Shown here: positions 1 to 64,000 of the stretch, one piece after another | How positions within the stretch are numbered: position 1 is the stretch's first letter | How the letters are laid out: each line of letters begins with the position of its first letter | DNA from: Candidatus Methylacidiphilales bacterium | GTDB lineage: Bacteria > Verrucomicrobiota > Verrucomicrobiia > Methylacidiphilales > JAAUTS01 | Length of the DNA stretch: 64,000 bases | Direction: 5' to 3' | Assembly (NCBI GenBank): GCA_028713655.1 | Contig: JAQTNW010000012.1 | Span: 1-64,000 of the forward strand | Position numbers and translations under genes: made by a program | Notes under the pieces: generated by a model | Seen by the model: only the letters and a program-made list of their open reading frames with translations | Databases searched by the model: none | Told to the model about the DNA's origin: nothing

Positions 1-13
1 CCTCTTCCGATCT
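1..13. other. Illumina adapter remnant at contig end
   Basis: Bases 2-13 read CTCTTCCGATCT, identical to the 3' end shared by the standard Illumina sequencing adapters; base 1 differs from the adapter. It lies at the extreme edge of the window inside an otherwise open reading frame. These bases are best treated as untrimmed adapter, so the real genomic sequence starts near base 14. Confidence 0.85.
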
Positions 14-3000
14 ATGCTACCGTCTGTGGTCTGGGCGTTGGTGACGTTGAGCGAATCGTATTCGTCGATCGTGAGATCGCCCGTGCCGCTGATCAAGGCG
101 TTGAGAAGGTTGTTGACCCTTGTTTTGACGCTGACGGAGCTTTCGGCGAAGACTTCGAGATTGTTGGCCTGGAGCCAGGCGGACGTGGTCTGCGTGATGC
201 CGCCGTGATGGGCGTTGAGGGTGACCAGATTGTCAATATTGAACCCTGTGGTGCTGATCACGATGCCGCCCGTGGTGCCGCCGGACTCGGCCAGAAGATT
301 GGAGCCGGTGCCGGTTGCGGTGTAAGTGCCGGCAAGAGTGACGGAACCGTTGCCGCTGAAGACGCCGGCCTTGAATTGCAGGAGGCCGTCGAGCGTGGCG
401 GTGGAAGTGAAACTGCCCTGCGCGGTCAGGTCCGTGTCGGCGTTGATGAGGATGGTGTCGGCACGATAGTCGCCGGTGGTATCGAAGGTGATGGAACCGT
501 TGTGAGCCGTAGTGTTATCAATGTGATAGGCATCCAATTCCAGCGTATCGGCTGAGGAAAGAATGCCGGGATCCGGCGTTCCGGGCGAGCCGCCCGCGTG
601 GATGCTTGCGGCGCGAACGAGCAATTTGTCCTGGTAGGCGTAGTTGAAGAGATCGACGTGGCCGGTGTGAACCGTGTCGTTCCTGTCGCGGCCAATGACG
701 ATGGAGCCGAACTTGTAGGCCAGGCCGTTGACGGTGGCATCGCCCCAACTGTCGAGGATGGCCTTGGTGAGCGAGAGAATGGTTGGATCGGAGGAGGCTG
801 TGAGCTTGCCGACCTCGATATTTTTCAGATCCGTGTTGTTGAGAACTATGAGGTTGCCAGTGCCGTGGATGGCGCCGCTGCCAGCCGTGTAATTGAGCGT
901 CTGGGTGGTGGTGACGTCCTGCCATTGTGTGACCTGGGAAGTGACGGCCACGGGCACGATGCGATAGGTCCAGGTGACGCTTTGATAGAAGAAAGGCGGG
1001 AAATTAAAGCCGGTGATCGTCGGTTCCCAGACGTAGAGATACGAATAGGTCGTGACGGTGGTGGTGACTTGCGTGAGGGTGACGGTGGAACGGCTGACAC
1101 TGTAGGCGCCGGCGAGTTCGATGTCGTCCGCGACGATGGTAATGTCCTGCCCGCCGCCTGCCACGATGTTGCCGTAGGTGAGTTTGTGGCCCGGAGCCAC
1201 TTCGAGGCGGATCTGGCCGTTGGCGGTGGAGATGCCGTCGAGGTTCTGGCTGGCTCGGATGTTCAGATCGACCGCCGAATAGAGATAAATGCCCTGCAAT
1301 CCCGAAGCGTTGCTGGCGGACGAGGTGGAGGCGGAAATGGCGTTGCTTTGGACCTGAAGGGAATGGGTGCCGCCACCGGTTTCGCCAATGCTGTTCCTGG
1401 CTCGGATTTCGATCGAGCCGTGGTCTGCGCGGATGATGCCGCCGCTTTCAGCGGGCGCGTTATCCACCGAACCGGTGGGAACGTTGAGGGTGATGACACC
1501 GTAACCGTCACCACTGGTTCCACTGTTTTGAGAGATGTAAATGCCTCCCGAGGCGCCGACATAGAGGTCGGAGGTGAGCTGCGGGTTGGGGTTTTCGATG
1601 TTGATGCTGAGATTGCGCGCGTCGGCTGAATTTGCGTTTTGCAGGTTCAGGTTGTAAGCCGCGTCGAAAGTGCGGGTGAGAGTGAGGCTGACATCCGAAG
1701 TGCCGGTGAGGTTGACGTTCCCGACCAGGATGATGCGCCCGGTGGTGACGTTGCCGCCGACGATCGGCGTGTAGGTGCTGGGATTGTTGACATCACCCCA
1801 GATCAGGGTGGAATCGCCGGCATCGAGATCGATGCGTTCGATGCCGCTGAGCTGCATGTGTTCGCGGCCATTGGTGACATGTGTGGAGTCGTAGCTGATG
1901 GTGTCGGCAAAAGTCTGGGTCAGGAGCAGGCGGCTGTTGGAACCGGCGTTGTCGTTGATGTTGACGTTGCCGATGTTGAGCGCAGCGTCCTTGTTATAGA
2001 CCTTCTTGGGATCACCGAGATAGACGGCGTAAAAATTGGCGCCCAAACCGCCGATGAGGTTCAGGGTCTTGCCGGGGGCGAAATAGAACACGTTGTAGGT
2101 GTCGCCGCCCGATCCGCCCGTCCAGGTATCGATGCTGTTGGCGCCGCTGGGGTCGGTGGCAAAGTAGATGGTGTTGTCCCCCTGCTTGACGCTTTGCACC
2201 AGCGGGCCGAACTGGAACTTGAGCGGGGCGGTGGTGGTTGGAACAACGTAATCCGCAGTTCCGTCGTTGTAACCGCTGAGGGTGGCCCCGGCAAAAGAGA
2301 CGCTGTTGCCCGTGCCTGTGACGTAAATGCGGTCGCGCCCGAAATCGGTGAGGAAGTAGAACGTATCGCCGCCACCGTTGCCCTTGATGAGGTCCGAGCC
2401 CTGGTTGGAAACGATCTTGTCGGCGCCGGTGCCGCCATCGATCTCGGTATTGCCCTTGCCGGCAATGAGGTCGATCCCCTGGGCGAGCGCGTGCGCGTCG
2501 AGTGTGCCGACGCTGTCGCCGCCTTCAAGCCGGGAGCGGCCCCATGCGGTATTGTAAGCAATGCCGGCGCGCAGGACCGTGCTGCCCTGGCCGCCGAAGA
2601 AATCCACGGTGGCATATTGCAACGGGCTGAGGGTGAGCGTGGCGGAGCCGCTGCCTGACAAATCGATGGTAACGTTCCCAAGGTTGTCGTCGGCGTTGAT
2701 TTCCTCCTGGCCCTTGCCCGCATAACCCACGACGTGCTTGACGCCGTTGAATCGCTGGTAGTAGGTCGTGGCGGAGGAAGTGTAGGCAACGACGATATCC
2801 TCGCCTGATGTGCTGTCTCCTCCGACATGGTAGAGCCGGAAGACTTCGTTGCGGTTGTTGACGTCCAGGAAAATGCGGTCGCCGGCATGGGGGCCCATGT
2901 TCAAGACCAGGGTGTCGCCGGTCTGGGTGCCGAGCTGGATGCTGCCGCGGGTGGCCTCAAAGGTGTGGTCGAAGAGGTAGATCGAAAATTCCTTGTTGAA

Positions 3001-6000
3001 GATGCGCTTGGTGATGGGGCCGACGAAGGGAATCGGGATGGTCAGATCAATATAGATCACCACCCCCACCTTGCCGTACACGCGAACGTCGAAGAGTGAA
3101 TCGCCATGGTCCCAGAGCCAGTTGATTTCGCGCTGGTATAGACGATCGGTGCCCTCGGGAATGTTCCAGAAAAATTCCACGCCGACTTCCAAGTAGGCCT
3201 GGACGCCGACTTCGATCAGGCCGAAGTTGAGGGCGACACCCACGGAAAAGCGCGCGGAGATACCAAAGGCGGGAATGCGCTGGCTTTGGGTGATATCGGC
3301 ATTGCTGGCATCCTTGTTGGTCCAGTAAAACCCGTTGCTGTCCCAGCCGAAGCTGAGGTGGATGAAGACTGAAATTTGGAAGCCGAGGGTCATGCCCAGT
3401 GGTGGGAAGGCGGGCAGCGGGAAAAAGCGCGTGTAGGAAAAACCGAGGGTGAGCTTGGGAAGTTCAACGCGCAGCAGGTCCGCGTTGTTGCCCATCATGA
3501 GATTGACAGCGGTCAGGTTGGAAAGAGCGCCGAGTTGGAAGCCGCCACCCTGGATGTTGGCGATGACGCGCTTTTTGCCGCCGCGGTCGTCGTTCCGCTC
3601 GAGTGCGTCGCGCACGCTCTTTTTGAACGCTTCCTTGATGGAGCCGCTGACGCCGGAGGCTTTGGGGTCCGACGAAAAATAATCACCGTCGCGGAAGCTT
3701 TCAAACTTTTGAGAAAACTTGTTGGGTGTATTCAGGGGTTCCGTGAGGGCGTCGGAAAGTTTCTGGAAGCGGGAGCGGTTGTCTTCCTCATCCTCATCGT
3801 CCTCTTCGGCATCCTCCTTAATGTACTGTTTGACCTCGCGCATGGCGCGGTCTTCCTTGTATTTGTCGAAGGCTTCCTTGTTGTCGTCCTGGCCGAAACC
3901 CCAGATTTTGATGTCCTGGCTGGGTCCTAATGTCGTGCCGCCAAGGCTGACGCGCGGGTTGTTGCTGGTGCGGCTGTTGAGGGCCGCAAACCTGGGCAGG
4001 TCGCCCAGCAGCTTGTCCATCGTGTTGATCGTGGCCAGGAAGATGGCGAAAGGCGTACCGAGGAAATCGCCGGGGATGAACGGCTGGGCCATCCACTCCG
4101 TCCCCGGAATCGGGGTGGTCATAAACTTGATGAACGGGCGGATGGCGTCGGTGGTCTTGGAATAAAACTGCAGGGACGCATACAGCGGGCCACCGAGGTA
4201 ATCCTTGACGTCGATGGTGATGTTTTGGAACGCGATGAAGGTGGAGCCTTCCTTGCCGTTGGCGGTAAGAAGGCTGCGATTGATGCGCCAGGTCGGTGAA
4301 GCTTTCTGGTATTCGTCGGTGCTGGCGGTCTGATCGATGATTTTCTGGCCCAGAACCGTGTCCCCGAGGCCGGCGAGTTTGGCGTCGAAGGTCAGCAGGC
4401 TGCTGCCGGTGCCGAAGCGTTTGGAATAAAACATGTCGGCCTGGTAGGAAGGGATGAGGCCGCCGGCCTGCGATTCAATTTGCAGGTGGATGTCGGCGTC
4501 GGCGTTCAAGTCATAGCGCATGACAGAACCCGCGCCCGGGCCGAGAACCGTTTCGTCCGCAAGCTGGACGGTTGAAACGCCGCGGTTGCCGGCGCCGACG
4601 CGGTTGGTGCCGGTCCCGGTGTTCAGGTTGAAAAGGAAGTTTCCGAAAAAGCCCGAGCCTTTGCCGTCGGTTGAGTAATCCGCGCGCCCGTCCGCCACGC
4701 GGATGCTAAGCTGGTTGAGCTGGCTGTTGAAATCCTTCTGCACGAAAGGCTGAATGCCGGCCGTATTGATGTCGCCGTCCAGTTCGGCCTGGATGCCGAT
4801 GTTGATGAGCGGCGCCGTTGGGGCGGTGGAACCGCTGGTCTGGGTCGGGTTGAAAATGTAGAACCCATCGACCACATCCATGCCAAACCCGAAATTGAGC
4901 TGGAAGGAGCGGCGGAGATTGACGCCGCCGGTGGTGGCGGTGGCGACGCCGTTGCTGAGGGTGGCGTTGGTGCGGTTGGAGAGGGTCAGGCCGAGTGTGG
5001 AGTCGCCCATGTCAATCGTGTCGATGACGACCGAGTTGGCGTAGGTATCGAGCGTTTTGTTAAGCGTGAAGGAGAATTCGACCGCGCTGCCGGTGATTTT
5101 CTCGAATTTCAGACCCTCGGGCGTGGTGCCGTAATAATTGGGGTTCGACTGGTCGTCGATGTTCCAGGTCTGGCCGATGACAGTGATGCCGACATCCGTG
5201 ATGGCGCTCAGGTAGCCGACGCCGTTGGGGCCGAGGGCGTCATAGAGCGCGTTGCGGATGTCGTTGACCGGTTTGAGAGGATCAAGGCGCAGGTAGGAAC
5301 GGATGCGCGTCGTGAGGTCGTCGCGGAAATCCTCGATGAAGCCCGTGTAGTTCGGGAGGCTGGCGCCGAGCAGCGGCAATTCGATCCCGGTGGCGCGGTC
5401 CATGCCGAACTGGAGGTTGAACAGCGCAAGGTCGAGGGCGTCGCCCATGAAGGACCAGTCGCGCAGGAGCGAAAGCACATCGCTGGGCGGCACGGTGTGG
5501 AACAAATCCGGCAGGGGATTAAATTGCACCGCAATGAGCGAGGTGTTGAAAAATTTATCCAGACCGGAACCGGTGTAGGCATTGATGACGGTTTCGTTGT
5601 CGTTCGGAACGAGAATGTGCAGGGTGGGCAGGTCCGGCATGGACTTGTAAAGGTCGTCGTTGACGATGCCGGTTCCGAGCAGGCCGAGATTTTTTTTCTC
5701 GATATCCGTGAGGCTGCCGAGGTCCTTGGTGATGACAGTTTGCCCGCCGGTGTTGGGTATGATGATGACGGAGAGCGGCAGATCCGCCACAGCCTGGCCG
5801 ATGGCGGAAAAAGCCAGCCAGGGAGCGGTCAGGGTGCCGTTGACATCGTAATCGCCATAGACATGGGCGGCGTCCCCGGAGAAATTGATGGGTTCGGATG
5901 AGCTGATGGCGCCGAGAAGATGGTTGGTCTGGATGAAACGGATGCCGCCGTTGTAAACGCCGCGTTCGACAGCAACGCGGAGATATTGGATTTTGGCGAC

Positions 6001-9000
6001 AGAATTTGCGAAATCGACGCGCTGCAACTGCCAGTGGGTCGTGGAGCTGCCCAGGCTCACAATTTCGTAGATGCCGTTCTGATAGTTGCCCTGATAGGTT
6101 GTGGTGGACGGGTTCAGGTCTGTCTGGCCCTGATGCATCAGGAGAATGTGATCCCCGACCTTCAAATCACGGATGCCGTCGATGCTGGTCTGCGTGATGA
6201 CAGCCTGGTTGATGGAATCCCAGGCTTGGATGGCCAGATTTTTCAGGAACCCGTTGCCAACCGCAGTAAGGGTACCTGCGGTGTTGTCATAGACAGCCAC
6301 CTGCCCCAAGCCGGAAGCCGTGTTGATATCACCGGTTGAGGCGGCCACGACGGAATAGGGCAGTTGCTTGGCGGCCACGCCGCCGAAGCTGGCGACATCA
6401 AGGTCGAACACCGCCGGCTCGATCAGGCGCGAGAACCGCACGATGGAAGTGTTCAGATCGACAATTGTGGCGGTTTCCTTGAACACTTTGCCGCCGTAGA
6501 GCGTCCCACCGGAAGCGACGGCGACCTTGATGCCGTTGAGCTCGGCGACGCTATTAAACGAAGTGCTGCGCGTGAGGACCCATTTGACCGAGGCGGTGCC
6601 CAGGGTCGTGAGTTTGTAAACGCCGTTCTGGGAGCCGTCGGTCTGGTTGTTGACCAGCACCTGTTGATTCAAGGCAAGAGTGACGCCATCGATTGTTAAC
6701 ACGCCATTGGCGGAAGCTGTCAGCGTGTTGGCGCCGCTGTTGAAGACGGCGTTCAAATCCGCCGTGGTGGCGGCATTCACCGTAACGGCCGCGGCAACGG
6801 GCGTATCCGTGGTGACGGCATCGATGTCGTACATTTGAGGCGTGCCGTTGGCGTCCGGCAGGGCAACCGTTCCCTCCGCGTTGACGGCAACAGCCGAAGG
6901 CCGCAAGGCAACCACGCCATAGGGGTTTGTGCCGGTCTGGACGGTGACAACACCCTGGCTGATCAAATAATTTTTTGGATTGGCAACAGTGCCGCCCGAG
7001 GCGGTTCCGCCGACGACAGCGGCCTTGCCCGTGGTGGCATCACCGACGGTCATGCGTGTGAGCTTGAACGGCGTCGAGGCGCTGCCGGTGTCAATGACTT
7101 GATAGACTCCGTTTTGGGCCGTCACGGCCTGGTTTTTCAGCAGGACGAAATCGCCATTGGCGAGGGTGACGCCATCGATGACAAGCGCGCCGTTGGCAGC
7201 CGCGGTGAAAAGCGGGAGGAAAAAGTCGTTCGAGGGGTCGGCATCGGTTGTATAATCAAGGTAGGCGCCGGCCAGGGCGGCGGCGGTTGCCGCTTTTACC
7301 GTGACGGTCGGTACATCCTTGATCATGAAATAAGAGCCGCCGTTGAGAGTGCCGCGCGTGATTTGCACCTTCAGCCAGGTCAGGGAATCCGTGGTGCGCG
7401 CCAGGACCCATTTGCTGCCGGCGCTGCCGATGGAGATGACGTCGTAGAGCCCGTTCTGTGTCGTATCACCTTGGTTTTTGACCAGTACGCTGTCGCCGAC
7501 CGCGACGGTGATTCCATCAAGAATGAGCCCGCCGTTGGCCGAAGCCGTCAATGTGGGCTGGGTCTGCGTTCCATCATAGACGGCAGACAGGGCCTGTGTG
7601 GTGGCGACGGAGGCGATGCTGGGACTGTTGACGTCGCCGGGGGCGACGACTTCCTTGCCTTGATCGTTGATCCAACTGTAACCCAGGCGCAGATGATTGG
7701 CGCCAGCGGGAAGATCGGAGGTGTAGGAGTCGCCGTCGAGGAAAAACCGGGTTTCGAAGAAATGGCCGGAGGCGGGCTCGTTGAGGACGGGTGTGGGTTC
7801 GACGACCTCTCCGTCCTTGACGAGGACGATATCCATGTCGAGGGAAAGCTTGGAGAGCGCTGAAAAATCCACATTCATGGGATTGGCCGGATTGCCGGCG
7901 AGCGCCGAGAGTCCGAGCAGGCTTTGTTTGACCAGGCCGCTATTTTGGGAGCGGTCGGCAAGCGTGGCCAGATCGACGTAGAGCGGAAGAGTGGCAGTGA
8001 CGGTCCGGACCAGGTCGAAACCGATTTGGATGGCAGCCTGGAAGGTGGAGCCACTGCCGGAAGTAACCAGGTTGAGAGTGATGTCCGATTCGTTCAACTG
8101 AAAGCCCGAGGCCAGTGTGCGCCGCATTTCCTGGAGACTCTTCGGCGGGTTGAGCAGGATCTGGTCAATGATGTGGTTGAACTCGATTCCAAAATCGTAG
8201 GCATCGACGAGGCCGGATTTGACGAAAAACAGCTTGGAGGCAAACGGCCCCTGCGGGTCATGTTTCATCCAATCGCTGATGAGATCGCCCACGCGCCAGA
8301 GGGATGTGACGACATCGTAGAACGCCAGGCGGCTGAGCAATTCGGTATGATTGGTGTTGTTAAATGTCAGGTCGGGCGGTGGGAGCCGGCTGAAACTGCT
8401 GACGCCCGCGCCGATGCTGGATGACGCTGCATCACCGGTGGGTTGGTAGGCGATGAGGATGAAGGCGCCGGAGCCGAAGTTGAGATTCGTAACGGAAGAT
8501 CCCGCATAGGAACTGGCCGGGTCGTTCGGGAAGGAAAGCGAGGTGAGCTTGAGGCTGGCGGCGGTGCTGTCTTCGATGTTCAGTTGGGTGGTGAGGCCGG
8601 GGAAGTCGCTGCGGTTGCCGCCGAACGCGCTCATGAGGTCCTGCATGCGATCGACGGTGCCTGAAACCTGGTATTCGCTTTCCGCCACGACATCCAGATC
8701 CGCATGGTCAAAGGCAAAATCGATGAAGCCGAAATTGGCCGTGCCCGCCAGATCACCGCTGCGCACCTCGGCGCGTCCTGTTAGGAAGATGTTGGAAAGG
8801 GTGCTGTCGCTGCCGCGGATGCCGATCCTGGATTCCTCGGCAGGGAAGCCCAGGTCGGTGTAGCCGTTGTTCACGGTTGTGGTGGGGGCAAAGCGGAGGT
8901 TGAGAATATCGACAGGCGCGTCATCCCTCAGCGCCAGTTGGACACGCGAGGCGGAGGAGATGGCGATGGCCTGGATGAACTGGCCTGCATTGTAGGACGT

Positions 9001-12000
9001 GCCGTTCAGCGTCAGTGTGGTGGCAGCAAGCGCACTGTTAAGGTCGGTGATCAAATCGCCGATGTTCGCGTTGGTTGTGGTGTCGCTTGCAGGCAGGGTA
9101 ACCGTGGTGTAATCGGACCCGTTGATGGAAAGATCGAAATTCAGATCGTGGGACAACTGGAAATCGGTCGGATTTTGCAGCGTGGATGAGATGACACCGA
9201 GAATGGCCCGGCTGGATTCCTTGTTGTTAGTGGGTGCGAACAGCAGGTCGTCGAGCGCGGCGTTGGATTTGCCATCGCTGTACTGTGAATTGATCTGGAG
9301 GTTCCACGAGCCTCCCGCGGGGAAGAAATCGGTGCTGAGCTTGAAGCGGATTTTGTTGTCGGCGGCGCTGTTGTCAATATAGGCAATGAGTTTGGGGGTA
9401 ACGCCGCCCTGGCTGAGGTCGTCCTTCGCCAGAATGGCGGTGTTGATGTCATCGACCAGATTCTGGTAGCTCGTGTTGTCCGCCGTGTCCGCGGCGCTGA
9501 CTTGAAAGACGTCCAGGGTCCCGTCGGGCAGTTGCACGGTGAAGAACGCGTCCGTGGCCAGGGTGTAGCCGCCGACGGAGGTGTCAATCGCGTTGTCGGC
9601 AATGATGGGATTGAGACCGACGCCGAGATAAACGCGTTTGGAAAGTTCAACCTGCCAGGTGTTGGCGCCCGTGGCGGTGCCGGTAAACGTAAAACCCAGT
9701 GTGCCGCCGTTGTTCACGGCCGTGACGGGCGTGGAAACGGGGATCGCGCTGTTGATGTCGGCAACCAGATCGTCAAGGGTTGTATTGGCGCTGGTTGACG
9801 AAGCCGGAATCCTGACAATGGAATTGCTTCCATCCGGCAGTGTGATCTGGAGATAGGAATCGCCGCTCAACACGTAGCCGGTGCCCGCGGTGAACGGTTC
9901 GGTGCCGCCCTGGACGCCGATGGTGGCGTTGTCGAGCCCGGCATAAAAATAAAATTCCGCGGGATTGGAAGCGTTCGTGGTGGTGCTGAAACCCAGTTTG
10001 CCCGCAGCGGAGTTGGGCTGCAGGACCGGGTCGTGTGAATACGTCGGGACATTGACCGTCAGCGAGTGGCTGCTGCCCGCCACCGTGCTGAGCCGGATGA
10101 CATCGCGGCCATATTGATCCGACGTATCGACCGAGACGGTCAACTTCGAGTCCAACCCGGCAGCCAGGATTTTGGCTGTGAGCAAATCCGCATAGTCCTG
10201 TGTTGAGATGTCGGACGAGGTTTCCGCCGCTGTGATGAGAAGATCGTGACTAACGCCGTCGTCCAGTACGACGCGGATGAGGCTGTCGTAGGTAAGCTGC
10301 CCGTCCCAACTGGGAATCATGACGGGGAGATCCACCGTCAGGGATTCCGAGGATGTGGGCGGCTGGATCAAATCCACGCCAAGCGTGAAGCGCAGATCGT
10401 CGCTGCGGGTCACGGTTTCAAGTGTGCTGGATGCGAGGTTGGTGATCTGTCCGGTGCTGGTCTGGCCGTAGGAGTTGGCAAAACTCATTTTAACATCGGT
10501 CAGGTCGGAAAGGCTGCCGGCGCCGAAATTTTTGTCGGCGAAAAGCCGGATGGGAAAACTGAAGGACGGTGAGATGCCGCTGAGCAGGTTGCCACCGCTG
10601 TAAGTGGGTGTGGACTCGAGCAATCCCTCGTTCAATCCCGCCTGGCGCATGGCCAGGGAAATGGCATCCGCCAGATCGGCAATCGAGGCATAGACAGCTT
10701 GGGGCACAACAACGGTGACAGCAGCTCCACCGTTGATCGAAAATGTCAGGGTACGATTGGTCGCGCTGGCAGAGTTGAAATCGGAAAGCGTGATGGCGCT
10801 TTGGGAATGAACGGAGTTCGTGCCGTTGCTGGGGTTGGCGAGATGGAGCTTTGAGAGGCCAGGGCCGCCGATGGTGATGGTGCTCGTGTTGCCGGTCCAG
10901 GCGGAAAAGCTCAGGCCCATGTTTCCGGAACCGGTGTCGTAGGGCTGTACCTTGACCTGAGGCACGCCGGTGGACTGGCGCAGGCGGGTGACGAATTCCT
11001 CGATATTTGAAAAGTTGGGTTTTCGCTCCTCGCCCGAGGTGGCGATGATGCGGGCGGCGACACCGTAGATGTTGAGTTGCCCCAAACCGGTGGTTGTGAG
11101 TGTGGCGGCCGTGACAGTCAGCGCTGAAGATGCGGCGCCGGTGGAGATGGACTGGATTTTTCCGGTTCCCGCGCCCGCGTTCAGGGCGAAAAATTCAATG
11201 GTGTCGGTAAGGTTGTTGGAAGCGTCCGCAATGGCCCGGACATCGACCCCCGTGCCGGCGGCCGGATCGAGCAGCCCCGCGCGGACCAGCGCGTCGTGGA
11301 TGTCGGAGACCAGGTCCGCGACCCGGGAATTGACGGCATCGCCGTAGTAATCCAGCGTGGTGTTGCCGTTGATGAAAAGGGTTGTTGTTAGGGGAGTCGC
11401 GGAACCGTCCCGGGTGACGCTGATGTTGATCGAGGGGGCGGTGGCCGTGGTGGCCGTCATGGCCAGCCGCGAAAGGCCCGTGCCGCTGACGGAAAGTTCG
11501 TAAATCTCGGCTGAACCGTAAAATTCCAGGCCCTGGCCTCCACCGGCAAGTTGGACCACACGCACAAGCACGCCGCTTTGGGTGGCGCTGTCGTAGAGAT
11601 TTTGCGCCTGGAGAGCGGTAACGATCGCCGCGCGCAATTGGTTCAGCGAGGTGTAGTAGGCGGCGGGGATCTGGATGCTGGCCGTGAGGTAGGAAGCCGT
11701 TCCGTTATCCTGTTTCCGGATGGTAAACGTTAGGTCGGAAGGGGTGTTGAATGCGGAGACAACGACCGGCGTGGCGGAGCTCAGTGTGTAGGCGTTGGTC
11801 GAGGAGCCGGTCAGGGTCGCGCCAAGATTGAAAAATGAAACCCCGGCCCCGCCCAGTGTGAAGGTTTGGGGCGAGCTGCCTGCGCAGATGAATTGCAGGC
11901 CGTAGTCGGAGCCGACAGCCACAGCCGTGGCCAGGATGCCGCTGCCGTTGCTGACGTCGTAGAGACCCTGTGTCACGAGCGCCTTTTGCACAGCGGCGGC

Positions 12001-13947
12001 AAAGCCGCTCATGCTGACAAAATTGTCGGGTTCGACCGTCACGGTTTTTACCGCGTTGGCGCCAACCTGCACGGTGAAGACCAGCGGCGAAGTCAGGGTG
12101 GAGAGATTGATGTTGCTGCCGGAAAGAACATTGACGGTCCCCAACTGGTATTTGGCGGCGCCGGTCCCGGTGATGGTTCCGCTGTTGCGCGCAAACACAA
12201 TGCCATAGGGATCGAATCCCAGGTTGAGTGTTTGCGCGGCGGGGTTGATATTTTCCAAATAGAACGTTGTGTTGGCGTCGCCGTAGAGCTCAAGCCGGGG
12301 CGAAGCCGTGTCCGTGAGCCGGGCCTGGACGTACTTTGTGCCGGAGATGGTGGGCAGAGCGGATTGCAAGGCGGCCTGGAGCTTGTCGAGCGAGTCGCGG
12401 GCGTTGTCCTGGGCCAGGGTGACGGTGGCGCCGCCCGAGGGCGTCATCAGGGCGCCGTTGTTGAAAATGTAGATTTTGAAGCTGCTGCTGCCGCTAAAGT
12501 CGAGCGGGTCGCCGCTGGTCGAGGGCGCGTCCTTCGCCGTGAGAACATTGCTCAACAACGTGACCGGATTGACAAACGCCTCATCGGTAGCGGTTTGATA
12601 GCCGTAGGCCTGGCCGAGCGTCACGTCGAGGAAGGGCATGAGGCTTTGCAATTCCTGCTGCTGCTCGGCCTGGCTCATGAAATTGGAGACGTTGCGGACG
12701 TATTGCAGGAGATCGTCCGGGCCCATGCGGGAAAGAGAAGCCAGGGTCGGGTCGCTGGCCGTGACCAGCGGCACGCCGCCGTTAAAAAGATTATTGTCCG
12801 TGAGCGTGAAGGTCCCGGTCAGGCCGTCCAGGCCGGAGATGAATGTGTTGCCCGTGGGATTGGCCACATCAACGGGCAACACAAGCCGGGCCGTGTTGTT
12901 TGTCCGCGAGGGGAGGGCGGCGCTGCTGCCCTGCGGTGTCTGGACCGTGAAGGCATCCTGCCAATTGCCGTCAGGAAGGTAATTATCCAAATTGTTCAGC
13001 GTGAATTTGCCGTTGGAGTCCGTGTTGAAGGCAACGTTCAGATCCAGATCGAGGGCAAAGCTCCCGCCACTGACATAACCGCCGGCATCCGTGGGTGATG
13101 TTGTCTGGCGGGCTCCGATCAGGCCGAATCCGACGCCAAATCCGTCCAACGGGGCATTGATGCCCGCGCCGGAGGTGGATTGACGCGAACTGGCTGTCAG
13201 CTCGTATTTGTTTCCGCCGCTGCCGAAATCAATCCAATAGTCGGGCTCATCCGTCCCGGCCACGCCGGTCAAAGCCGAAAGGTCGGCATCAATGGAGAAT
13301 TTGATCGTGCCGCCGAAACCCAGATCAATTTGCGCGTTCGGCCCGAGCGAGAGGGCAAACTCCTGGGCCTCGTTGCCAAGTTTTAGATTTTGCGCAGTGG
13401 CGGCCTTGGAGGGGTCGATGTTGAAATCGAGTTCGAGTTTGGCGGCGGTGGAGTTGTCCGTGACACTGGAACCGGAACCGAAGGTGGCTTTGACGGCTGT
13501 GTCGAGGGTTGTCGCCAATTCTGCGCTGGTCGGCGTGCTGTCGTTGGCAAAATAGTTGGCGACTATTGTGGCGTAGGCGTTTGCGCCGGAACCGCCGATC
13601 AGGAACTGGCCGAAATTTTTTCCGTAGAGGTCGGTGACCGACTGCTGGAGGAAAGGGACGGCTTTCTGGGTGAGCGTGGGGTCCTGATTAAGGGCGCCGC
13701 CGACCGAGGCAAGATTGCTGGCCAAGGCCGTTAAATTGGTACTCAGGGCGGAGTTGTAGGCAGTGGCGGCGGCGGGTGTGGCGGCCGGTGGGGAGGTGGT
13801 GTACAGATTGGCGTCGAGAAGGCAGCGGGGCTCGAGTGCTTCGAGGCTGAATTGTCCGGCGCGGTGGAGAGAGTTCTGATTCCAGCGGGTCCCAGGGACG
13901 TACCGGGATTTGAGCTTTTTAGCGCGTGCTGGGTTGAGAATGGGCAT
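1..13947 (-). CDS. Giant LEPR-XLL surface protein, 3' end cut by the window edge
   Basis: One frame is open from the ATG at 13945-13947 to the left edge, about 4,649 codons without a stop in the stretches I read; an in-frame stop lies just upstream at 13987-13989, fixing this start. Residues 38-44 read LEPRCLL, the LEPR-XLL motif that marks the N-termini of very large exported proteins of Planctomycetes and Verrucomicrobia. There is no classical signal peptide; the N-terminus is basic. Residues about 500-1680 carry degenerate beta-rich repeats, residues about 2130-2650 carry four tail-fibre-like repeats, a very acidic stretch lies near residue 3370, a calcium-binding-like glycine/aspartate stretch (GGTGAD, GNGGGD) lies near residues 3840-3860, and the rest resembles a filamentous haemagglutinin-type beta-helix. 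It is probably a secreted or surface-bound adhesin. The C-terminus is missing and the last codons are adapter sequence. Confidence 0.92.
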   Translation of the reverse strand, partial: MPILNPARAKKLKSRYVPGTRWNQNSLHRAGQFSLEALEPRCLLDANLYTTSPPAATPAAATAYNSALSTNLTALASNLASVGGALNQDPTLTQKAVPFLQQSVTDLYGKNFGQFLIGGSGANAYATIVANYFANDSTPTSAELATTLDTAVKATFGSGSSVTDNSTAAKLELDFNIDPSKAATAQNLKLGNEAQEFALSLGPNAQIDLGFGGTIKFSIDADLSALTGVAGTDEPDYWIDFGSGGNKYELTASSRQSTSGAGINAPLDGFGVGFGLIGARQTTSPTDAGGYVSGGSFALDLDLNVAFNTDSNGKFTLNNLDNYLPDGNWQDAFTVQTPQGSSAALPSRTNNTARLVLPVDVANPTGNTFISGLDGLTGTFTLTDNNLFNGGVPLVTASDPTLASLSRMGPDDLLQYVRNVSNFMSQAEQQQELQSLMPFLDVTLGQAYGYQTATDEAFVNPVTLLSNVLTAKDAPSTSGDPLDFSGSSSFKIYIFNNGALMTPSGGATVTLAQDNARDSLDKLQAALQSALPTISGTKYVQARLTDTASPRLELYGDANTTFYLENINPAAQTLNLGFDPYGIVFARNSGTITGTGAAKYQLGTVNVLSGSNINLSTLTSPLVFTVQVGANAVKTVTVEPDNFVSMSGFAAAVQKALVTQGLYDVSNGSGILATAVAVGSDYGLQFICAGSSPQTFTLGGAGVSFFNLGATLTGSSTNAYTLSSATPVVVSAFNTPSDLTFTIRKQDNGTASYLTASIQIPAAYYTSLNQLRAAIVTALQAQNLYDSATQSGVLVRVVQLAGGGQGLEFYGSAEIYELSVSGTGLSRLAMTATTATAPSINISVTRDGSATPLTTTLFINGNTTLDYYGDAVNSRVADLVSDIHDALVRAGLLDPAAGTGVDVRAIADASNNLTDTIEFFALNAGAGTGKIQSISTGAASSALTVTAATLTTTGLGQLNIYGVAARIIATSGEERKPNFSNIEEFVTRLRQSTGVPQVKVQPYDTGSGNMGLSFSAWTGNTSTITIGGPGLSKLHLANPSNGTNSVHSQSAITLSDFNSASATNRTLTFSINGGAAVTVVVPQAVYASIADLADAISLAMRQAGLNEGLLESTPTYSGGNLLSGISPSFSFPIRLFADKNFGAGSLSDLTDVKMSFANSYGQTSTGQITNLASSTLETVTRSDDLRFTLGVDLIQPPTSSESLTVDLPVMIPSWDGQLTYDSLIRVVLDDGVSHDLLITAAETSSDISTQDYADLLTAKILAAGLDSKLTVSVDTSDQYGRDVIRLSTVAGSSHSLTVNVPTYSHDPVLQPNSAAGKLGFSTTTNASNPAEFYFYAGLDNATIGVQGGTEPFTAGTGYVLSGDSYLQITLPDGSNSIVRIPASSTSANTTLDDLVADINSAIPVSTPVTAVNNGGTLGFTFTGTATGANTWQVELSKRVYLGVGLNPIIADNAIDTSVGGYTLATDAFFTVQLPDGTLDVFQVSAADTADNTSYQNLVDDINTAILAKDDLSQGGVTPKLIAYIDNSAADNKIRFKLSTDFFPAGGSWNLQINSQYSDGKSNAALDDLLFAPTNNKESSRAILGVISSTLQNPTDFQLSHDLNFDLSINGSDYTTVTLPASDTTTNANIGDLITDLNSALAATTLTLNGTSYNAGQFIQAIAISSASRVQLALRDDAPVDILNLRFAPTTTVNNGYTDLGFPAEESRIGIRGSDSTLSNIFLTGRAEVRSGDLAGTANFGFIDFAFDHADLDVVAESEYQVSGTVDRMQDLMSAFGGNRSDFPGLTTQLNIEDSTAASLKLTSLSFPNDPASSYAGSSVTNLNFGSGAFILIAYQPTGDAASSSIGAGVSSFSRLPPPDLTFNNTNHTELLSRLAFYDVVTSLWRVGDLISDWMKHDPQGPFASKLFFVKSGLVDAYDFGIEFNHIIDQILLNPPKSLQEMRRTLASGFQLNESDITLNLVTSGSGSTFQAAIQIGFDLVRTVTATLPLYVDLATLADRSQNSGLVKQSLLGLSALAGNPANPMNVDFSALSKLSLDMDIVLVKDGEVVEPTPVLNEPASGHFFETRFFLDGDSYTSDLPAGANHLRLGYSWINDQGKEVVAPGDVNSPSIASVATTQALSAVYDGTQTQPTLTASANGGLILDGITVAVGDSVLVKNQGDTTQNGLYDVISIGSAGSKWVLARTTDSLTWLKVQITRGTLNGGSYFMIKDVPTVTVKAATAAALAGAYLDYTTDADPSNDFFLPLFTAAANGALVIDGVTLANGDFVLLKNQAVTAQNGVYQVIDTGSASTPFKLTRMTVGDATTGKAAVVGGTASGGTVANPKNYLISQGVVTVQTGTNPYGVVALRPSAVAVNAEGTVALPDANGTPQMYDIDAVTTDTPVAAAVTVNAATTADLNAVFNSGANTLTASANGVLTIDGVTLALNQQVLVNNQTDGSQNGVYKLTTLGTASVKWVLTRSTSFNSVAELNGIKVAVASGGTLYGGKVFKETATIVDLNTSIVRFSRLIEPAVFDLDVASFGGVAAKQLPYSVVAASTGDINTASGLGQVAVYDNTAGTLTAVGNGFLKNLAIQAWDSINQAVITQTSIDGIRDLKVGDHILLMHQGQTDLNPSTTTYQGNYQNGIYEIVSLGSSTTHWQLQRVDFANSVAKIQYLRVAVERGVYNGGIRFIQTNHLLGAISSSEPINFSGDAAHVYGDYDVNGTLTAPWLAFSAIGQAVADLPLSVIIIPNTGGQTVITKDLGSLTDIEKKNLGLLGTGIVNDDLYKSMPDLPTLHILVPNDNETVINAYTGSGLDKFFNTSLIAVQFNPLPDLFHTVPPSDVLSLLRDWSFMGDALDLALFNLQFGMDRATGIELPLLGASLPNYTGFIEDFRDDLTTRIRSYLRLDPLKPVNDIRNALYDALGPNGVGYLSAITDVGITVIGQTWNIDDQSNPNYYGTTPEGLKFEKITGSAVEFSFTLNKTLDTYANSVVIDTIDMGDSTLGLTLSNRTNATLSNGVATATTGGVNLRRSFQLNFGFGMDVVDGFYIFNPTQTSGSTAPTAPLINIGIQAELDGDINTAGIQPFVQKDFNSQLNQLSIRVADGRADYSTDGKGSGFFGNFLFNLNTGTGTNRVGAGNRGVSTVQLADETVLGPGAGSVMRYDLNADADIHLQIESQAGGLIPSYQADMFYSKRFGTGSSLLTFDAKLAGLGDTVLGQKIIDQTASTDEYQKASPTWRINRSLLTANGKEGSTFIAFQNITIDVKDYLGGPLYASLQFYSKTTDAIRPFIKFMTTPIPGTEWMAQPFIPGDFLGTPFAIFLATINTMDKLLGDLPRFAALNSRTSNNPRVSLGGTTLGPSQDIKIWGFGQDDNKEAFDKYKEDRAMREVKQYIKEDAEEDDEDEEDNRSRFQKLSDALTEPLNTPNKFSQKFESFRDGDYFSSDPKASGVSGSIKEAFKKSVRDALERNDDRGGKKRVIANIQGGGFQLGALSNLTAVNLMMGNNADLLRVELPKLTLGFSYTRFFPLPAFPPLGMTLGFQISVFIHLSFGWDSNGFYWTNKDASNADITQSQRIPAFGISARFSVGVALNFGLIEVGVQAYLEVGVEFFWNIPEGTDRLYQREINWLWDHGDSLFDVRVYGKVGVVIYIDLTIPIPFVGPITKRIFNKEFSIYLFDHTFEATRGSIQLGTQTGDTLVLNMGPHAGDRIFLDVNNRNEVFRLYHVGGDSTSGEDIVVAYTSSATTYYQRFNGVKHVVGYAGKGQEEINADDNLGNVTIDLSGSGSATLTLSPLQYATVDFFGGQGSTVLRAGIAYNTAWGRSRLEGGDSVGTLDAHALAQGIDLIAGKGNTEIDGGTGADKIVSNQGSDLIKGNGGGDTFYFLTDFGRDRIYVTGTGNSVSFAGATLSGYNDGTADYVVPTTTAPLKFQFGPLVQSVKQGDNTIYFATDPSGANSIDTWTGGSGGDTYNVFYFAPGKTLNLIGGLGANFYAVYLGDPKKVYNKDAALNIGNVNINDNAGSNSRLLLTQTFADTISYDSTHVTNGREHMQLSGIERIDLDAGDSTLIWGDVNNPSTYTPIVGGNVTTGRIILVGNVNLTGTSDVSLTLTRTFDAAYNLNLQNANSADARNLSINIENPNPQLTSDLYVGASGGIYISQNSGTSGDGYGVITLNVPTGSVDNAPAESGGIIRADHGSIEIRARNSIGETGGGTHSLQVQSNAISASTSSASNASGLQGIYLYSAVDLNIRASQNLDGISTANGQIRLEVAPGHKLTYGNIVAGGGQDITIVADDIELAGAYSVSRSTVTLTQVTTTVTTYSYLYVWEPTITGFNFPPFFYQSVTWTYRIVPVAVTSQVTQWQDVTTTQTLNYTAGSGAIHGTGNLIVLNNTDLKNIEVGKLTASSDPTILSLTKAILDSWGDATVNGLAYKFGSIVIGRDRNDTVHTGHVDLFNYAYQDKLLVRAASIHAGGSPGTPDPGILSSADTLELDAYHIDNTTAHNGSITFDTTGDYRADTILINADTDLTAQGSFTSTATLDGLLQFKAGVFSGNGSVTLAGTYTATGTGSNLLAESGGTTGGIVISTTGFNIDNLVTLNAHHGGITQTTSAWLQANNLEVFAESSVSVKTRVNNLLNALISGTGDLTIDEYDSLNVTNAQTTDGSIDRKR
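6010..7545 (-). repeat. Four phage tail-fibre-like repeats inside the giant protein
   Basis: Four copies share the pattern DGVTLxxGDxVLxxNQxxxxQNGxYxVxxxGxxxxxWxLxR. The cores are DGITVAVGDSVLVKNQ (near 7.5 kb), DGVTLANGDFVLLKNQ (near 7.15 kb), DGVTLALNQQVLVNNQ (near 6.67 kb) and a longer variant DGIRDLKVGDHILLMHQ (near 6.15 kb). The same pattern is common in phage tail fibres and other elongated surface proteins. Here it probably forms part of a stalk. The similarity was recognised by eye only. Confidence 0.7.
8900..12450 (-). repeat. Degenerate beta-rich repeats inside the giant protein
   Basis: At least nine copies of a degenerate protein repeat of roughly 100-150 residues are visible. 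The clearest mark is a helix of the type DLVxDIxxALxxAGL: DLVSDIHDALVRAGL near 11.3 kb, DLADAISLAMRQAGL near 10.65 kb, DLVADINSAI near 9.75 kb, NLVDDINTAIL near 9.45 kb and DLITDLNSAL near 9.05 kb. Each helix is flanked by strands rich in T, S and V, often with a TFxI or LPDG element before it and an LGxxL element after it. The DNA copies have diverged, so this is an old expansion. Confidence 0.65.
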
Positions 13948-14252
13948 GGCAGTTAAGGCTGAGACTAGCTCGCATCTAAAAGGCAAATCAAGAACGACGT
14001 AAGACTGATTAATATAACCTTAAGTATAAGTTATAGTTATAAATCAAAGAGAATATTTCAGCAAAAATTGAACCGCTGACTCCAACATTCGTCGCGAGCA
14101 GGAAGGCGCTTTCAGCTCTCAGCTTCGTCTCTGAATTCCACATTTTATATCTTCTTTTCCTCCGTGTCCTCCATGTCTTCGTGAGAGAAATGTGTTTTGC
14201 GTTTTCCCGAAACTCTATTGACGATTCCTCCCTCGCGGTATAAGAAGTCGCC
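13948..14252. promoter_or_regulatory. Divergent intergenic region
   Basis: This 305-base gap separates the divergent starts of the giant gene and the unknown gene at 14253. Bases about 14008-14060 are strikingly AT-rich compared with their surroundings and are the likeliest promoter zone for the giant gene. No Shine-Dalgarno-like sequence precedes the giant gene start. The right-hand half carries the dispersed repeat listed separately. No convincing small gene is seen. Confidence 0.45.
14153..14189 (-). repeat. Copy of a widespread short dispersed repeat
   Basis: On the minus strand this reads as a run of the type CACGAAGACATGGAGGACAC followed by GGAGGAAAAG, which in one frame encodes SHEDMEDTEEK. 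Near-identical stretches recur in intergenic regions of many environmental bacteria, often before small mobile-type genes. Only one copy is in the window and no downstream mobile gene accompanies it. Confidence 0.45.
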
Positions 14253-15044
14253 ATGTCCGCTTCCAAACAACCCCAGCCTTCCCCCAATGCCGCCACGGTC
14301 ATCAGCCTGAATGATGTCGCGGAGCGTTACCTTCAAGTTTACCAGCGGCTCTTCGACATCGCCTGCTTCTGCCTGGCCAGCTTCCGCAAGATCAACGAGG
14401 AAGACTACGACCAGATGGCCCAGCAAAGTTCCGTCATGCCCAAGATCCAGAGCCGGATGGATTTTGAACGCGCCAAGGATGCGACCCAATTTTGGATGGC
14501 GCGCAACACACTTTCGGAAGCCCTCTCGACCATTGTCCCGCTTCTGGAGGATTGCCGCACCGTTTGCGCGCTTTGCGATTACAAAATGACCGGCAAGGCC
14601 GACCCCGCCCTCGTGGAAAAAATCACGGGCCCGGACCGCCAGCAATTCCTGCAACTTCCGATTCCCGAAAAATTCGCCCAGTTGAAGAAAAAATACGGCA
14701 TTGAATCCGAGTTGGAAGATCACGTGCAGTCACTGCTGGACCTGACCAAGGCGCTTGTATTGAAAGACGGCAAGCTCACGAATGAGGAAGCCAGGAACGG
14801 CAAGCTCACGCTCAAACTCAGAATGATCACCGTCATGCAGGCGCCCGCGCAGTCGCAGGGCGGCGAACCCATTCTCGGCCTGACCCGCCGCATGACCGAC
14901 CATGTCCGCGACATCGCGGTTGGGGATAAGATCGAACTCAGCCGCGCGGAAGCGATTGGCGGGTTGATCACCATCGCCGGATTCCTGGCCACCATGCTTC
15001 AAGGCGTGCAGGCGTATGCCAAGAAAGTCGGCGCGTCGGAATAA
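14253..15044 (+). CDS. Hypothetical protein, 263 residues
   Basis: I do not recognise this protein. It has no signal peptide and looks soluble and largely helical, with a low-complexity N-terminus (first about 15 residues), a central charged region and a mildly hydrophobic stretch near residues 235-255. A cysteine pair CALC lies near residue 108. The ATG at 14253 is the first in frame and codon use matches the neighbours. It stands alone between the giant gene and a convergent toxin-antitoxin pair, whose toxin gene ends four bases after its stop. The position next to the giant gene does not establish a link with it. Confidence 0.75.
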   Translation: MSASKQPQPSPNAATVISLNDVAERYLQVYQRLFDIACFCLASFRKINEEDYDQMAQQSSVMPKIQSRMDFERAKDATQFWMARNTLSEALSTIVPLLEDCRTVCALCDYKMTGKADPALVEKITGPDRQQFLQLPIPEKFAQLKKKYGIESELEDHVQSLLDLTKALVLKDGKLTNEEARNGKLTLKLRMITVMQAPAQSQGGEPILGLTRRMTDHVRDIAVGDKIELSRAEAIGGLITIAGFLATMLQGVQAYAKKVGASE

Positions 15045-15048
15045 CTCC

Positions 15049-15495
15049 TTATCGAGGGGCCTTCGGAATAATGTCGATGCCCTTTAGCCCGAAAAAGGCG
15101 GCGGACGCCAGCAAATGCCGGTCGTGCGAATAAATTTCCCGAAAGCCCTGTTCGGAAGCGCATGTCAGGTGAAGGGCGTCCGCGCTTCTGCAATAGACGT
15201 TAGGCGGCAGTGTTTGGAGGCGGGCGCAGGCGGAACTTATCAATGCGTTTGAAACTGGAAAATAAGTCCAGACCTCCTGGGCGTCATCCTGTGCGAAAAA
15301 ACTTAATGCTTTTTGGAGGCCTTCCGCATCTATCGCATTTTCGCGCTGGTGTCGTTTAAAGGCCGCGACACATTCGATTTTTGCCAGCGAAAGGCTGCAA
15401 CAGCCGCGGGCCTTTTGAACCAATTTCAAAACTTCAGCGGAACCGTGTTCCAACAGATAGCAGCGCACGATATAGTTGGAATCGAGATAGATCAT
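15049..15495 (-). CDS. PIN-domain ribonuclease toxin (VapC-like)
   Basis: This is a 148-residue single-domain PIN protein. The expected acidic residues are visible: D5 in YLDSNYIV, E41 in AKIECVAAF, D106 in RSADALHL and D125 in YSHDRHLL. Proteins of this family cleave RNA in a metal-dependent way and are held inactive by a cognate antitoxin. Its start overlaps the end of the antitoxin gene by four bases, the usual antitoxin-first arrangement. The length is normal for the family and nothing suggests decay. Confidence 0.88.
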   Translation of the reverse strand: MIYLDSNYIVRCYLLEHGSAEVLKLVQKARGCCSLSLAKIECVAAFKRHQRENAIDAEGLQKALSFFAQDDAQEVWTYFPVSNALISSACARLQTLPPNVYCRSADALHLTCASEQGFREIYSHDRHLLASAAFFGLKGIDIIPKAPR

Positions 15496-15731
15496 CCGCG
15501 ATCACGGTCTTCCGAGATTATTTTCGAGGAGTCCATGCTGCCGGGTTTGACGCGCACAAGTTCTTTCAGCGTGCGGCGCGGAAAGGAGCGCCCGGCCAAT
15601 TGGCTGCCGTTGGCGGACTGTAAAATGGCGATCCGTTGTCCCCGCTCGGTGACCGCAAGAGGTTCCGTCTGGGCGCTGCGGACATAATGTCCCGTCCGGG
15701 TATGGAGCTCGCGAATTGAAATCGTTTTCAT
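15492..15731 (-). CDS. Phd/YefM-type antitoxin
   Basis: The 79-residue protein begins MKTISIRELHTRTGHYVRSA and continues to LAVTERGQRIAIL, the typical N-terminal DNA-binding fold of Phd/YefM antitoxins; the C-terminal part would bind the toxin. An in-frame ATG further upstream (15794) is possible, but homology begins at the ATG at 15731. A palindrome touches this start codon and could be the operator for self-repression. It is translationally coupled to the PIN toxin. Confidence 0.85.
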   Translation of the reverse strand: MKTISIRELHTRTGHYVRSAQTEPLAVTERGQRIAILQSANGSQLAGRSFPRRTLKELVRVKPGSMDSSKIISEDRDRG

Positions 15732-15748
15732 GTGTCCAATGTGACACA
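15731..15748. promoter_or_regulatory. Putative antitoxin operator
   Basis: TGTGTC (15731-15736) and GACACA (15743-15748) form an inverted repeat with a six-base spacer, ending on the first base of the antitoxin start codon. Antitoxins of this family usually repress their own promoter by binding such sites. A protein bound here would also cover the position of the ribosome binding site. Confidence 0.5.
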
Positions 15749-15776
15749 TTGAATGCAGAAAGTCAATCTGCAGTAG

Positions 15777-15810
15777 CTTGGGCGTCCCGCCCAAGGCTTT
15801 TTATTTTTTA
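15777..15810 (+). terminator. Hairpin with T-tract, plus-strand orientation
   Basis: CTTGGGCG (15777-15784) pairs perfectly with CGCCCAAG (15788-15795) across a three-base loop and is followed by GCTTTTTATTTTTT. This is a textbook intrinsic terminator on the plus strand, yet the genes on both sides are on the minus strand, so it would stop antisense transcription. On the minus strand the hairpin lacks a following U-tract but may still mark the end of the FGE-like gene. Confidence 0.55.
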
Positions 15811-16592
15811 GGAATAGCCGACGAAGTTGTTGCAGTCGGCAGAGGCGGGGGTTCGGGCGGCTTGGGCATTTCAATGACCAGCCTGAATCCATACACCGGC
15901 AGTTGCAGATCGGGCACATTCCCGATCCGGTTGGAGAGCAGCAGATCGCCCGGATCTTTCATCCGCCAGGACGCCCCGCGCAGGATGCGGTAATCAGGCG
16001 AACGATTGTAGGTGTCCTCGCACCATTCCCAGGCGTTGCCGCCCAGGTCAAAGAACCCCAATTTGTTCGCCGGAAAACTCCCGACCGGCGATGTGTAGGG
16101 GTATTTGTCCACCTGCAAACTGGGCGAATAATTGCCGCAGCCGGGCGGAGGCGGCCAGTCTTTGCCCCAGGGATAAAGCGCGTTGTCTTCGGCTGCATAG
16201 CCCGTTTCCTCACCAGACGGAGACAGCCCCGCCGCACGGCTCCATTCGATATCGCTGGGCAGGCGATAAAACCAGTCGGCCGGCAGTTTGCCCGAGGCAT
16301 GCTCCACTCCCGTCAGCCAATACGCGAAGGCCTTGGCGTCCTCCCAACTGATGTTGACCGCAGGATCGTTGGGGGTTTGGACGAACGGCGGTTTGGTGCA
16401 TTTACGGCCGGTGGCGGAGACGAAAGCATTGTAATCGCTGACCCGGCATTTCCAGATGCACATGAGGACGGAGGTGCCGGGCACCTTTTTGAAGTGCAGG
16501 CCCATGCTGTTATCGAAATCATTGGTTTCCGCGCCGGCGAGCTTTGCGCAGAGCAGCGGAATCAGGAGCAGGGTTGACAAAAATCTTGGCAT
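15801..16592 (-). CDS. Secreted FGE/SUMF1-fold protein
   Basis: This is a 263-residue protein with a signal peptide (first about 21 residues, cleavage near LAGA). The rest has the formylglycine-generating-enzyme/SUMF1 fold: an N-terminal part with MGLHFKKVPG, a middle LPSDIEWSRAA element, and a C-terminal set GNAWEWCEDTY, ILRGASW and a final YGFRLV. Many secreted proteins of this fold in the PVC group are not proven sulfatase activators and may be binding or scaffold proteins. The last about 25 residues are proline-rich. It stands alone on the minus strand, divergent from the export genes by 67 bases. A part in modifying exported proteins is possible but unproven. Confidence 0.85.
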   Translation of the reverse strand: MPRFLSTLLLIPLLCAKLAGAETNDFDNSMGLHFKKVPGTSVLMCIWKCRVSDYNAFVSATGRKCTKPPFVQTPNDPAVNISWEDAKAFAYWLTGVEHASGKLPADWFYRLPSDIEWSRAAGLSPSGEETGYAAEDNALYPWGKDWPPPPGCGNYSPSLQVDKYPYTSPVGSFPANKLGFFDLGGNAWEWCEDTYNRSPDYRILRGASWRMKDPGDLLLSNRIGNVPDLQLPVYGFRLVIEMPKPPEPPPLPTATTSSAIPKK

Positions 16593-16659
16593 GGTTAGAT
16601 AAGAAACATTTCCAAGGGGTTTTGGTCAATAGCGTAATCCCGGCCCCATCATTTTATTT

Positions 16660-18039
16660 ATGCCGTCATCACCCGCACCTTCCAACGCCGCGCTCATGGT
16701 GGCGCTGGACCTTCAACTCCAATTAAATGAGCAGACCCGGCAGCAGCCGGCGGCGATGCTATTTTGCAACGAACTGGCCTTTCATTTCAAATCCGCCCGC
16801 GCGTCGCTGGCCTGGGTGCGCGGCGAGGAACTCCACCTGCTGGCCACCAGCCACAGCAACAAGTTCGAGGAGCGTTTCCAGGCGGCGCGTGATCTGATTT
16901 CCGCCATGCAGGAATCCGCCGACCAGGACGCGGAGATCGCCTGGCCGGAGGAAAAGGACTCGCCGTTCATCGCGCGTTATCATGAAGCCTACTCCCGCAA
17001 GCACGGCGCTCGGCATCTTTTGTCCCTGCCGGTGCGGCTTGAAAACGAAGTCCAGGGTGTGTTAGCGCTGGAACGGCAGGACCGGGCTTTCAGCGCGGAG
17101 GAACTGGATGCGCTGCGCCTGATCTGCGATTTGAGCGCGCGGCGGCTCGGGGATTTGGAGCGCACCGGGCGTTCCTGGTGGAAGCCCGGCGAAGTACGCG
17201 CCCGGCGCTGGCTCTCGCGCTTCCTCGGCCCGGAACGCACCCTGCTGAAGTTTGGCGCCGTTGCCGGGGCGTTGTTTGTGCTTTTCATATTCCTGATCCC
17301 GCTGCCCTACCGCGTGGGCGGAGATTTTACGCTCAAGACGCGCACGCTCTTGAACCTTCCGGCGCCGTTCGATGGTTATCTCAAGCATGTGGATGTGCTG
17401 GCGGGCGACCCGGTTTCCAAATCGCAGCCGCTGTTCGGCCTGGACGCGGAGGAACTGCATTTGCAGGAGGCGGAAACGCTGGCCAACCGGCAGCGGAGTG
17501 ATAGTGAAGCCCAACTCGCCCAGGGTGACAGCCGGGTCAGCGACATGCACATCAAGTTCGCCCAGGCCTCGCAGGCGGACGCCAAGCTGGGCCAGATCCG
17601 CCTGAATCTCGCGCGCGCGGAAGTGCGGGCCCCGTTCGACGGCGTGGTGGTGGAAGGCGACCTGCGCGACAAGCTCGGCGCACCGGTGAAAAAAGGCGAC
17701 ATCCTGATGCGGGTCTGCCGTTTCGAGGACCTCTATATTGAAGCCGAACTCCAGGAACGCGATGTGCAGGACATCCGGGAAGGCGCGGCGGGCTGGGTGC
17801 GTTTTGCGGGGCGACCAGGCGAGAGTTACCGCATCATCGTTGAGCGGGTGGAGCCTGCGGCCGTGGCCAAACCAAAGGGCAATGTTTTTCTCGTCCGTTG
17901 CCGTCTGGCCGATCCGCCTGCATCCTGGTTTCGACCGGGCATGAGTGGCAGCGTCCGCATGAAGGCGGGCTGGCGCAGCGCCTGGTTCCAGGCCACGCAT
18001 CGCCTGGTGGATTTCATCCGGCTCAAACTCTGGTGGTGA
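16660..18039 (+). CDS. GAF-domain HlyD-type membrane fusion protein
   Basis: The 459-residue protein combines two parts. Residues about 10-165 resemble a cytosolic GAF sensor domain. A single membrane helix follows at about 197-215. Residues about 220-430 are an HlyD/RND-type periplasmic adaptor, with the lipoyl-like element LPAPFDGYLKHVDVLAGDPV, a short helical hairpin, the returning RAPFDGVV element and a beta-barrel part ending FRPGMSGSVRMKAG. Adaptors of this kind bridge an inner membrane component to a TolC channel. It is 45 bases upstream of the M50-HlyD gene and probably co-transcribed. A cytosolic GAF domain on an adaptor is unusual and suggests that export responds to an internal signal. 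Confidence 0.85.
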   Translation: MPSSPAPSNAALMVALDLQLQLNEQTRQQPAAMLFCNELAFHFKSARASLAWVRGEELHLLATSHSNKFEERFQAARDLISAMQESADQDAEIAWPEEKDSPFIARYHEAYSRKHGARHLLSLPVRLENEVQGVLALERQDRAFSAEELDALRLICDLSARRLGDLERTGRSWWKPGEVRARRWLSRFLGPERTLLKFGAVAGALFVLFIFLIPLPYRVGGDFTLKTRTLLNLPAPFDGYLKHVDVLAGDPVSKSQPLFGLDAEELHLQEAETLANRQRSDSEAQLAQGDSRVSDMHIKFAQASQADAKLGQIRLNLARAEVRAPFDGVVVEGDLRDKLGAPVKKGDILMRVCRFEDLYIEAELQERDVQDIREGAAGWVRFAGRPGESYRIIVERVEPAAVAKPKGNVFLVRCRLADPPASWFRPGMSGSVRMKAGWRSAWFQATHRLVDFIRLKLWW

Positions 18040-18084
18040 GGATGAACCTGTACACGCAAACCGCAATACGGGGGGATTAAGGGC

Positions 18085-20235
18085 ATGGGCGCGCAAATGT
18101 TCAGCGAGGCGTGGCACCGCGTGGCGGCAAGCCGTGCGCAACTCAATCCGGCTGCCGAGGTTTCGCGCCAGACATTCCGCGGTGAAATCTGGTACGTGAT
18201 CCGCGACCCGTTCAGCAACCGCTTTTTCCGCCTGCAAAGTTCCGCCTGGAATTTTCTGGCCCGATTGCGCACGGACCGGACCATCGACCAGGTTTGGCGC
18301 GAGTGCCTGGAGTTGTTTCCCGGCGATTCCCCCGGGCAGCAGGATGTGATCCGGCTGCTGGCACAGCTCACCGAGGCGAATCTCATGGTTTCGGATCTTC
18401 CGCCGGATGCGGGCAAGCTCTACGAACGCCGCCGGAAGGCCGATGAAAAGGAACTTGGCAGCAAATGGCTGAATTTCCTTTTTTTGCGCATGCATCTGCT
18501 GGACCCCAATCCTTTCCTGGAACGCTTGTTGCCCTGGTTCCGCCCGTTTTTTTCGCGCTGGTTTTTTGTGGTCTGGCTTTTGCTGGTGCTCAACGGCGTG
18601 AAGCTGGCGCTCGAACATTGGGACGCTGTCCGGGACCAGTCGCAGGCCATTTTTTCACCCTCGAATTTTTTCCTGTTTTATTTTTGCGGTGTCCTGACAA
18701 AATTCTGGCACGAACTCGGCCATGCGCTGGTTTGCAAGCGCTACGGCGGCGAGGTGAGAACGTTCGGAGTGATGTTGATGATCCTGACTCCCCTGCCCTA
18801 TGTGGACGTGTCTTCGAGCACGGGTTTTACCGATTCGCGGCGTCGGATGCTGGTGGCGGCTGCGGGCATGATCTTTGAATTCTTTCTCGCCGCCCTCGCG
18901 ATGCTGGTATGGGCCTCAACCGGGCCCGGCATGATCAACAGCATGGCCTACAACATCGTGGTGCTGGCGTCGGTGACCACCCTGCTTTTCAACATCAACC
19001 CCCTGCTCCGCTTTGACGGCTATTATATCTTCAGCGACTGGGTACAGATTCCAAACCTGGGCCAGCGCTCCACACTGCATCTGAAATATCTGCTCGAGCA
19101 TTATGTCTTCCGCTCCCGTTTTGCGGTCGGCGTCGCGAGATCGCCCGCCGAGGCGCGCTGGCTTGGCGTTTATGGGGTAACCAGCGGCTTGTATCGCATT
19201 GTTTTGTTGTGGAGCATTTTCTTCGTCCTTGCGGAACATTTTTTGGGCCTCGGATTGGTGCTGGCCGCCGTGACCGTGGTGCTTTGGGTCGTGGTCCCGT
19301 CCGTCCGCTTCGTGCGATATATCCTGCACGATCCCGTGCTTGAGGCGGTCCGCTCGAGAGCAATCACACTAACATTTGGCGGGCTGGCCGTGATCCTGGT
19401 CTTTCTCTGGCTGATCCCATTCCCCAATCATTTTCGCGCGGACGGAGTGGTGGAAGCCTCGCGTTATGCCCGTATTTTTGCGGAGTCGGAAGGGCGCGTG
19501 GAAAAGATTGTCGTGCCCTCGGGTGAGGTCGTGCACAAAGGCGACTTGTTGATGGTTCTGTCCAATCCCCAGCTCGATTGTGACATCGAAGCCGCGAACG
19601 CCCAGGTGCGCGAGTGCGAGGCTCGCCTGCAGGGTGTGACCATGGAGGCGCGGGTGGAACTGCAACCCGCCGAGTCGGAAATGGACGCTGCCCGAGGAAA
19701 TCTCAAACGCGCCGAAAGCCTGAAGTCGCGGCTGGAAATACGCGCGCCGTTTGACGGCGTCTGGGCGGCCCCCGGCGTACAGGACACCCTGGGCGCGTGG
19801 ATGCAGCGGGGGAACCAACTCGGCGAGGTGATCGATCCCGCCGCGTACCGTTTTGTTGCTGTTGTCAGCCAGCAGCAGGCGTCGGAACTGTTTTCCAAAC
19901 GTTTGCGCGGCGGCAAGGTTCGTTTGCGCGGCCAGAGCGGCACGGCCCTGCCCGCCAGGCAGTTCCGGATTGTGCCGGCGGAACAAAAAATCCTGCCCTC
20001 GGCGGCGCTGGGCTGGTCGGCCGGAGGTGATGTGAAGACGGAAAAAAATGACGCCAGCGGATTGAAAGCCGAGGATCCGTTCTTTCTGGTCTATGCCGAT
20101 TTGCAGGCGCGTCCAGGCATTGCCCTGATGCAGCGCCGGACCGGGGTACTGCGCTTCGACCTCAAATGGGAACCGTTGCTCAGCCAGTGGAGCCGGAGCC
20201 TGCGACAGGTGTTTCAGGAAAAAATCCGGAACTAA
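18085..20235 (+). CDS. PqqD-like / M50 metalloprotease / HlyD fusion
   Basis: The 716-residue protein has three parts. Residues about 15-105 resemble a PqqD-type peptide-binding winged helix. Residues about 155-460 are a polytopic M50 (site-2 protease-like) domain with the zinc motif HELGH at 209-213 and the second metal site NPLLRFDG at 305-312. Residues about 470-700 form an HlyD-type periplasmic arm with a lipoyl-like element and the returning RAPFDGVWAAPG. A GGGGG run before the ATG at 18085 supports the start. Related fusions occur beside adaptors and TolC genes in the PVC group. The likely role is in recognising, processing or exporting a large protein; the obvious candidate substrate is the giant protein. 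This is inference from context. Confidence 0.87.
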   Translation: MGAQMFSEAWHRVAASRAQLNPAAEVSRQTFRGEIWYVIRDPFSNRFFRLQSSAWNFLARLRTDRTIDQVWRECLELFPGDSPGQQDVIRLLAQLTEANLMVSDLPPDAGKLYERRRKADEKELGSKWLNFLFLRMHLLDPNPFLERLLPWFRPFFSRWFFVVWLLLVLNGVKLALEHWDAVRDQSQAIFSPSNFFLFYFCGVLTKFWHELGHALVCKRYGGEVRTFGVMLMILTPLPYVDVSSSTGFTDSRRRMLVAAAGMIFEFFLAALAMLVWASTGPGMINSMAYNIVVLASVTTLLFNINPLLRFDGYYIFSDWVQIPNLGQRSTLHLKYLLEHYVFRSRFAVGVARSPAEARWLGVYGVTSGLYRIVLLWSIFFVLAEHFLGLGLVLAAVTVVLWVVVPSVRFVRYILHDPVLEAVRSRAITLTFGGLAVILVFLWLIPFPNHFRADGVVEASRYARIFAESEGRVEKIVVPSGEVVHKGDLLMVLSNPQLDCDIEAANAQVRECEARLQGVTMEARVELQPAESEMDAARGNLKRAESLKSRLEIRAPFDGVWAAPGVQDTLGAWMQRGNQLGEVIDPAAYRFVAVVSQQQASELFSKRLRGGKVRLRGQSGTALPARQFRIVPAEQKILPSAALGWSAGGDVKTEKNDASGLKAEDPFFLVYADLQARPGIALMQRRTGVLRFDLKWEPLLSQWSRSLRQVFQEKIRN

Positions 20236-20270
20236 CCCGGATGGTTTACTGGTCTGCGCGAAGGGCAAAA

Positions 20271-20519
20271 AGAAGCTTCCGCGACAAGCTTCGTGATGAA
20301 CTGCTGAACCGGGAAATTTTTGGTTCTCTGTTGGAAGTCAAAGTGCTGGCCGAGCAGTGGAGAATCGTATATAAGCAATAACGTCCGCACAGCTCGCTGG
20401 GGTATCAAACCCCTCAGGAGTTTGCGGCAGAGCTGCCAGACTCCGCTGCGGCCTATAGCCTACGCTGTGTCTGGCAGCATGAACAACAACATCAACCAAG
20501 GGATCAAACTATATTTTTG
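20271..20519 (+). pseudogene. IS3-family transposase 3' remnant
   Basis: Translation gives KLRDELLNREIFGSLLEVKV followed by QWRIVYKQ, a TAA stop, then RPHSSLGYQTPQEFAA. This is the well-known C-terminal end of IS3-family integrases, interrupted by a stop or small indel in the usual YNxxRPHSSLGY motif. Only the last about 80 residues remain. The sequence TGTCCCACTTCCGGGGTCAG (about 20523-20542) resembles an IS3-type terminal repeat and would be the right end. A perfect 10-base inverted repeat GCTGCCAGAC/GTCTGGCAGC (20432-20441 and 20469-20478) lies within. The rest of the element is gone. Confidence 0.75.
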
Positions 20520-20577
20520 ATCTGTCCCACTTCCGGGGTCAGGGCAAACGACCCTTTGTTTGGAAAGATTATCGTGT

Positions 20578-22083
20578 ATGAGTAATATTCAATTTCAGCA
20601 GATCAGTTTAGCAGTGGTAGTTTTAGGTATCAGCATAATTTTCTACTTCAATCATCAATCTGCGAAAAAAATAGCGGCAGAACTACACTCTCAGCAAGAA
20701 CGGTTGTCTGCTATTGAAAACTGTGTGGGGCGTTCAAAGGTAGATATCGGTGAAGATGTACGTAGTATTAGCGGCAAGATCGAAAGCATCCGCTCCGACG
20801 GGTCGGGCATCAAAGCAAATCCATTTTTAGCAAAGAGATCTGCCGAACTCGGTCATCAAGCCCAGAATAATGGCGATACCGATTTGGCGCTGGTGTATTT
20901 CCTGAGTGCCATTAACCACAATCCATCTGATGTTCAAAACCTCAAGTACTATGAGGAGGTGCTTAGAACCAAGAAAAATGCAACTCAGGAGGAGTGGGAA
21001 AAGTGGAAATCCATACTTGATCTATGTCTTTACCAAGTCCATCCGGACGCCATCAATGAGGTTTTGGCCATGAGCCAAGGTGCGGAGCAATGGCTCAAGA
21101 ACAACGCGGAAATTGCGAATGCAACTGTAAAACCACTGGATTTAGCCGCGGAACTGAAGGCGATTCTCGATGATCCAAATAGCCAACTCACCAGCTTCAA
21201 GGGATCTCGGTCTAGGTTGAAATTGCTTGAGCAATTAACGGAAGAAGCCTCTTCCAACGGCAAGACGGAAATTATATCGGATTTGGATGGTGCCTTAGAG
21301 AAAACGCGCACTATTGTAACTGCATATGAGTCGGTGGAAGGCTTGCAAAATCTGCTCAAGAACGTGGAACCGATGGTCGCAACAGGCAGGGAAGATGTTG
21401 TTCCTCTATTGCGAACTGCCGAGGTTTTACTGGGACAACTGTACGCTCTTAACTCTTCTGATTTGAGCGCCAATGTAGTTCAGGAGAGGGATAGCGCAGC
21501 TAACGATTACAAAAATCTTTTAGTAGTTTTTACAAAAGCGCAATCCGAAAAGAATTTTAAAGAACTAAAATATATTCTCGATGCTTGGAAAATGAGGCCG
21601 TTGCAGTCAACTGCCCATCCCGCACTTGCTAATAAGGAAAAAGGCGCAATTTCAAAAAATATTGTGGAGTTGGAAGATATTGTGAATGATGCCAGTCAAC
21701 ACCTTGGGCAAATCCAAAATCCAGAAATCCAGCGTCAAGGCCAAGATGAAATAAAGCGAGTCCTCGGCGATGACTCTTGGCTCAAGTCGGAGCGATTGCG
21801 GTTGTATAATCTCTGGTCAATAAAGTTACTTGATAACGCCTTTTATTATAAAATCAACTCCAACGATGATCTGGGGAAAGTGTTTGATGATCTGAAAGTG
21901 ATTGACCCGGGTCTGCTAAATCCTGACGCGATGAACCTTTATCAAGCAGTCGTCGAGCAACTGCTTAGTAACGAGGTAAACAATCAAATCAAAGAGAAGG
22001 TTACAAAAGACCCAATTGGGGTTAAACATGAAATGCGCAAAAAATTAGCTTACTCACCAAAAATCAAGCTGGAGCAATTCTGA
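20578..22083 (+). CDS. Membrane-anchored helical protein, AT-rich gene
   Basis: I do not recognise this 501-residue protein. The ATG at 20578 is preferred over a TTG at 20560 because GGAAAG precedes it at a suitable distance. An N-terminal membrane helix (residues about 6-24, rich in V, L and I) is followed by a mainly helical, charged region. Residues about 85-130 resemble a TPR pair (AELGHQAQNNGDTDLALVYF), and coiled-coil stretches follow. The stop overlaps the start of the next gene, so the two are coupled. Base composition is clearly AT-richer than the flanking export genes, and the IS3 remnant lies directly upstream, so the pair was probably acquired horizontally. Confidence 0.75.
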   Translation: MSNIQFQQISLAVVVLGISIIFYFNHQSAKKIAAELHSQQERLSAIENCVGRSKVDIGEDVRSISGKIESIRSDGSGIKANPFLAKRSAELGHQAQNNGDTDLALVYFLSAINHNPSDVQNLKYYEEVLRTKKNATQEEWEKWKSILDLCLYQVHPDAINEVLAMSQGAEQWLKNNAEIANATVKPLDLAAELKAILDDPNSQLTSFKGSRSRLKLLEQLTEEASSNGKTEIISDLDGALEKTRTIVTAYESVEGLQNLLKNVEPMVATGREDVVPLLRTAEVLLGQLYALNSSDLSANVVQERDSAANDYKNLLVVFTKAQSEKNFKELKYILDAWKMRPLQSTAHPALANKEKGAISKNIVELEDIVNDASQHLGQIQNPEIQRQGQDEIKRVLGDDSWLKSERLRLYNLWSIKLLDNAFYYKINSNDDLGKVFDDLKVIDPGLLNPDAMNLYQAVVEQLLSNEVNNQIKEKVTKDPIGVKHEMRKKLAYSPKIKLEQF

Positions 22084-23750
22084 TGCGTTTCTTTTACTTC
22101 GGAACAGCTGTTTTACTGGCTTGTGCACATTGTCAGGCATGGAATGTCGCGTCGCCATCAAGCCTGAATGCATTAGCAGTAGGGTCGAGCACTACAGTTT
22201 TATCCAGCCAAGGCGCTGAGTTGGCGGTCGCCAAATCAATTGTGCGGCCAACTTTGCTTAAGGGAACATTAGGCGAAACCGTCGCTCAGGGAGTTGTTGG
22301 AAAAATTTTACTAACGCAAGGCAAATGGCAAAGCCTCACGCCTCGTTTGGCTCCCCAAGGGATCGATCATCTTTTTGTAAAATTTGACTCAAATATGCAA
22401 CCTCGCTCACTGCTCATCGGAGAGACCAAATATGGAACCTCTAAGCTGGGCATTACGTTGACTGGTCAACAAATGTCCAGGCCTTGGTGTGCATCCCGCT
22501 TGCGAACACTTGCCGCTTATTACCGCCAAGCTGCGAATAACCTCGAATCTGATAGGCAACCTCATGAATTGGCTGCCGCGCCGATGAAGAAACTTGAAAT
22601 CGACTTACCCTTGTCTGACTCAAAATCTATTCACTTAGCACGGGATACCGATGGTTGGCGCATTTTCGAATCTAGTCCTATTCGCAAGTCACCCGTTGTA
22701 ATGCTGCGACGCCTGGCTGATTTTTATGAACGTATGGCCGAAACCGGTGCCTATCGACGCCTGCTCTTTTCTGTTGAATTCAATGGAGATTCATTCAATT
22801 TGACTGCGAGCAAAATCGGAGGCAGTGGACCCCTTGCGGAAATCCAAAGCCTTCCCAAGCCTATTCCGGTTATAAATCCAGCGCTCTTCCGCGAGGGGCT
22901 GGCATCAGAACTGACCGCTGCTGGCATTCCAAAATGGCAAGCAACTCATCTTGCCAATAATATTGCTAAAAACCAAGGAAACCTCTCACTCTTGCTTGAT
23001 CAAAACATGACGCCAAGGATGTACAGCCTTCTACGTGAAAGCAAGGTAGCTGCAATCACGGGGCTGATCTTGGCTCCGTTGGATGCACTAGGCCAATATA
23101 ATTCAACGGGGAGGATCGATGCCTATACTGTCATGTCGAATATGACTTTAGGAGGAGCTTCGAGCTGGGCGGGCGTTTATGTAAACGATTCCTTACTGGA
23201 GTCAAATCTTTTTAAGTCACCATACGTCAATTCCCTAGGTTGGGGACGATTGAGTGGGGCGGCTCCAAGTCTCCGGGGGTTGTTGCCCTCGATGGCCTCA
23301 GGAATTGTAGCTACTACTATTTTTTCCTACGGGGGGTATTTCTTAGGGTACTCTAATTTGCAGGAAGCCCATAAAAACATGGTGGCTGGTAGCATTGGAA
23401 CAGTTGCCTCGTTTGGAGCTGTAGATACAACTCTCTTTTGGGTGGGGACATATGGGACAGCATCGACAGGAACTGCAATTGCTTCATTGGGTGGGGCGGC
23501 GGCAAGTAATGCCAGTTTCGCATGTTTAGGAGGAGGTTCTGTAGCTGCTGGAGGATATGGAATGCTTGGTGGCACTTTAATCTGTACAGGGATCGGACTT
23601 GTCGTTGCAGTGGCTGTAATTCCCGCTGTGTATTACGGTTTTCACTGGTGGGAGAAAAGGCAGGATAAAGAGTTGATTCGCCTACAGCTTGAGGATTTGC
23701 GTGATCGCTATAGCAAGGCAATTCCTGCTCTCGAAGCGGTTCAGAATTAA
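22083..23750 (+). CDS. Exported protein with nuclease-toxin-like domain and hydrophobic C-terminal half
   Basis: The 555-residue protein starts with a signal peptide (first about 19 residues, ending CQA). Residues about 97-140 contain GIDHLFVKFD, then IGETKYGTSKLG and QMSRPW; the D...ExK order and the following QMS resemble restriction-endonuclease-fold (Tox-REase-like) domains of polymorphic toxins. Residues about 315-525 are hydrophobic and glycine/alanine-rich, with GTAIASLGGAAASNA and AAGGYGMLGGT elements typical of glycine-zipper membrane regions. It overlaps the previous gene by one base and shares its AT-rich composition. It may be a toxin or effector, or a membrane protein with a nuclease-derived domain. 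Function is uncertain. Confidence 0.7.
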   Translation: MRFFYFGTAVLLACAHCQAWNVASPSSLNALAVGSSTTVLSSQGAELAVAKSIVRPTLLKGTLGETVAQGVVGKILLTQGKWQSLTPRLAPQGIDHLFVKFDSNMQPRSLLIGETKYGTSKLGITLTGQQMSRPWCASRLRTLAAYYRQAANNLESDRQPHELAAAPMKKLEIDLPLSDSKSIHLARDTDGWRIFESSPIRKSPVVMLRRLADFYERMAETGAYRRLLFSVEFNGDSFNLTASKIGGSGPLAEIQSLPKPIPVINPALFREGLASELTAAGIPKWQATHLANNIAKNQGNLSLLLDQNMTPRMYSLLRESKVAAITGLILAPLDALGQYNSTGRIDAYTVMSNMTLGGASSWAGVYVNDSLLESNLFKSPYVNSLGWGRLSGAAPSLRGLLPSMASGIVATTIFSYGGYFLGYSNLQEAHKNMVAGSIGTVASFGAVDTTLFWVGTYGTASTGTAIASLGGAAASNASFACLGGGSVAAGGYGMLGGTLICTGIGLVVAVAVIPAVYYGFHWWEKRQDKELIRLQLEDLRDRYSKAIPALEAVQN

Positions 23751-23785
23751 AGCGCGTAATCCTGGCTAAAAAATCAGCTATAACC

Positions 23786-25774
23786 ATGAGCAACCCACGC
23801 CTTTACCGCAATTACCGGCGTCTGAATGTCCGCGAACAACGCAGGAACTATCAGGGACCGGATTCCTGGGCATTTTCGTTCCACGGTATTTTCAAGCGCA
23901 GAAAGACGGTGCTGGAAGGATTGATGGCCCGGGCGTCCCGCGTGCTGGAACGCAGCAGTGGATTGGAATCGGCGCCAGCTTCGGAACTGGCTGACATGGC
24001 GGAGAATCTCAGGCCGCAGTTTGTCAGGGATGAAGTACCCGAGGAAGCCTTGATCGAAGGCCTGGCCTGTACCTCGGCTGCGGCGTTTCAAGTACTCGGC
24101 TTGAGGCCGCATCCGGTCCAGGTTGCGGGCGCACTGGCGCTTTTCCAGGGGTGTCTGGCTGAAATGGCCACGGGCGAGGGCAAAACCCTGGTCGTGGCGC
24201 TGGCGGCGGCCTTGCGCGGATTGACACGCCTTCCCTGTCATGTTGTAACCGCCAACGATTACCTTGCCGCGCGCGACAGCGCCGATCTGGCCGGATATTA
24301 CCGGCTGTTCGGCCTCAGGGCCGCCGCAGTGACGGGAGAAATGGCCCCAGAGGAACGCCAACACGCCTACGATGCCGAGATTGTGTACACCACGCCGAAG
24401 GAGATGTTGGCGGATTTTTTGAGGGACCGCCTGATCATGGGCCCGCCGTATGATCCCACCCGCAGACATCTCCGGATCGTGGCCGGACTGCCCGAACGCG
24501 CGCAGGGCGTGGTGATGCGGGGCCTGCATTGCGCCATCATCGACGAGGCCGACAGCGTGCTCATCGATGAAGCTGTCACACCATTGATCATCAGCCGTCC
24601 GTCCCGCGACAAACAGTTGATCGAGGCAACGGTAATGGCCAGGGATTGGATCGCAGCGCTGCGTCCCGGTGTGGATTACGAGGTGGATTTTCAGTTTCGC
24701 GACATCATTCTCCCGGAAGCCACTTTGCGCGCGCTGGACGCAGCCGCGGAAAAACTCCCGCCGGGCTGGCGGAACCGCGACCGCTTGGAGGAAGTGTTGA
24801 AGACCGCTCTCATCGCCCGCGAACATTACCACTCCGGCATCCATTATGTGATCCAGGAGGGCAAGGTGGGCCTGATTGACGAATTCACGGGAAGAATCAT
24901 GGCGCATCGCACCTGGCAGCAGGGCTTGCACCAGGCGGTCGAAGCCAAGGAAGGATTGGAAATTTCCCCGCCCAACGAAACCGCCGCATCGATGAGTTTT
25001 CAACGATTTTTCCGCTGCTTTCCGGAATTGTCAGGGCTATCCGGAACCGCAAAAGAATCAAAGGGAGAGCTGTGGCAAATTTATCATCTACCGGTGCTTG
25101 CCCTTCCAACGAATCGTCCGGTGCGACGCATCCAGCATCCCACAAAAATCTTCGGTGATGCGGAGCAGAAATGGCGGGAGGTCGTGTCGGAAATCCGCCG
25201 CGTGCATGAAAGCGGCAGGCCGGTGCTGGCTGGTACGCGGTCTGTAGAAGCCAGCGAGGAGCTAGGCAGGCGTCTTGGGCAGGAAGGCATTCCATTTCGT
25301 TTACTCAACGCGGTGAGACACGGAGAGGAAGCTGAAATTATCGCCCAAGCCGGTCTGGCGGGCTGTGTGACCATTGCCACCAACATGGCGGGGCGCGGCA
25401 CCGACATCAAACTCGGCCCCGGAGTTGCCGAGGCGGGCGGGCTGCATGTCATTGCCACGGAACGGCACGAAAGCGGGCGGATCGACCGGCAATTGTCCGG
25501 CCGCGCAGGGCGGCAGGGAGATCCCGGCAGCGCCCGATTTATCTTATGCCTTGAGGATGATTTGTTGAAAAAGCATCTGCCCGCTCCGCTGCGACGCATG
25601 CTCGGACACCGAATCCAGCCCGAGGGCCAGTCCTCTGCCTTGCTTGAGGGAGTTTACTCGCTGGCCCAGAATTCGGCCGAACGCATGGCCACCCGCGCCC
25701 GCAAACGGCTTTTGAAAGAGGACAACTGGCTCGAAGAAAACCTTGCCCATGGCGGAATTGCGCCCGGAAAATGA
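23786..25774 (+). CDS. Short SecA-like ATPase
   Basis: The 662-residue protein has the SecA motor: Walker A MATGEGKT (127-134), DEAD box IIDEADSVLIDE (251-262), a preprotein-crosslinking region with LIDEFTGRIM near residue 370, and the second motor domain with NMAGRGTDIKLG and LSGRAGRQGDPG. Housekeeping SecA has about 840-950 residues; this one stops soon after the motor and lacks most of the helical wing/scaffold and the zinc-binding tail. It therefore looks like an accessory SecA for special substrates. It sits between the AT-rich pair and the TolC-like gene, in line with the HlyD and M50-HlyD genes. The likely client is the LEPR-XLL giant protein (inference). Confidence 0.88.
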   Translation: MSNPRLYRNYRRLNVREQRRNYQGPDSWAFSFHGIFKRRKTVLEGLMARASRVLERSSGLESAPASELADMAENLRPQFVRDEVPEEALIEGLACTSAAAFQVLGLRPHPVQVAGALALFQGCLAEMATGEGKTLVVALAAALRGLTRLPCHVVTANDYLAARDSADLAGYYRLFGLRAAAVTGEMAPEERQHAYDAEIVYTTPKEMLADFLRDRLIMGPPYDPTRRHLRIVAGLPERAQGVVMRGLHCAIIDEADSVLIDEAVTPLIISRPSRDKQLIEATVMARDWIAALRPGVDYEVDFQFRDIILPEATLRALDAAAEKLPPGWRNRDRLEEVLKTALIAREHYHSGIHYVIQEGKVGLIDEFTGRIMAHRTWQQGLHQAVEAKEGLEISPPNETAASMSFQRFFRCFPELSGLSGTAKESKGELWQIYHLPVLALPTNRPVRRIQHPTKIFGDAEQKWREVVSEIRRVHESGRPVLAGTRSVEASEELGRRLGQEGIPFRLLNAVRHGEEAEIIAQAGLAGCVTIATNMAGRGTDIKLGPGVAEAGGLHVIATERHESGRIDRQLSGRAGRQGDPGSARFILCLEDDLLKKHLPAPLRRMLGHRIQPEGQSSALLEGVYSLAQNSAERMATRARKRLLKEDNWLEENLAHGGIAPGK

Positions 25775-25797
25775 GCCGGTAAAAAGGTTTTGCCCCC

Positions 25798-25826
25798 TAC
25801 TCAGTACAGTTGACAAATTCTGAGTA
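25798..25826. promoter_or_regulatory. Inverted repeat before the TolC-like gene
   Basis: TACTCAG (25798-25804) and CTGAGTA (25820-25826) form a perfect seven-base inverted repeat with a 15-base spacer. The spacer contains TTGACA, a consensus -35 hexamer, but I see no good -10 at the right distance. It may be an operator or a weak hairpin in the 91-base gap. Confidence 0.3.
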
Positions 25827-25865
25827 TAAGCTGAACTTCGTGTCCGGTTATTTAGGATACTACTC

Positions 25866-27683
25866 ATGGACCCCGAAAGCGACAGTGTACAAATGCAGCG
25901 TCCCGGCAGTGGCCGGAAATGGATCTTTGTTGTTGCCGGAGGCACGGTGCTGACCCTGCTGTTCATGTCGTCCCTGCTACTCGCCCAGACCTATCACAAG
26001 CCGCAGCCCTCCGCCACCCAAGGGATCAAACATGTGCCAACGACCACGGACAAATCCTCGGTCGAGCAGGTCCAACAGGGTGTACCGCCGACTCTTTCCC
26101 CCGTCGCCACGGAAATTCAGAGCACTGAAACCGCGACCAACTCCCAGCCTGTGGCTCCGGCCTCTGAATCAAAAGCATCGGCTCCCGAGGAACATTATTA
26201 CACTCTTCCCGAACCCAGTCCCATGCCGGTGCGCCGGGTGGCCATTGCCGAGGCAATAGCAGAAGCCCTGCAAAAGAATTTGGATGTCAAAATCAAGGCC
26301 ATCGACAAATCGATCGGCGGGGATTTGATCCGACAGGCGGACGGCCAGTTCAACCCGACGTTTAAAGTCGAGGGTAGTTACGAGGACATCGACCGTCCGC
26401 AGAACACCCAGGATTTCATCTCCACGGGCGGCACGCTGCTGGGGCTTTCACGCGACCCTCGCATTTACGAGGAAAACAATTACCACGCCAAAGCTTCGCT
26501 GGAAGGGCAGTTGCCGATCGGCACCAAGTACGAATTGTTTTCCACTTTGGATGTTTATAAAAATACCCTGAACACCACCAGTCCGCTGGCTCTTTTTGCA
26601 CCGGAGTGGCAGAGTTTTTCCGGAGTCAACCTGACCCAGCCGATATGGAAGGGTTTTGGAACGGACGTCAACCTCGCCCAGGTGCGCGTGGCGCGGGCCA
26701 ACAAACAAATTTCCGACCTCGAATTCCGGTCGCAGGTGCTTGAAACCGTGGCTTCAGTGCTGCAGGCATATTACGACATCACCTATCTGTCGGAAGATTT
26801 CCGGCTCAAACAGGAGGAATGCCAACTCGCGCGACGCTTGACTGAGGAAAAGCGGCGCCTCCTTGAAAAAGGCCAGGCCACCGCAAGGGATCTGAACCGC
26901 GCCGAAACCGTGCTGGCCCAGACCATCGAAGAAATGACACAGTCGGAAAACAAACTGCTGGAGCGCCAGACCCAGTTGTTGGCGCTGATGGCAAACGTCG
27001 ATCCAGCTTCGCAGCCTGTCCTGCTCGAACCCACCAGCGAGATGCCGGTTGGGCTGCCCGTCCTCGACGTGCCCACGTTGATCAATGAAGCCTTGAGCCA
27101 TCGCCCGGAATACATCGCAGCGAAATACAAGGTGGAGCGTGAGAACGTCAAACTGATCTATGCGGAAAACCAGCTGTGGCCGCAGCTCGATTTCAAGGGC
27201 ACAGCGGGCTACAACGGCCTGGCTGCGGGCATAACCAGATCCTACGATCTTGCCTTTAGCGGTCAGGGACCGCAGTGGAGCGCCGGCTTCGTCTTTTCCA
27301 TACCGTTGGGCAACGACACCGCGATCGGGACGCGCGATGAAGCCCGCAAGCGCAAGGAAGAGGCGCTCTTAATGCTCGAACAGGTTGAGAATAATACGAC
27401 CCTGGGCGTGCAACAATTTGCCGCCGTTGTTCATAGCAACCTGCAACGCCTCGACGCCATGCGCCTTTTCCACCGCAACGCGGAAAAAGCCCTGGACGAC
27501 GAGGAAATCCGGCTGGAAAAGGGCCTGACAACCGATTTGGAGCTTTTGAAATTCAAAAGGGACCTGACCGACGCCCGCACACGTGAAATGGCCGCCCGCG
27601 CCGACGTGAACAAAGTCCTCGTACGCCTCTATCAGATCACCGGCACCCTGCTCGACCGGGAAAATATCCTCATTGGAGATTAG
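25866..27683 (+). CDS. TolC-family outer membrane efflux protein
   Basis: The 605-residue protein has a hydrophobic segment at about 18-40 acting as a signal sequence, a P/S/T-rich linker to about residue 115, then two outer-membrane-efflux repeats. Visible family features include AIAEALQKNLDVKIKAID at the start of the first repeat, the strand-rich part from about 160 to 265, long helices with DLNRAETVLAQTIEEM, and the second repeat from LINEALSHRPEYIAAKYKVE to the C-terminus. Such proteins form trimeric channels that dock with HlyD-type adaptors, of which two are encoded upstream. It is probably the outer membrane exit for the export system here. The long N-terminal linker is longer than in classical TolC. 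Confidence 0.9.
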   Translation: MDPESDSVQMQRPGSGRKWIFVVAGGTVLTLLFMSSLLLAQTYHKPQPSATQGIKHVPTTTDKSSVEQVQQGVPPTLSPVATEIQSTETATNSQPVAPASESKASAPEEHYYTLPEPSPMPVRRVAIAEAIAEALQKNLDVKIKAIDKSIGGDLIRQADGQFNPTFKVEGSYEDIDRPQNTQDFISTGGTLLGLSRDPRIYEENNYHAKASLEGQLPIGTKYELFSTLDVYKNTLNTTSPLALFAPEWQSFSGVNLTQPIWKGFGTDVNLAQVRVARANKQISDLEFRSQVLETVASVLQAYYDITYLSEDFRLKQEECQLARRLTEEKRRLLEKGQATARDLNRAETVLAQTIEEMTQSENKLLERQTQLLALMANVDPASQPVLLEPTSEMPVGLPVLDVPTLINEALSHRPEYIAAKYKVERENVKLIYAENQLWPQLDFKGTAGYNGLAAGITRSYDLAFSGQGPQWSAGFVFSIPLGNDTAIGTRDEARKRKEEALLMLEQVENNTTLGVQQFAAVVHSNLQRLDAMRLFHRNAEKALDDEEIRLEKGLTTDLELLKFKRDLTDARTREMAARADVNKVLVRLYQITGTLLDRENILIGD

Positions 27684-27770
27684 GTTTCCGGCAATCCGCT
27701 AACTGGCAAGTATGAGTTCAGAATCAGGAACTTGCAGTCCCTCAAAGGTGTGGAGCTCATTTCAGTCAAA

Positions 27771-28268
27771 TCAGCCTACACGGAAAAACAACCTGCCAAT
27801 GAGAATGTATTCCCCTTTTTGAACAGATGTGGGGCTCTTGTCCAAGGGCTGCTTCTTTTCCCTGGTCATGATGAAAGTGCCATTGGTCGATCCCATGTCA
27901 AAGGCCAGAAGCTTTGATTCATGCACCGTAAGGGCGCAATGCAATCTTGAGACCGAGGGATGGTTGATCAGCAGACAAAGTCCATCCAGCAATTCAGATG
28001 CCGGCCTTGTTCCAATGTAAAGCCAATGTCCGCTGGGGATGGGAATTTCAACCGGGCAATGGGGCGCCTGCTTGACGGATTGCAGGATAAGTTTGTAATC
28101 AACCCCCGCTTTTTGTGGAACCTCAGACGGCTGCAATCCGGGAAGATCCTCGCACAACCTGGCTGCCGACTGAGCAAGGTCCTGAAGAGGCATCTTTTGC
28201 GTTGGGATGTCTTCCGGATAGAATATACGGCGAGTCGAACGATTATGGATCGGCAAGATGGCAGGCAT
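27771..28268 (-). CDS. FHA-domain protein
   Basis: The 165-residue soluble protein has an N-terminal part of unknown fold (about 1-75) and a C-terminal FHA domain, with IGTRPASELL, the phospho-threonine-binding signature HPSVSRLHCALTV and DMGSTNGTFI. FHA domains read phosphothreonine signals from Ser/Thr kinases and often regulate secretion systems. It converges with the TolC-like gene, so it is not part of that transcript; a functional link is only suggested by position. Start at the ATG at 28268. Confidence 0.85.
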   Translation of the reverse strand: MPAILPIHNRSTRRIFYPEDIPTQKMPLQDLAQSAARLCEDLPGLQPSEVPQKAGVDYKLILQSVKQAPHCPVEIPIPSGHWLYIGTRPASELLDGLCLLINHPSVSRLHCALTVHESKLLAFDMGSTNGTFIMTREKKQPLDKSPTSVQKGEYILIGRLFFRVG

Positions 28269-28560
28269 GATTTTTTCCCTATTTTCACTCCCCTAATGAG
28301 CGGCTTGAGTATTGATTTTATTTAAGCATGTTGCGTTCCAAAAATGTCTTTAGTCGCAATCTTTTCTTCTTTATTTCTTCTTCCTGGCAGGACTCCCCCC
28401 AATTTATTCACTTCCCACTGGATGGCCTTCCCGTAAAGAAGGAAAATCATCCCTTACTATTATAGCCCAGTTTGGAAGGATCTGAAAAATTATTGAAAAA
28501 ACTTTCCTGTTGGTCTGCCAGAATGCAAAGAGACCGCCCGTATCCGGGCTGTGGCGTTAA
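28269..28560. other. Intergenic region without recognised features
   Basis: This 292-base stretch between two minus-strand genes is AT-richer than average. It should contain the promoter of the FHA gene near its left end and the transcript end of the DUF5069 gene near its right end. I see no convincing hairpin, repeat or small gene in it. Confidence 0.4.
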
Positions 28561-29037
28561 TCACTTCGCACCGTTTTTCTTTGCTCGAATTTGAGGCTTG
28601 AAACTCTCGCAGTCGTCGGCCTCGAGCCAGTCGAACGTGGTGCTCCTTTCAGGATTCAGTCCAAGCCTCGCGCAGTTTTTAATGAAGAAATCGCGCTTTT
28701 CCGGATTTTCCATGAGGCTTTCCGCTTCGATTTCATCCGACCATGTTTTGACTTCCGACGGCGTTTTCGGCGTTCCGTTGGCAAGCAGCCAGGCGCCGAC
28801 ATCTTCGTAGTTTTTGGAGCATTGAATGGCAGCCTTGAATTGCTTGCCGGTGATGCCCTTGAAGGTGAAGAGCACATTGTCCAGCGGGCAATCGTAATGA
28901 TATTCACCAAGTTTTCCCGCCAACTCAGCGCGGCATTTGTCAATGGTACGGCTTGCTATGACGAATCCGGCGATTCGATTGCGCGGACTGTGGGGAGCTT
29001 GCTTGGTCAAGTCTTGGGCGGTGATGGTAGTGCTCAT
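28561..29037 (-). CDS. DUF5069 protein
   Basis: The 158-residue soluble protein matches the DUF5069 pattern known mainly from Verrucomicrobia and Planctomycetes: DLTKQAPHSPRNRIAGFV, then RTIDKCRAELAGKLGEYHY and CPLDNVLFTFKGIT. The biochemical function of the family is unknown to me. An AGAAGAG sequence upstream of the ATG at 29037 may be its ribosome binding site. It is monocistronic in appearance and useful mainly as a taxonomic marker. Confidence 0.85.
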   Translation of the reverse strand: MSTTITAQDLTKQAPHSPRNRIAGFVIASRTIDKCRAELAGKLGEYHYDCPLDNVLFTFKGITGKQFKAAIQCSKNYEDVGAWLLANGTPKTPSEVKTWSDEIEAESLMENPEKRDFFIKNCARLGLNPERSTTFDWLEADDCESFKPQIRAKKNGAK

Positions 29038-29282
29038 AATTATGATGCTCTTCTGATTTAATTTTAAGGTTGGGGCTGAACTTTCCCCTTTTACCTAGAT
29101 TACGGCAACATCGGGCCTCCGATATGGGGTGTTGTCCTAACAGGTAATTCCGCCGGTATCGGCACAGTGACCCGCAAAATGGCCATACAGCCATAGTGCC
29201 GGCAAAGTTGCCCTGATGGCCTTCTCCAAACCGGCTTTCCAGTTTTCTTGCGGTGATAAAAAATGATTCCCTGCTCCGTGCC

Positions 29283-29312
29283 GACATTGCCCCATGACAA
29301 ACAGGCAATGTC
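29283..29312. terminator. Hairpin between DUF5069 and propeller genes
   Basis: GACATTGCC (29283-29291) pairs perfectly with GGCAATGTC (29304-29312) over a 12-base loop, just downstream of the minus-strand propeller gene. No U-tract follows immediately, so it is a weak terminator candidate or an RNA-stabilising hairpin. The rest of the 303-base gap (29038-29340) shows nothing I can name. Confidence 0.35.
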
Positions 29313-29340
29313 CGATTGCGAATGACATCAAAGGGGTTTT

Positions 29341-30573
29341 TTAAGGCGCCGAAACATCGATGCAGGCGCCCTCTTCGGAACTGCGTACGTAAATACAGCC
29401 GTTGCTCACAGCCGGAGTGGACCTGCAATCGCCCTTGACCACCGTGAAGCGGCCCAATTCCTTGTAAGCATCGGGCGCGGGTTCAACAACAACGAGGTCG
29501 CCTTTGTCCGACAGCGCGAGAACCTTGCCGCCGGCAACGATGGCATTGCCCTGGCCGAAGCCGGACTGAACCCACATGACCTTGCCCGTGGCAATTTCCA
29601 CGCACTTGAGCGGGCCAACTTTTTCCTGTTTAAAACTGAACATTCCATAGAGGTAACCGTCTCTGCAAACCGGTGTACTCCAATGGTTGGCCACTTCGAG
29701 ATTGCCGGGAGTCTGCCACAACTGCGTCGCGGTGAAGCCGGATCCTTGCCGGGCGATTTTACAAGCGCCGCCCCCCACATCGTAACCGGCCGAGCAATAG
29801 ACAATGTCCCCGCTGACCACAGGGGAAGCCGCAGTGGATGTTTTAAACTTGTAGGGAAACTTCCAAAGCAACTTGCCGTCCTTTGTCGAGAGCGATACGA
29901 GCCCGCTTTGGCAGAAAAAAATCACCTGTCGTTCGCCCAAAATGGTGGCCAGGACTGGCGTCGCGTGGGTGATCGCCTCGGTGCCGGTTTTCCAGCCAAG
30001 TTCCCCGCTTTTTTTGTTGAAGGCCAGCAGGGACTGGCCATCACCGCCGCCCATGACGAAAACCAGATCGCCATCGATCACTGGCGAAGCCGCGCTTTCC
30101 CAGCCGATATTGTGTGCCGCATATTCCTTGATAAGATCATGCGTCCAAAGGGAATTGCCCGTCGCTGCATCAAGGGCATGCAGCACCAGATCCTTGGTCA
30201 ACACGCAAACAACTCCATCGCTCTCGGCAGGTGTCGAATTGCCATTGCCCACCCCCAGATCCGCAAACCACAATTCCTTGCCTGTGGCCGGGTCGAGAGC
30301 CACGCAAACCTCGTGGGAAGCGCCGTTGATGGATCTCTCCACTTCAGTAAAGACCTTGCCGCCGCAAACTGAAAATGAGCCGAAACCGGATTTTGTCGGG
30401 ACTTTCCACAGCACCTTGGGAGGGCTGGCGGACCAATTCAGGTTCAAATTCTCCGTTGAAACGCCATCGGTGACTGAACCCCGGTATCCGGGCCAGTCTG
30501 CGGCCTGAATCACAGCAGGCTGCAGAGAGCACAGAAAGCCGATAACTGCGTAAAGGAGGGAGCGTGTTTTCAT
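29341..30573 (-). CDS. Secreted PQQ-type beta-propeller protein
   Basis: The 410-residue protein has a signal peptide ending near VIQA and then ADWPGYRG, the start typical of PVC-group BamB-like propellers. Blade motifs of the type ALDPATGKELW, ALDAATGNSLW and CVEIATGKVMW recur about every 45-50 residues. Such proteins are often labelled outer membrane assembly factor BamB or PQQ-binding, but they lack the catalytic features of quinoprotein dehydrogenases; the role is unknown, probably periplasmic binding or scaffolding. It is transcribed divergently from the redox operon at 30836. It is one of seven propellers within 32 kb. Confidence 0.87.
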   Translation of the reverse strand: MKTRSLLYAVIGFLCSLQPAVIQAADWPGYRGSVTDGVSTENLNLNWSASPPKVLWKVPTKSGFGSFSVCGGKVFTEVERSINGASHEVCVALDPATGKELWFADLGVGNGNSTPAESDGVVCVLTKDLVLHALDAATGNSLWTHDLIKEYAAHNIGWESAASPVIDGDLVFVMGGGDGQSLLAFNKKSGELGWKTGTEAITHATPVLATILGERQVIFFCQSGLVSLSTKDGKLLWKFPYKFKTSTAASPVVSGDIVYCSAGYDVGGGACKIARQGSGFTATQLWQTPGNLEVANHWSTPVCRDGYLYGMFSFKQEKVGPLKCVEIATGKVMWVQSGFGQGNAIVAGGKVLALSDKGDLVVVEPAPDAYKELGRFTVVKGDCRSTPAVSNGCIYVRSSEEGACIDVSAP

Positions 30574-30835
30574 GGTTTTGAGGTAATGAGGTTTTTAGTC
30601 TTGTAAACTTGCTTTATATTAATTAATCTAATGAGTGGATGCGGGATCATATGCCTTATATTTCTAATAGTTCCATTGCTGCATCCGCTGTCATCTTAAC
30701 GGACGCCTTCAAACAGATTCCGTCCAGCAATGCCTCGTTCATTACCCGCATTCTCATACCGCAGCAATCAATTTCTGCACCCCATTTGACAAACCTCAAC
30801 CCGCAATCAGGCGCCCGTCCCGGTAGGGATATTTC
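30574..30835. promoter_or_regulatory. Divergent promoter region of propeller and redox operon
   Basis: This 262-base gap separates two divergent transcription units. Bases about 30600-30640 are AT-rich (TTGTAAACTTGCTTTATATT) and could hold promoter elements for one or both sides, but I cannot assign a clear -35/-10 pair. No palindrome of note was found. Confidence 0.35.
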
Positions 30836-32290
30836 ATGCCTGAAGAATCTGGCACACCCGGCGCCTGCCAATCCATTATGACTACCCCGCAACCGAATAA
30901 CTCATGGCGGCTGCAGATCCTCACCGCCCTGATTCTTTGCACCACGCTTGGTGCTGCGTTGGTCTTCATTCTCCGAGATAGCCGCCTGTTATCCGAATCC
31001 ATCAAGGAACGGCAACCTGGAATGGACCGCAATAGTACGCCGGGACAAGCCGATCAATCGTCCCCGTTTCTCTCCGGCAAGCTCATCGACGGCGCAGGGT
31101 TGCCGGCAACGCTGCCCGGCGCATGGCCCCGGTTTCGAGGACAGAACGGCGATGGCATCGCCTCCGACAACGTCAGCATAGGCCAAAAATGGACGCCGCT
31201 CTGGGGGGTTGACCTTGGCGAAGGCTACGCCGGCGCGGCTATACGTGACGGGCGGGTGTACGTACTGGATTACGACCAGAAAAATTTTGCCGATGCGTTA
31301 CGCTGTCTGTCTCTGGCCGATGGCAGGGAAATCTGGCGCTTCTCCTACCCCGTGAAGGTGAAGCGCAATCACGGCATGAGCCGGACAACACCGACACTGG
31401 CAGGCAAATATGTCATCTCACTCGGCCCAAAGTGCCACGTTGTCTGCGTCGATGCCACAACCGGACAATTTGTGTGGGGCATCGACCTTGTGAAGGAATA
31501 CAACGCCGAGGTCCCGGAATGGTACGCCGGGCAGTGCCCGCTTGTAGATGGCGACCACGTGATCCTTGCGCCAGGAGGCGACGCGTTGATGATCGCGGTT
31601 GAATTGGCCACCGGCAAAGTCATATGGAAAACAGCCAATCCGCACGATTGGAAAATGACACACTCATCGATTGTACCGATTGAGTTTGCCGGCAAGCGCC
31701 AATACGTTTATTGCGGCAGCCACGGTGTGATAGGCGTGGCGGCCAACGGCGGCGCGGTGTTATGGGAAACGGACAAATGGGTCATCTCGATCGCCACGAT
31801 CCCCTCGCCCGTTTACCTCGGCGACGGAAAGCTTTTCTTCTCCGGTGGTTATAATTCCGGGGCCAAAATGCTGCAACTCAGGGAGATCGACGGCAAAATT
31901 GCACCTGTGGAATTGTTCAGCCTTGCCGCAACCACATTCGGCGCAACACAGCAGACACCGATTCTTTACCAGAACCACCTCTACGGCGTGCGCCCCGACG
32001 GCCAGTTGACCTGCCTTGACTTGGCGGGCAAGGTGCTTTGGACCAGCGGAAGCAAGGACAAGTTCGGTCTCGGTCCGTTCCTGATCGCCGATCGTAAACT
32101 GTTTGTGATGAATGATGAAGGTGTGCTGACACTAGCCGAGGCAAACCCTGAGGAATATCGTCCCTTAGTGAAAAATCGCGTGCTCAACGGTCACGACTCT
32201 TGGGCGCCGATGGCGCTCGCGGGCAGCCGTTTGCTGGTTCGCGACCTGACACAAATGGTTTGTCTTGATATCACGGGAGGCAAGCCATGA
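30836..32290 (+). CDS. Membrane-anchored PQQ-type beta-propeller
   Basis: The 484-residue protein has an N-terminal membrane anchor (residues about 25-45), a linker to about residue 95, and a propeller beginning PGAWPRFRGQNGDGI. Blade motifs include CLSLADGREIWRF, VDATTGQFVWGID and VELATGKVIWKT. It is the first gene of an operon whose next gene overlaps it by ATGA. The start at 30836 is the first ATG; an internal ATG at 30878 would shorten the cytosolic tail only. The context of iron-sulfur and flavin proteins suggests a periplasmic redox-linked role, but no cofactor ligand is evident. Confidence 0.85.
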   Translation: MPEESGTPGACQSIMTTPQPNNSWRLQILTALILCTTLGAALVFILRDSRLLSESIKERQPGMDRNSTPGQADQSSPFLSGKLIDGAGLPATLPGAWPRFRGQNGDGIASDNVSIGQKWTPLWGVDLGEGYAGAAIRDGRVYVLDYDQKNFADALRCLSLADGREIWRFSYPVKVKRNHGMSRTTPTLAGKYVISLGPKCHVVCVDATTGQFVWGIDLVKEYNAEVPEWYAGQCPLVDGDHVILAPGGDALMIAVELATGKVIWKTANPHDWKMTHSSIVPIEFAGKRQYVYCGSHGVIGVAANGGAVLWETDKWVISIATIPSPVYLGDGKLFFSGGYNSGAKMLQLREIDGKIAPVELFSLAATTFGATQQTPILYQNHLYGVRPDGQLTCLDLAGKVLWTSGSKDKFGLGPFLIADRKLFVMNDEGVLTLAEANPEEYRPLVKNRVLNGHDSWAPMALAGSRLLVRDLTQMVCLDITGGKP

Positions 32291-33315
32291 AAAACAATGC
32301 AGAACTCAACCGCCGCAGTTTCCTGGGTGTCGCCGGCATAAGCCTGTTGGGCCTGACAGGCCTCACCGGTTGTACAAAACGCGGCAGCGGCTCAAAAACC
32401 GAAAAGCCGCCGCTCGATTCGCGATTCACGTACGACGTCAGCCAGTTCGAACACACCGATCCCGCATTATTGCTCTACCGGGAAACCGAATCCATCCCGG
32501 CCGGATTAGAAGACCCGAAATGCCTCGCCATCGGCCCGGACAACTCCGTTTTCATCGGAGGCGACAGCGCTGTGAAACAATTCGATCATACCGGCCAACT
32601 CCAATCGACTATTGCGCTCGCTGCCACGCCGTTCGCCCTCTGCGTCACTCGCGCGCGGCTCTGCGTTGCACTGAAGGATCACCTGGAGATTTTTGACGGC
32701 AATGGCAAGCCGATGACCCGCTGCGAATCACCCGGCGATAAAACCTACCTCACCGGTGTTGCCGACGCCGGAGACGCCATCTACCTGGCCGATGCCGGCC
32801 ATCGCGAGATCATTCGTTGCGACTCGAACGGCAAACCGCTCAGCCGGTTCGGACACCGTGGCAACGGCAATCCCGGATTTGTGATTCCAAGCCCATACTT
32901 CCATGTATTGTTAGGTGGCGACGGTCTGCTCTGGGTCAACAACCCCGGTCGCCACCAGATCGAAGCTTACACCACCGACGGCAAGTTTGAACTCGCTTGG
33001 GGCACACCCTCGATGGCAATTGAAGGATTCTGCGGTTGCTGCAATCCAGTCTATTTCACACGCAGGCGCGACGGCAAATTCGTCACCAGCGAAAAAGGCC
33101 TGAACCGGATCAAGATTTACGACGCAAAAGGCACCTTCGAGGGCGTCGTCGCCGGGCCAGAACTCCTCGTGAAGGATTTGGACCTTGCAAAAAAAGCGTG
33201 CGCCGATTGCCAGGTCGGTTTCGGATTCGACGTCGCCTGCGATTCCAACGGACGCGTGTTGGCACTCGATCCCGCGACAAAAAACATCCGCATTTTCACG
33301 CTGAAAACCGCATGA
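32287..33315 (+). CDS. Tat-exported NHL-repeat lipoprotein
   Basis: The 342-residue protein starts with a twin-arginine signal (RRSFLGVAG) that ends in a lipobox with C29 (GLTGC), so it is probably exported folded and lipid-anchored. The remainder is an NHL-type propeller with elements such as LAIGPDNSVFIGGD, IYLADAGHREIIRCD and RIKIYDAKGTFEGVV. Cysteines cluster at GFCGCCNP (near residue 243) and KKACADCQVGF (near residue 300), which could bind metal. It overlaps its neighbours on both sides by four bases. Tat export suits a protein that acquires a cofactor in the cytoplasm. Confidence 0.85.
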   Translation: MKNNAELNRRSFLGVAGISLLGLTGLTGCTKRGSGSKTEKPPLDSRFTYDVSQFEHTDPALLLYRETESIPAGLEDPKCLAIGPDNSVFIGGDSAVKQFDHTGQLQSTIALAATPFALCVTRARLCVALKDHLEIFDGNGKPMTRCESPGDKTYLTGVADAGDAIYLADAGHREIIRCDSNGKPLSRFGHRGNGNPGFVIPSPYFHVLLGGDGLLWVNNPGRHQIEAYTTDGKFELAWGTPSMAIEGFCGCCNPVYFTRRRDGKFVTSEKGLNRIKIYDAKGTFEGVVAGPELLVKDLDLAKKACADCQVGFGFDVACDSNGRVLALDPATKNIRIFTLKTA

Positions 33316-33500
33316 ACACCCAGCCTCAAACCCGTCGTAAATTCCTCGAGACCGCGCTTCGCACTGCATTGCTCTGCACGGCGGGCTTGGTTGGGATAGT
33401 CTTGTTTCGCCGCCGTGAGAACTGCACATCCCTCGGCGGGTGCGGCGGCTGCAATGTTTACGCCGATTGTTCATTGCCATGGCGGAAGGATAGACAATGA
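33312..33500 (+). CDS. 62-residue Tat-type cysteine-rich membrane peptide
   Basis: An ATG at 33312 overlaps the stop of the NHL gene (ATGA), and its own stop overlaps the ATG of the ferredoxin gene (ATGA). The 62 residues contain TRRKFLETALRTALL, a twin-arginine-like membrane segment, and a short tail with C38, C44, C47 and C53 (CTSLGGCGGCNVYADC). The coupling on both sides in the middle of a redox operon makes this a real gene. The four cysteines could hold a small iron-sulfur cluster or metal. I know no named family for it. Confidence 0.8.
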   Translation: MNTQPQTRRKFLETALRTALLCTAGLVGIVLFRRRENCTSLGGCGGCNVYADCSLPWRKDRQ

Positions 33501-34045
33501 ACCGCCGCGATTTTTTCCGCAACATGATCCGCGGCGCAACTGTATTGGGGTTGGGTGGCGTGTTCGTCGATTTGGTCCGCAAGGTGAAGGCTGATGGCAC
33601 AGTCTGGCAGATTGATCCATGGAAATGCATTCAATGCGGCCGCTGCGCGACCGAGTGCGTACTCGAACAGTCCGCGGTCAAGTGCGTCCACAGTTTTAAC
33701 ATGTGCGGTTACTGCCGGTTATGCACCGGCTACTTCGAGCCTCAACCGAACAAGCTCAATACCGCCGCCGAAAACCAGCTCTGTCCGACCGGCGCGATCT
33801 TCCGCACGTTCGTGGAGGACCCGTATTATGAGTACACAATCAACGAATCTCTCTGTGTCGGCTGTGCCAAGTGTGTCAAGGGATGCACGATGTTCGGCAA
33901 CGGTTCTCTCCACCTCCAAATCCGCCATGACCGCTGCCTCAACTGCAACGAATGCTCGATCGCCCGGGCCTGTCCTTCCGATGCCATCCACCGCGTCCCG
34001 GTTGCGCAGCCGTACAAATTCAAAAGCCGGGAGTCAACCTCATGA
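33497..34045 (+). CDS. Tat-type ferredoxin with four iron-sulfur clusters
   Basis: The 182-residue protein starts MNRRDFFRNMIRGA, a twin-arginine-like signal, then carries cysteine groups for about four [4Fe-4S] clusters: CIQCGRCATEC, CGYCRLC, CVGCAKCVKGC and CLNCNECSIARAC with partner CPSDA and CPTGA motifs. This is the pattern of electron-transfer subunits of the DmsB/HybA/NapG type. It overlaps both neighbours by ATGA. It probably works on the periplasmic side, passing electrons to or from the NapH-like membrane protein encoded next. Confidence 0.9.
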   Translation: MNRRDFFRNMIRGATVLGLGGVFVDLVRKVKADGTVWQIDPWKCIQCGRCATECVLEQSAVKCVHSFNMCGYCRLCTGYFEPQPNKLNTAAENQLCPTGAIFRTFVEDPYYEYTINESLCVGCAKCVKGCTMFGNGSLHLQIRHDRCLNCNECSIARACPSDAIHRVPVAQPYKFKSRESTS

Positions 34046-35307
34046 TCCTGTTTCTTGCCGCACAGCGCTTTCCGCCTCCCGAATTCAGCGAGACCGGCCA
34101 TAAGCTGCCGGGCTTTAACACTCCGCTGCCGCGCGGCCCATGGCTGGAGCACCTCGATGTCATCGTGCTGCTGGCCGCTCTGGCACTGGCGGCGTGGCTG
34201 GCGTTGCGGCGCCGCTCACGGCGCGGCCTTGTGGCGCTCGGGATTTTTTCGTTGTTGTACTTCGGATTCTGGAGGAAAGGTTGCATTTGTTCGATCGGCA
34301 GCATCCAAAATATGGCGCAGGGGCTCGCTGATTCATCATTTGGCGTGCCTGCAACGGTGTTGGCATTCGGGCTGGCTCCGCTGGTGTTCGCCTTGCTGTT
34401 CGGGCGCGTATTTTGTTCGGCGGTCTGTCCGCACGGGGCATTGCAGGATTTGATGTTGATCAAACCGGTCCGGGTGCCGGTGTGGTTGGAACACGGGTTG
34501 CGGCTGATTCCATACATTTATCTCGGGCTGGCGCTGGTTTTTGCGGCCACAGGCGGCGGGTATATCATCTGCCAGTACGATCCGTTCGTGACCATTTTCC
34601 GCTTAAGCGGCAGCGTATTGATGGTGGCGTGCGGCATTGGATTGCTTGTTCTCGGCATGTTTGTCGGACGGCCGTATTGCCGGTTCCTGTGTCCGTACGG
34701 CGTACTGCTCGGATTTGCATCAAGCGTTTCGAAGTGGCGGGTCCGGATCACGCCGGACACCTGCACGCAATGCAGGTTGTGTGAACAGTCCTGTCCCTTC
34801 GATGCAATCAACAAATCCACCATTGATGCGCCGTCGCGCTCGATGACGACGGACAAACGGCTGTTGGCGGCGATGATTCTGCTGCTGCCGGTACTACTCA
34901 TCGCAGGCGGGCTGCTTGGCGGAGTAACGGGGAAAAATCTGGCGCGCAAACACCGGATCGTGAACCTGGCCGAGCGGGTTTATCTTGAGGAAACCGGCAA
35001 GGAGTCGGGCACAACGGATGCATCGGCGGCGTTCCGTGTGACCGGTGAGCCAGTGGAGAATTTGTATGCCGACGCGCGGACAGTGCGAGACCGGTACGTG
35101 TTGGCGGGCCGGTTGTGCGGCCTGTGGATCGCACTGGTCATCGGAGGCAAACTGATCATGCTGGCAATCCGCCGAAAACGCCACGATTATGAAGCCGATC
35201 AAACCCGGTGCCTCGCTTGCGCACGCTGCTTCACAGATTGTCCACAAGAACTGCAACGGCTCGGGCTGTCTGTGCCCGAAGGTGTCCCACTGGCACCTCC
35301 CTTATGA
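34042..35307 (+). CDS. NapH/NosR-like membrane polyferredoxin
   Basis: The 421-residue protein (ATG at 34042 overlapping the ferredoxin stop) has about six membrane helices. Membrane-proximal cysteine motifs CSAVCPHG and CRFLCPYG are those of the NapH/NosR/RdxA group, and two ferredoxin-type motifs follow: CTQCRLCEQSCPFDAI near residue 247 and CLACARCFTDCP near the C-terminus. An extra GCICSIGS motif lies near residue 82. Proteins of this group move electrons across or along the inner membrane, often from quinol. Adjacent soluble ferredoxin and flavoprotein genes support such a role. The electron acceptor is not known. Confidence 0.88.
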   Translation: MILFLAAQRFPPPEFSETGHKLPGFNTPLPRGPWLEHLDVIVLLAALALAAWLALRRRSRRGLVALGIFSLLYFGFWRKGCICSIGSIQNMAQGLADSSFGVPATVLAFGLAPLVFALLFGRVFCSAVCPHGALQDLMLIKPVRVPVWLEHGLRLIPYIYLGLALVFAATGGGYIICQYDPFVTIFRLSGSVLMVACGIGLLVLGMFVGRPYCRFLCPYGVLLGFASSVSKWRVRITPDTCTQCRLCEQSCPFDAINKSTIDAPSRSMTTDKRLLAAMILLLPVLLIAGGLLGGVTGKNLARKHRIVNLAERVYLEETGKESGTTDASAAFRVTGEPVENLYADARTVRDRYVLAGRLCGLWIALVIGGKLIMLAIRRKRHDYEADQTRCLACARCFTDCPQELQRLGLSVPEGVPLAPPL

Positions 35308-37007
35308 ACGAAAAACAACGTCGGTCCATTTATAAGCTCGCACTACCGCTCACGACAGCGGCGGGGTTGTTTATCCTCTTGTTCAGCGGACTGCTGGCAT
35401 TTAACGAGGTGCGCGGCAAGGTTGCTACCCTGGTCAACTCAAAACAGGTCGTCCGCCTCCATGACGAACTGCGCAGTAGGCCAAAGGACGAAGCGTTGAA
35501 GGCGCAAATCCGCAAACTCGATCTCAAACTGCGCAAGGAAACGTTTTACCGGCTCCAGCTTTCACACGACACCGCGCGCATACTGCTCGCAGGTCTGGTT
35601 GTGTTTCTGGCAAGTGCCCATTTTGTGCGGACATCGCGCCGTCGCTTGCCGGATCTGCAGGCGTGGGGCGCGCGCAAGGCAGCGGAGGAGAAGCGCACAA
35701 TGACGCACGCCAGGTACGCGGTGGCCTGCATCATCGTGATGGTTTCGGTAACCGCAGTCGCCCTCTCGACGGAGCCGGTCAAACTGCCGGAAGCAAGTCC
35801 CGCCTCGCCGTCCGTTGCCACAGTGTCGGCTTTTCCGTCCGCGGATGAGATGCAGCTGCAGTGGCCATCATTCCGCGGCCCGAACGGATCTGGCATCGCG
35901 CCAAAAGCCACCGTGCCCGTTACATGGAACGGAAAGAGCGGGACAAACATCCGTTGGAAAACCGCGGTGCCCTTGTCCGGGTCGAGTTCGCCTGTGGTCT
36001 GGGACAAGGCCGTGTTCGTGACAGGCGCTGACGAAACGCAGAGCAGCGTGTTCCGCTTCGACGCCGATTCCGGCGCGCTTCTGTGGTCAGCCACGATCAA
36101 GCTCCCGGGTGGCGCGCGCCCTCCAAAACCGCAAGTTAACACCGAAACGAGTTTGGCCGCGCCAACGCCGGCCACCGACGGCCGGCGTGTTTATGCTTTA
36201 TTCCCGACGGGTGAGATTGCAGCCTTTGATTTTTCCGGCAAACAAATCTGGGCGCGCAACATCGGTCCGCTGGAAAATTCATACGGATATGCCGCGTCAC
36301 TGGCAATTTGTCAGGACCGGTTGCTGATCCAGATCGACTGCGGCCAGCCCGAGGACGGCAAGTCGAAGATGCTGGCGCTCAACACACAAACCGGCCAGCC
36401 GCTTTGGGAAACCAAACGTGATGTTGCCGGCTCATGGTCGTCTCCGATTGTGGCTAATATCGACGGCAAACCACAGTTAATCACTTGCGCCAACCCGTTC
36501 GTTATCGCCTACAACCCGGTTGACGGAAGGGAACTCTGGCGGAACAAATGCCTCGACAGCGATGTCGCGCCATCACCAATCGTGTCCGGCAACATGGTCG
36601 TAGCCACCGCGCCGAACAACAACATTGTCGGACTGCATCCCGGAGCAAAGGACCTCTCATGGAAAGTCGAGGAAGATGTACCGGATGCAACCAGCCCCGT
36701 TAGCGATGGCCAGCGGCTGTACATCATCAGCGGGGCAGGAATGCTAACCTGCTACGGCCTGCAGGGCGGCAAATCCGTCTGGACACACCAACTTGACGGC
36801 ACCTTCTATGCATCACCCACGATCGCAGGCAACGCGTTGATTCTTGTCAACCAAAAGGGCGCTTCATGGGTGATCGAAACCGGTAACGCATACAAGGAAC
36901 TCGGCAAGGGTGAACTTGGCGAGGAATGTTTCGCCAGCCCCGTACCGCTTGGCAAACGCATCTTCCTGCGAGGCAAGGAAAACCTGTTCTGTATCGAGAG
37001 CAAATGA
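35304..37007 (+). CDS. Membrane PQQ-type beta-propeller with N-terminal helices
   Basis: The 567-residue protein (ATG at 35304 overlapping the previous stop) begins with a helix at about 13-30, a charged coiled segment (about 35-85), a second helix at about 92-108 and a third hydrophobic stretch near 132-152. The propeller then starts at WPSFRGPNGSGIAPKA. Blade motifs include FRFDADSGALLWSA, ALNTQTGQPLWET and YNPVDGRELWRN. It appears to fuse a small membrane domain, perhaps partnering the polyferredoxin, to a periplasmic propeller. This architecture differs from the simple secreted propellers nearby. Confidence 0.85.
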   Translation: MNEKQRRSIYKLALPLTTAAGLFILLFSGLLAFNEVRGKVATLVNSKQVVRLHDELRSRPKDEALKAQIRKLDLKLRKETFYRLQLSHDTARILLAGLVVFLASAHFVRTSRRRLPDLQAWGARKAAEEKRTMTHARYAVACIIVMVSVTAVALSTEPVKLPEASPASPSVATVSAFPSADEMQLQWPSFRGPNGSGIAPKATVPVTWNGKSGTNIRWKTAVPLSGSSSPVVWDKAVFVTGADETQSSVFRFDADSGALLWSATIKLPGGARPPKPQVNTETSLAAPTPATDGRRVYALFPTGEIAAFDFSGKQIWARNIGPLENSYGYAASLAICQDRLLIQIDCGQPEDGKSKMLALNTQTGQPLWETKRDVAGSWSSPIVANIDGKPQLITCANPFVIAYNPVDGRELWRNKCLDSDVAPSPIVSGNMVVATAPNNNIVGLHPGAKDLSWKVEEDVPDATSPVSDGQRLYIISGAGMLTCYGLQGGKSVWTHQLDGTFYASPTIAGNALILVNQKGASWVIETGNAYKELGKGELGEECFASPVPLGKRIFLRGKENLFCIESK

Positions 37008-37010
37008 TCC

Positions 37011-39437
37011 ATGCACTCCCCAAACTACAACGCCTTTGTTGACGAGTTGCTCACGCGGACGGGCTGCGGGCCGGAGGCGACGATTCCGATTCTACAGTGC
37101 ATCCAGCGCGAATACCGGCACCTGCCCGAACCGGCGTTGCAGCATGTTAGTGAAATCACCGGCATCCGGCTTGCCGACTTGATCGGCGTCGCGACGTTTT
37201 ACCACCAGTTCCGGCTAGGCGAAGCCGGACGGCACACGATGCGGGTCTGCCACGGCACCGCCTGCCATGTCAAAGGCTCGGAAAACATCGACGACCATAT
37301 CCACAGGCAACTCAAAATCTCCGATGGACACGACACCAGCCCGAACAACGAGTTCACCGTCGAACGCGTCGCCTGTCTCGGTTGCTGCACGCTGGCGCCG
37401 GTCGTCAAGGTGGATCACACCACGTACGGCCGCCTGACCTCCGACACCATCAATGCGATGGTCGAGGATTTTCAGGCAACCCGTCACAAAACGATCGCCG
37501 ATGTGGACACCATCCCGGGACACCTCAATGGCAAGGGTGCTGAAATCCGTGTCGGCCTTGGTTCCTGTTGCATGGCAAAGGGCAGCGACAAATTGTTTCA
37601 TCAATTGCGCCGGACTGTGAAGGATTTTGGCATTGATGCATCGGTTAAACGTGTCGGCTGCGTCGGCATGTGCCACCAGACGCCCTTCGTCGAGGTCCGG
37701 CTGCCAGGCAGGCCTGCGGCGTTCTATGGAAAGGTCGATCCAGACGAAGCGGCGGGGATCGTGCGCCGCCATTTCCGGCCAATGAGCCTGCGTCGGCGGA
37801 TCGTTCGATGGACAGATCGGACGCTGGAACAACTCGTCACCGACGGCAACGACCGGAAAAATACCAGCGGTCACGCGCTCAATGTCAGCGAAAAAACAGT
37901 CGCAGCTTTTAACGAACGTCAGGTTCGCATTGCGACGGAAGGCTTGGGCGAGATGGATCCGCTCGACCTCGATGAGCACATCGCGCACCAGGGGTTCACC
38001 GCGCTCCGCCGGGTACTCGGCAGCAATCCGGAGGAGATCATCTCCACGATCACCCAAAGCGGCCTCCGTGGACGCGGCGGTGCGGGATTTCCGACCGGCG
38101 AGAAATGGGCGCGCGCGCGGGCGGCGTTGGCGCCGGATGGTGTGAAGTACGTGATTGTCAACGGCGATGAGGGCGATCCCGGAGCTTTCATGGACGGGAT
38201 GCTGATGGAATCATTCCCGTACCGCGTGATTGAGGGGATGCTGATTGCGGCCTGCTGCATTGGCTCCACTGAAGGTTACATCTATGTTCGGGCCGAGTAC
38301 CCGCGCTCCGTCGCACGGTTGCGCGCGGCAATTGCAAAAATGGAGGAACGCGGGTTTCTTGGAACCGGCATCATGGGCGGCAATTTTAATTTCAAGCTGC
38401 GTCTTTTCGAGGGTGCCGGGGCTTTCGTGTGCGGCGAGGAAACGGCATTGATCGAATCAATCGAAGGCAAGCGCGGCGTCCCCCGCATGAAACCGCCCTA
38501 CCCGGCCGATTGCGGACTGTGGCAAAGGCCGACGTTGATCAACAACGTTGAGACGTTTGCGATGGTACCATGGATCATCCGCAACGGCGCCAGGGCATTT
38601 GCCGCGCATGGCACGGAAAAAAGCAAGGGCACAAAGGTATTCTCACTTGCCGGAAAAATTAGCAGGGCAGCACTCATCGAGGTGCCGATGGGCATCACGA
38701 TCCGCGAGATCGTCGAAGACATTGGCGGCGGCATGGCAAACGGCAGGCAATTCAAGGCTGTGCAGATCGGCGGCCCGTCCGGGGGTTGCATCCCGGCTGC
38801 GTTGGATCACACGCCGGTCGATTACGAGGCATTGACGGCGGCCGGGGCGATCATGGGGTCGGGTGGAATGATCGTGCTCGACGAGGACGACTGCATGGTG
38901 GATATGGCGCGATATTTTATTACGTTTCTGCGCGACGAATCGTGCGGCCAATGCACATTCTGCCGCATCGGCACGATGCGGATGTACGAGATTCTCGACA
39001 AGCTTTGCCAGGGAAAAGGCCGGAGCGCCGACCTCGATGAGCTCCTGCAACTGGCCTCTCTCACCACCCAGGGCAGCATCTGCGGCCTTGGTCGGAGCGC
39101 TCCAAATCCGGTCCTCACCACGTTGCGGTATTTCCGAAATGAGTACGAGGCACACATCGCGGGCCGTTGTCCGGCCGGGAAATGCAAGCCGCTCATCCAG
39201 TACGTCGTCCAGGACAACTGCACCGGCTGCACCATTTGCGCCCAGCATTGCCCCGTCAATGCCATCCCGATGACACCCTACAGCCGTCACCAGATCAATA
39301 CGGATCTCTGCACTCGCTGCGACGTTTGCCGCGCCGACTGCCCCGAGAACGCCATCACCATCATGAGCGGCGGAATCAAGTGCCACGAACACTCGCACAA
39401 GGAACCAGCGCCCGAAGCGCTGGCCCAACATGAATAA
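37011..39437 (+). CDS. NuoE-NuoF-type fusion flavoprotein (HndA/HndC-like)
   Basis: The 808-residue protein joins several modules. Residues 1-155 are NuoE-like with C80, C85, C122 and C126 for a [2Fe-2S] cluster. A second thioredoxin-like ferredoxin domain with GSCCMAKGS and GCVGMC follows to about residue 260. The NuoF-like core carries GRGGAGFPTGEKW (FMN/NADH site), GDEGDPGAFMDG and the N3-type cluster motif SCGQCTFCRIGTM. Two C-terminal [4Fe-4S] motifs, CTGCTICAQHCPVNAI and CTRCDVCRADCPENAI, complete it. It is predicted to oxidise or reduce NAD(P)H and pass electrons to ferredoxins. Similar subunits occur in bifurcating hydrogenases and formate dehydrogenases, but no hydrogenase subunit is in the window. 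Confidence 0.92.
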   Translation: MHSPNYNAFVDELLTRTGCGPEATIPILQCIQREYRHLPEPALQHVSEITGIRLADLIGVATFYHQFRLGEAGRHTMRVCHGTACHVKGSENIDDHIHRQLKISDGHDTSPNNEFTVERVACLGCCTLAPVVKVDHTTYGRLTSDTINAMVEDFQATRHKTIADVDTIPGHLNGKGAEIRVGLGSCCMAKGSDKLFHQLRRTVKDFGIDASVKRVGCVGMCHQTPFVEVRLPGRPAAFYGKVDPDEAAGIVRRHFRPMSLRRRIVRWTDRTLEQLVTDGNDRKNTSGHALNVSEKTVAAFNERQVRIATEGLGEMDPLDLDEHIAHQGFTALRRVLGSNPEEIISTITQSGLRGRGGAGFPTGEKWARARAALAPDGVKYVIVNGDEGDPGAFMDGMLMESFPYRVIEGMLIAACCIGSTEGYIYVRAEYPRSVARLRAAIAKMEERGFLGTGIMGGNFNFKLRLFEGAGAFVCGEETALIESIEGKRGVPRMKPPYPADCGLWQRPTLINNVETFAMVPWIIRNGARAFAAHGTEKSKGTKVFSLAGKISRAALIEVPMGITIREIVEDIGGGMANGRQFKAVQIGGPSGGCIPAALDHTPVDYEALTAAGAIMGSGGMIVLDEDDCMVDMARYFITFLRDESCGQCTFCRIGTMRMYEILDKLCQGKGRSADLDELLQLASLTTQGSICGLGRSAPNPVLTTLRYFRNEYEAHIAGRCPAGKCKPLIQYVVQDNCTGCTICAQHCPVNAIPMTPYSRHQINTDLCTRCDVCRADCPENAITIMSGGIKCHEHSHKEPAPEALAQHE

Positions 39438-41019
39438 TTCCATCACCCTGACCATCGACAGCCAATCCGTCACTGTACCGGCCGGCAGCACAGTACTCGA
39501 TGCCGCGCGCCAGTTGGGGCTGAATATTCCAACCCTCTGCCACCTCGCCGGCGTGAAGGAAAACCGGCCGTCATGCATGGCATGCGTTGTGCGAATCGGC
39601 AATGACCCGCGTCTGTCGCCGTCGTGCTCGACGAAAGTCGCCGCAGGCATGGTTGTCGCCAGTGAAACGCACGAAGTCAAATCTGCGCGCAAGGCGGCGA
39701 TGGAACTCCTGTTCAGCGATCATCTCGGCGATTGCGTTTCCGTCTGTCAGCGCGTTTGTCCAGCCCGGCTCCAGATTCCCGCCACCATCCGGCTCGTCGC
39801 GGGTGGCAGGATGCGCGAAGCCATCGCGCTGGTGAAACAAAACGTTGTGTTCCCCGGTGTGATGGGCCGGATCTGCCGCGCTCCGTGCCAGGCCGGCTGC
39901 CGCCGTGGCAAATACGACGGCGCCGTGGCGATCCAATTGATCGAACGCGAAATCTCAAACCAGGATTTGGCCGCAGCCGAGCCGTTTACACCCGCCTGCG
40001 CGGCACCGACAGGCAAACGCATCGCCATCGTCGGCGCCGGAGCGACCGGTTTGAGCGCCGCGTTTTTCCTGATGCAATCCGGCCATTCCTGTACCGTTTT
40101 GGACGATCACGACAAACCAGGCGGCCATATGCGCTATGGCGTTCCGGATACAGAGTTGCCCCGGGCGGTACTCGACGGCGAAATTGAAGTCATCAAACGG
40201 CTTGGCCTCCAACTACGCCTGAACATGCGCCTTGGACGGGACATCCGCCTGGAAGAGCTCCGGCAACAATTTGACTCGGTAATCATTTCCGTCGGCAACA
40301 TGCAAAAAACAAACCCCGCCGGACTCGGTGTCGAGGCCACGGCACGCACCATTCGCATTGATTCGTCCACCTACCAGACCAGCGTCCCCGGCGTATTCGC
40401 CGCAGGCAGTGCAATCCGCAGCGGTTATGATCCCGCGCGCTCGGTCGGCGATGGACGGATTCTGGCGGAGTGTGTGGACAGTTTCCTAAACGGACGGGAG
40501 CATCATGTCGGCCAAAAGGATTTCACCTCGACGATTCCAAAACTGCCCACGGAGGAATATCAGGAGCTGGCAAAGGGCGCGGTCGGGGTGCTGAGTGTAC
40601 GGGAGTTAATCACGGAAGCCGAGATTGCCGCAGGCCGTTGCTGCCATTGCGACTGCCGTTCGGCCGGCAATTGCCGGCTCCGCATCTTTGCGGAAGCGTA
40701 CCAGGTGGACCCAAAAGCCTATCAGGGCGAACATCGCCGCAGGTTCGAGTTTATTCGCCAGCCGGCCGGGGTGATCTTCGAACCCGGCAAGTGCATCTCA
40801 TGCGGCATCTGCATCGAACTGGCCTCGCAGGCCCGTGTCCCCCTCGGCATGACATACATCGGGCGCGGGTTCGACTTGAAAATCGGCGTGCCGCTCAACG
40901 GCCCGCTCGCCGACGGCCTGCAACAAGTGGCGGAAGATTGCGTGAAACATTGTCCCACAGGCGCCCTGGCGTTCGAGGACGAATCTAAAAACGCCATCAA
41001 AAATTCACGCCGGCCCTGA
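39430..41019 (+). CDS. [2Fe-2S]/GltD-like iron-sulfur flavoprotein lacking an NADPH domain
   Basis: The 529-residue protein has an N-terminal NuoG-type [2Fe-2S] domain (C37, C49, C52, C66), a cysteine-rich linker of the GltD type (CVSVCQRVCPARLQIP and CRAPCQAGCRRG), an FAD-binding fold (RIAIVGAGATGLSAAFFL) and C-terminal iron-sulfur motifs (CCHCDC, CISCGIC and CVKHCPTGAL). Compared with glutamate synthase small subunits, the second Rossmann domain that binds NADPH is missing: only about 30 residues separate ISVGN from GVFAAGS. It overlaps the NuoEF-like gene by eight bases and presumably works as its partner. Its 3' end overlaps the convergent TonB receptor gene by 23 bases. Confidence 0.87.
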   Translation: MNNSITLTIDSQSVTVPAGSTVLDAARQLGLNIPTLCHLAGVKENRPSCMACVVRIGNDPRLSPSCSTKVAAGMVVASETHEVKSARKAAMELLFSDHLGDCVSVCQRVCPARLQIPATIRLVAGGRMREAIALVKQNVVFPGVMGRICRAPCQAGCRRGKYDGAVAIQLIEREISNQDLAAAEPFTPACAAPTGKRIAIVGAGATGLSAAFFLMQSGHSCTVLDDHDKPGGHMRYGVPDTELPRAVLDGEIEVIKRLGLQLRLNMRLGRDIRLEELRQQFDSVIISVGNMQKTNPAGLGVEATARTIRIDSSTYQTSVPGVFAAGSAIRSGYDPARSVGDGRILAECVDSFLNGREHHVGQKDFTSTIPKLPTEEYQELAKGAVGVLSVRELITEAEIAAGRCCHCDCRSAGNCRLRIFAEAYQVDPKAYQGEHRRRFEFIRQPAGVIFEPGKCISCGICIELASQARVPLGMTYIGRGFDLKIGVPLNGPLADGLQQVAEDCVKHCPTGALAFEDESKNAIKNSRRP

Positions 41020-43135
41020 CCCCGCAAGTCATGGGTGCGCCGCTCTCGCCAATGAGTCCGGCGGGCGAGTTGTAAGTAAAGGCAACCGGGACATAGTTGG
41101 TATCAAACGCGTTCTTGATCCAGCCTTCGGCGAACCAGCGCACACCACGCACTCCAAGCCGGAAATTGGCAAGCGTGTAAGCTTCCTGGCCGGCGTTGTT
41201 TTGGTTGTTGTACTCGTAACTGCCGCAAGCAATAACCTCGGCGCGCGCATAGGCGGTCATTTCCTTGCACAAAGCCAGTGAATATTGCGTGCCCGCATTC
41301 GCGGTGAACTCCGGGGCATATTGCAATCTGTTGCCGCCAATATTAACGCCGCTATCAGTGCTGCCGGATAGGAACCTGGCATCGGTATAACCAAATCCGC
41401 CAAAAATATCCAGGCCGGCAACAGGACGCGCAGTCAACTCCAACTCGACGCCTTTGCTGGCTGCAGCACCGGCGTTGGCTATGTAGAATTGGCCGGGCGA
41501 GGCCGGATTGGGCTGGTTGGTTTGGATGTTTCGCCAGTCAATGTAAAACAGCGAAAGATTGGCCAGAAGCCGCTTGTTCAACCATTCAGTTTTGCATCCA
41601 AGTTCATAATCCCAGGTGTGTTCTTCACCGTATGATTCGCTGCCTGCAGGGGCCGATGCGTTGAATCCGCCGGCTTTGTAGCCTTGTGTCACAGTCGCAT
41701 AAACCAAATGATCCTTTGTCACATGATACCCCAGGCCAAAGTGCGGCGAAACATCGGTGTAATCCTTGCTCGCCGCTACGGATGAGGGAAATACCCCGCC
41801 AAACGGTGGCGGCAACGGAACTGTGGTGGTTGTTTGAAAATTGGCATCTTTCTGTTCCCAATCACAGCGAAGTCCGAATGTAAAATCCAGCTTGTCCCAT
41901 GCCGTGAGCGTTGACTGGCCATAAACCCCGGTTCCGACATCCTGCAGATCGGCGTTCTGCCGCTGGGTCAAACGGAATCCCGGCCCAAGCCCGGCGAAAG
42001 AAGAACTCAGGTCGTTGAAGGCATCCTGTTTGTAGTCCTGGGTGAATGTAAACACTCCCGCCTGCCATTTCAGTTTCAGATCGTCGGCCAGTTCCAACGG
42101 GGTGTCTTTCGACGAGGCAAAGCGGAATTCCTCGCTGAACTGCAGCTCCTTTTCCGTGTTCCGCCGGGTTGAGTACAGGCTCGGGTCGGATGTATAATCC
42201 AGATCCGTCAGGTCTTCTGTCTGCCAATGCACCAGGCCGGTGATCATCGTAAAATCCACCGTCTCGCCCTTGTACCCAACCCACAATGTCGGCGACATAA
42301 CGTACCGGTGGGTATAGCCTTCAAAATCGTGCGAGACATGGTGCGGATCGGCTCGGATCATTCCGAGATCGCCAAGCGCGTAGTCGCCATCGTGATCCCG
42401 TTCTCCGGCAAACAAGAGCCGTATTTCCCAGTCACTCTCAGGCCGCCACAACAATTGCCCTTTGCCAAAGAAATCGTTGCGACTGTCCAGGTCATGCCCC
42501 GTAAAATCGTTTTTGGTGTATCCGTCACGCGCCGTGTAGCCTCCGCCCAGGCCGAGTCCCAGTTCATTGGAAACAATCGGTCCGCTCGCCGACAACTGTG
42601 CCTCGCGAAAATCGTAGTTTCCGTAGTTGCCTTCCGTGTCCATGTGCCATGACGTAAGGCCCGGCGGGCGACTGGTGATGTTGATCAGGCCTCCGACGGT
42701 GTCGCGCCCATATAACTCCCCCTGTGAACCGCGTACAAACTCGACCTGATCGATATCCAGAAAATGGATGCTTGATGAGTTTGCATTCAACTGCGGCACG
42801 CCGTCGATAAATGTCGTGATTCCTGGATTGTTCGGACTGGAGCCGATCCCGCGGAAGTATGGATTGCTGAGCTTTTGCGCGCCAAACTCATTCACGAACA
42901 CGTTTGGCGCAAAGATTGACGCGTCTTTCACTGTGGTGACACCGTCAGCATCAAGAGTCTTGCCGGTCACCGCCGTAACACCCGCGGGAACGTCCTGCAA
43001 CGGGCCCGGCTTTTTTTCAGCCACGACCGTAATCATGGGCAACTCTTCCGGGTTGCCCGCCGTCTCCTGCCCCGCCACCCAGCCCGGGAAGAAAACAGCA
43101 ATCGATAGAACTAACAATACGGGCGTATTTTTCAT
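40997..43135 (-). CDS. TonB-dependent outer membrane receptor
   Basis: The protein starts at the ATG at 43135, where MKNTPVLLVLSIAVFFPGWV forms a signal peptide; the open frame extends further upstream without support. The mature part has a TonB-box-like LPMITVVAEKK, a plug domain (DVPAGVTAVTGKTLDADG, FRGIGSSPNNPGITTFIDGV) and a barrel of about 550 residues ending in the terminal phenylalanine (RAGVNF) typical of outer membrane proteins. Total length is about 712 residues, normal for the family. Its substrate cannot be told from sequence. It lies downstream of the MarR and propeller genes on the same strand and could be co-regulated with them. Confidence 0.93.
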   Translation of the reverse strand: MKNTPVLLVLSIAVFFPGWVAGQETAGNPEELPMITVVAEKKPGPLQDVPAGVTAVTGKTLDADGVTTVKDASIFAPNVFVNEFGAQKLSNPYFRGIGSSPNNPGITTFIDGVPQLNANSSSIHFLDIDQVEFVRGSQGELYGRDTVGGLINITSRPPGLTSWHMDTEGNYGNYDFREAQLSASGPIVSNELGLGLGGGYTARDGYTKNDFTGHDLDSRNDFFGKGQLLWRPESDWEIRLLFAGERDHDGDYALGDLGMIRADPHHVSHDFEGYTHRYVMSPTLWVGYKGETVDFTMITGLVHWQTEDLTDLDYTSDPSLYSTRRNTEKELQFSEEFRFASSKDTPLELADDLKLKWQAGVFTFTQDYKQDAFNDLSSSFAGLGPGFRLTQRQNADLQDVGTGVYGQSTLTAWDKLDFTFGLRCDWEQKDANFQTTTTVPLPPPFGGVFPSSVAASKDYTDVSPHFGLGYHVTKDHLVYATVTQGYKAGGFNASAPAGSESYGEEHTWDYELGCKTEWLNKRLLANLSLFYIDWRNIQTNQPNPASPGQFYIANAGAAASKGVELELTARPVAGLDIFGGFGYTDARFLSGSTDSGVNIGGNRLQYAPEFTANAGTQYSLALCKEMTAYARAEVIACGSYEYNNQNNAGQEAYTLANFRLGVRGVRWFAEGWIKNAFDTNYVPVAFTYNSPAGLIGESGAPMTCGVRAGVNF

Positions 43136-43372
43136 AAAAATCGTTTCCATCCGCCGAAGGTGGGATGTTTTCGTAAAGCAACCCAATTCATTGTGCAAGA
43201 TAATAATAATTTGGAGCGCATATTGTTCTTTCGAGGCCTCCTTGCGGCTCGCATCGGGCAATTCCCGGCGCTTCCGCAATATGTGTCCGCGCTTGTCGGG
43301 AAACTCATGCCCTGCGCCAGGCGCATAGCCCGTCCAATTTGCGTCGGGGTGTTCAATGGGGCTAGTATTAAG
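43136..43372. promoter_or_regulatory. Region upstream of the TonB receptor gene
   Basis: This 237-base gap lies between two minus-strand genes. An AT-rich stretch near 43195-43230 could hold the receptor promoter. I found no convincing metal-regulator box, riboswitch or hairpin. Open frames crossing it have no family match. Confidence 0.3.
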
Positions 43373-44653
43373 TTAGTTATTCCGTTGGATGGCGGGTTCC
43401 GGGTCCTGGATATTCAGGCAAGCCAATGTCTTTTTATTTCGCACGAGCAACTTGCCGTTCGCCACGATCGGGGCCGTCCACACGGAGCCCGCAAGGGGCT
43501 GGATCCGCCCCAATTCCCGATAGTTCCCGCTCTTGGCTTCAATCAGGATCACAGCACCGCTCTTGCCGTTCACCGCAATAAGCGCACCATCAACGACCAT
43601 CACCGGACCAAACTCGAACCCCGCCTTTTCCCATTGCAGTTCTCCCGTCGCAGCATCGATGCACTTCAGATTCCCCGGTTCACTGACTCCATAAATAAAT
43701 CCCTTCCAAAAAACCGGACTGTTGAACCGGGCCAGCATCGTTTTGTTGCTCCACAACACCTTCGGATTGTTGGCCTTCACTTCAACCAAGGCGCAACCCG
43801 CACCCCACGCGCTGCTGATGAAGATGCGATTTCCCATCACGATCGGTGTGGCGGCATTCTGCTTGTGGGGGGTTATCCATGGCACACTCCACAGGCGTTG
43901 GCCGGTTTCCGGCTTCCATCCCGCCAGTCCCTCGGCCGTAAACGTCACGTACTGTTTCTGGCCGTCCAACTCCACAACCAGGGGAGTCGCATATCCCGGC
44001 TCGGAACCTGCCCCCCGCCAGATCGTTTCTCCTGTCTGCTCGTTTAAGGCCACCACGGAAGCATCCGCTCCTCCCGGCACGACAATCAGTCGCCCGTCAT
44101 CCACAACCGGCGAGATATTCATATCCCACTCTGGAAATCTCCCCTTGAAGTCCGCCATGATATCCCGTTCCCAGATCATCTTTCCGGTGTCGGCTTTCAA
44201 AGCATGCACGATTCCCTTGCGGCCGATCACGATGACATTTCCGTGATCCACCGTCGGCGTCGCACCCGTGAAGCCATTGCGGCTCTGAGACGGGCCAGGG
44301 CAGGCAAAGCGCCATATTTCCTTGCCGGTTTCCGCATCCAAGGCCCGAACGATATCATCCGTGCCCTGATGATCCACGATGTACACCTTTCCTTGCGCCA
44401 CGCACGGTCCTCCAAATCCATCGTCTGACAACTCGCAGGTCCACACGACCTGCGGCGGCTTTTCCGCCCAGTTTTTGTTGATGCCGGTCTCGGTCGATAC
44501 TCCATCCTGCTTGGGCCCCCTGAATTGCGGCCAATCCCCGGCATGCGCGCTCGCAACACCCCATGCGATGACAAGCATCCAGCCTAACAGTAAATTCGCG
44601 TATGCGTATGAAGACAAGGAATTGCCTGTTGTTTTATGGTTCATGTCTTCCAT
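43373..44653 (-). CDS. Secreted PQQ-type beta-propeller protein
   Basis: The 426-residue protein has a signal peptide ending SAHA followed by GDWPQFRGPKQDGVS. Blade motifs include ALDAETGKEIWRF, ALKADTGKMIWER, ALNEQTGETIWRG and IDAATGELQWEK. A second ATG three codons downstream (44644) is an equally possible start. It is 29 bases downstream of the MarR gene on the same strand, so the two are probably co-transcribed, and it precedes the TonB receptor gene. As with the other propellers, the biochemical role is not known. Confidence 0.87.
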   Translation of the reverse strand: MEDMNHKTTGNSLSSYAYANLLLGWMLVIAWGVASAHAGDWPQFRGPKQDGVSTETGINKNWAEKPPQVVWTCELSDDGFGGPCVAQGKVYIVDHQGTDDIVRALDAETGKEIWRFACPGPSQSRNGFTGATPTVDHGNVIVIGRKGIVHALKADTGKMIWERDIMADFKGRFPEWDMNISPVVDDGRLIVVPGGADASVVALNEQTGETIWRGAGSEPGYATPLVVELDGQKQYVTFTAEGLAGWKPETGQRLWSVPWITPHKQNAATPIVMGNRIFISSAWGAGCALVEVKANNPKVLWSNKTMLARFNSPVFWKGFIYGVSEPGNLKCIDAATGELQWEKAGFEFGPVMVVDGALIAVNGKSGAVILIEAKSGNYRELGRIQPLAGSVWTAPIVANGKLLVRNKKTLACLNIQDPEPAIQRNN

Positions 44654-44682
44654 TTGGTCGAAATAGTTCCAATTATTTCAGA

Positions 44683-45177
44683 TCAACCCCGGCAAGACTG
44701 GGAATTCTTGAGACTCGCATCGAGCAATGCGCGGCACTTTTCCGACACTTGTTCGAGGCTGTCGAGAAACTCATTCCGCTCGCCGGCCGGCAGCACGGAT
44801 AGGATTTCCGTCTGCAAGTCCAATGCGATGTGCCGAAGCCCGGCAAATGCGCGTCGTCCCTTGGCGGTCAGGCGGATCCTCAGGATGCGGCCGTCGGTCT
44901 CATCGCCGTGTCTGGTGACCAGCCCCATCTGCTTCATGCGGCGGATGAGCACGGCCATCGTGTTCGGGTCGCTGGACATCAACACACACAATTCATTGAC
45001 GGTTGTGCCCCTGGGATCACCCTCTGTAAGCCAGCGCAGCACGATGAACTGGTCCGGTGTCAACTTGGCATGGGCGATGCGTCGGCGGAAGGTCTGGTTA
45101 ATGCTGTACCAGGTTCTTCGCATCAAGGGCGCAAGCCTGCGCCGGTGTGTGGAGGAAGGTGTCGGGGCTGGAGCCAT
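44683..45177 (-). CDS. MarR-family transcriptional regulator
   Basis: The 164-residue protein has the MarR winged helix: LTPDQFIVLRWLTEG, TVNELCVLMSSDPNTMAVLIRR (recognition helix), MKQMGLVTRHGDETDGRILRIRLTAKGRRAF (wing). MarR proteins are dimeric repressors released by small, often aromatic, ligands. The gene is divergent from the 14-gene operon, with a 20-base palindrome between them. It probably controls both that operon and its own transcript, including the propeller and perhaps the TonB receptor. An aromatic ligand would fit the enzymes encoded in the operon (inference). Confidence 0.92.
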   Translation of the reverse strand: MAPAPTPSSTHRRRLAPLMRRTWYSINQTFRRRIAHAKLTPDQFIVLRWLTEGDPRGTTVNELCVLMSSDPNTMAVLIRRMKQMGLVTRHGDETDGRILRIRLTAKGRRAFAGLRHIALDLQTEILSVLPAGERNEFLDSLEQVSEKCRALLDASLKNSQSCRG

Positions 45178-45217
45178 GTGCAGAGCCTACCAAGCCCCCC
45201 GCCGATGGCACGAAAAA

Positions 45218-45239
45218 TATAATACGCATACGTATTATA
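45218..45239. promoter_or_regulatory. Palindromic MarR operator candidate
   Basis: TATAATACG (45218-45226) and CGTATTATA (45231-45239) form a perfect nine-base inverted repeat around CATA, within the 120-base divergent region between the MarR gene and the propeller operon. Size and symmetry fit a MarR dimer site. A weaker near-palindrome, GTATGCGAGCGTAC, follows at 45261-45274. Confidence 0.7.
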
Positions 45240-45297
45240 AGTGCTTGCGCAGAAAAAAAAGTATGCGAGCGTACCCTTAAATTCAGCAGGCCCCACC

Positions 45298-47634
45298 ATG
45301 AAACGGACACTCCAACTGATCCTCCTTCCGCTGATTCTTGGCACTGCCGCCCTTGCCGCCGCCACCAGCCCCGAAACCCAGGCAACTCGGGCCCACGGTT
45401 GGCTTTCATGGCGCGGACCACAGCAGAACGGCAGCTCGCTGGAAACCGGGTTGCCCGACAAGATCCGGATAGGCGGTAAAAACCAGTTGTGGGCGGCGGA
45501 TTTCCCCGGACAATCCACGCCGGTGATCGCCAACGGCAAGGTGTATGTGATGGGCTACCTCGGCGACGGGCCGGATATGCAGGAAGGCGTTGCCTGCTTC
45601 GATGCCGAAACCGGGGAAAAGCAGTGGCAGCAGCTTTACAACGATTTCCTCAGCGACACGATCTATTTGCGATACGCGACTTCCAGCCCCGCCATCGATG
45701 CTGAAACCGGCAACGTTTACATGCAGGACACCCAGGGCATTTTCGGTTGTTTTACAGCCGACGGAAAACCGGTCTGGCAGCACGACTTGATGGAGGAGTT
45801 CGGCCGTCTCACCTTTCCTAACAGTCGCACCGCCTCACCGCTGATCGACCGCGACCTCGTCATCACTCGCGGGATCACCGCCAACTGGGGCGCTCAAGGT
45901 CCTGCAGCCGATCGTTTTTATGCATACGACAAGAAGACCGGCGACCTGGCCTGGGTATCCAGCCCGGGCGACAAACCGAAGGACAACTCATTCTCTCATC
46001 CCGTGCTCGGCTGGCTCAACGGCAAGCGCGTTTTCTACGCCGCATGCGGTGACGGCAGCATCGTCTGCGTGAACACCCGCACCGGCGCCCCGCTTTGGCG
46101 CGTGCCTTTGTTTACTTCCGGGATCAACGCTTCGCTGGTCGTTCACAACAACGACAAAATCATCGCCATCTTCGGCACACCCTATGAAAAAGGCGAAACC
46201 ATCGCCATCAAAATTCCGACCGTCGAACCGGCCAACCCCGCCGCAGGCCCCGTCGTGATTGATCCCGCAACCGTCCGCCTCTGGACCAACGAAGCTTCCA
46301 CCTCGGTGAGTTCCCTGGCCCTCAACAAGGATCGCGTCTATCTTGTCACAGAAACCGGTGAGCTCTGCGCCATTGACGCCAACACCGGCAAGACCGCCTG
46401 GAAACTCAAGGTTGGCATCGAACAGCGGACTTCGACACCGCTGTTTGCCGATGGCAAAATTTACGTCCCGGTCCTCAACGAGCCCGGCGAAAGCGGGGGT
46501 GATGACTCGGGTGCCGGCAGCAAGGGCGCCTTCTACATCATCCAACCGGGCAAAACCGAGGGCAAAATTCTTTGCCATGTCGCACTCGAAGGTCGCTGTT
46601 TCGGCAGCCCAACAGCCTACAATGGCAAGATTTACGTCCAGACAACCAAGAAACTCTATTGTTTCGGCACCAAAGGCAACAATCCGAACCTCCCGGCTGA
46701 ACCCGCTGCCGAAAAATGGCCGGCACCGGGTCCAAAGAAACAACTCCAGATCATTCCGGCGGAAGTGTTGCTGAAACCAGGTGAAAACATTCCCTTGCAT
46801 ATCCGTGCGCTGGATGCCAACGGATTCACCGTCGAGGAAAGCGTCGATCCGAAGTCGATCAAATGGGAACCATTCATTCCAGCCACGGCGAAAGTAAAAT
46901 CGACGATGAAAGCCTCAGTCAACGACGCCGGCCAACTTGTCGCAACGTCCGACCCGGCGCCTTCCGCGGGCATGATGCAGGCGTCGCTCGGTGAATTGCA
47001 CGGCTATCTGCGCGGCCGCATTTTGCCGAACCTGCCACTCAAGGAAGATTTTGAAGAGTTCAAGCTTACGGAAACCAATGCCACCGAGGGAGCGTCATTT
47101 GCCTATCCACCGCTCTCATGGATCGGCGCACGGTTCAAGTTTGAAGTCCGCGAACGCGATGGCAATAAGGCACTCACCAAAACCATCGACAACAGATTTT
47201 TTCAACGCGCGCAGGTGTTCATCGGCCATCCCGACATGAAAAACTACACCATTGAGGCTGATGTCCTCAGCGACGGCAACAAACGCAAGATGTCCGACGT
47301 CGGTGTCATCAACCAGCGTTACGCCATACTTCTCAAAGGCAACGAGCAAAAACTTGAAGTTAACTCCAACCTCGAACGCCTCCACCTGGCCGTCCCGTTC
47401 AAGTGGACTCCGAACGAGTGGTACCACTTGAAAACGCGCGTCGATATCGCCGTTAACGGCGCCGGTATGATTCGCGCCAAGGCCTGGAAACGCGGCGAAG
47501 CCGAACCATCCGCGTGGACCATCGAAGTCCCGCACCGCACCGCGCACCGCAACGGCTCCCCGGGCCTATTTGGCTTCGCACCGCAAGACATGCGCGTGTA
47601 CATCGATAACATTACGGTGAAATCCAATGATTAA
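45298..47634 (+). CDS. Secreted propeller with C-terminal lectin-like domain
   Basis: The 778-residue protein starts at the ATG at 45298, which begins a clear signal peptide (MKRTLQLILLPLILGTAALA); the open frame upstream crosses the operator and is unlikely to be translated. Residues about 30-465 form a PQQ-type propeller with WLSWRGPQQNGSS, CFDAETGEKQW, YDKKTGDLAW and IDANTGKTAWKL. Residues about 500-580 look like an immunoglobulin-type linker, and residues about 590-778 resemble a LamG/concanavalin-like fold (GARFKFEVRERDG, FIGHPDMKNYTIEADV). It is the first gene of the long operon and could bind a glycan or surface ligand. Confidence 0.85.
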   Translation: MKRTLQLILLPLILGTAALAAATSPETQATRAHGWLSWRGPQQNGSSLETGLPDKIRIGGKNQLWAADFPGQSTPVIANGKVYVMGYLGDGPDMQEGVACFDAETGEKQWQQLYNDFLSDTIYLRYATSSPAIDAETGNVYMQDTQGIFGCFTADGKPVWQHDLMEEFGRLTFPNSRTASPLIDRDLVITRGITANWGAQGPAADRFYAYDKKTGDLAWVSSPGDKPKDNSFSHPVLGWLNGKRVFYAACGDGSIVCVNTRTGAPLWRVPLFTSGINASLVVHNNDKIIAIFGTPYEKGETIAIKIPTVEPANPAAGPVVIDPATVRLWTNEASTSVSSLALNKDRVYLVTETGELCAIDANTGKTAWKLKVGIEQRTSTPLFADGKIYVPVLNEPGESGGDDSGAGSKGAFYIIQPGKTEGKILCHVALEGRCFGSPTAYNGKIYVQTTKKLYCFGTKGNNPNLPAEPAAEKWPAPGPKKQLQIIPAEVLLKPGENIPLHIRALDANGFTVEESVDPKSIKWEPFIPATAKVKSTMKASVNDAGQLVATSDPAPSAGMMQASLGELHGYLRGRILPNLPLKEDFEEFKLTETNATEGASFAYPPLSWIGARFKFEVRERDGNKALTKTIDNRFFQRAQVFIGHPDMKNYTIEADVLSDGNKRKMSDVGVINQRYAILLKGNEQKLEVNSNLERLHLAVPFKWTPNEWYHLKTRVDIAVNGAGMIRAKAWKRGEAEPSAWTIEVPHRTAHRNGSPGLFGFAPQDMRVYIDNITVKSND

Positions 47635-49138
47635 ATACCTGTCTCTTTCCGCACTGCTTCTTACAACCACAGTACGCGCTGGTGACTGGCCGCAATGGGG
47701 CGGCACCAACGAACGTAACATGTCTTCGCCGGAAACCGGGCTGCCTGGGAGCTTCGATCCCGGCAAGTCAAAACTCGGTTCCGAAGAAATCGATCTCACA
47801 ACGACAAAAAACGTAAAATGGGTCGCCAAGCTGGGTTCGCAAAGCTTCGGCAATGTCACCATCTCGGGCGGCAAGGTGTTCATAGGCACCAACAACGCCT
47901 CACCCCGCGACCCGCAATACAAGGACGACCGCGGCATCCTGATGTGCCTCGACGAAAAGACCGGCGCGTTCCAGTGGCAGTTGGTCGTGCCGAAGCTCGC
48001 CTCCGGCAAAGTTAACGACTGGGAATACCTCGGCATCCTCTCCTCGCCAACGATCGAAAACAACCGCGTTTACCTCGTCACCAACCGCTGCGAAGTCGTG
48101 TGCCTCACTACAGACGGTCTTGCCAAAGGCAACACCGGCCCGTTCATCACCGAGGGCCAGTACATTGCCGGCCCGGGCAAACCACCTGTCAAACCCAACC
48201 CGAAGGATGCCGACATCGTCTGGCGGTACGATATGATCGATGAACTCGGTGTATTTCCGCATAACGCATCGAACTGCGACGTGATGATTCTGGACGACGA
48301 AATCATTTCAAGCACTTCCAACGGCATGGACTGGACCCACACCAACATCCCGTCGCCAAACGCCCCGACGCTCATCGCGCTTGACAAAAAAACCGGCAAA
48401 TATCTTGGCGAGGACGACGCACAGATTGGTCCGAAAATTTTTCACGGCATCTGGTGTTCTCCCTCAGCCGGAAAGGTCAACGGCAAAACGTTGGTCTTCT
48501 TCGGCGGACCCGACGGATTCCTGTACGCGTTCGACCCGAAGCCGGTCAAGGAGGGCGACGATCTCCACCTTAAAAAAATCTGGTGGTGCGACGCCAACCC
48601 GAATGGATACCGCGCGAAAAAATATCCCGCCGCCGATGGTCCGAGCGAGATCAATGCAACGCCGGTATTTTGGAAAGGTCATGTTTACGTCGCAGTCGGC
48701 CAGGATCCCGAGCACGGCGAGGGCATCGGCAACCTGATTTGTGTCGATCCGACCAAGACGGGTGACATCACCAAGACCGGCATTGTCTGGTCGTACAACA
48801 AAATCCACCGCAGCCTCTCAACCTGCGCGATTACGCCCGACGGCCTGTTGTTCGTCGGTGATTTTTCCGGCTTTCTCCACTGTCTCGATGCCGAAACCGG
48901 AAAGGTTTACTGGGTCCATGACCTCAAATCACACATTTGGGGTTCGCCGCTTTATGCCGACGGTAAAATTTACATCGGCGCCGAGGACGGCACCTTTGCC
49001 GTGTTCGCCGCAAGCAAGGAAAAAAAGTTGATCGCCAAGATGGACATGGGTGATCCCGTCTATTCGACACCCGTTGTCGCCAACGGCACTCTCTACGTTC
49101 AGACCACTACCAACCTCTTCGCAATCAAAGCCAAATGA
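47627..49138 (+). CDS. Secreted PQQ-type beta-propeller, larger variant
   Basis: The 503-residue protein has a short signal peptide (MIKYLSLSALLLTTTVRA) followed by GDWPQWGGTNERNMS. Blade motifs include CLDEKTGAFQWQL, ALDKKTGKYLGED and CLDAETGKVYWVH. It is about 100 residues longer than the simple propellers and may have eight blades. The DWPQWGGTNERN start and inserts near residues 150-230 set it apart from the others. It overlaps the upstream gene by eight bases and the next small gene by four. Confidence 0.86.
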   Translation: MIKYLSLSALLLTTTVRAGDWPQWGGTNERNMSSPETGLPGSFDPGKSKLGSEEIDLTTTKNVKWVAKLGSQSFGNVTISGGKVFIGTNNASPRDPQYKDDRGILMCLDEKTGAFQWQLVVPKLASGKVNDWEYLGILSSPTIENNRVYLVTNRCEVVCLTTDGLAKGNTGPFITEGQYIAGPGKPPVKPNPKDADIVWRYDMIDELGVFPHNASNCDVMILDDEIISSTSNGMDWTHTNIPSPNAPTLIALDKKTGKYLGEDDAQIGPKIFHGIWCSPSAGKVNGKTLVFFGGPDGFLYAFDPKPVKEGDDLHLKKIWWCDANPNGYRAKKYPAADGPSEINATPVFWKGHVYVAVGQDPEHGEGIGNLICVDPTKTGDITKTGIVWSYNKIHRSLSTCAITPDGLLFVGDFSGFLHCLDAETGKVYWVHDLKSHIWGSPLYADGKIYIGAEDGTFAVFAASKEKKLIAKMDMGDPVYSTPVVANGTLYVQTTTNLFAIKAK

Positions 49139-49356
49139 AAAAAATCCTCCTCTTCCTGCTCATCGCCGCCGTGTACGTGCTGCACCAGGATTTCTGGAAC
49201 TGGCGCGCCTCTTATCCACTCCTCTTCGGTTTTCTGCCAATCGGCCTCGCTTACCATGCCGCTTATTCCATACTCGCCGCGATTATGATGGCCATCCTGG
49301 TCAAGGCGGCCTGGCCAAAGCATCTCGAGGACATTGACGGGGACGAACCCAAGTGA
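49135..49356 (+). CDS. DUF3311 small membrane protein
   Basis: The 73-residue protein has two membrane helices (about 3-18 and 37-58), with PLLFGFLPIGLAYHAAYSI between and within them, matching DUF3311. Proteins of this family are commonly encoded just before solute:sodium symporters and are presumed accessory subunits. Here the gene overlaps the symporter gene by GTGA. It also overlaps the propeller gene before it by ATGA. Confidence 0.85.
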   Translation: MKKILLFLLIAAVYVLHQDFWNWRASYPLLFGFLPIGLAYHAAYSILAAIMMAILVKAAWPKHLEDIDGDEPK

Positions 49357-50888
49357 TTCCCATCCTTGTCATCGGTATTTATCTCCTCATCATCGCCGTT
49401 ATCGGCAGCGTTGCGTACACGCGCAGTAAATCAAACACCGAGGATTTCTTCCTCGCCAGCCGCACCGTCGGCGGCCTCGTCTTCTTCCTCTCGATCTTCG
49501 CCACCAACATGACCGCCTTTGCGATCCTTGGAAGCTCAGGTCAGGCTTACCGGCAGGGCATCGGCATCTACGGCCTCATGGCGTCATCTTCCGGTTTCGT
49601 CATCCCGCTCACTATTTTCTTCATCGGCACCCGGCTCTGGGCGCTCGGCAAAAAGTTCGGCCACCAGACGCAGGTCTCCTTCTTCCGCGACCGGTGGGAA
49701 TGCAGCACCATCGGCACGGTGATTTTTATCCTCAGCGTCGTGATGCTTGTGCCGTACATGATCATCAGCATCATGGGCGGCGGTCGCGTCCTGACCGACA
49801 TCAGCGGCGGCCACGTCGCCTACTGGCTCGGATGTCTAGTCGTCGTGCTCGTTGTCACAATGAACGTCTTCTTCGGCGGCATGCGTGGCACCGTCTGGGT
49901 GAACATTTTCCAAACGATTCTCTTCCTGCTTTTCGGCGTGGTCGCCCTCGCGGTCATCAGCCACGCGCTGCCCGGCGGTTTCGGACAATACATTGCGAAG
50001 ATTGCAGACAACCCGAAGACATCTTATCTCGTCACCCGCGAACGGATGTCTCCGCAGTTTTTCTGGAGCTACACGCTGATTCCGCTGTCATCGATCATGT
50101 TCCCGCACATGGCGATGATGTGTTTTGCCGCCCGTAAAGTCACCGCCTTCAAACGTACAGTCGTCCTTTATCCGCTGGCCATCATGGCGATCTGGCTGCC
50201 GTGTGTCTTCCTTGGTGTTCTCGGCACCCAGACCGAGCCTGGTCTGAAGAATCCCGATGGAATTCTGCTGCACCTGCTCACCGACCACGCCCCCGTCTGG
50301 CTCGCCGGCATCCTCGGCGCCGGCATCATCTCCGCTGTCATGGGTTCCGATACGCACCAGGTGCTCGCTGTCAGCACGATGTTTACCAAGGACGTCTTTG
50401 CCCACTACGGCGGCAAGGAACGGTTCGGCGAAGGCGGCAGCGTCGTGTTCGCCCGCGCTTTCATCATCTTCGTCACGATGGTGGCCTACATCGTCGCCTT
50501 GAACACCCCGGAAAGCATCTTCGAACTCGCCGTCCGGTTTGCGTTCAGCGGTTTTGCCGCGATGGCGCCTGTGATGATCGCCGCGTTGTTTTGGAAACGC
50601 AGCACCAAATACGGAGCGCTCGCCTCCACGTTGTGGGTCGCCGCCTGCCTCGTTGGCGCCTGGTGGCTCCAACACATCTCCGATGGCATGATCCCCAAAC
50701 CGGGCCAGCCGCCCACGATCATTTTCCCGGCCTTCGGTCATCTGTTTGAACGCACCATTGCCAACGCGACTTGTTTCGGCTTCCTGCCGGTCGTGCCGAT
50801 GGTTCTCGGCTCCGCAGTGCTGATGGTTCTCGTTTCGCTGATTACAAAGCCGCCGGGTGAAGAGACCATCAGGAAATATTTCTCGTGA
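49353..50888 (+). CDS. Solute:sodium symporter (SSS family)
   Basis: The 511-residue protein has about 12-13 membrane helices. Family marks include SNTEDFFLASRTVGGLVFFLSIFATNMTAF near the N-terminus, the loop GKKFGHQTQVSFFRDRW and a C-terminal membrane bundle. Translation starts at a GTG (49353) that overlaps the DUF3311 stop. SSS carriers take up sugars, amino acids, carboxylates or vitamins with sodium; the substrate cannot be told here. Its place in front of an acyl-activating and reducing enzyme set suggests an organic acid, as inference only. Confidence 0.9.
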   Translation: MIPILVIGIYLLIIAVIGSVAYTRSKSNTEDFFLASRTVGGLVFFLSIFATNMTAFAILGSSGQAYRQGIGIYGLMASSSGFVIPLTIFFIGTRLWALGKKFGHQTQVSFFRDRWECSTIGTVIFILSVVMLVPYMIISIMGGGRVLTDISGGHVAYWLGCLVVVLVVTMNVFFGGMRGTVWVNIFQTILFLLFGVVALAVISHALPGGFGQYIAKIADNPKTSYLVTRERMSPQFFWSYTLIPLSSIMFPHMAMMCFAARKVTAFKRTVVLYPLAIMAIWLPCVFLGVLGTQTEPGLKNPDGILLHLLTDHAPVWLAGILGAGIISAVMGSDTHQVLAVSTMFTKDVFAHYGGKERFGEGGSVVFARAFIIFVTMVAYIVALNTPESIFELAVRFAFSGFAAMAPVMIAALFWKRSTKYGALASTLWVAACLVGAWWLQHISDGMIPKPGQPPTIIFPAFGHLFERTIANATCFGFLPVVPMVLGSAVLMVLVSLITKPPGEETIRKYFS

Positions 50889-51922
50889 ACTTCGACGCCC
50901 ATTTGCTCGAAATCATCAAATGGCATTTCAGTCCCGAGACAGGCTGTCCGTTCTGGCTCGACTGGGCGCGGAAAAATTTCGACCCGTGCAAAGAAATCCG
51001 CTCGTCAGCCGACATGCTGAAGTTCCCTCACTTCCAGGACGAATGGCTCCGTGATCTCCAGCCCGAAGCTTGGGTACCCGCCGCCTTCAAAGGCAAGCCG
51101 TTCAATATCTTTGAAACCGGTGGCACCACCGGCATGCCAAAACAGCGCATCGGCTGGAACGACTACAAAACGGACTACGAGGAGTTCAGCGGCAAAATCA
51201 GCGACGAACATTTCCCGCGCGGAGGCGCATGGCTGATGGTCGGCCCCACCGGGCCGCGCCGGCTGCGGCTTGCGATTGAACATCTCGCCAATTTCCGCGG
51301 CAGTTCCTGCTACTTCATCGATCTCGATCCGCGCTGGGTGAAAAAGGCTTTGACCGCGAAAGATTTCGACCATGCCCGCGCCTACATGGACCACGTTGTC
51401 GAGCAAGCTGTCAACATCCTCAAGAACCGCAAAGTTGCCGGTTTGTTCACCACGCCGAAACTGCTCGAAGCGCTGGCTGAGAAAATAAATCTTTACGAAA
51501 CCGGCATCCGGGGCGTGTTTTGCGGCGGCACAACGATGGCGCCTCAGTACGTGCGCTTCATCATTGAGGAGGTGCTCGAAGATAAAATCGGTTTTTACCC
51601 GACCTACGGCAACACACTCATGGGCCTTGCCGCCAGCCTCCCACTGCGCCCCGAAGACAACTACTCGATCACCTACTACGCACCGCAACCCCGCGCCATC
51701 CTCCGCGTCGTCAACCCGCAGAAAACAGACGAAACCGTACCCTACGGAGCCTGGGGTCGTGTCGAGCTCACCACGCTTACGAAGGAATTCTTCATGCCCC
51801 GTTTTCTCGAACGCGACGAAGCCATCCGGCGTGAACCGCGCGCGCCCTACACCTGGGATGGCGTCGCCGAAGTCCGCCCGTTCGGTGCGATGGAGAAAAC
51901 GATCGTTGAAGGTGTTTACTGA
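50885..51922 (+). CDS. LuxE/PaaK-like acyl-adenylating enzyme, short form
   Basis: The 345-residue protein begins at a GTG (50885) overlapping the symporter stop. The adenylate-forming core is clear: FETGGTTGMPKQ (76-87) is the ATP loop, IGFYPTYGNTLMG the second motif, and WGRVELTTLTKEFFMPRFLERDE the hinge-proximal motif. The protein ends soon after, without the C-terminal lid that normally supplies the catalytic lysine, as in LuxE-type enzymes that are shorter than PaaK. It should activate a carboxylic acid for the reductase encoded next. The acid may be aromatic, given the chorismate-lyase-like gene in the same operon. Confidence 0.82.
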   Translation: MNFDAHLLEIIKWHFSPETGCPFWLDWARKNFDPCKEIRSSADMLKFPHFQDEWLRDLQPEAWVPAAFKGKPFNIFETGGTTGMPKQRIGWNDYKTDYEEFSGKISDEHFPRGGAWLMVGPTGPRRLRLAIEHLANFRGSSCYFIDLDPRWVKKALTAKDFDHARAYMDHVVEQAVNILKNRKVAGLFTTPKLLEALAEKINLYETGIRGVFCGGTTMAPQYVRFIIEEVLEDKIGFYPTYGNTLMGLAASLPLRPEDNYSITYYAPQPRAILRVVNPQKTDETVPYGAWGRVELTTLTKEFFMPRFLERDEAIRREPRAPYTWDGVAEVRPFGAMEKTIVEGVY

Positions 51923-51924
51923 TT

Positions 51925-53280
51925 ATGACTCACATCCCGGCGCTTCGGCTTGGTCGGCCTTATGAAAGCCTCGACAAAATCGGGTTGAAGGACTCGATTG
52001 CCACTGTCAGCCAGGTCAACGCCGGTATCATCCACAAGGATCTTCAGAAAATCGCCGCCTCGCGCGCGGCGCTGAAAAAATTCAGCTTCGCGCAACTTAT
52101 CGAACTCTGCGGCCGGGCGGGTGACATTTTTCTAAACGCCAACGACCCGCAACATTACGTCGAAACCCTTTCCGCCACGAGCGGCCTGCCGCATGTTCTG
52201 GTGCGGCGGAACATGCAGCGCATTCACGGCATGCTCGCCAACATGGGCCAGGTGTTGCGCGGCCTGACGCGAGGGCTCGATCTCGACGACAAAACCAGCC
52301 CGTATTGCTTCAACCCGGCGACCGACTGCCTCGGCCTCGTAATGCCCAGCAACTCGCCCGCCGTCAATTCGCTCTGGCTGCCGGCAATCGCCTTGCGGAT
52401 TCCGGTCATCATCAAACCCGGCCGCGACGAACCGTGGACACCCTACCGGCTCATCCAATCCTTCATCGCCGCCGGCATACCGGCGGAAGCGTTCGGCTTT
52501 TATCCGACCGACCACGAAGGCGCCGACACGATCCTGCGGCTTTGCGGCCGGGCTCTGGTCTTTGGCGACAAGAGCACGACTGACAAGTACGCGGGAAATC
52601 CGGCAATTCAGACGCATGGCCCCGGTTACAGCAAAGTACTCATCGGAGCCGATCAAATTGAACGATGGCCGGAATTTCTCGATGTGCTGGTTGACTCCAT
52701 CGCCGCCAACAGCGGGCGCAGTTGCCTCTGCGCATCCACGATTGTTGTCCCGTCGTACGCCGATGAAATTGCCGACGCACTGGCAAAACGCCTCGGTCCC
52801 ATCGCACCGATGCCGCCGGAAGATGAAAATGCAAGTCTATCCGCTTTCGCCAACCCGAGGATGGCCGAGGCAATCGATGCCGGCATCGAGCAAGGTCTTG
52901 CAACCCCCGGCGCTGTGGACGTGACGGCTCAATATCGTGGCGGACCGCGGCTGGTGAATTTTCAGGGCGGCACATATCTGCGGCCAGTGATTGTGCGGTG
53001 CGATTCCTTCGCACATCCATTGGCTAACAAAGAATACTTGTTTCCATATGCGGGCATTGTCGAAGTATCCCAGGGCAAAATGCTTGAACAAATCGGCTCG
53101 TCGCTCGTCGTTACGGCGATCACGCGTGATGAATGCTGGATCGAACAACTCATGGAATCCTCGCACATCGAACGGCTCAACATCGGCCCGATTTCGACGA
53201 TGAAAATCTCCTGGCACCAGCCGCATGAAGGCAATCTTTTTGAATTTTTATACAAACGCAGGGCGTTTGAACGCATATGA
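51925..53280 (+). CDS. Aldehyde-dehydrogenase-fold acyl reductase
   Basis: The 451-residue protein has the aldehyde dehydrogenase fold: a cofactor-binding part with CLGLVMPSNSPAVNSLWLPA and VIIKPGRDEPWTP, and the catalytic cysteine region NSGRSCLCAS (C267 or C269). It is shorter than classical aldehyde dehydrogenases and resembles acyl-CoA or acyl-enzyme reductases. Directly after an adenylating enzyme and before an alcohol dehydrogenase, it probably reduces an activated acid to its aldehyde, as LuxC does with LuxE. The substrate is unknown. Confidence 0.82.
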   Translation: MTHIPALRLGRPYESLDKIGLKDSIATVSQVNAGIIHKDLQKIAASRAALKKFSFAQLIELCGRAGDIFLNANDPQHYVETLSATSGLPHVLVRRNMQRIHGMLANMGQVLRGLTRGLDLDDKTSPYCFNPATDCLGLVMPSNSPAVNSLWLPAIALRIPVIIKPGRDEPWTPYRLIQSFIAAGIPAEAFGFYPTDHEGADTILRLCGRALVFGDKSTTDKYAGNPAIQTHGPGYSKVLIGADQIERWPEFLDVLVDSIAANSGRSCLCASTIVVPSYADEIADALAKRLGPIAPMPPEDENASLSAFANPRMAEAIDAGIEQGLATPGAVDVTAQYRGGPRLVNFQGGTYLRPVIVRCDSFAHPLANKEYLFPYAGIVEVSQGKMLEQIGSSLVVTAITRDECWIEQLMESSHIERLNIGPISTMKISWHQPHEGNLFEFLYKRRAFERI

Positions 53281-54383
53281 ACTTTGACTGGCAACCCCAT
53301 ACTCGGCTCGTCTTCGGCGCCAACTCAGCCGAACGCGTCGGCGAACTCGCGCGCGAACTCGGCGGGAAGAAAGTGCTGCTGGTCACCGATCCCGGCATCA
53401 TCACTGCGGGACATGCGGCGCGCGCGCAGGAGTCGCTGGCGGCGGCGGGTTTTGCCGTGACGATTTATGGCAATTGCCGGGAAAATCCAACCACCAAGGA
53501 TGTCGATGCGTGCCTGGTCGTTGCGAGAACCGCACAGGCGGACTTGATTGTGGCGGTCGGCGGCGGCAGCAGCATGGACACGGCGAAGGGCGCCAACTTT
53601 CTGTTGACCAACGGAGGCCGGATGCAGGATTACCAGGGCATCGGCAAGGCAACCAGGCCGATGCTGCCTTTCATCGCCATCCCAACCACCGCAGGCACAG
53701 GCAGTGAATGCCAGTCGTTCTCTCTGATCGCCGACGAACAAACACACCAGAAAATGGCGTGCGGCGATCCGAAGGCGGCGGCCCGTGTCGCCATCCTCGA
53801 TCCCCTCCTTACACTGACGCAACCCAGCCGCGTTGCAGCATGCACCGGGATCGATGCGATTGCGCACGCTGTGGAAACGGCTGTAACAAGGAAGCGCACC
53901 GCGTTGTCGTGGTTGTACAGCCGCGAAGCTTTCAAGCTGACGGCTGAAAATCTTCCGCGCGTACTGGAATCGCCGCAAAATATCGAGGCCCGTGCTGCCA
54001 TGCAACTGGGAGCGGCGCATGCCGGCACTGCGATCGAGAACAGCATGCTCGGCGCAGTCCACAGTGCGGCCAATCCGTTGACAGCGCATTTCGGGATCGT
54101 GCATGGCCATGCCGTCGGCCTGATGCTTCCGGCAGTCGTCCGGTTCAATGCCGTTGACACACCGACCAAGGCCCTCTACGACCAGCTTTCGCCGCGCCTG
54201 GGGGACCTGCTTGATGATTTGTTCGCCAGAACGAAACTTCCAAAAAAATTGTCGGACTGCGGCGTGCCGTCAACCGCAATTCCAAAGCTGGCCGAAGAAG
54301 CGGCGAGGCAGTGGACGGCTCAATTTAATCCGCGTCCGGTAAAAGTTGCAGACTTCATCAAATTGTACGAGGTTATCCTATGA
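53277..54383 (+). CDS. Iron-containing alcohol dehydrogenase
   Basis: The 368-residue protein is a full-length group III alcohol dehydrogenase. Visible motifs are VGGGSSMDTAKG (NAD(P) site), IPTTAGTGSE, and metal ligands in TGIDAIAHAVET and GIVHGHAVGLMLP. It overlaps both neighbours by ATGA. In this context it would interconvert the aldehyde made by the preceding enzyme and an alcohol. Its N-terminus lacks any export signal, so it acts in the cytoplasm. Confidence 0.92.
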   Translation: MNFDWQPHTRLVFGANSAERVGELARELGGKKVLLVTDPGIITAGHAARAQESLAAAGFAVTIYGNCRENPTTKDVDACLVVARTAQADLIVAVGGGSSMDTAKGANFLLTNGGRMQDYQGIGKATRPMLPFIAIPTTAGTGSECQSFSLIADEQTHQKMACGDPKAAARVAILDPLLTLTQPSRVAACTGIDAIAHAVETAVTRKRTALSWLYSREAFKLTAENLPRVLESPQNIEARAAMQLGAAHAGTAIENSMLGAVHSAANPLTAHFGIVHGHAVGLMLPAVVRFNAVDTPTKALYDQLSPRLGDLLDDLFARTKLPKKLSDCGVPSTAIPKLAEEAARQWTAQFNPRPVKVADFIKLYEVIL

Positions 54384-55702
54384 CGAGCCCAACGACAGCC
54401 AAACATCACGCGACACGGGCCGGCAACTACTTCGTTGCGAACTATCCGCCGTTTTCGTTTTGGAAACCGGAAAACGTCGGTGACGTGCAGGCGGCGCTGG
54501 GACGTCCTCCGGCACCGGGGAACCCGCTCGGGTTGTACGTCCATATTCCATTTTGCCGGAAACGCTGCCACTTTTGTTACTTCAAGGTTTACACCGAACA
54601 GAATGCAGCCCGCGTCCAGCAGTACATCGATGCTGCGGTGGCGGAGCTGAAAATTTACGCCGGCAAGCCTTTCATCGGCGGCCGGCACCCGGACTTTGTT
54701 TATTTCGGAGGCGGCACCCCGTCGTATCTGTCAGTCAAACAATTGACCGATTTGACCGGACGGCTGAAAGCGCTGTTGCCGTGGGATGCTGTCCAGGAAG
54801 TCGCGTTCGAATGTGAACCCGGTACATTGACGGAGCCGAAGCTGCAGGCGATCAAAGACATGGGCGTGACCCGGCTGAGCCTGGGTGTGGAGAATTTCGA
54901 CGATCACATTCTGGAGATCAACGGCCGCGCTCATCACTCGCAGGAAATTGAACGCGCCTATGGTTTCGCCCGCACGATCGGCTTCAACCAGATCAACATC
55001 GATCTCATCGCCGGAATGGTTGAAGAGACGGAGGCGAATTGGTTGAAGTGCGTGGAGAAGGTCGTCGCAATGTCGCCCGAAAGCGTGACCATCTACCAGA
55101 TGGAAATCCCGTACAACACGACCATCTACAAGGAAATGAAGGCCGAGGGCAAACTCGTCGCACCCGTCGCCGACTGGGAGACAAAGCGCGGCTGGGTGGA
55201 GTACGCGTTTGCAGAGCTGGAAAGGGCCGGTTATACGATCGCCAGTGCGTACACGGCGGTGAAAGATCCGACACACACGAAATTCCTCTATCGCGATCGT
55301 TTGTGGGAAGGTGCGGATCTGCTGCCGATCGGCGTCGCGTCATTCGGCCACATCAACGGCGTGCATTTCCAGAACGAACACGACATCGTGCCGTATCTCG
55401 ACAAGGTTTCGCGGGGCGAACTTCCGCTATGGCGTGCGCTGGCACCAAACGCGGAAGAGCGTCTCATCCGCGAGATGGTCCTCCAGATGAAACTCGGGCA
55501 CATCAGCCGGAAATATTTCCGGAATAAATTCGGCGTGGATGTTGCCGAGCGGTTTGCCTCGCCGTTGCGCCAGTTGGAGAGCGAAGGCTTTCTGGACATC
55601 AATGGCGATACGATCCGCTATTCGCGCGCTGGATTGCTCCAGGTGGACACTCTGCTGCACGATTTCTTTCTACCCCAACACCGTGATGCACGCTACGCCT
55701 GA
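54380..55702 (+). CDS. HemN/HemW-like radical SAM protein
   Basis: The 440-residue protein has the radical SAM cluster motif at C59, C63 and C66 (PFCRKRCHFCYF), the glycine motif YFGGGTPSYL, and the family features VAFECEPGTLT and LSLGVENFDDHIL. A C-terminal HemN-type domain is present (LIREMVLQMKLG). HemN decarboxylates coproporphyrinogen and HemW inserts haem, but neighbours here are not haem genes. It overlaps the alcohol dehydrogenase by ATGA and the next gene by 17 bases, pointing to a step in the operon's own pathway, for instance a radical methylation, cyclopropanation or haem-related role. The reaction is unknown. Confidence 0.88.
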   Translation: MTSPTTAKHHATRAGNYFVANYPPFSFWKPENVGDVQAALGRPPAPGNPLGLYVHIPFCRKRCHFCYFKVYTEQNAARVQQYIDAAVAELKIYAGKPFIGGRHPDFVYFGGGTPSYLSVKQLTDLTGRLKALLPWDAVQEVAFECEPGTLTEPKLQAIKDMGVTRLSLGVENFDDHILEINGRAHHSQEIERAYGFARTIGFNQINIDLIAGMVEETEANWLKCVEKVVAMSPESVTIYQMEIPYNTTIYKEMKAEGKLVAPVADWETKRGWVEYAFAELERAGYTIASAYTAVKDPTHTKFLYRDRLWEGADLLPIGVASFGHINGVHFQNEHDIVPYLDKVSRGELPLWRALAPNAEERLIREMVLQMKLGHISRKYFRNKFGVDVAERFASPLRQLESEGFLDINGDTIRYSRAGLLQVDTLLHDFFLPQHRDARYA

Positions 55703-56285
55703 CACCAACCTGTTCTGCGGAGAACTCTGCCGGAAATCCGACGCCTGCGAAGGCGGGATAAGATGCGGGTTGTGTCCGCTGGCCCACGTTTACAACGCGA
55801 CAGGGCAGAGCATGCCGGCTATTTTCGAAATCGCCTCATCGGAAATTCCGCAGCCGCAGCGGGACCTGCTCGTTCATCAACGCGACATGACCACCACTCT
55901 CCAAACATTTTACGGCGCAAGGACGCATTTGCGGTTGTTACGCGCGGAGAGCGGGAATGAAATCTACCAGCGCGAAGTCGTGCTCGCGCTGGATGGTTCG
56001 AAGCGGCCGGTGGAATTCGGGGCGAGTTCGATCCACCTTGGCCTTCTGCCGCCGGATGTCCGGCGTGAGATCCTGCTGGCCGAACGGCCTCTGGGGGGAT
56101 TGTTGCTGGAACACGGCGTTAAATTTGTCAGTTGTCCGAAAACATTCATCCGGGTGGAGGCCGACACCTTGATCAGCCGGGTGCTGGAACTTGAGGGCCC
56201 TCGTTCGTTGTACGGCAGATGTAATGCGTTGCTAACACCGTCGGGCGATGTGCTCGCCGATATTGTGGAGATTCTACCCCCATGA
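55686..56285 (+). CDS. Chorismate-lyase-like protein with cysteine-rich N-terminus
   Basis: The protein (199 residues from the ATG at 55686) begins with a cysteine cluster, FCGELCRKSDACEGGIRCGLC. From about residue 65 it resembles the chorismate lyase/UTRA fold: LLVHQRDMTTTLQTFYG, REVVLALDGSKRPVEFGA, ERPLGGLLLEHGV and LYGRCNALLTPSGDVLADIV. Enzymes of this group convert chorismate to 4-hydroxybenzoate and pyruvate. If active, it would supply an aromatic acid for the ligases of the operon. The fold assignment is from memory of motif patterns and the activity is unproven. The N-terminal cysteines are unusual and may bind metal. It overlaps the radical SAM gene by 17 bases. Confidence 0.7.
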   Translation: MHATPDTNLFCGELCRKSDACEGGIRCGLCPLAHVYNATGQSMPAIFEIASSEIPQPQRDLLVHQRDMTTTLQTFYGARTHLRLLRAESGNEIYQREVVLALDGSKRPVEFGASSIHLGLLPPDVRREILLAERPLGGLLLEHGVKFVSCPKTFIRVEADTLISRVLELEGPRSLYGRCNALLTPSGDVLADIVEILPP

Positions 56286-57562
56286 AATCAAACTATGACG
56301 TCATCGTAATCGGCGGGGGTCCCGCCGGTTCAACCGCAGCCGCCGTGCTGGCCATGAAAGGCCGGCGGGTACTGCTGCTCGAAAAAGAAAAATTTCCACG
56401 CTACCACATCGGCGAGTCCCTGATTCCGTACACGTACTTCACACTCGAACGGCTCGGCATGCTCGACAAGCTCAGGAAAACGCACTTCGTCAGGAAATAC
56501 AGCGTCCAATTTGTCCGCCAAAGCGGCGAGGTCTCGACGCCGTTTTATTTCACGCAAAATTGGGATCATCCGTCGTCAAGCACATGGCAGGTCATCCGCA
56601 GCGAGTTCGACCAGATGCTGCTGGACAACACCAGGGAAAAAGGCGCGGAAGTCATTGAGGAAATGACGGTGAAAGAGCCAATCCGCGAAAACGACTTCGT
56701 GGTCGGCGTGCGCGGCGAAGACAAGCAGGGGCGCCCGTTTGAGGTGCGGGCGCCACTGACGATTGATGCGAGCGGACGCGACGGTTTCACCCAGGTAAAG
56801 AACGGCTGGCGCATTCGTGATCCAAAGCTTAACAAGATCGCCGTCTGGACCTACTACAAAGGCGCGATGCGCGATCAAGGCATCGACGAAGGAGCGACGA
56901 CGGTCGCCTACCTACCCGGCAAAGGCTGGTTCTGGTATATCCCGTGGCCGGATGACAGGGTCAGCGTCGGTGTCGTAGCGGAAAGTTCATATCTCTTCCG
57001 CGATACGCGCGACCCCGAAACGATTTTTCAGCGGGAAGTTGGAAACAATCTCTGGATCCAAAACCATCTCGCCCCCGGCAAGGTCGCCTCGCAATACCGT
57101 GTCACCGGCGAATACTCGTTCCGGTCAAAATACTGTGCCGCCAACGGGCTCGTGCTGGCCGGTGACGCGTTTGCCTTCCTCGACCCGGTCTTTTCGTCAG
57201 GTGTCATGCTCGCGTTGCGCAGTGGCGAGATGGCCGGCGATGCCGTTGACGCAGCACTGACCGCAGGCGATTATTCCGCGAAGATGTTTAGCAGCTATGG
57301 CAATACTCTTTGCTATGGCATCGAGAGCATGCGAAAGTTGGTCTATGCATTTTACGATCCAAACTTCCGGTTCAAGGAACTTTTCAAAAAATATCCACAC
57401 CTGCACAAACGGCTGACCGACTGCCTTACCGGCGATCTGTTCACCGACTTCGACGAACTCTTCCAACGTGTCGCCGAATTCGCCGATGTGCCGGCGCCGG
57501 TGGAACATGGCAAACCGCTCATCAACCAGCCCCAAGGAGAACCCAATGCCCTTCGAGTTTAA
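56282..57562 (+). CDS. Flavin-dependent halogenase-like oxidoreductase
   Basis: The 426-residue protein has the N-terminal FAD fold (VIVIGGGPAGSTAA), the FPRYHIGESLIP element, GWFWYIP at 215-221, which fits the GWxWxIP mark of flavin-dependent halogenases, and the FAD motif LAGDAFAFLDPVFSSGVMLAL. K72 (FVRKYSVQF) lies where halogenases of the phenol/pyrrole type have their catalytic lysine. Related proteins without halogenase activity (geranylgeranyl reductase-like) share much of this pattern. With a chorismate-lyase-like gene just upstream, halogenation or oxidation of an aromatic ring is plausible. The assignment needs the lysine to be confirmed in a structural alignment. Confidence 0.8.
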   Translation: MKSNYDVIVIGGGPAGSTAAAVLAMKGRRVLLLEKEKFPRYHIGESLIPYTYFTLERLGMLDKLRKTHFVRKYSVQFVRQSGEVSTPFYFTQNWDHPSSSTWQVIRSEFDQMLLDNTREKGAEVIEEMTVKEPIRENDFVVGVRGEDKQGRPFEVRAPLTIDASGRDGFTQVKNGWRIRDPKLNKIAVWTYYKGAMRDQGIDEGATTVAYLPGKGWFWYIPWPDDRVSVGVVAESSYLFRDTRDPETIFQREVGNNLWIQNHLAPGKVASQYRVTGEYSFRSKYCAANGLVLAGDAFAFLDPVFSSGVMLALRSGEMAGDAVDAALTAGDYSAKMFSSYGNTLCYGIESMRKLVYAFYDPNFRFKELFKKYPHLHKRLTDCLTGDLFTDFDELFQRVAEFADVPAPVEHGKPLINQPQGEPNALRV

Positions 57563-58019
57563 AATAAAACGCCTGGTCGAGTTCTGCGACACAGACATGG
57601 CCGGGATCATGCACTTCTCGAATTTTTTCCGTTTCATGGAGGTGGCGGAGCACGGTTTTTATCGCAGCCTGGGCATTGAAATACATCCCGAGTTCATCGA
57701 GGGAAAAGTCGGCTGGCCGCGCGTCCACGCCAGTTGCGAATACAAGCACCCGCTGCGCTTCGAGGAGGAAGTTGAGATACACCTCCTGGTGCGTGAAATC
57801 GGCACAAGTACCGCCGGTTACACGTTCATTTTCCGTAAACAGCAGGACGGCCGGACTATCGAGGTGGCACACGGCAACATCATTGCCGTGGCTGTCGCAA
57901 TGGACCCCGTCAAGCACACCATGAAAGCCGTGCCCATCCCGCCCGAAATCCGGGCTAAGATTGAAGTGGCGCCGGCAGAATTATTCAACAAGGAGAAACA
58001 ACCCCATGACACCCACTGA
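57546..58019 (+). CDS. Hotdog-fold acyl-CoA thioesterase (YbgC/4-HBA-CoA type)
   Basis: The 157-residue protein starts at the ATG at 57546, where homology begins; the start overlaps the halogenase-like gene by 17 bases. The active-site region reads EFCDTDMAGIMHFSNFFRFMEV, with D17 in the DxxGIxH pattern of YbgC and 4-hydroxybenzoyl-CoA thioesterases. The length is normal. It should release an acid, perhaps aromatic, from CoA or a carrier, at the end of or as proofreading in the pathway. Confidence 0.88.
   Translation: MPFEFKIKRLVEFCDTDMAGIMHFSNFFRFMEVAEHGFYRSLGIEIHPEFIEGKVGWPRVHASCEYKHPLRFEEEVEIHLLVREIGTSTAGYTFIFRKQQDGRTIEVAHGNIIAVAVAMDPVKHTMKAVPIPPEIRAKIEVAPAELFNKEKQPHDTH
57990..57995 (+). 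promoter_or_regulatory. Strong ribosome binding site for the DMT-type gene
   Basis: AAGGAG lies ten bases before the ATG at 58006, inside the end of the thioesterase gene. It decides this start over the in-frame upstream ATG at 57961, and is the only near-consensus Shine-Dalgarno sequence I see in this operon. Confidence 0.7.
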
Positions 58020-58551
58020 TACCCCCCAATCCGGAATGACCTGGCTCGCATTTTCACTGATGACCGTTGCGAGTTGGGGCCTCTACGGCATATTCCTTCA
58101 CTCAGGCCAGACCAGCATGGCTGACCCGGCACAGGGCCGGTACAAAGCATTTCTGTTCGTCGGCCTCGCCTACTTCCTGACCGCTGTACTCGCCCCGCTG
58201 GCGATGTTGATGATAAGCGGCGCCAGTTGGAAATTTCCCGTTGCGGGCATGGGCTGGTCGCTGTTGGCGGGCATCGTCGGCGCGATCGGCGCATTCTGCG
58301 TGCTGTTGGCGTTTGGCGCGAAAGGCCAGCCCAGCGTTGTCATGACCATCGTGTTTGGCGGCGCACCCGTCGTGAACGCCATCGTCGCCCTGTTGATGTC
58401 TCCGCCCGACGGCGGGTGGGGCGCGATTCCAAAGCCGTTTTTCCTGGGACTGTTGCTGGCCGTGGCCGGCGGCTGCCTGGTGACGTTTTACAAACCGGCT
58501 CCGACAAAACACAAGCTGCCATCCGTGACGATCCAATCCCCCATGAAATGA
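58006..58551 (+). CDS. Small DMT/EamA-type membrane protein
   Basis: The 181-residue protein has about five membrane helices and the feel of a half-length EamA/DMT transporter: MTWLAFSLMTVASWGLYGIF at the N-terminus, GIVGAIGAFCVLLAFGAKGQPS in the middle, and a final helix ending VAGGCLVTFYKPAP. Full DMT carriers have ten helices in two halves; single-half forms usually work as dimers or pairs, but no partner is encoded nearby. It may export the operon's product. It overlaps both neighbours. Confidence 0.75.
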   Translation: MTPTDTPQSGMTWLAFSLMTVASWGLYGIFLHSGQTSMADPAQGRYKAFLFVGLAYFLTAVLAPLAMLMISGASWKFPVAGMGWSLLAGIVGAIGAFCVLLAFGAKGQPSVVMTIVFGGAPVVNAIVALLMSPPDGGWGAIPKPFFLGLLLAVAGGCLVTFYKPAPTKHKLPSVTIQSPMK

Positions 58552-59816
58552 ATTCCGCGGACCAGCTTCAGAAGTTAAACCGGTTGCTGGCGGCGTTGAC
58601 GCCGGGCAATCGGTTTTACTCTGATAAGTTAAAACGCGCGGGATTGGCAAACGGCGCCGCAAGCCTGGACGATTTTTTCCGGCGGATGCCTCTCACAACA
58701 AAAGCGGAAATCGCCGACGACCAACTGGCTCATCCGCCGTATGGCACGAACCTGACGTTTCCAGTGGACCGATACACCCGGTTCACACAAACCAGCGGTA
58801 CGAGCGGCGCGCCGCTGCGATGGCTCGACACACCGGAGAACTGGGATTGGATGGTTGGTTGCTGGATGGAAGTGTTGCGCGCAGCAGGCGTAAGGCAGGG
58901 CAGCCGGATTTACTTCGCGTTTTCGTTCGGACCGTTTCTCGGATTCTGGACCGCGTTCGAGGCCGCGGCCCGGCTCGGCTGCCTATGCCTTCCCGGTGGC
59001 GGACTCAGCAGCGCTGCGCGCCTGCAGGCAATAATCGACAACAAGATTGATCATCTCTGCTGTACACCGACGTATGCGCTGAGGCTTGGACATTTCGCAC
59101 GGCAGGAAAAAATGGATCTCACCCAGGCGGGCGTCCGCACAATTATCGTCGCCGGCGAACCCGGTGGCAGCGTACCAGAAACACGGGCTCGGATCGAATC
59201 GTTCTGGCCACGCGCGCGGGTATTCGATCATCACGGCATGACCGAAATCGGTCCAGTCACGTACGAAGTCGAGCCGGGAATGCTCGCCATCATCGAGTCA
59301 GGGTACATCGCCGAGATGATCAATCCGACTGCGGATGGCACGGGCGAACTTGTATTGACGAACCTGGGCCGGGTTGGATCGCCGTTGTTGCGCTACCGGA
59401 CGGGTGACTTGGTAAAATTGGCACGCCGCGACGGGCATGCATTTCTTGAAGGCGGCATCCGCGGACGCGTGGATGACATGCTGATCGTGCGCGGCGTGAA
59501 CATCTACCCGACGGCGATCGAACGGATTGTCCACGGTTGTCCGCTTGTGGCCGAGTACCGGGTGACAGTGCATCAGGCCGATGCGATGACGGAACTCGAA
59601 GTGATTTTGGAACCGATGGTCGAGTGCCAGGATCCGGAGGCGATGGCCGAAAAATTGGCGGTTGATTTCCAGGCGGTGCTGGGGTTGCGGATTCCGGTCA
59701 CTCTCGCGTTACCTGGGTCATTACCGCGATCCGAATTTAAGTCGCAACGCTGGCAACGCACCCCGGATTGTAGGAATCAGACAAGTTGCGCTGCATGTGA
59801 CGATAGTGTAGGATAG
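58548..59816 (+). CDS. PaaK-like adenylate-forming CoA ligase
   Basis: The 422-residue protein starts at the ATG at 58548 overlapping the DMT stop. It carries the ATP loop QTSGTSGAPLRW (from residue 81), FDHHGMTEIG, RYRTGDLVKL and, in the C-terminal lid, LPRSEFKSQRW with the expected catalytic lysine. It therefore looks like a complete PaaK-type ligase of about normal length, in contrast with the short ligase at 50885. It should activate an aryl or acyl acid as the CoA thioester. The last about 20 residues past SQRW have no family counterpart. Confidence 0.85.
   Translation: MNSADQLQKLNRLLAALTPGNRFYSDKLKRAGLANGAASLDDFFRRMPLTTKAEIADDQLAHPPYGTNLTFPVDRYTRFTQTSGTSGAPLRWLDTPENWDWMVGCWMEVLRAAGVRQGSRIYFAFSFGPFLGFWTAFEAAARLGCLCLPGGGLSSAARLQAIIDNKIDHLCCTPTYALRLGHFARQEKMDLTQAGVRTIIVAGEPGGSVPETRARIESFWPRARVFDHHGMTEIGPVTYEVEPGMLAIIESGYIAEMINPTADGTGELVLTNLGRVGSPLLRYRTGDLVKLARRDGHAFLEGGIRGRVDDMLIVRGVNIYPTAIERIVHGCPLVAEYRVTVHQADAMTELEVILEPMVECQDPEAMAEKLAVDFQAVLGLRIPVTLALPGSLPRSEFKSQRWQRTPDCRNQTSCAACDDSVG
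59786..59814 (+). promoter_or_regulatory. Possible internal promoter before the last propeller gene
   Basis: TTGCGC (59786-59791) and TAGGAT (59809-59814) are separated by 17 bases and lie in the end of the ligase gene, 21 bases before the ATG at 59836. An AAGGAAA ribosome binding site follows. This could give the last gene its own transcript. Confidence 0.3.
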
Positions 59817-59835
59817 CCACCCTAAGGAAATCATT

Positions 59836-61032
59836 ATGAAAACCATTGCCATCACCCTGCTTCTTCTCTGCACCGGGTTCGCACAAGCCGCCGACTGGCC
59901 ACAATGGCGCGGACCAAACCATGACGGCATTTCCACCGAGACCGGCTGGTCCACGCAGTGGAATGCAGACGGGCCGAAGCAATTGTTCAAACTCAACGTG
60001 GGCACAGGTTGTTCATCCGTCGCAGTGAGCCAAGGGCACTTGTACACGATTGGCAACACAAACAACACCGACACGGTCCGCTGCCTCGATGCGGCAACAG
60101 GCAAGGAAATTTGGAAACAGTCGTACCCCTGCCCGCTCGACCCCAACTCATTTGAGGGAGGCCCCGGCGCGACGCCGGCAGTGAATGCCGATCGTGTATA
60201 CACGATGAGCCGGGCCGGAGATTTGCATTGCCTCGACGCTGCGACGGGCAAGGTCGTCTGGACAAAAAATCTTGTGAAAGACTTCGGAGGCAAGGTGCCG
60301 AAATGGGGTTATGCCGGATCACCTGTTGTGCTTGAAAAATGCGTGATTCTCGATGTCGGCGCGCCGGGCGCAGCGACTGTGGCGCTCGACAAGACAACCG
60401 GTGAAATCGCATGGAAGAACGGTGATGAAGAGGCCGCTTACGCGACACCCCTGCCCTTTGAGTTCGGCGGCAAAAAATATGTCGCGCTGTTTGATGCGTT
60501 CGGTCTGGTGATACGCGAGGCCGACGGCGGCAAGACGGTGGCGAAGCAGGAATGGAAAACCAATTACGACGTCAACGCCGCAACGCCGATCATCAGCGGT
60601 GACAAACTTTTCGTGTCCAGCGGCTACGGGAAGGGCGCCGCACAGTTTCAGTTCACCGGCAGCGAGTTGAAATACATCTGGCAGACCAAAAAGATGCGGA
60701 ACCATTTTAACAGTTGCGTACTGTGGCAGGGATTCCTGTACGGGTTCGACGACACCAAGCTCGCCTGCCTCGACTTCGCCACCGGCGACGTGAAATGGGT
60801 GCAGGAAGACCTCGGCAAAGGCTCGTTGATGCTGGCCGACGGCAAGCTTATCATTCAATCGGAAAATGGCGACCTCGTGATTGCCAGCGCCGCACCGGAC
60901 GCTTTCAAGGAACTGGCGCGCGCCAAGGTGCTCGATCAACGCTGCTGGGTTGTCCCCGTACTCGCCAACGGCCATATTTACTGCAAGAACAACGTCGGCG
61001 ATCTGGTTGCCTTGGACGTCAGCGGCAAGTAA
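59836..61032 (+). CDS. Secreted PQQ-type beta-propeller protein
   Basis: The 398-residue protein has a signal peptide (MKTIAITLLLLCTGFAQA) followed by ADWPQWRGPNHDGIS. Blade motifs are CLDAATGKEIWKQ, CLDAATGKVVWTK, ALDKTTGEIAWKN and CLDFATGDVKWVQ. AAGGAAA precedes the ATG. It closes the long operon, 19 bases after the ligase gene, and ends 12 bases before the convergent permease gene. It is most like the propellers at 29341 and 43373, which share signal peptide, DWPxxRGP start and length. Confidence 0.88.
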   Translation: MKTIAITLLLLCTGFAQAADWPQWRGPNHDGISTETGWSTQWNADGPKQLFKLNVGTGCSSVAVSQGHLYTIGNTNNTDTVRCLDAATGKEIWKQSYPCPLDPNSFEGGPGATPAVNADRVYTMSRAGDLHCLDAATGKVVWTKNLVKDFGGKVPKWGYAGSPVVLEKCVILDVGAPGAATVALDKTTGEIAWKNGDEEAAYATPLPFEFGGKKYVALFDAFGLVIREADGGKTVAKQEWKTNYDVNAATPIISGDKLFVSSGYGKGAAQFQFTGSELKYIWQTKKMRNHFNSCVLWQGFLYGFDDTKLACLDFATGDVKWVQEDLGKGSLMLADGKLIIQSENGDLVIASAAPDAFKELARAKVLDQRCWVVPVLANGHIYCKNNVGDLVALDVSGK

Positions 61033-61044
61033 GTTAGGCCGGGG

Positions 61045-64000
61045 TTATTCGTTTCGCAAAGCCGGGAGCAGCGAGCCGCGCAACGCCACCCATGTGGCGA
61101 GCAGGCACCAGCCGAATCCACCCAGCACCAGTCCGATCAGCGTCACCGCCAGCAGGCCGAACGGCAACGTCGCCCCTTCCGGCAAGACCGCCATGACCGC
61201 CGCACAGATCCCAATGAACAACCCGATCGCGATCAGCAGCCAGTGCTCGCTCAACACCAGCCATCGCAACGCGCGCCGTTCGAACCCAACCGCCTGCAAC
61301 AACGCCAGTTCACCGCAGCGCTCAAGCACATTCCGCAACACCACAATGCCCAGCCCGGCACTGCCAAGCAGCAACCCAAGCCCGCCAAGCGCTTGAAAAA
61401 TGCCAAGGTACGTGTTCTCCACTGCCTGGAATTCCGCCAGCCGACGCCACGCCGGCTCAACTTCCAATCCGCGATTTTGCAAGCCGCGCGACAACTCTTC
61501 CGCCGCCGCCCCGGCCCTGTCCCGCGGTGCGTCGATCAAAAATATCCGGAAGCCGCTCGTTGACGGAAATTTTTCGACAAAATTCTTTTCTGCCATCACC
61601 AGGCCGCCTTGCAGGATCGAACCCGGCAGCACAGCAACAATCCGGGTCATAAAATTCCGTCCATGCTCATCCACGGCAGGTACGCTGTCGCCAAGTTCCC
61701 TGCCCAGTGCCCATGTCACTGTTTGTTCGTCGCCAATCACAGGCACCGCCCCGTCATCCATGTGCTTGTTCAACAAGGACCACTGGCCGCCAAACGCATT
61801 GCGCCGCTCGAACTCCGGCGTTGCCACGCCGAGCAATCGCGGTTGCTGCGCCCGGTTCAGGTTCAGGCAGCTTGCCTCATCCCCGTCGCGCACCCGCAAC
61901 GCCACAATCTTCACGTCCTTCAAAACCTGCTCTGAAAGCCTGAACAATTCACGTCCGGCCGCACTGTTCAAATCGTCATACACCGGAAGTGCCGATTGCG
62001 CGTACAAAGCAAACCCGCCTGTGCCCGGCGCATCAGGCCGCGCGTCCTCGTGAAACGCATTCACCGCCACCAGCAAAAACACGCCGGCGGCAAGCACACT
62101 GATCGTCGTCAGGCTTCTCCCGCGCCGTCGCGTGGCGTTGCGCCTGCCGAGTTGTTGGAGTCCGATATCGCGGCCCGGTGTTTGTTTCGCCAGCCGCATC
62201 AGCCACCACTGGCTGAATCCAATCCCGGCCATCAACAAACACGCGCCCGCCCCGAAGAACGCCTCCGCATTCCGCAGCGGCAACAGCGCAAGCGCTCCGA
62301 TACCAGCCACGCCTCCCAGCCACAAGCCCCAGCGGCGTGACCGTGTCGATGACAGTACGCCGCCGCCCGCCAGCAACTCCACCGGTGAACGCCGCATCTG
62401 CCGGCGTTGCACAAGCACCATCGCCAGAAATGCCGCCACCAAGCTCGTGCCCGCGCCAGTAAACAGCGTCGCCGGTCCTGCATGATAGTGAAACTGTGCC
62501 GCTCCCACCGCGCCGCGCCACACAGTCGCGAGGCCGTATAAAGTCAATTTGGTATAGACGATTCCGCCAATAACGCCAAGCACCGTGCCTATCACTGCGA
62601 TGGCAAACCCTTCACCCAGTACAAGCATTCGGACGCGGCCCGGCGCAAACCCAATGGCGCGAAGCAATCCAATTTCCACCGTACGCTGTTCAAGATTGAA
62701 GACAAACAGCATCGCTGTCAGCAGAAGCGCCGCCACGATCAGGAACAGGCTGAATCCGATGAAGAGCTGGCCAAAATCCATCGAATCCCGGCTTGCGGCC
62801 AATGCCTGCTGGCGCACCGGCGTGAAAAAAAGGCCAAGAGCTGCAGGATCCAGTTTGGTCCGGAGTTCACCAGCGATATTTGTACCGGCTGGAAACCGGA
62901 ACGCCGTCAAATTTCCAAAACGGTTCGCCCACAATTTCTGGCCCGCGGCCAGGGTCACAAAGGCTTTCGGAGTACCCCGGTAACTTTTCCAATATGCTTC
63001 GTCTTTCGGCCGGATGCGCTTGGTATCGATCGGGATGCCGGGTTCCCAATCACGACAGTTATTTGCGTCCGATAATCCGGGAAATTCCGGCATCCACGAA
63101 TTGTCCTTCACCAGCGGCGTGATCGCACACACACGGAACTTCGCCGTCTGCTCCGCCAACTCGCGGCGTTCACCGATGACGTAGTAACGCAACGTCAACA
63201 CATCTCCGATTTTTGCTCCAAGATCGTCTGCCAGCCACGAATTGATCGTGATTTCGTTATCTTTCCGGCCGGCGCCAACCGCTGTGATGAAGGAATACGG
63301 CGTCGTCTTCCCGCCGAGACTGATCTCATTCACGAAATACGTCAGCACACCGGCGCCATTTGCGGGGATTGCACGGGTCGCGGCCGGATCGAGAAAAACC
63401 CGATCGGTCCGCAATTCCAAAGGGTTGTCGCGAACCTCCAGCCCCGCGTCAGCCAAAGTCCAGACTTTGTGCAGCGCGGCGTTGGCGTCCACCGGCGAAT
63501 CGGTAAGCAAGGTATTCGCCTGGCCCGCGTGTTTAAGCTGCTCTTGCAAGGTCGCCAGCGGCACAAATACAGTGTAAGGCGGCACCTGGCTCGCCTGGAG
63601 GCTGAACCGGCCAAACCCATTGTCGCCCGCAATCGCTCCCACACGAATCCGTAGCGCGACCGAGACATCGCTGCGCCCCGACAACGGCGCATCGCGCGAG
63701 ACGAGAGCCGGTTGTTCAACACGCACCACGATGGTATCGCCAATATGTACGCCGAGTTGTTCCGCCAGCCGCGCATTGACGGCGACATCCTGATTCGGAG
63801 TTCCTCCGAGCTGCCAAAACCGCTCATCAACACCGAGTACCTGCACATCGTTGGCGCGAGCCCGGCCGTCCGGCAATGTTGCCGAACCGCGAACCAGCAA
63901 GACCGGCGCGACGGATGATTTAATTTCCGACGCGAGATCATCCGCCAGTTGCACGCGAAAGAAATGTTCGGGAAGGGTCAGCGCCTGTGTTACATGACCG
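61045..64000 (-). CDS. FtsX-type ABC transporter permease, 5' end beyond the window
   Basis: The frame is open to the right edge (at least 985 codons), so the start lies outside the window; a GTG at 63954 is internal. The visible part has a large periplasmic region, a first FtsX helix set (FIGFSLFLIVAALLLTAMLF, LLRAIGFAPGRVRML, with GEGFAIAVIGTVLGVIGG), a central membrane pair, a second periplasmic part and a C-terminal FtsX set (LLQAVGFERRALRWLVLSEH). This is the two-FtsX-domain layout of LolC/MacB-related permeases about 1,000 residues long. No ATPase gene is in the window. It converges with the last propeller gene and is not part of that operon. Confidence 0.88.
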   Translation of the reverse strand, partial: GHVTQALTLPEHFFRVQLADDLASEIKSSVAPVLLVRGSATLPDGRARANDVQVLGVDERFWQLGGTPNQDVAVNARLAEQLGVHIGDTIVVRVEQPALVSRDAPLSGRSDVSVALRIRVGAIAGDNGFGRFSLQASQVPPYTVFVPLATLQEQLKHAGQANTLLTDSPVDANAALHKVWTLADAGLEVRDNPLELRTDRVFLDPAATRAIPANGAGVLTYFVNEISLGGKTTPYSFITAVGAGRKDNEITINSWLADDLGAKIGDVLTLRYYVIGERRELAEQTAKFRVCAITPLVKDNSWMPEFPGLSDANNCRDWEPGIPIDTKRIRPKDEAYWKSYRGTPKAFVTLAAGQKLWANRFGNLTAFRFPAGTNIAGELRTKLDPAALGLFFTPVRQQALAASRDSMDFGQLFIGFSLFLIVAALLLTAMLFVFNLEQRTVEIGLLRAIGFAPGRVRMLVLGEGFAIAVIGTVLGVIGGIVYTKLTLYGLATVWRGAVGAAQFHYHAGPATLFTGAGTSLVAAFLAMVLVQRRQMRRSPVELLAGGGVLSSTRSRRWGLWLGGVAGIGALALLPLRNAEAFFGAGACLLMAGIGFSQWWLMRLAKQTPGRDIGLQQLGRRNATRRRGRSLTTISVLAAGVFLLVAVNAFHEDARPDAPGTGGFALYAQSALPVYDDLNSAAGRELFRLSEQVLKDVKIVALRVRDGDEASCLNLNRAQQPRLLGVATPEFERRNAFGGQWSLLNKHMDDGAVPVIGDEQTVTWALGRELGDSVPAVDEHGRNFMTRIVAVLPGSILQGGLVMAEKNFVEKFPSTSGFRIFLIDAPRDRAGAAAEELSRGLQNRGLEVEPAWRRLAEFQAVENTYLGIFQALGGLGLLLGSAGLGIVVLRNVLERCGELALLQAVGFERRALRWLVLSEHWLLIAIGLFIGICAAVMAVLPEGATLPFGLLAVTLIGLVLGGFGWCLLATWVALRGSLLPALRNE

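Follow-up and report, generated by a model that had tools for sequence, protein, structure and literature searches.

A conserved small gene, encoding a Tat-type cysteine peptide, linked to an NHL-ferredoxin-NapH operon in Verrucomicrobiota and Planctomycetota

The window analysed here, a stretch of 64,000 nucleotides from a Candidatus Methylacidiphilales bacterium (contig JAQTNW010000012.1 of assembly GCA_028713655.1), carries a conserved operon, PQQ-NHL-peptide-ferredoxin-NapH-PQQ-NuoEF-GltD. Its genes, all on the plus strand, and the features of its smallest member are as follows.

30836-32290 (+): PQQ-type beta-propeller protein a (PQQa), with BamB-like repeats
32287-33315 (+): NHL-like beta-propeller protein, with a Tat lipoprotein-like N-terminus and a GCCNP motif
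33312-33500 (+): small gene for a 62-aa Tat-type membrane-anchored cysteine-tetrad peptide, from frame reading and conservation in relatives
33330-33347 (+): twin-arginine motif T-R-R-K-F-L, residues 7-12 of the peptide, from the sequence and a 31-homologue alignment
33357-33407 (+): hydrophobic segment, residues 16-32, then RRR, as read from the sequence
33423-33470 (+): cysteine tetrad C38-x5-C44-x2-C47-x5-C53, from the sequence, the alignment and gap counts
33497-34045 (+): Tat four-cluster ferredoxin with 16 invariant Cys, the partner in fusions
34042-35307 (+): NapH/NosR-like membrane ferredoxin, start read from the sequence
35304-37007 (+): PQQ-type beta-propeller protein b (PQQb), with N-terminal hydrophobic segments
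37011-39437 (+): fused NuoE/NuoF-type flavoprotein with a C-terminal ferredoxin domain
39430-41019 (+): Fer2/NuoG-like plus GltD-like flavoprotein

A further PQQ-repeat protein is encoded just upstream on the opposite strand (29341-30573, minus). The hydrophobic segments of PQQb precede its propeller repeats, whereas PQQa lacks such segments.

The sequence-only reading had proposed a 62-residue frame coupled by four-base overlaps to the genes on both sides, and the window bears this out: the frame runs from an ATG at 33312 to a stop ending at 33500 (62 aa, MNTQPQTRRKFLETALRTALLCTAGLVGIVLFRRRENCTSLGGCGGCNVYADCSLPWRKDRQ), the NHL gene ends at 33315 to give an ATGA overlap at 33312-33315, and the ferredoxin starts at 33497 to give another at 33497-33500. 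The same 4-nt overlap is found at PQQa/NHL, NHL/peptide, peptide/ferredoxin, ferredoxin/NapH and NapH/PQQb. ATGA also stands at the end of the peptide gene, permitting the ferredoxin start to overlap, at 29 of 41 separate-form loci, a set that includes loci outside the 61-genome set described below. A longer open frame overlaps upstream of the peptide ATG. The predicted twin-arginine-like membrane segment and cysteine tail are likewise present, as R-R-K-F-L with one hydrophobic segment and as Cys38, Cys44, Cys47 and Cys53 in exact C-x5-C-x2-C-x5-C spacing. Only one of the 695 stop-to-stop frames of 50 or more aa in the window, that of the peptide, has this spacing. A search through 986,360 bases (10,267 frames), covering the loci of the 61 genomes, for RRx[FLWM] with C-x(3-11)-C-x2-C-x5-C after it gave 37 matches; 36 belong to the peptide family and one lies at window position 60103 on the minus strand.

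The peptide has the sequence make-up of a Tat substrate, its twin-arginine motif preceding a hydrophobic segment. In an alignment of 31 homologues (separate forms picked with the cysteine pattern, three-cysteine forms excluded), R8 is invariant and R9 is kept in 90% or more, the second Arg being replaced in three peptides (RQ, RG and RK). The hydrophobic segment looks uncleaved, with no AxA, and holds an extra cysteine, Cys22, that is not conserved in this alignment. An AlphaFold model of the 62-aa peptide has a helix over residues 8-40, with pLDDT of 88-89 across residues 11-30. Against the Tat signal model TIGR01409 (cut-off 16.7), the homologue L109 passes at 16.8 and the window peptide, at 10.2, does not; TatC was found in the peptide's own genome. 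The probable destination of the peptide is the outer face of the inner membrane. The Tat system transports folded proteins, and this route therefore suits cofactor loading before export.

To define the distribution of the peptide in the phylum, genomes were collected through the neighbouring ferredoxin. A first scan of genome contigs gave 16 loci, and a search of 387 phylum genomes at E <= 1e-20 gave 61 genomes, the window's own included. The neighbourhood of the ferredoxin was read in all 61; one (G168) starts at a contig edge, leaving 60 assessable. The peptide is present in 46 of these, linked or fused with the NHL-ferredoxin-NapH genes: as a separate gene in 36, fused to the ferredoxin in eight and displaced, beside the NHL-like gene, in two (G063 and G245). 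One of the 36 separate forms (G107, contig edge next to NHL) was read by profile search only. The expectation that the small frame would recur in the operons of relatives thus held, since it is in frame in all 46 with its cysteines kept, apart from four peptides with three cysteines. The opposite outcome, loss of the frame or a break in it within homologous operons, was also looked for; the frame is mostly conserved, and no peptide was found in 14 of the 60 assessable ferredoxin-bearing genomes. Ten of these 14 have the NHL gene, and four (G155, G262, G312 and G186) have neither NHL nor PQQ beside the ferredoxin, the contig being short in G186 and ending 1.9 kb downstream in G262. The peptide is therefore not indispensable and, given the ten genomes with NHL, electron flow cannot need it everywhere. 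Nei-Gojobori dN/dS was 0.10-0.55 in 14 close pairs, indicating purifying selection on the peptide (15 pairs were tried; the pair of the window peptide and L010 was left out because dS was saturated). A profile match in G278 was rejected: it lacks a twin-arginine region, and no gene of the operon was found there.

In Planctomycetota, too, the peptide occurs next to this ferredoxin. Its profile gave 25 matches at E <= 1e-4 among 294 Planctomycetota genomes, one of which (G587) was rejected because the match falls on the ferredoxin's own Tat segment. The ferredoxin is present in 31 of the 294 genomes and in 23 of the 24 with an accepted peptide match; in the 24th (G556), the contig edge comes right after PQQa-NHL-peptide. 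Seven of the Planctomycetota peptides were inspected by eye. Together with conservation in the phylum, this recurrence supports the proposal that the small frame is a genuine gene encoding a Tat-type cysteine peptide: it is a conserved coding gene linked to the NHL-ferredoxin-NapH system.

The operon itself (30836-41019) is patchily distributed. Among 60 family and order relatives, own genome included, a close ferredoxin was found only in the own genome and a 45% relative in two, and ferredoxins with 58-85% identity occur in MAGs of other Verrucomicrobiota, Lentisphaerota, Kiritimatiellota and Planctomycetota. This patchiness may reflect horizontal transfer or loss.

The peptide had also been described as lying between two Tat-exported redox proteins, a claim that stands for one neighbour and is conjectural for the other. 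The ferredoxin is a redox protein, with 16 cysteines that are invariant in 36 aligned sequences and suffice for four [4Fe-4S] clusters; its separate form bears a Tat/membrane segment of its own. The NHL protein matched no Pfam family at E <= 0.001, and a redox role for it is a conjecture from its invariant paired-cysteine site, GCC[NS]P, which all 56 homologous frames carry (21 of them as CGCC). Another ferredoxin-NapH pair, which has diverged (36-52% identity), is present at five loci (L102, L103, L104, L105 and L106); their genomes also have the main ferredoxin, and no small peptide lies near the diverged pair.

Fusion and gene splitting both bear on the partners of the peptide. At eight loci (L062, L064, L065, L066, L067, L078, L080 and L090) it forms the N-terminal part of an in-frame fusion with the ferredoxin, its Tat segment replacing the ferredoxin's own, with no second Tat signal between the parts. 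On a careful tree of 74 ferredoxin cores, from which the paralogs L102-L106 were left out, as they were from the counts, the fused state requires at least three changes. A single fused clade was also rejected (AU p 0.00045 for all eight; 0.00054 for six, without L065 and L090), indicating that fusion or fission occurred more than once. Other fusions in the operon join PQQa with NHL (L064 and L078) and the ferredoxin with NapH (L084). In two split operons, one per phylum (G245 and G683), the peptide gene lies behind NHL on one contig, and the ferredoxin and NapH genes are on another; in G063 and G503, the peptide gene is upstream of NHL. Since the peptide is fused to the ferredoxin at some loci and stays with NHL when the operon is split, it appears tied to both and looks like a bridging subunit.

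The four cysteines of the tail (C38, C44, C47 and C53) are invariant across the 31 aligned separate homologues, which were picked with the cysteine pattern. Across 56 peptides, the second gap is always 2 and the third is 5 in 53, and the first ranges from 3 to 11 unless the first Cys is absent. Gaps of 5-2-5 occur in 28 of the 56, 6-2-5 in nine, 4-2-5 in six, 11-2-5 in four, 3-2-7 in three, and 9-2-5 and 7-2-5 in one each; the four peptides that lack the first Cys keep the 2-5 gaps and three cysteines. The cluster loop of endonuclease III and MutY, family PF10576 (EndIII_4Fe-2S), is similarly spaced. In the DNA repair enzyme endonuclease III of Deinococcus, a [4Fe-4S] cluster is bound by C199, C206, C209 and C215, that is, C-x6-C-x2-C-x5-C as compared with C-x5-C-x2-C-x5-C in the peptide, and loss of the first ligand in a C199 mutant gives a [3Fe-4S] form (PMC9268735); in the peptides, it is likewise the first cysteine that is missing in four of the 56. 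The peptide differs in having no DNA glycosylase domain within its 62 aa and in bearing an export signal. Membership in that family was rejected and the likeness is one of spacing only, as PF10576 gave five matches at E <= 10 in the peptide's own genome, the peptide not among them. From the cysteine pattern and context, the cofactor is probably one [4Fe-4S] cluster. Models offer no reliable site geometry: the tail has pLDDT of about 45-64 (peptide mean 68.8) and the fused L078 model a mean of 60.5, with no reliable cysteine site. Foldseek of the low-confidence L078 model, which is not to be relied on, returned nothing at E <= 0.001, its best match (E 0.0074) being 9mqx_E, a tungsten aldehyde oxidoreductase's four-cluster subunit; the peptide profile had no match among solved structures.

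These observations suggest that the peptide is most likely a Tat-inserted, membrane-anchored minimal metal-binding protein, probably of the [4Fe-4S] type. The cysteine tail would take up its cofactor in the cytoplasm, most likely one [4Fe-4S] cluster, and the peptide would then be inserted via Tat, its uncleaved signal serving as the anchor and its cluster facing the periplasm. In that position it could be an electron step or a docking piece, with the NHL-like propeller on one side and the four-cluster ferredoxin on the other. We judge it somewhat better than an even chance that the peptide serves a conserved redox complex of the inner membrane as its minimal metal-binding subunit, bridging the propeller and the four-cluster ferredoxin. 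The NuoEF and GltD flavoproteins of the operon suggest NADH as the cytoplasmic partner, and an electron path might link NuoEF/GltD in the cytoplasm, the NapH-like protein in the membrane, the ferredoxin, the peptide and the propeller, running in either direction. A bolder version, which we offer tentatively and think less probable than its failure, is that NADH electrons run through NuoEF/GltD, the NapH-like protein, the Tat ferredoxin and the one-cluster peptide to a paired-cysteine periplasmic propeller, in an undescribed haem-free conduit of Planctomycetota and Verrucomicrobiota. If so, this would be a respiratory route without cytochromes, with the peptide as its smallest piece.

A different role for the same tail, that its cysteines hold zinc or a non-redox Fe-S site and that the peptide is an anchor or assembly factor docking the ferredoxin to the propeller with no electrons moved, is rather unlikely in our estimate. 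The loose first gap (3-11), the occasional loss of the first Cys and the absence of the peptide from 14 of 60 genomes are in keeping with it, and fusion to the ferredoxin suits an anchor equally well; however, the tail retains three cysteines and an unchanging C-x2-C core amid otherwise variable positions, an anchor alone is unneeded because the separate ferredoxin has its own Tat/membrane segment, and zinc alone does not call for Tat export. Less probable still is a thiol-disulfide protein, whose CxxC and flanking cysteines would alternate between the dithiol and disulfide states on the periplasmic side, possibly in partnership with the vicinal CC of NHL. Such a role would accord with the CxxC core in 56 of 56 peptides, with GCC[NS]P in 56 of 56 NHL frames and with the peptide gene remaining beside NHL in split operons, but the C-terminal Cys, not required by a CxxC redox site, is as conserved as the CxxC, no thioredoxin-like family was matched, export is by Tat rather than Sec, and the GCC motif is retained in the ten genomes that have NHL and no peptide. 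Finally, it is scarcely credible that the frame arose by chance or is a degenerate copy of the Tat signal that the ferredoxin itself bears: although the peptide profile weakly matches that segment (1.3e-4, G000) and a longer overlapping frame lies upstream of the ATG, the conserved Cys tetrad, purifying selection, fusions and presence in two phyla refute this.

The electron-transfer system around the peptide and ferredoxin is little-studied, and with the peptide a conserved redox operon across Verrucomicrobiota and Planctomycetota gains a subunit that had been missing; a complex expressed without it would miss a part. Fusion and gene splitting reveal which two proteins the peptide joins, and the natural fusions (e.g., L078) are ready one-chain constructs for cofactor testing. 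The combination of junction overlap and cysteine pattern also provides a way to find small Tat proteins.

The window peptide matched no curated family (Pfam, NCBIfam) above cut-off, and in the limited open-access literature we found no description of the operon or the peptide, which does not imply absence from print. Among known families, formate_TAT (TIGR02811, "formate dehydrogenase region TAT target") is likewise a small Tat-signal peptide beside genes of cofactor enzymes. It matches the signal part of L109 (E 0.0024), but the 18.1 bits are far below the cut-off of 48.45 and the match stops before the cysteine tail; three of 31 peptide members matched at E <= 0.1, the window peptide not among them. 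The FeoB-associated Cys-rich membrane protein (PF12669) is also small, with one membrane segment and a Cys-rich tail, whereas the peptide has a twin-arginine region and its gene neighbours form the NHL/ferredoxin operon; two of 31 members matched PF12669 weakly at E <= 0.1 (best 0.0058) and the window peptide did not. HiPIP, a small single-cluster [4Fe-4S] electron carrier, would be alike in role if the peptide cofactor is right. Its motif is C-x2-C-x(8-16)-C-x(10-13)-G-(W/Y)-C (PMC11138216), a spacing that the peptide gaps of 3-11, 2, and 5 or 7 do not follow. The NapG/NapH, MauM/MauN and NosR modules share with the window operon a Tat ferredoxin adjoining a NapH-like membrane ferredoxin, although the window NapH-like protein, at 54.8 bits, is far below the family cut-off of 213. 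To our knowledge, none of these modules has such a small peptide. Compared with them, the window operon has propellers and NuoEF/GltD flavoproteins in addition, along with the small peptide. The peptide is a new family of small Tat-targeted redox-complex peptides with an unusual cysteine tetrad.
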